From Candidatus Altarchaeum sp. (GTDB lineage Archaea; Altiarchaeota; Altiarchaeia; Altiarchaeales; Altiarchaeaceae), in the NCBI GenBank assembly GCA_018260755.1, contig JAGTWP010000003.1, positions 1 through 11,780 on the forward strand: a stretch of DNA of 11,780 bases, given 5' to 3'. Under the pieces are notes generated by a model, which searched no databases, had not been told where the DNA came from, and was given only the letters and a program-made list of their open reading frames with translations. Below, in pieces: positions 1 to 11,780 of the stretch. Both the position numbers and the translations under genes were made by a program. Every line of letters starts with the position of its first letter. Position 1 is the stretch's first letter.

Positions 1-72
1 AGAAAATAATGAAAACAAAGAAAATAATGAAAACAAAGAAAATAATGAAAACAAAGAAAATAATGAAAACAA
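1..72 (+). repeat. 18-bp tandem repeat, four copies
   Basis: The unit AGAAAATAATGAAAACAA occurs four times in perfect head-to-tail array and probably continues left of the window. In the plus-strand open frame it encodes ENNENK repeats. Unit length is a multiple of three, so copy-number change would keep the frame. Confidence 0.9.
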
Positions 73-130
73 ATTTAAAAAGAGAGCGATAATATTTTCA
101 TCTGTCGGACCGGAAATTTATGAATTTTAA
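2..130 (+). CDS. C-terminal end of an Asn/Glu/Lys-repeat protein (partial, 5' end outside window)
   Basis: An open frame enters from the left edge and stops at TAA 128-130. It gives 42 residues: four copies of the hexapeptide ENNENK, then a tail reading FKKRAIIFSSVGPEIYEF. The repeat is hydrophilic and probably disordered. The tail has a short hydrophobic strand (AIIFSSV) but no motif I recognise. The gene converges on the minus-strand gene ending at 194, with a 63-bp gap. The frame is supported only by being open and by the change from repeat to non-repeat sequence before the stop. The opposite strand is also open through the repeat, so the call is tentative. No function can be assigned. Confidence 0.5.
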   Translation, partial: ENNENKENNENKENNENKENNENKFKKRAIIFSSVGPEIYEF

Positions 131-154
131 AAAACACATTACTTTGACTTTTTT
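129..154. terminator. possible convergent termination region
   Basis: Between the two convergent genes there is a six-A run at 129-134 (six T on the minus strand, about 60 nt past the stop of the minus-strand gene) and a six-T run at 149-154 (about 20 nt past the plus-strand stop). Archaeal RNA polymerase commonly terminates on short T tracts without a hairpin. There is no convincing stem-loop, and T runs are common in this AT-rich DNA, so the call is weak. Confidence 0.25.
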
Positions 155-193
155 ATATAAATTTCAAAATTTTAACTTCAAATCCAATCAAAT

Positions 194-1549
194 TTACAAA
201 ATCGTTATTTTTAATCGTTTCCTTAATTCATCATTCTTCAACATAAATTCCGCTGCTTTTAAGAGTATTCCTCCTATGTGTGCGGATGCTTCATTTGGTT
301 CATTAAGAAGTGTCTTTGCAGTCCTCCATAAAACTGCAACAGGATATGTGCTTATATTTCTTATCTCATAAATTAAAACATTATCCACCTCCGAAAGTAT
401 CCGATAAGCATCTGATATGGAAATTTTTTCAACATCAGGCAATACAGGCGGATCTATCTCCTTTTCGTATTGAGACAATTTTGCATAAAGTAAAACATTC
501 CTATTTTCAAGCATTCCCACCGCAAGTATATTCATTGAAATTTCCGCCGCTCTGATATAGTCATTCATAGTCCGGTCATATTCTTCCTTTGAATTAAAAT
601 TTACATTCTCGGCCTGCTTCTCTATTTCCCTGACAACCTTTTCGGCAACCTTTACAAAATATTTCGGAATTGTTCTCTCATAACCGCTGTGAATTTCATT
701 ATACGCATTTAAAACCATAGAATATGCCAGTTGTAATTTATTTCGCTGTTCGGGGGTTATCTTTGCCGTCGGAATTAAATTTATTTCAAATTTTTCATTC
801 CTGATTATGGTTATATGCTTCATCTGACTTTCACACAAGTCCTTTTCAACACTTAAAAGATATTCCCCCTTCGGAATTGTTAATGTGCACATCCCATCGC
901 TGTTTGTATTTACTTCCTGCTTGCTTTTCTGTCCCCCTATTAAAATTTTTGCATTGTTAAGGGGAATTCCCGATGGTGTTCGGACAAAAATTTCAACGAT
1001 AAGCATACCCTCGGCAATACCCTTTATCAGGCCTTTTGCGTCTTCTGCGAAGGTCTTTGTTTTTTCGGAATTTAAAGATGCGTCAAAATTCATATCTGTC
1101 TTTAAATTGAGCGTCTGATTTATTGCCACATATCTATCTTTCACTATCTTAACATTATATTTTCCTTCATCCAAATTCGGAATTGTAACGGTTGACGGAA
1201 TTTTATTTGAGAACTCTATGTCCCCGCTTTCTTTTTGTAAGAGCAGGAATGCATCATTTATTGCCTTTTTATTTTCGTCTGCAACCTTAAAGGTGAGCTT
1301 AAATTTGCCTTTGTTACTTCCAATCAGTCCGCCGCTTAATGCCTTGCCAAAATCGGTACTTTCACCTTCACCACTTCTTTTATAAAATTTAAAGTAGTAA
1401 AATATAACCGCGGATGCCAATAGTATGATAATAAGGATAAAAATTATCTGGATGCCTGTATTCCCTAAAGCATTATCAGGTGCAATTGGTGTATTGTTTA
1501 CTGCGTCGCTTACTGTTGCCGCTACTGCAAAAAATGATGCTAAAAACAT
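194..1549 (-). CDS. membrane-anchored protein with two beta-sandwich-like domains and a helical C-terminal domain
   Basis: A 451-aa protein I do not recognise as a named family. Residues 1-16 look like a signal peptide or first hydrophobic segment (MFLASFFAVAATVSDA). A short polar stretch follows, then one strong transmembrane helix at about 33-54 ending in KFYKR, which by the positive-inside rule puts the rest in the cytoplasm. About 82-150 and 182-260 are two beta-rich stretches with the pattern of PEGA or carboxypeptidase-regulatory-like domains (for example IPNLDEGKYNVKIVKDRY and IPKGEYLLSVEKD). About 264-451 is helical and charged. It lies 126 bp downstream of cdhA1 on the same strand with a TATA-like sequence in the gap, so it may be a separate unit. 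No cofactor motif links it to CO metabolism; anchoring or scaffolding is only a guess. No Shine-Dalgarno precedes the chosen ATG, and starting there gives the complete signal-like N-terminus. Confidence 0.85.
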   Translation of the reverse strand: MFLASFFAVAATVSDAVNNTPIAPDNALGNTGIQIIFILIIILLASAVIFYYFKFYKRSGEGESTDFGKALSGGLIGSNKGKFKLTFKVADENKKAINDAFLLLQKESGDIEFSNKIPSTVTIPNLDEGKYNVKIVKDRYVAINQTLNLKTDMNFDASLNSEKTKTFAEDAKGLIKGIAEGMLIVEIFVRTPSGIPLNNAKILIGGQKSKQEVNTNSDGMCTLTIPKGEYLLSVEKDLCESQMKHITIIRNEKFEINLIPTAKITPEQRNKLQLAYSMVLNAYNEIHSGYERTIPKYFVKVAEKVVREIEKQAENVNFNSKEEYDRTMNDYIRAAEISMNILAVGMLENRNVLLYAKLSQYEKEIDPPVLPDVEKISISDAYRILSEVDNVLIYEIRNISTYPVAVLWRTAKTLLNEPNEASAHIGGILLKAAEFMLKNDELRKRLKITIL

Positions 1550-1594
1550 TGTTAAATTTATAAATGTTAAATTTGAAAAATTTAATAGTATAAA

Positions 1595-1612
1595 AATATT
1601 ATAAATTAATTT
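1595..1612 (-). promoter_or_regulatory. possible TATA box for the 451-aa membrane protein gene
   Basis: On the minus strand the gap between cdhA1 and the next gene holds an AATTTATAATATT stretch about 50 nt before the ATG at 1549. It resembles an archaeal TATA element and would allow transcription to start roughly 25 nt before the start codon. The whole gap is AT-rich, so such matches are expected by chance. Confidence 0.25.
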
Positions 1613-1675
1613 GTCATAGAAATATAAATATTTGAAAAATCAATTTCTTATTTGCTTTCCGATTTACTCTCCAAT

Positions 1676-4600
1676 TCACTTTATATTTGTCATCCTCCTG
1701 ACAAGTGTCGGGTCAACGATTTTTCTTGGCTTCCAGTTTTTGGATTTCAGGAATTCCTTTACTTCATCAGCCATTGCCATTGGAATGTCCCTTTCCATTC
1801 TTATAAATTTATCCAAATCATCGGGAAAAGCATCCTTTCCCTTTCCGGAATATTTCCTGTAAATGCCAATATAATGCGATAATTTAATATTTCTGCCCTT
1901 TGTAGCATCGCTCGGACGCATCGTTAGTTTTGGAATCAGCATCATAATCTCCTCTTTTGTCTTTGCCGCATAACTTAAATGTAAAGGTGCCGGTTCGCTG
2001 TCTATAACATCTCCGGTTACCGTATTATAAATTTTCCATCTGTCAAGCAGTCCTAAATTTTTCCGTGCATAGTTAAAAATTTCGCTGTTTTTTTCATAAG
2101 GGTTTTCAACATCTCCTCTCAATTCTTTCCTGTATTTTGTTCCCTGTGGCCCCCATATTACAGGAATTCCAAGTCGGATTGCCCCGTTTCCGATTGCGAC
2201 CGCTTTTTGGGACATCGTTCCCAAGACCAATCCAACCGCTCCGACTCTGTTAAGAGTATAATCGGCGATCTCCTCAAAATTCGCCCGTAAATTTCTCTTG
2301 GCGAATATATTTGCTATCTTCATAGCCGCTCCTGTTATGTGCGCATTTGCCACGCATGAACCGACATTAACTATATTTCCCGCTGCAAAATTTCCTCCGT
2401 ATTTTTCATATAAATGACAGGTTCCAGAATAATCACTTGCTACTGCCATTGCTGCGCAACCGCTTACTGCAACTATGTAATTTCTCTTTAAAAATTCTTC
2501 TAAAATTTCTCCTAATTCTTTACCTCCGTTAGGCCATATCGAACATCCGACAGCTGCAATTACTCCCGGAATTTCGCCAAAAACAATCGGTTGTCCTACA
2601 TTTCTTATTTCAACATCCTGTATTGCTCCCCTTCCAGGAGAAATTTTTGCTTTGTCATTTGCCAGCCGGTCTTTATAAATTTCGGTAAATACTGATACAA
2701 TCGGAATTTGTTTCGGACACCACGATTCACACCTTCCACAGAATATACATTTTCCGATGGATTCCAAAATTTCATCTTTTGTTAAAAATTTGAGCTCATC
2801 CTTTATATTATTTCTTTCTCTTTCAACCCTTACAACCTCTTTGATGTTTATTTTTTTCGGACACTTTTCCTGACATAATCCGCACATTGCACAATCTTTT
2901 AGGATGGAAATTTCATTTGCACCAATTTCTTTTCCTTCTTTAATTGCTATTATCAAATCAGCAATCTGAATATTATTCGGACAATTTCGGGTACAATTTC
3001 CGCATTCAACACAGCTCTTTGTCTGTTCGGTTATTTTGTAATATTCATTCAGTCCTTTAATTAAAGAGTAATATGTCTCCTTTCCGACTGCTCTTTTGCT
3101 TAATTCATTCTCTTTCTCTTTTGAAATTTTTTCCAGCACATGATAAATGTACTGCCTTGAACAGCTGATTTCTTTTGCTAAAGAGGTTATGCCGTATTCC
3201 TTCTGCTGCAATAAATTTATTATTTTGTTTTTGAGTTTGCCTGCATCTTCATAAATATTCAGTTTTCCATTTTCTTCTCTTACAATAAATTCAAATTTTT
3301 CATTTTTGATTTCTACTATTATGTTGTCCCTGATTTTAAGGGTGAGCAAATCGGAATTTGTGTTTTGAGCAATAACTCTTACAACATTATCCTCCTTGCT
3401 AATTGCTATATCTTTCGCTTCTATCCTCCATCTTTTTAGAAATTTTATAAAATCAACGTTGTTTTCTGAAACATCCTCCCAGCAAAATAAAAATTGAGAT
3501 TTACTTTCTACCCTATTTTCCTCAGCTTTTTCATTTATTTCACCTTCTTTTTCTACCCTATTTTCCTCAGCTTTTTCATTTATTTCACCTTCTTTTTCTA
3601 CCCTATTTTCCTCAGCTTTTTCATTTATTTCACCTTCTTTTTCATTGAAAATTTGGTTTATGCTCCTGATAATTAAGCGGTTATCAACACCAACGGGACA
3701 TGCCTTTATACATAATCCACAGTTAATACAATCGCTTGTTTTTTTTATTGTCCCTTCGTATAAATTTAAATTTAAATTTTGTGTTTTTCCATTATTATGG
3801 TTTTCAGTCCTTTTTCTTTCCTTAATCATTACAGCAACCTTTACCGCAACCTCTCCCAATTTTTCAAGGGTATGCAAATAACATCCTGGAATTTCTCCGC
3901 TCATTAATTTTTCAATAATTACCTCGCTATTTTCATCGCTTAAATCCTCTAATCCGGAAACATATTTATCAGTAGTAGCAATTAAAGGCGTTTTTAATTT
4001 CTTTAAGTTTTCCAGTATATCAACTCTTATACATTGCTCATCACTGATAACAACATCTGCAATTCCAGACCTTATATAAGGAAGCTGATAGGATAATGGT
4101 CCAATAATTTTTGCCCCTGTTCGGTATCTTCCTAAATCAAGTGCGGTGCAGCATATTCCACAAATTTCAACATCTTTATTATTTGCTTCCGCATAATCAA
4201 TCGCAGAGGCACCTGCAAGCACATTATGTCCGATGCATAGAATTACCGGCTTTTCTTTATTGACACTTCCAAAACCAAATTCGACTAATTTCGGATTTGG
4301 CTCTCCTTTGGGAAAATTTAATGCAGCGATTTGTGAGATATCACAAATTTCCATTCCGACATGGTCAAGCATTCCCGCATGCAATGCCTTACTGTTATAA
4401 TCAAAATCAGATGATTCGGTTCCGACATTAAGACAAGAAGCAAGTTTTGTGAGTTGTCCTTCAATATAATTTAGTCCTCTTTCAAGGTCACCGATTGTTT
4501 CCGGCTTATATCCGCATACAAGCTGAATATTCGGTGATTTTACTTCTGTATTTTCAGCGGTGTCCAAAGGAAAATTTCTTCCTTTTCTTTCTATTAATGC

Positions 4601-4924
4601 CTCTATTAAGTGCCTTCCGTGTGCAGAATGTGCAGATGCTCCGATTATTGCTAATTGCAGTCCTTCTCTTGCCAGATGTCTTTCCAATGTTATACCGCAT
4701 GCTCCTTTCCTGTTATCCGATAAATCGCAGGGACCCAAAGCACAAAACTGACACTGCTGAATAAATCCGTAATATTTTGGTTTGTATCTGTTCAGCAATT
4801 TCAAATCCCAGTCCCGCAAATCGGCAATATCAGGATTTGGTGTCGGCCCTTCTAATTCTTTATACTCTCTTTCATCTTCAATCTCTCCGATTGAAATTTT
4901 TAAATTTTTGCTTTTGGTTGCCAT
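1676..4924 (-). CDS. cdhA: ACDS alpha subunit, Ni-Fe-S CO dehydrogenase (CdhA), active-type copy with extra Fe-S and HTH insertion
   Basis: Catalyses reversible CO2 reduction to CO for acetyl-CoA synthesis in the ACDS complex. At 1082 aa it is about 280 longer than methanogen CdhA. The B-cluster-type motif is Cys58/61/66/76 and the proton-relay motif HSAHGRH has His99/102/105. C-cluster candidates are His233 (IGHN), Cys258/259 (CGICCTA), Cys298 (DEQC), Cys794, Cys823 (SGC) and Cys857 (GSC), with catalytic Lys907 in MSQKA. All match methanogen CdhA as I recall it. Four CxxCxxCxxxCP motifs start at Cys399, 638, 678 and 726; methanogen CdhA has two. Between the first and second lie three EKEGEINEKAEENRV repeats (428-472), an unassigned segment (474-560) and a helix-turn-helix/winged-helix-like domain (562-622). 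The gene starts 15 bp after cdhA2, so the two are cotranscribed. The stop is TGA, followed four codons on by an in-frame TAA. There is no Shine-Dalgarno. Confidence 0.95.
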   Translation of the reverse strand: MATKSKNLKISIGEIEDEREYKELEGPTPNPDIADLRDWDLKLLNRYKPKYYGFIQQCQFCALGPCDLSDNRKGACGITLERHLAREGLQLAIIGASAHSAHGRHLIEALIERKGRNFPLDTAENTEVKSPNIQLVCGYKPETIGDLERGLNYIEGQLTKLASCLNVGTESSDFDYNSKALHAGMLDHVGMEICDISQIAALNFPKGEPNPKLVEFGFGSVNKEKPVILCIGHNVLAGASAIDYAEANNKDVEICGICCTALDLGRYRTGAKIIGPLSYQLPYIRSGIADVVISDEQCIRVDILENLKKLKTPLIATTDKYVSGLEDLSDENSEVIIEKLMSGEIPGCYLHTLEKLGEVAVKVAVMIKERKRTENHNNGKTQNLNLNLYEGTIKKTSDCINCGLCIKACPVGVDNRLIIRSINQIFNEKEGEINEKAEENRVEKEGEINEKAEENRVEKEGEINEKAEENRVESKSQFLFCWEDVSENNVDFIKFLKRWRIEAKDIAISKEDNVVRVIAQNTNSDLLTLKIRDNIIVEIKNEKFEFIVREENGKLNIYEDAGKLKNKIINLLQQKEYGITSLAKEISCSRQYIYHVLEKISKEKENELSKRAVGKETYYSLIKGLNEYYKITEQTKSCVECGNCTRNCPNNIQIADLIIAIKEGKEIGANEISILKDCAMCGLCQEKCPKKINIKEVVRVERERNNIKDELKFLTKDEILESIGKCIFCGRCESWCPKQIPIVSVFTEIYKDRLANDKAKISPGRGAIQDVEIRNVGQPIVFGEIPGVIAAVGCSIWPNGGKELGEILEEFLKRNYIVAVSGCAAMAVASDYSGTCHLYEKYGGNFAAGNIVNVGSCVANAHITGAAMKIANIFAKRNLRANFEEIADYTLNRVGAVGLVLGTMSQKAVAIGNGAIRLGIPVIWGPQGTKYRKELRGDVENPYEKNSEIFNYARKNLGLLDRWKIYNTVTGDVIDSEPAPLHLSYAAKTKEEIMMLIPKLTMRPSDATKGRNIKLSHYIGIYRKYSGKGKDAFPDDLDKFIRMERDIPMAMADEVKEFLKSKNWKPRKIVDPTLVRRMTNIK
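3509..3643 (-). repeat. 45-bp in-frame tandem repeat, three perfect copies, inside cdhA1
   Basis: Three head-to-tail copies identical at the DNA level encode EKEGEINEKAEENRV three times (residues 428-472 of CdhA1). They sit just after the first ferredoxin-type motif. The neighbouring paralogue lacks the array. Nucleotide identity between copies points to recent expansion. The product would be a charged, probably helical or flexible linker. Confidence 0.95.
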
Positions 4925-4939
4925 TTTATCTTAAATTTT

Positions 4940-7669
4940 TTATTTTTGTATGCTGTTTTTATACGCCTCCGGAATATCTTTTTCACTCCTCACAAAATTT
5001 TTTATATCATCGGGAATTTCTTTTGTTTTATCACCTCCATATTTCCTGTAAATTTCAATATAATCCGCTATCTTTTTTGCTCTTACTTCTTCGCTGTCAA
5101 AATTTCTGAAAACCAATTTCGTAATTAATAACATCGCTTCCTCTTTTGTCTTTGCTGCAATACATAAATGCGGGAATGAGAAATTTTTCGGTGAAATTTT
5201 CTTAAGGACTTCATTATAATTTCCGTTATAATCATCTTTACTATAATCAATAACTATGTCTCTTGTAAGTTCCCTTCTGTATTTTATACCCTGCCGCCCG
5301 AATATTACAGGAATTCCCAACCGCATCAATCCCTGTGCAACTGCAAAATTTTCCTGTGTCGTTGCCCCCCAGAATAAAGCAGTAATACCAATTTTATTTG
5401 TAATATAGTCAGAAATTTCATCAAAATTTCCAACAGGACTTTTGTCGATGTTTTTACCTGTCATTTCTATTACCTTCTCAATTAAATGAATGCCAGCAGA
5501 TAACGAACCCAGATTTATTAAATTTTTATATGTTGAATTGCTCTCTGCAATTTCTGACTTGGAAATACACGAACGAAGTGAGCATATTGAAATCGCCGCA
5601 TCTCCGGCTGTAAATATAATAAAATTTCTGTTTAAAAATTCCTCCAAAATTTCTGCTAATTCCTGTGTCCCGTTCGGAAAATTTGCATCACCTAAAACCA
5701 AAAGAACCTGTGTATCTTTGGGAATAGATATATTTGCATGAGAAAAAGTAATTGATGCCTTTTTATCCATAAATTTTTCTTTATATATTTCGGCAAATAC
5801 AGATATAATGGGAATTTGTTTCGGACATTGTGATTCGCATCTTCCGCAGAATATACATTTTTCAAGCGCTCCCAAAATTTCCTCTTTTGTTAAAAATTTA
5901 ATATCCTCAATTATATTTCTTCTTTCTCTTTCACCCCTGACAACTTCCTTGATATTTATCTTTTTAGGACATTTCTCCTGACATAATCCGCACATTACAC
6001 ATTTCTTTAAGATAGAGATTTCTTTTGCTTTTATTTCTTTTCCTTCTTTTATTGCTATTATCAAATCAGAAATCTGAATATTATTCGGACAGTTTTCGCT
6101 GCAAAGTTTGCATCCGATACATTCCTTTATCTGCCCGGTTATTTTGTAATATTCATTCAGTCCTTTAATTAAAGAGTAATATGTATCCTTTCCGACAACC
6201 CTTTTAGTTATTTCCGGGCATGCCTCTGAAATCTCCGAATGAAGTGAGGTGAATTCCGAACCTTTTTTCTTTGAAAATTTTTTCAAAACATTATAAATGT
6301 ACTGCCTTGAACACCCTGTTTCTTTTGCTAAATTTGTTGCTGTATATTCCTTTTGTTTCAATAAATTTATGATCTTGTCTTTGGTTTTATTTTTACTTTT
6401 AACTGGCGGAGCGAGCATATCCTCACCTGTTTTTGTTTCACAACTCTCTGTCTTATTATTGAAAATCCTGTTTATGCTTTGAATGATTAAACGAGGAGCA
6501 ATATTAACAGGACACGCCTTTTTGCATAATCCACAGTTAATACATTCGCCTGTTGTTTTTATTAATCCGGCATCTGTGGTATCTGTATTAAAATTTTTTA
6601 AATTTCTCCCTTTCTTATTCGCAGTTGCAATCATTCCAACAACATCTGCCAGTTTTTTGCTGTCTTTTATATAACACCCTGAAATTTCTCCATCCATTAA
6701 CTTTTTAAAAATTTCATCTGAACTTAAAATGCTCAAATCCGCAAGACCTGCCATATTCCTGTCTGAAACGGCAATTACAGGAGTACCTGATTTCTTTACA
6801 TTTTCAATTACATCTGTCCGGACATTTCCTGTTCCAATCACAATAACATCCGCAAGCCCGGTTTTTTCATATATCAGTTCCGAGGCGGAATTTTCACAGA
6901 TCTTTACACCCTCATTAAAATCAAAAGCACCCGAACCGAGATGTATGATTTCAAAATCTGCACTTGAATTAATGATTTGAGCAATATTGGGAACATAATC
7001 TCCAATAATTAAAACAATCCCTTTGCTTTTATCAATCGCACCAAATCCAATCTCAAATTTGTTTATTTTATTGCCTTCATTGTTATTTGAAAATTTCCTT
7101 AAAATTTCATAAATTTCCATTGCGAGAAGGGACAGCATTCCCGCATGAAAAATTTTGCTGTTGAAGTCAAAATCACTTGCTTCCTGTCCCATGTGTGTTG
7201 CCGAAATCAAATGAACTATTTGCTCATTTGCATATCTTAATGCCTTCTTTAAATCACCTGTTGTTTTCGGTTCATATCCGCACAAAAGATTTATAAAAGT
7301 TGTGGTTATAAAATTTTTGTCTTCTAAAAGTAATTCTGCGAAATAAGTGTGTTCCTTGATTATTGCATCATTTAGTTCGCATGCTCTCGCAATATAAGAT
7401 GAAGCACCTGCAATTGCAGTAACCAATGCTTCTCTTGCCATCTGTGGATTTAATCGCATTCCGCACGCGCCTCTTCTGTTTTTTGACAAATCACACGGAC
7501 CAAAAGCACAGTATTGACACTGCTGAATGAATGCATAATACTTTGGTTTAAATCTGCCGAGTAAATTTGCATCCGAGTTTCTTAAGTCCGTTACATCCGG
7601 ATTTATAAATTTTCCAGTTCTTTCCAAGTAATCTCCACCTTTAATTAAAATTTCCGGTTTTTCTTTCAT
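4940..7669 (-). CDS. CdhA paralogue lacking C-cluster ligands (probable CODH pseudoenzyme), with extra Fe-S and HTH insertion
   Basis: A 909-aa homologue of the neighbouring CdhA1 along its whole length, sharing motifs such as FIQQCQYCAFGPCDLS and RLGIPVIFGRQGIKYRREL. The N-terminal cluster cysteines (51/54/59/69) and all four CxxCxxCxxxCP motifs (starting Cys376, 517, 557, 605) are intact. By hand alignment to CdhA1, the active-site residues are replaced: relay His99/102/105 to Tyr92/Arg95/Glu98, His233 to Asp224, Cys258/259 to Gly245/Ser246, Cys298 to Asn282, Cys794 to Asp661, Cys823 to Asp690, Cys857 to Leu723 and Lys907 to Glu773. It should not bind the Ni-Fe-S C-cluster or oxidise CO. 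The frame is fully open, so this is not a decaying gene. An electron-conducting or structural role beside CdhA1 is inferred. The helix-turn-helix-like insert is at about 430-500. The C-terminus is slightly shorter than in CdhA1. It lies 10 bp after the 91-aa gene and 15 bp before cdhA1. Confidence 0.9.
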   Translation of the reverse strand: MKEKPEILIKGGDYLERTGKFINPDVTDLRNSDANLLGRFKPKYYAFIQQCQYCAFGPCDLSKNRRGACGMRLNPQMAREALVTAIAGASSYIARACELNDAIIKEHTYFAELLLEDKNFITTTFINLLCGYEPKTTGDLKKALRYANEQIVHLISATHMGQEASDFDFNSKIFHAGMLSLLAMEIYEILRKFSNNNEGNKINKFEIGFGAIDKSKGIVLIIGDYVPNIAQIINSSADFEIIHLGSGAFDFNEGVKICENSASELIYEKTGLADVIVIGTGNVRTDVIENVKKSGTPVIAVSDRNMAGLADLSILSSDEIFKKLMDGEISGCYIKDSKKLADVVGMIATANKKGRNLKNFNTDTTDAGLIKTTGECINCGLCKKACPVNIAPRLIIQSINRIFNNKTESCETKTGEDMLAPPVKSKNKTKDKIINLLKQKEYTATNLAKETGCSRQYIYNVLKKFSKKKGSEFTSLHSEISEACPEITKRVVGKDTYYSLIKGLNEYYKITGQIKECIGCKLCSENCPNNIQISDLIIAIKEGKEIKAKEISILKKCVMCGLCQEKCPKKINIKEVVRGERERRNIIEDIKFLTKEEILGALEKCIFCGRCESQCPKQIPIISVFAEIYKEKFMDKKASITFSHANISIPKDTQVLLVLGDANFPNGTQELAEILEEFLNRNFIIFTAGDAAISICSLRSCISKSEIAESNSTYKNLINLGSLSAGIHLIEKVIEMTGKNIDKSPVGNFDEISDYITNKIGITALFWGATTQENFAVAQGLMRLGIPVIFGRQGIKYRRELTRDIVIDYSKDDYNGNYNEVLKKISPKNFSFPHLCIAAKTKEEAMLLITKLVFRNFDSEEVRAKKIADYIEIYRKYGGDKTKEIPDDIKNFVRSEKDIPEAYKNSIQK

Positions 7670-7679
7670 TTTTTAAATT

Positions 7680-7955
7680 TTAAGTTAAAATTTTGGCTCT
7701 TTCTATTCCATCCTTATTTTCAAGGTATTTAAGTGCGTGTTCCCAGGATGCCGATGCCATCCGGATGTATGAGGATGAGGAAAGGTATAACATATTTCCA
7801 ACGGATAAAAATAAGTCCTTTTTTTGATATTCTGTCGGAACAATTATTTTTTCTATTACCCTGATAAATTTATCCGTATTTTCTTTATGCTTCTCTGCTA
7901 ATTCCAAAATGTCTTTTTTCATTTTTTCAGATACGGGTGATGTGTTTTCGTTCAT
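7680..7955 (-). CDS. 91-aa hypothetical protein, first gene of the cdhA2-cdhA1 group
   Basis: I do not recognise this protein. It is 91 residues, hydrophilic and mostly helical in appearance (KKDILELAEKHKENTDKF, then a less charged stretch around LSVGNMLYLSSSSYIRMASA). It has no cysteines, so it cannot bind an Fe-S cluster by itself, and no signal peptide or clear transmembrane segment. It sits where methanogen clusters often place other ACDS subunits, but it is too short and unlike CdhB (epsilon, about 170 aa). Its stop is 10 bp before the cdhA2 start, so it is almost certainly cotranscribed with the two CdhA genes. It follows a gap with a duplicated TATA-like element. No Shine-Dalgarno precedes the ATG. 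A small accessory or assembly factor for the CdhA pair is possible but unproven. Confidence 0.75.
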   Translation of the reverse strand: MNENTSPVSEKMKKDILELAEKHKENTDKFIRVIEKIIVPTEYQKKDLFLSVGNMLYLSSSSYIRMASASWEHALKYLENKDGIERAKILT

Positions 7956-8010
7956 AGTAAATTTTTAAATTTTTTAAATTTGTTTTTGATTGTTTTTAAA
8001 TTTCTTCCAC

Positions 8011-8087
8011 TATTATTTTATATATATGTTTTCAAAATTTTTCTTTCAAATTTATATTATTTTATATCTACTTTTTCAAAATTTTTC
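8011..8087 (-). promoter_or_regulatory. duplicated TATA-containing element upstream of the 91-aa/cdhA2/cdhA1 group
   Basis: In the 228-bp gap between cdhE and the 91-aa gene, 8011-8043 and 8055-8087 are direct repeats of 33 bp with 30 matches, offset by 44 bp. On the minus strand each reads GAAAAATTTTGAAAA followed by a TATA-like core: TATATATAAAATAATA in the proximal copy, GATATAAAATAATA in the distal. The A-rich stretch before each core fits an archaeal BRE plus TATA box. The proximal copy would start transcription about 30 nt before the ATG at 7955. This suggests a separate promoter for the CdhA genes, possibly with two start sites. Confidence 0.45.
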
Positions 8088-8156
8088 ATTTAAATTTAAA
8101 TTTTTACATTTGGTTTTATTTGTTTTTCCAAATTACTGATGATGCAAAGAAAATTT

Positions 8157-8170
8157 AAAATTTAAATTTT
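8157..8170. repeat. 14-bp perfect palindrome after cdhE
   Basis: AAAATTTAAATTTT is a perfect 14-bp palindrome about 14 bp past the cdhE stop. It could be an operator or termination-related site, but AAATTT runs are frequent in every gap of this window, so it may only reflect base composition. Confidence 0.3.
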
Positions 8171-8183
8171 GTCTTTACTTTAC

Positions 8184-9581
8184 TTACTTTGTCTTTACAT
8201 CCAGCCCTCCTCCAGTCCAGTTTTTCCTCAAAAAATCACCTATTCCTCCTGAGTCCTGAGGCCCAACCAAAACCTCCCATTTTGTTTCATCCTCTATTGC
8301 ACCTTTTATTCTTCCGACATATCCAGGAATAACTAATTTTCTGTGCTTCACAAGTTTTTCAACCTGGTTTGCATCCATTGCTTCTTTTATTTTGCTTGCA
8401 TTCAATTTTCCCCCAGCAAGTGAAACCAGAACAGCTAATCCTTCGGTATCTATGACAAGCAGATAACATGAGACCTTTCCGCTTTCAATATCTCCTGCAA
8501 CTCCAAAATATGTAAGGGCAAAATTTGATGTTATTAACAATGGAGAATTCTCATCAGGTGTTCCAATGGGATATACTTTTGGTTCTGTTGTCGGATTTAC
8601 TTTCGGATCAGCATAAATATTCATCCTCAATGTAAGTGTCTCCATAACATTGTAAATTTCACTAAAATGAGATAATACGAGCAAACTTACAAATCTGTCC
8701 AAACATAAAGAAACAGATAATGCCTCGGAAACAGCAGCCAGCTCGCCTAAATTTAAATTTTTCATTCCGACAGTTGAAACCATTATAGGAAAAGAAAATT
8801 CCTTAATATTCTTTATTGCCGCAATTCTTAAAATTTCAAATTTATTAAGAGTAGAAGATAAATTTTCAAAATCAAATCCCGGGTCAATAACAATATCTGT
8901 CCATCTGGCATTCATTAATGTCTTTGTCATTGAGCCGATTTCATCTAAATTTTCCGAGTGAATCGCCAATGGACAATTGTATTTTTTTGCCAATTCAAAC
9001 ATCTCTTTTAAATTTTCAGGAATTGCCGTGTAAATTAAAGGTCTTCTTTCTTTTGCTATTTCAAGTCCTGCCTTCATTATTTCTGGATTTGTCGTGCAAA
9101 GGATTATTGGCTTATCAATGTTTTCAACTGCAAATTTCACTATATTTGAAAATTTTTCTTTATCATTGGATGCACACCTTACACTTACCCCGTCTAATTT
9201 TAAAAATTTTCCAATTCTCTCGTATTGATATTTTTTCACAAATTCAATCCTTAATTTTATTTCTTCTTCGCTCATTGTATCGCTGAGGTCAAGGAGCATC
9301 CCAGTAGGATTAAAAAATCTAAGGTCATGCCTGTATATTACTTCTTCTCCGCCAACGGTAATTGCATGTTCCGGATTTCCGATTACAACATCTCGGACAG
9401 GCGGTGTGATAACCTCCTTTAAATTTTTTAATTTTTCTCCTTTTAATTCCGCACAATCTTCTGGTTTTACTCCTCTTTCCATTAATTTCATGGCAAATGC
9501 CATACATGTCTTTTCAGGGCATTTTCCGCAATTTGTCTTCGGGAGTAATTTGTAAAGTTGTAACGCACTTAATCTTGCCAT
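8184..9581 (-). CDS. cdhE: ACDS gamma subunit, corrinoid iron-sulfur protein large subunit (CdhE)
   Basis: Large subunit of the corrinoid Fe-S protein. It takes the methyl group from a tetrahydropterin-bound carrier and passes it to acetyl-CoA synthase. At 465 aa it is full length for the family. The N-terminal 4Fe-4S motif is Cys18, Cys21, Cys26 and Cys43 (CxxCxxxxC plus a distal Cys), followed by PEDCAELKGEKL. About 80-325 is the TIM-barrel domain. About 335-460 is the corrinoid-binding domain, with the family signature SNFALTYFGVAGDIESG and a Gly-rich QDSGGIGDFLRKNW near the end. The gene follows cdhD by 128 bp; that gap contains a duplicate of the cdhD 3' end. No Shine-Dalgarno is seen before the ATG, but starting here gives the canonical N-terminus (LSALQLYKLLPKTNCGKCP). 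Confidence 0.97.
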   Translation of the reverse strand: MARLSALQLYKLLPKTNCGKCPEKTCMAFAMKLMERGVKPEDCAELKGEKLKNLKEVITPPVRDVVIGNPEHAITVGGEEVIYRHDLRFFNPTGMLLDLSDTMSEEEIKLRIEFVKKYQYERIGKFLKLDGVSVRCASNDKEKFSNIVKFAVENIDKPIILCTTNPEIMKAGLEIAKERRPLIYTAIPENLKEMFELAKKYNCPLAIHSENLDEIGSMTKTLMNARWTDIVIDPGFDFENLSSTLNKFEILRIAAIKNIKEFSFPIMVSTVGMKNLNLGELAAVSEALSVSLCLDRFVSLLVLSHFSEIYNVMETLTLRMNIYADPKVNPTTEPKVYPIGTPDENSPLLITSNFALTYFGVAGDIESGKVSCYLLVIDTEGLAVLVSLAGGKLNASKIKEAMDANQVEKLVKHRKLVIPGYVGRIKGAIEDETKWEVLVGPQDSGGIGDFLRKNWTGGGLDVKTK

Positions 9582-9650
9582 TTTTTTATTGTAATTTTAC
9601 GGTTAAAATTTAATTTAATATTTTTTCTGATTTTTTCCCAGTATATTTAT

Positions 9651-9750
9651 AAAGTAATTTTATGATGTAATCCATGAAAGATAATCTTTTTCTTTTTTTT
9701 AAAGTAATTTTATGATGTAATCCATGAAAGATAATCTTTTTCTTTTTTTT
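9651..9750 (-). repeat. 50-bp perfect tandem duplication spanning the cdhD 3' end
   Basis: 9651-9700 and 9701-9750 are identical 50-bp units. The upstream copy (in the direction of transcription) encodes the last residues of CdhD, ending in KDYLSWITS and TAA at 9710-9712. The second copy lies wholly in the 3' untranslated region before cdhE and repeats the same tail coding sequence plus stop. Because the stop falls in the first copy, the protein is unchanged. Each unit contains an AAAGAT-T-ATCTTT inverted repeat. Confidence 0.95.
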
Positions 9751-11119
9751 CTTCTTTTAATTCATAAAGAGAATCAATAATTTTGTTTAACAATTCAATA
9801 CCGAGCACATCTAACGAATAAAATATATTCGCTCCGCACAACAATGCCATAGCTCCCGTTGCGGCTTCATATAAAGGTCCTCTTATTTCTCTTGGTCCCC
9901 ATTCGGGATTTTTCTTCCATGCCTCTTTCGCTGCCCACATATTTGAAGTTGCAGATATTATCGGAACTGCAAGAGAGTCCTCTCCGTTTAGACCCGCGAG
10001 ACGGCATCTTTCTAATGAAGAAATTGAATACTCTATTCCGTAACCAACCCCTGCTGTAAATGGATCCATTGCCAACTGATTTTTTGGCAGTCCAGCTTTC
10101 AATATTCCGCTGTTTAGGCGCCTCATATCATCCGGATTCATTGAAACAAGTGTTCCGAGATTCTGGTTGTGTTTGACACATGCCTTAACGACATCTTCAT
10201 ATTCCATATCACCGGAAATTGTTGAAAACAGTAACCTTTCCCCTGCAAACATCTCTGCCGCTTCTTTAAATATTAAAGGGTCTTTTACAGGATTTCCGGA
10301 ACCGCCAACAACAATCGGAACTTTAACCGACTGCAATATATGGGCAATTGTTTTCATCGCATCCTGAACACTTGCGTCTTTAACATTCGGATCTGTGCTG
10401 ATTAAATGAATAGTCACTACCTTTGCATGACTTTTTTCAACTCTGAATTTTGCCCATTCTCCGGGATCTGCCATTATCTCTTTATCCGTTTTATCACCTA
10501 TTTTAAAACGCTCTCTTACAACTTTTGGAACTCCTCCAGGTATGTCAAATACATCGTTGGAAATAACCGACTTATTAACAGGAGGATTTTCAAAGAAATA
10601 AAAAGGCATAGTCTTCTCTCCGCCGATTTTTACGACACTATCTCTGCTTCCTCCTTCTGTCTTCGTTGCTCCTAATGTCACTTCTGCTATTTCTGTCTTG
10701 CGATTATCAGCTATCTTTGCGGCATCAAATTTAAATTCAAGTAGTTTTTCAATTACTCCTGCGGATTCCGCGGTTTGCATAGACATTCCGCCGCCAAGTC
10801 CCGCTGTTATAATCTGCTGAACAAATGAAGGTACTGTTATCTCAAGTTCCTCCCCGCTTGTTTCAAAATTATCAATTGTTATTGCTCCTCCTCCTTTCAT
10901 TAATTTTTCAAGTATGGCTTTCTCATTGCTTCCGGAGTTTTCAAGCAGCATCTTTTTAGCACTAAGCGAGGGAAATAAAATTTCTACATTGTCCGCAAAT
11001 AATCTGAAATTTTTAAATTTTATCTTTGCATTGCTTTTCAGTATCTTTTCAAGGATATTTTTGTTTTCCTCCAATCCCAACAGAGTAATCTCTATTTCGG
11101 TATCTTTTTTTTCAGCCAT
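9710..11119 (-). CDS. cdhD: ACDS delta subunit, corrinoid iron-sulfur protein small subunit (CdhD), with a two-module beta N-terminal extension
   Basis: Small subunit of the corrinoid Fe-S protein, partner of CdhE in methyl transfer. At 469 aa it is slightly longer than typical archaeal CdhD. Residues about 145-445 form the TIM barrel, with family landmarks VTLGATKTEGGSRDS, DPGEWAKFRVEK, IHLISTDPNVKDAS, VGGSGNPVKDP, MDPFTAGVGYGIEYS and EWGPREIRGPLYEA. The C-terminus DYLSWITS resembles the methanogen ending. Residues about 31-106 hold two beta modules (IKFKNFRLFADNVEILFP and AITIDNFETSGEELEITVP) separated by a helical linker. The same pair makes up the separate 114-aa protein just upstream. 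The gap to that gene is 20 bp. A GAGG about 12 nt before the ATG is the only Shine-Dalgarno-like sequence near a start in this window, and its spacing is long. Confidence 0.97.
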   Translation of the reverse strand: MAEKKDTEIEITLLGLEENKNILEKILKSNAKIKFKNFRLFADNVEILFPSLSAKKMLLENSGSNEKAILEKLMKGGGAITIDNFETSGEELEITVPSFVQQIITAGLGGGMSMQTAESAGVIEKLLEFKFDAAKIADNRKTEIAEVTLGATKTEGGSRDSVVKIGGEKTMPFYFFENPPVNKSVISNDVFDIPGGVPKVVRERFKIGDKTDKEIMADPGEWAKFRVEKSHAKVVTIHLISTDPNVKDASVQDAMKTIAHILQSVKVPIVVGGSGNPVKDPLIFKEAAEMFAGERLLFSTISGDMEYEDVVKACVKHNQNLGTLVSMNPDDMRRLNSGILKAGLPKNQLAMDPFTAGVGYGIEYSISSLERCRLAGLNGEDSLAVPIISATSNMWAAKEAWKKNPEWGPREIRGPLYEAATGAMALLCGANIFYSLDVLGIELLNKIIDSLYELKEEKKEKDYLSWITS

Positions 11120-11139
11120 TTTTTTTATTTATCCTCATT

Positions 11140-11484
11140 TTATTTTTCTTTTCTTCCTATTGATAAAATTTCCTGAACGAGCATTGGAATATTAATTGTA
11201 ATCTTGCCTTCTTCTACACGGACATTTTTCAATTCAATCTCCTCTCCGCCTTTAAAAATTTGTGCGGATGTGTCTGTTGCATTTTCATCTGTTTTTTCAG
11301 TAATATTCTTTTCAGCAATTTCAACGGGAAATTTAAGATGTATTTTTTCCGCATTAATCTTAAAATTTTTACATTTAATGCTGCAATCCACCTTTAAATT
11401 TTTCCTAATTCCCTGAGGTGTTTCTTCAATACTGCTTTTAATACATTCAATTTCTTCATCGGACTTTTTCTTTTCATTACTCAT
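11140..11484 (-). CDS. stand-alone paralogue of the CdhD N-terminal beta domain
   Basis: A 114-aa protein with no enzyme domain. Residues 36-52 (IKCKNFKINAEKIHLKF) and 79-110 (GGEEIELKNVRVEEGKIT, then INIPMLVQEILSIG) align with CdhD residues 33-49 and 76-107. Shared positions include IKxKNF, A, I and FP in the first module, and GG, I, N, I, P, VQ, I and G in the second. The first about 30 residues are charged with no match in CdhD. The gene ends 20 bp before cdhD and is surely cotranscribed. It probably arose by duplication of the CdhD N-terminus, or represents a subunit whose domain was later fused to CdhD. Because the domain lies outside the corrinoid barrel, a docking or assembly role in the ACDS complex is inferred. 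Cys14, Cys34 and Cys38 do not form a recognised cluster motif. Confidence 0.85.
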   Translation of the reverse strand: MSNEKKKSDEEIECIKSSIEETPQGIRKNLKVDCSIKCKNFKINAEKIHLKFPVEIAEKNITEKTDENATDTSAQIFKGGEEIELKNVRVEEGKITINIPMLVQEILSIGRKEK

Positions 11485-11553
11485 TTTGAAATTTAATTAT
11501 GATTTTAAATTTTTTAAGCCAAATTTCTTAAATTTATTTAAATTTATTTAAAT

Positions 11554-11780
11554 TTACATTTCTACTTCAAGTTCATCGGCCTCTATCCTAAAGCCATCTA
11601 TCCTGTACATTTTTGATTTCTTTAAAATTTCAACATGTCTTTTATCTCCTCCAACAATATTGGTTTTCTCAGTTTTTTCTAATTCTTCCTGTTTTGGTTT
11701 TTCTTCTGCTTTTGCAATTGCTTTTTCTTCTTTGTTTTCTGCTTTCTCTTTGTTTTCTGCTTTCTCTTTGTTTTCTGCTT
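11554..11780 (-). CDS. C-terminal end of a K/E/A-repeat protein with a terminal beta module (partial, 5' end outside window; possibly CdhC)
   Basis: An open frame runs in from the right edge and stops at TAA 11554-11556. It gives about 75 residues: nearly three copies of KAENKE, a charged linker (EEKAIAKAEEKPKQEELEKT), a short stretch with IVGGDKRHVEILKKSK, then MYRIDGFRIEADELEVEM. That last piece has the same spacing of hydrophobic and acidic residues as the beta modules of CdhD and of the 114-aa protein. The gene is 69 bp upstream of the 114-aa gene on the same strand. By operon position and by having a flexible tail it could be the end of CdhC, the acetyl-CoA synthase subunit, but no catalytic sequence is in the window. 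Confidence 0.7.
   Translation of the reverse strand, partial: AENKEKAENKEKAENKEEKAIAKAEEKPKQEELEKTEKTNIVGGDKRHVEILKKSKMYRIDGFRIEADELEVEM
11731..11780 (-). repeat. 18-bp tandem repeat, about 2.8 copies, continuing off the window
   Basis: The plus-strand unit TTTGTTTTCTGCTTTCTC is repeated perfectly at 11731-11748, 11749-11766 and 11767-11780 (cut by the window end). On the coding minus strand it gives EKAENK repeats, a likely disordered linker. Confidence 0.9.

Follow-up and report, generated by a model that had tools for sequence, protein, structure and literature searches.

The locus analyzed here raises the question of why an ACDS operon should keep, directly upstream of an active-type alpha subunit gene, a second copy whose product has lost the active site. 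The window, a stretch of 11,780 nucleotides from a 43-kb contig (C27) in the 1.3-Mb genome bin of Candidatus Altarchaeum sp., carries on its minus strand, in this order, the genes for the ACDS delta subunit (cdhD, 9710-11119) and the corrinoid/Fe-S protein gamma subunit (cdhE, 8184-9581), a 91-aa ORF (7680-7955), cdhA2 (4940-7669) and cdhA1 (1676-4924), with a gap of 15 bases between cdhA2 and cdhA1. The 1082-aa CdhA1 is an active-type ACDS alpha subunit with all C-cluster ligands, the catalytic Lys, four ferredoxin motifs and an HTH-like insert, and cdhA2 is an intact ORF of 909 aa that homology and ligand alignment identify as a C-cluster-less paralogue of ACDS alpha/Ni-CODH. CdhA1 scores 925 bits against the TIGR00314 (cdhA) model, over its equivalog cut-off of 781 bits, and CdhA2 matches the same model with 479 bits (E 2e-143), below that cut-off. 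Furthermore, CdhA2 matches the solved ACDS alpha subunits 8riu (E 1e-88) and 3cf4 (E 4e-87), the former over both halves of the protein (residues 19-389 and 601-905).

The gene for CdhC lies on a different contig of this genome, and the epsilon subunit, CdhB, is absent from all 29 genomes of the class searched. We rejected CdhA2 as a specific substitute for epsilon because that absence includes class members without CdhA2. Two smaller frames flank the identified genes. The slot between cdhE and cdhA2 belongs to a TPR-type gene: the 91-aa ORF is a shortened homologue of a 156-aa TPR protein occupying the same slot in a relative (G003, L042:15766-16236, minus strand), and another relative has a TIR-TPR protein there (G002, L041:4365-5246, plus strand). 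Upstream of cdhD, a 114-aa ORF (11140-11484, minus strand) shows no significant family and by eye looks like the N-terminal region of CdhD.

We aligned CdhA2 and its orthologues with 18 active-type CdhA proteins, Altiarchaeum CdhA1 among them, and report positions in CdhA1 numbering. None of the six C-cluster ligands (one His, five Cys) is present in any of the four CdhA2 orthologues. His233 of CdhA1 is replaced by D224 (6989-7009, minus strand, as for all sites that follow; Asp or Glu across the four orthologues), Cys258/259 by Gly/Ser at residues 245-246 (6923-6940; Gly, Ser, Pro, Asn or Thr across orthologues), and Cys857 by L723 (5492-5509; Leu or Ala), whereas the replacements of Cys298 by N282 (6818-6835), Cys794 by D661 (5678-5695) and Cys823 by D690 (5591-5608) are invariant in the orthologues. 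The catalytic Lys907 has become E773 (5345-5362; Glu in the orthologues except for Gly in G003), and the tunnel histidines His99, His102 and His105 have become Y92, R95 and E98 in the segment ASSYIARACE (7376-7405; Tyr or Phe, Arg, and Glu across orthologues). This ligand loss goes far beyond chance, since the same losses recur in all four orthologues. An earlier note, made from the letters of this DNA, had proposed that the relay histidines, the C-cluster His and Cys ligands and the catalytic Lys are replaced in CdhA2, and the alignment agrees. Its further point, that acidic residues were introduced at positions 224, 661, 690 and 773, is correct for all four in the protein of the window and for the first three across the genus, but fails for the last in G003. 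We also looked in CdhA2 for the alternative Cys/His ligands at the C-cluster that the note had raised as a counter-argument, and found no set able to stand in for the six. The conserved Cys and His residues of CdhA2 without a CdhA1 counterpart are C97, H107, H153, H159 and C836; H153 and H159 are found in other archaea too, and C130 and C332 are common to CdhA2 and CdhA1.

Orthologues of CdhA2 occur in all four genomes of the Altiarchaeum genus (G000, the genome of the window, to G003), the three other carriers being Candidatus Altiarchaeales archaeon A3, Altarchaeum sp. HURL_140 and Altarchaeum sp. CG2_30_32_3053, so that the sample comprises four species represented by draft genomes 65-87% complete. 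At the sensitivity of our search, none was detected outside the genus among 394 archaeal genomes, in which the next-best matches were ordinary CdhA proteins. In the tree inferred from the protein cores, the stem leading to CdhA2 measures 1.2-1.5 substitutions per site, and CdhA2 stands beside Altiarchaeum CdhA1 with 84-85% support under LG+G4, and near CdhA1 but in an unresolved position under a mixture model. The frames are open in all four orthologues, whose cores are about 70-85% identical to one another and are not gene-converted, and omega over the cores is 0.20-0.30 for CdhA2 compared to 0.09-0.14 for CdhA1. CdhA2 is thus under purifying selection and is not a decaying pseudogene. Simple relaxation, in the form of faster change at the old pocket, was not detected in CdhA2, where 67% of near-ligand columns are invariant compared to 65% elsewhere. 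These results bear out the proposal that selection has kept the protein while discarding catalysis: the dN/dS check suggested with it returned values of purifying selection, and decay by stops or frameshifts was not seen in the orthologues of the relatives. The best explanation is that cdhA was duplicated in or near the Altiarchaeum lineage, and that CdhA2, after a burst of change that removed its C-cluster entirely, was retained.

The earlier note also placed the intact frame in the same operon as the active-type copy and suggested looking for adjacent pairs in relatives. The pair lies inside the cdh operon in G000 and is adjacent in G002 as well, but several kilobases of unrelated genes lie between cdhA2 and cdhA1 in G001 and G003. 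The intervening stretches (L040:3532-8300 in G001 and L042:5270-12700 in G003) encode an SMC-like ATPase, toxin-antitoxin-like ORFs and a large surface-type protein, and the 195-aa TPR gene immediately before cdhA1 in these genomes begins MATK(N/S)KNL, as CdhA1 itself does. About 1.1 kb downstream of cdhA2, G003 also has a broken duplicate of the CdhA2 C-terminus, ~66 residues long and containing a stop (C111:22576-22773, minus strand).

Published groups of Ni-CODH provide a frame for these losses. The survey by Inoue et al. 2019 (PMC6344411) describes group A-5 of clade A as having four Cys motifs, two of them extra and lying between the E and F clusters, no D-cluster Cys and a complete active site, a description that CdhA1 of the window fits, its HTH-like insert aside. 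CdhA2 resembles this group in its fold as judged by sequence, its B-cluster, the missing D-cluster Cys and, in G000, G001 and G003 but not in G002, its four motifs; it differs in lacking the six C-cluster ligands and the acid-base Lys/His, and both paralogues differ from the group in carrying the HTH-like insert. Groups A-4 and A-6 are bacterial; their active sites are incomplete, but Cys2-Cys5 of the C-cluster are still there (PMC6344411, Table 2). Like CdhA2, they are CdhA-type proteins whose genes sit in ACS gene clusters and whose His/Cys1 and acid-base residues are altered; in contrast, Cys2-Cys5 of CdhA2 are N, D, D and L/A, and CdhA2 is archaeal and a paralogue of an active copy in the same genome. 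CdhA2 fits none of groups A-4, A-5 and A-6. A further parallel is ChCODH-V of clade D, reported to lack CO activity (as cited in PMC13056359): going by its residues, CdhA2 is likewise an apparently non-catalytic CODH-fold protein beside an active CODH in the same organism, but clade D is a different clade and its groups retain nearly all C-cluster ligands in Table 2 of PMC6344411.

A second degenerate CdhA paralogue is also found in the cdh cluster of G037 and G059, probably Methanopyrus (L045:6694-8628 and L046:6726-8624, both plus strand). Unlike CdhA2, that protein has lost the B-cluster and the ferredoxin domain and kept most C-cluster ligands, and it is not an orthologue. Catalytic-subunit homologues that lack a used cofactor and take wiring or structural roles by an active site are known in NuoG/NuoD of complex I and DsrA of sulfite reductase, with which CdhA2 may share a common evolutionary logic only, the folds being unrelated. 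In the open literature searched, with subscription journals outside the search, we found no reported C-cluster-less CODH alpha paralogue or partner subunit; where published groups of Ni-CODH have an incomplete active site, Cys2-Cys5 are retained, and no group is described as lacking all of the ligands. CdhA2 sequences may nevertheless be sitting unremarked in earlier data sets.

The B-cluster cysteines of CdhA2, C51, C54, C59 and C69 (motif C51-xx-C54-x4-C59-x9-C69, 7463-7519, minus strand), are invariant in all four orthologues, and the B-cluster is kept in every CdhA1. The D-cluster cysteines are missing from CdhA1, CdhA2 and all five class relatives aligned, as they are from Ni-CODH groups A-2 to A-6 in PMC6344411. 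Domain retention was counted over 133 CdhA columns that are invariant archaea-wide, of which CdhA2 keeps 26/38 in the N-terminal helical domain, 10/30 in the middle Rossmann part and 21/56 in the C-terminal part, so that the N-terminal domain is retained preferentially over the two Rossmann parts (31/86; Fisher p 0.0016). Differences fixed specifically in CdhA2 affect 136 of 587 core columns and are scattered over the whole protein. A single-chain structure prediction from a 6-sequence alignment gave a pLDDT of 41 and a pTM of 0.26, too low for a usable model.

The CxxCxxCxxxCP motifs of CdhA2 begin at residues 376, 517, 557 and 605. Motif 1 (376-387; 6509-6544, minus strand) is kept in all four orthologues, and motifs 2-4 (517-528, 557-568 and 605-616; 5822-6121, minus strand) are deleted in G002. 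Between motifs 1 and 2, Altiarchaeum CdhA proteins carry an HTH-like insert (about residues 426-511 of CdhA2, 6137-6394; 3029-3226 within the ferredoxin domain of CdhA1; both minus strand) that is not found in the CdhA of other class members. The class relatives with a long CdhA (G012, G022, G023 and G026) have four ferredoxin motifs; in G012 the cdhA frame (L043:6782-10084, plus strand) continues upstream, over a run of masked bases, into an ArgS-like N-terminus, probably a masking artefact.

The cores of CdhA1 and CdhA2 are ~40% identical, whereas the module formed by the HTH-like insert and motifs 2-4 reaches 71-79% (72-79% within a genome). Consistent with this, dS between the paralogues is 0.64-0.85 in the module compared to 1.3-2.3 in the core, and a fraction of 0.21-0.26 of the codons for identical residues differs in the module, compared to 0.40-0.48 in the core (p 9e-7, 0.012 and 1e-5 in three genomes). 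Because its synonymous divergence is lower than that of the cores, the module has been swapped between the paralogues by gene conversion after the cores diverged, and because it is homogenized with CdhA1, the retention of the motifs in CdhA2 is renewed rather than passive. The one exception is G002, in which the 642-aa CdhA2 has motif 1 only: the HTH-like insert and motifs 2-3 are missing from both paralogues, and motif 4 is missing from CdhA2 as well. An assembly error is unlikely, since the junctions carry unique in-frame sequence. Since one orthologue has lost most of the module, CdhA2 cannot in general serve purely for "electron wiring". The claim that all four motifs and the N-terminal cluster cysteines had been retained is therefore accurate for the protein of the window and, as regards the B-cluster, for the whole genus; it does not extend to motifs 2-4 of G002, and what it took for retention is, in the module, the product of gene conversion.

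Taken together, the loss of the active site and the kept iron-sulfur wiring suggest that CdhA2 is a non-catalytic partner subunit. Of the roles raised in the earlier note, a heteromeric CODH still accounts best for the data. Our tentative interpretation, to which we give a little less than an even chance, is that the Altiarchaeum ACDS includes CdhA2 as a pseudoenzyme subunit, which most likely dimerizes with CdhA1 and gives it a B-cluster relay and a scaffold. CdhA2 would pair with the catalytic CdhA1 via the conserved N-terminal helical domain. As a general feature of Ni-CODH structures, electrons pass from the C-cluster of one subunit to the B-cluster of the other (the C-B' path), and the B-cluster of CdhA2 would therefore serve the active site of CdhA1 by taking its electrons. 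In three of the four species CdhA2 would add a ferredoxin arm of its own, and the resulting complex would have one catalytic and one non-catalytic half. The electron chain of ChCODH2 is given as clusters C, B' and D, in which B' belongs to the partner subunit, and both notation and distances fit a cross-subunit path (PMC10979024); in archaeal ACDS, the outer cluster of the ferredoxin domain is the exit to ferredoxin (PMC11493965). Homogenization of the module would suit a pair of arms that deal with one and the same electron carrier. We infer this path of the electrons, like the heterodimer itself and any advantage for ACS docking or for the choice of electron carrier. A fuller version, which strikes us as rather doubtful, is a heteromeric CODH with one catalytically dead alpha subunit dedicated to wiring and scaffolding; gene conversion would keep its electron module matched to that of its active partner, and the old C-cluster pocket might have become a metal or effector site lined by carboxylates.

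In favor of the partnership we count the presence of orthologues throughout the genus, purifying selection, retention of the N-terminal domain and B-cluster, homogenization of the module, the loss of the HTH-like insert and motifs 2-3 shared by both paralogues of G002, and operon adjacency in G000. Against it, an obligate heterodimer would idle the B-cluster of CdhA1, yet all CdhA1 proteins keep it, and the reduced ferredoxin arm of the G002 protein and the separation of the genes in G001 and G003 also count. In the sources cited, the Ni-CODHs whose structures are described are symmetric dimers with two active sites, and an asymmetric CODH, if true, would make the C-B' path and the role of each half directly testable. 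Furthermore, Altiarchaeum is described as an abundant deep-subsurface primary producer that uses this CO2-fixing pathway (PMC8324899, PMC8755723), which gives an altered core carbon-fixation enzyme there ecological weight. The pair is, in addition, an example of an Fe-S module that passes from one paralogue to another without the catalytic core.

The same conserved B-cluster and N-terminal domain, and the spread of CdhA2-specific differences across the protein, would also be expected of a CdhA2 homodimer that serves ACDS, without pairing with CdhA1, as a platform for docking or a hub for electrons, holding CdhC, CdhD/E or a ferredoxin-type donor. The class-wide absence of CdhB may leave an accessory role open for it, though that absence predates CdhA2. 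We consider this unlikely: epsilon-less relatives in the class get by on a single CdhA, and homogenization of the module would arise more naturally from a shared partner or a shared complex. It is more improbable still that CdhA2 is a redox sensor or regulator outside the enzyme complex, with the HTH-like insert suggesting contact with DNA or RNA. CODH-fold proteins without CO activity, such as those of clade D, have been proposed as sensors (PMC13056359), and the HTH-like segment scores near the Pfam HTH thresholds (HTH_11, 22.5 bits with a cut-off of 25) but stays under the curated cut-offs. Moreover, the same insert is present in the catalytic CdhA1 and missing from both G002 paralogues, and is therefore no mark of a function specific to CdhA2.

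By analogy with NifEN, which serves nitrogenase as an assembly scaffold, CdhA2 might instead be an assembly factor or a Ni/cluster scaffold for CdhA1, being a paralogue in the same operon without cofactor ligands whose three conserved acidic replacements (D/E224, D661 and D690) could bind a metal ion in the old pocket. With all six ligands gone, however, CdhA2 would have no cysteines with which to hold a precursor cluster, and all four genomes of the genus encode a CooC-like ATPase, as do relatives without CdhA2, which leaves such a role slightly less probable than that of a sensor. Finally, slow decay as a pseudogene partly preserved by gene conversion from CdhA1, to which an omega about twice that of CdhA1, the large deletion in G002 and the broken C-terminal fragment in G003 might point, is very improbable and already largely refuted by frames that are open in all four genomes at the end of a long shared stem, an omega far below 1, unconverted cores that nonetheless remain alike among orthologues, and a pocket conserved like the rest of the protein.
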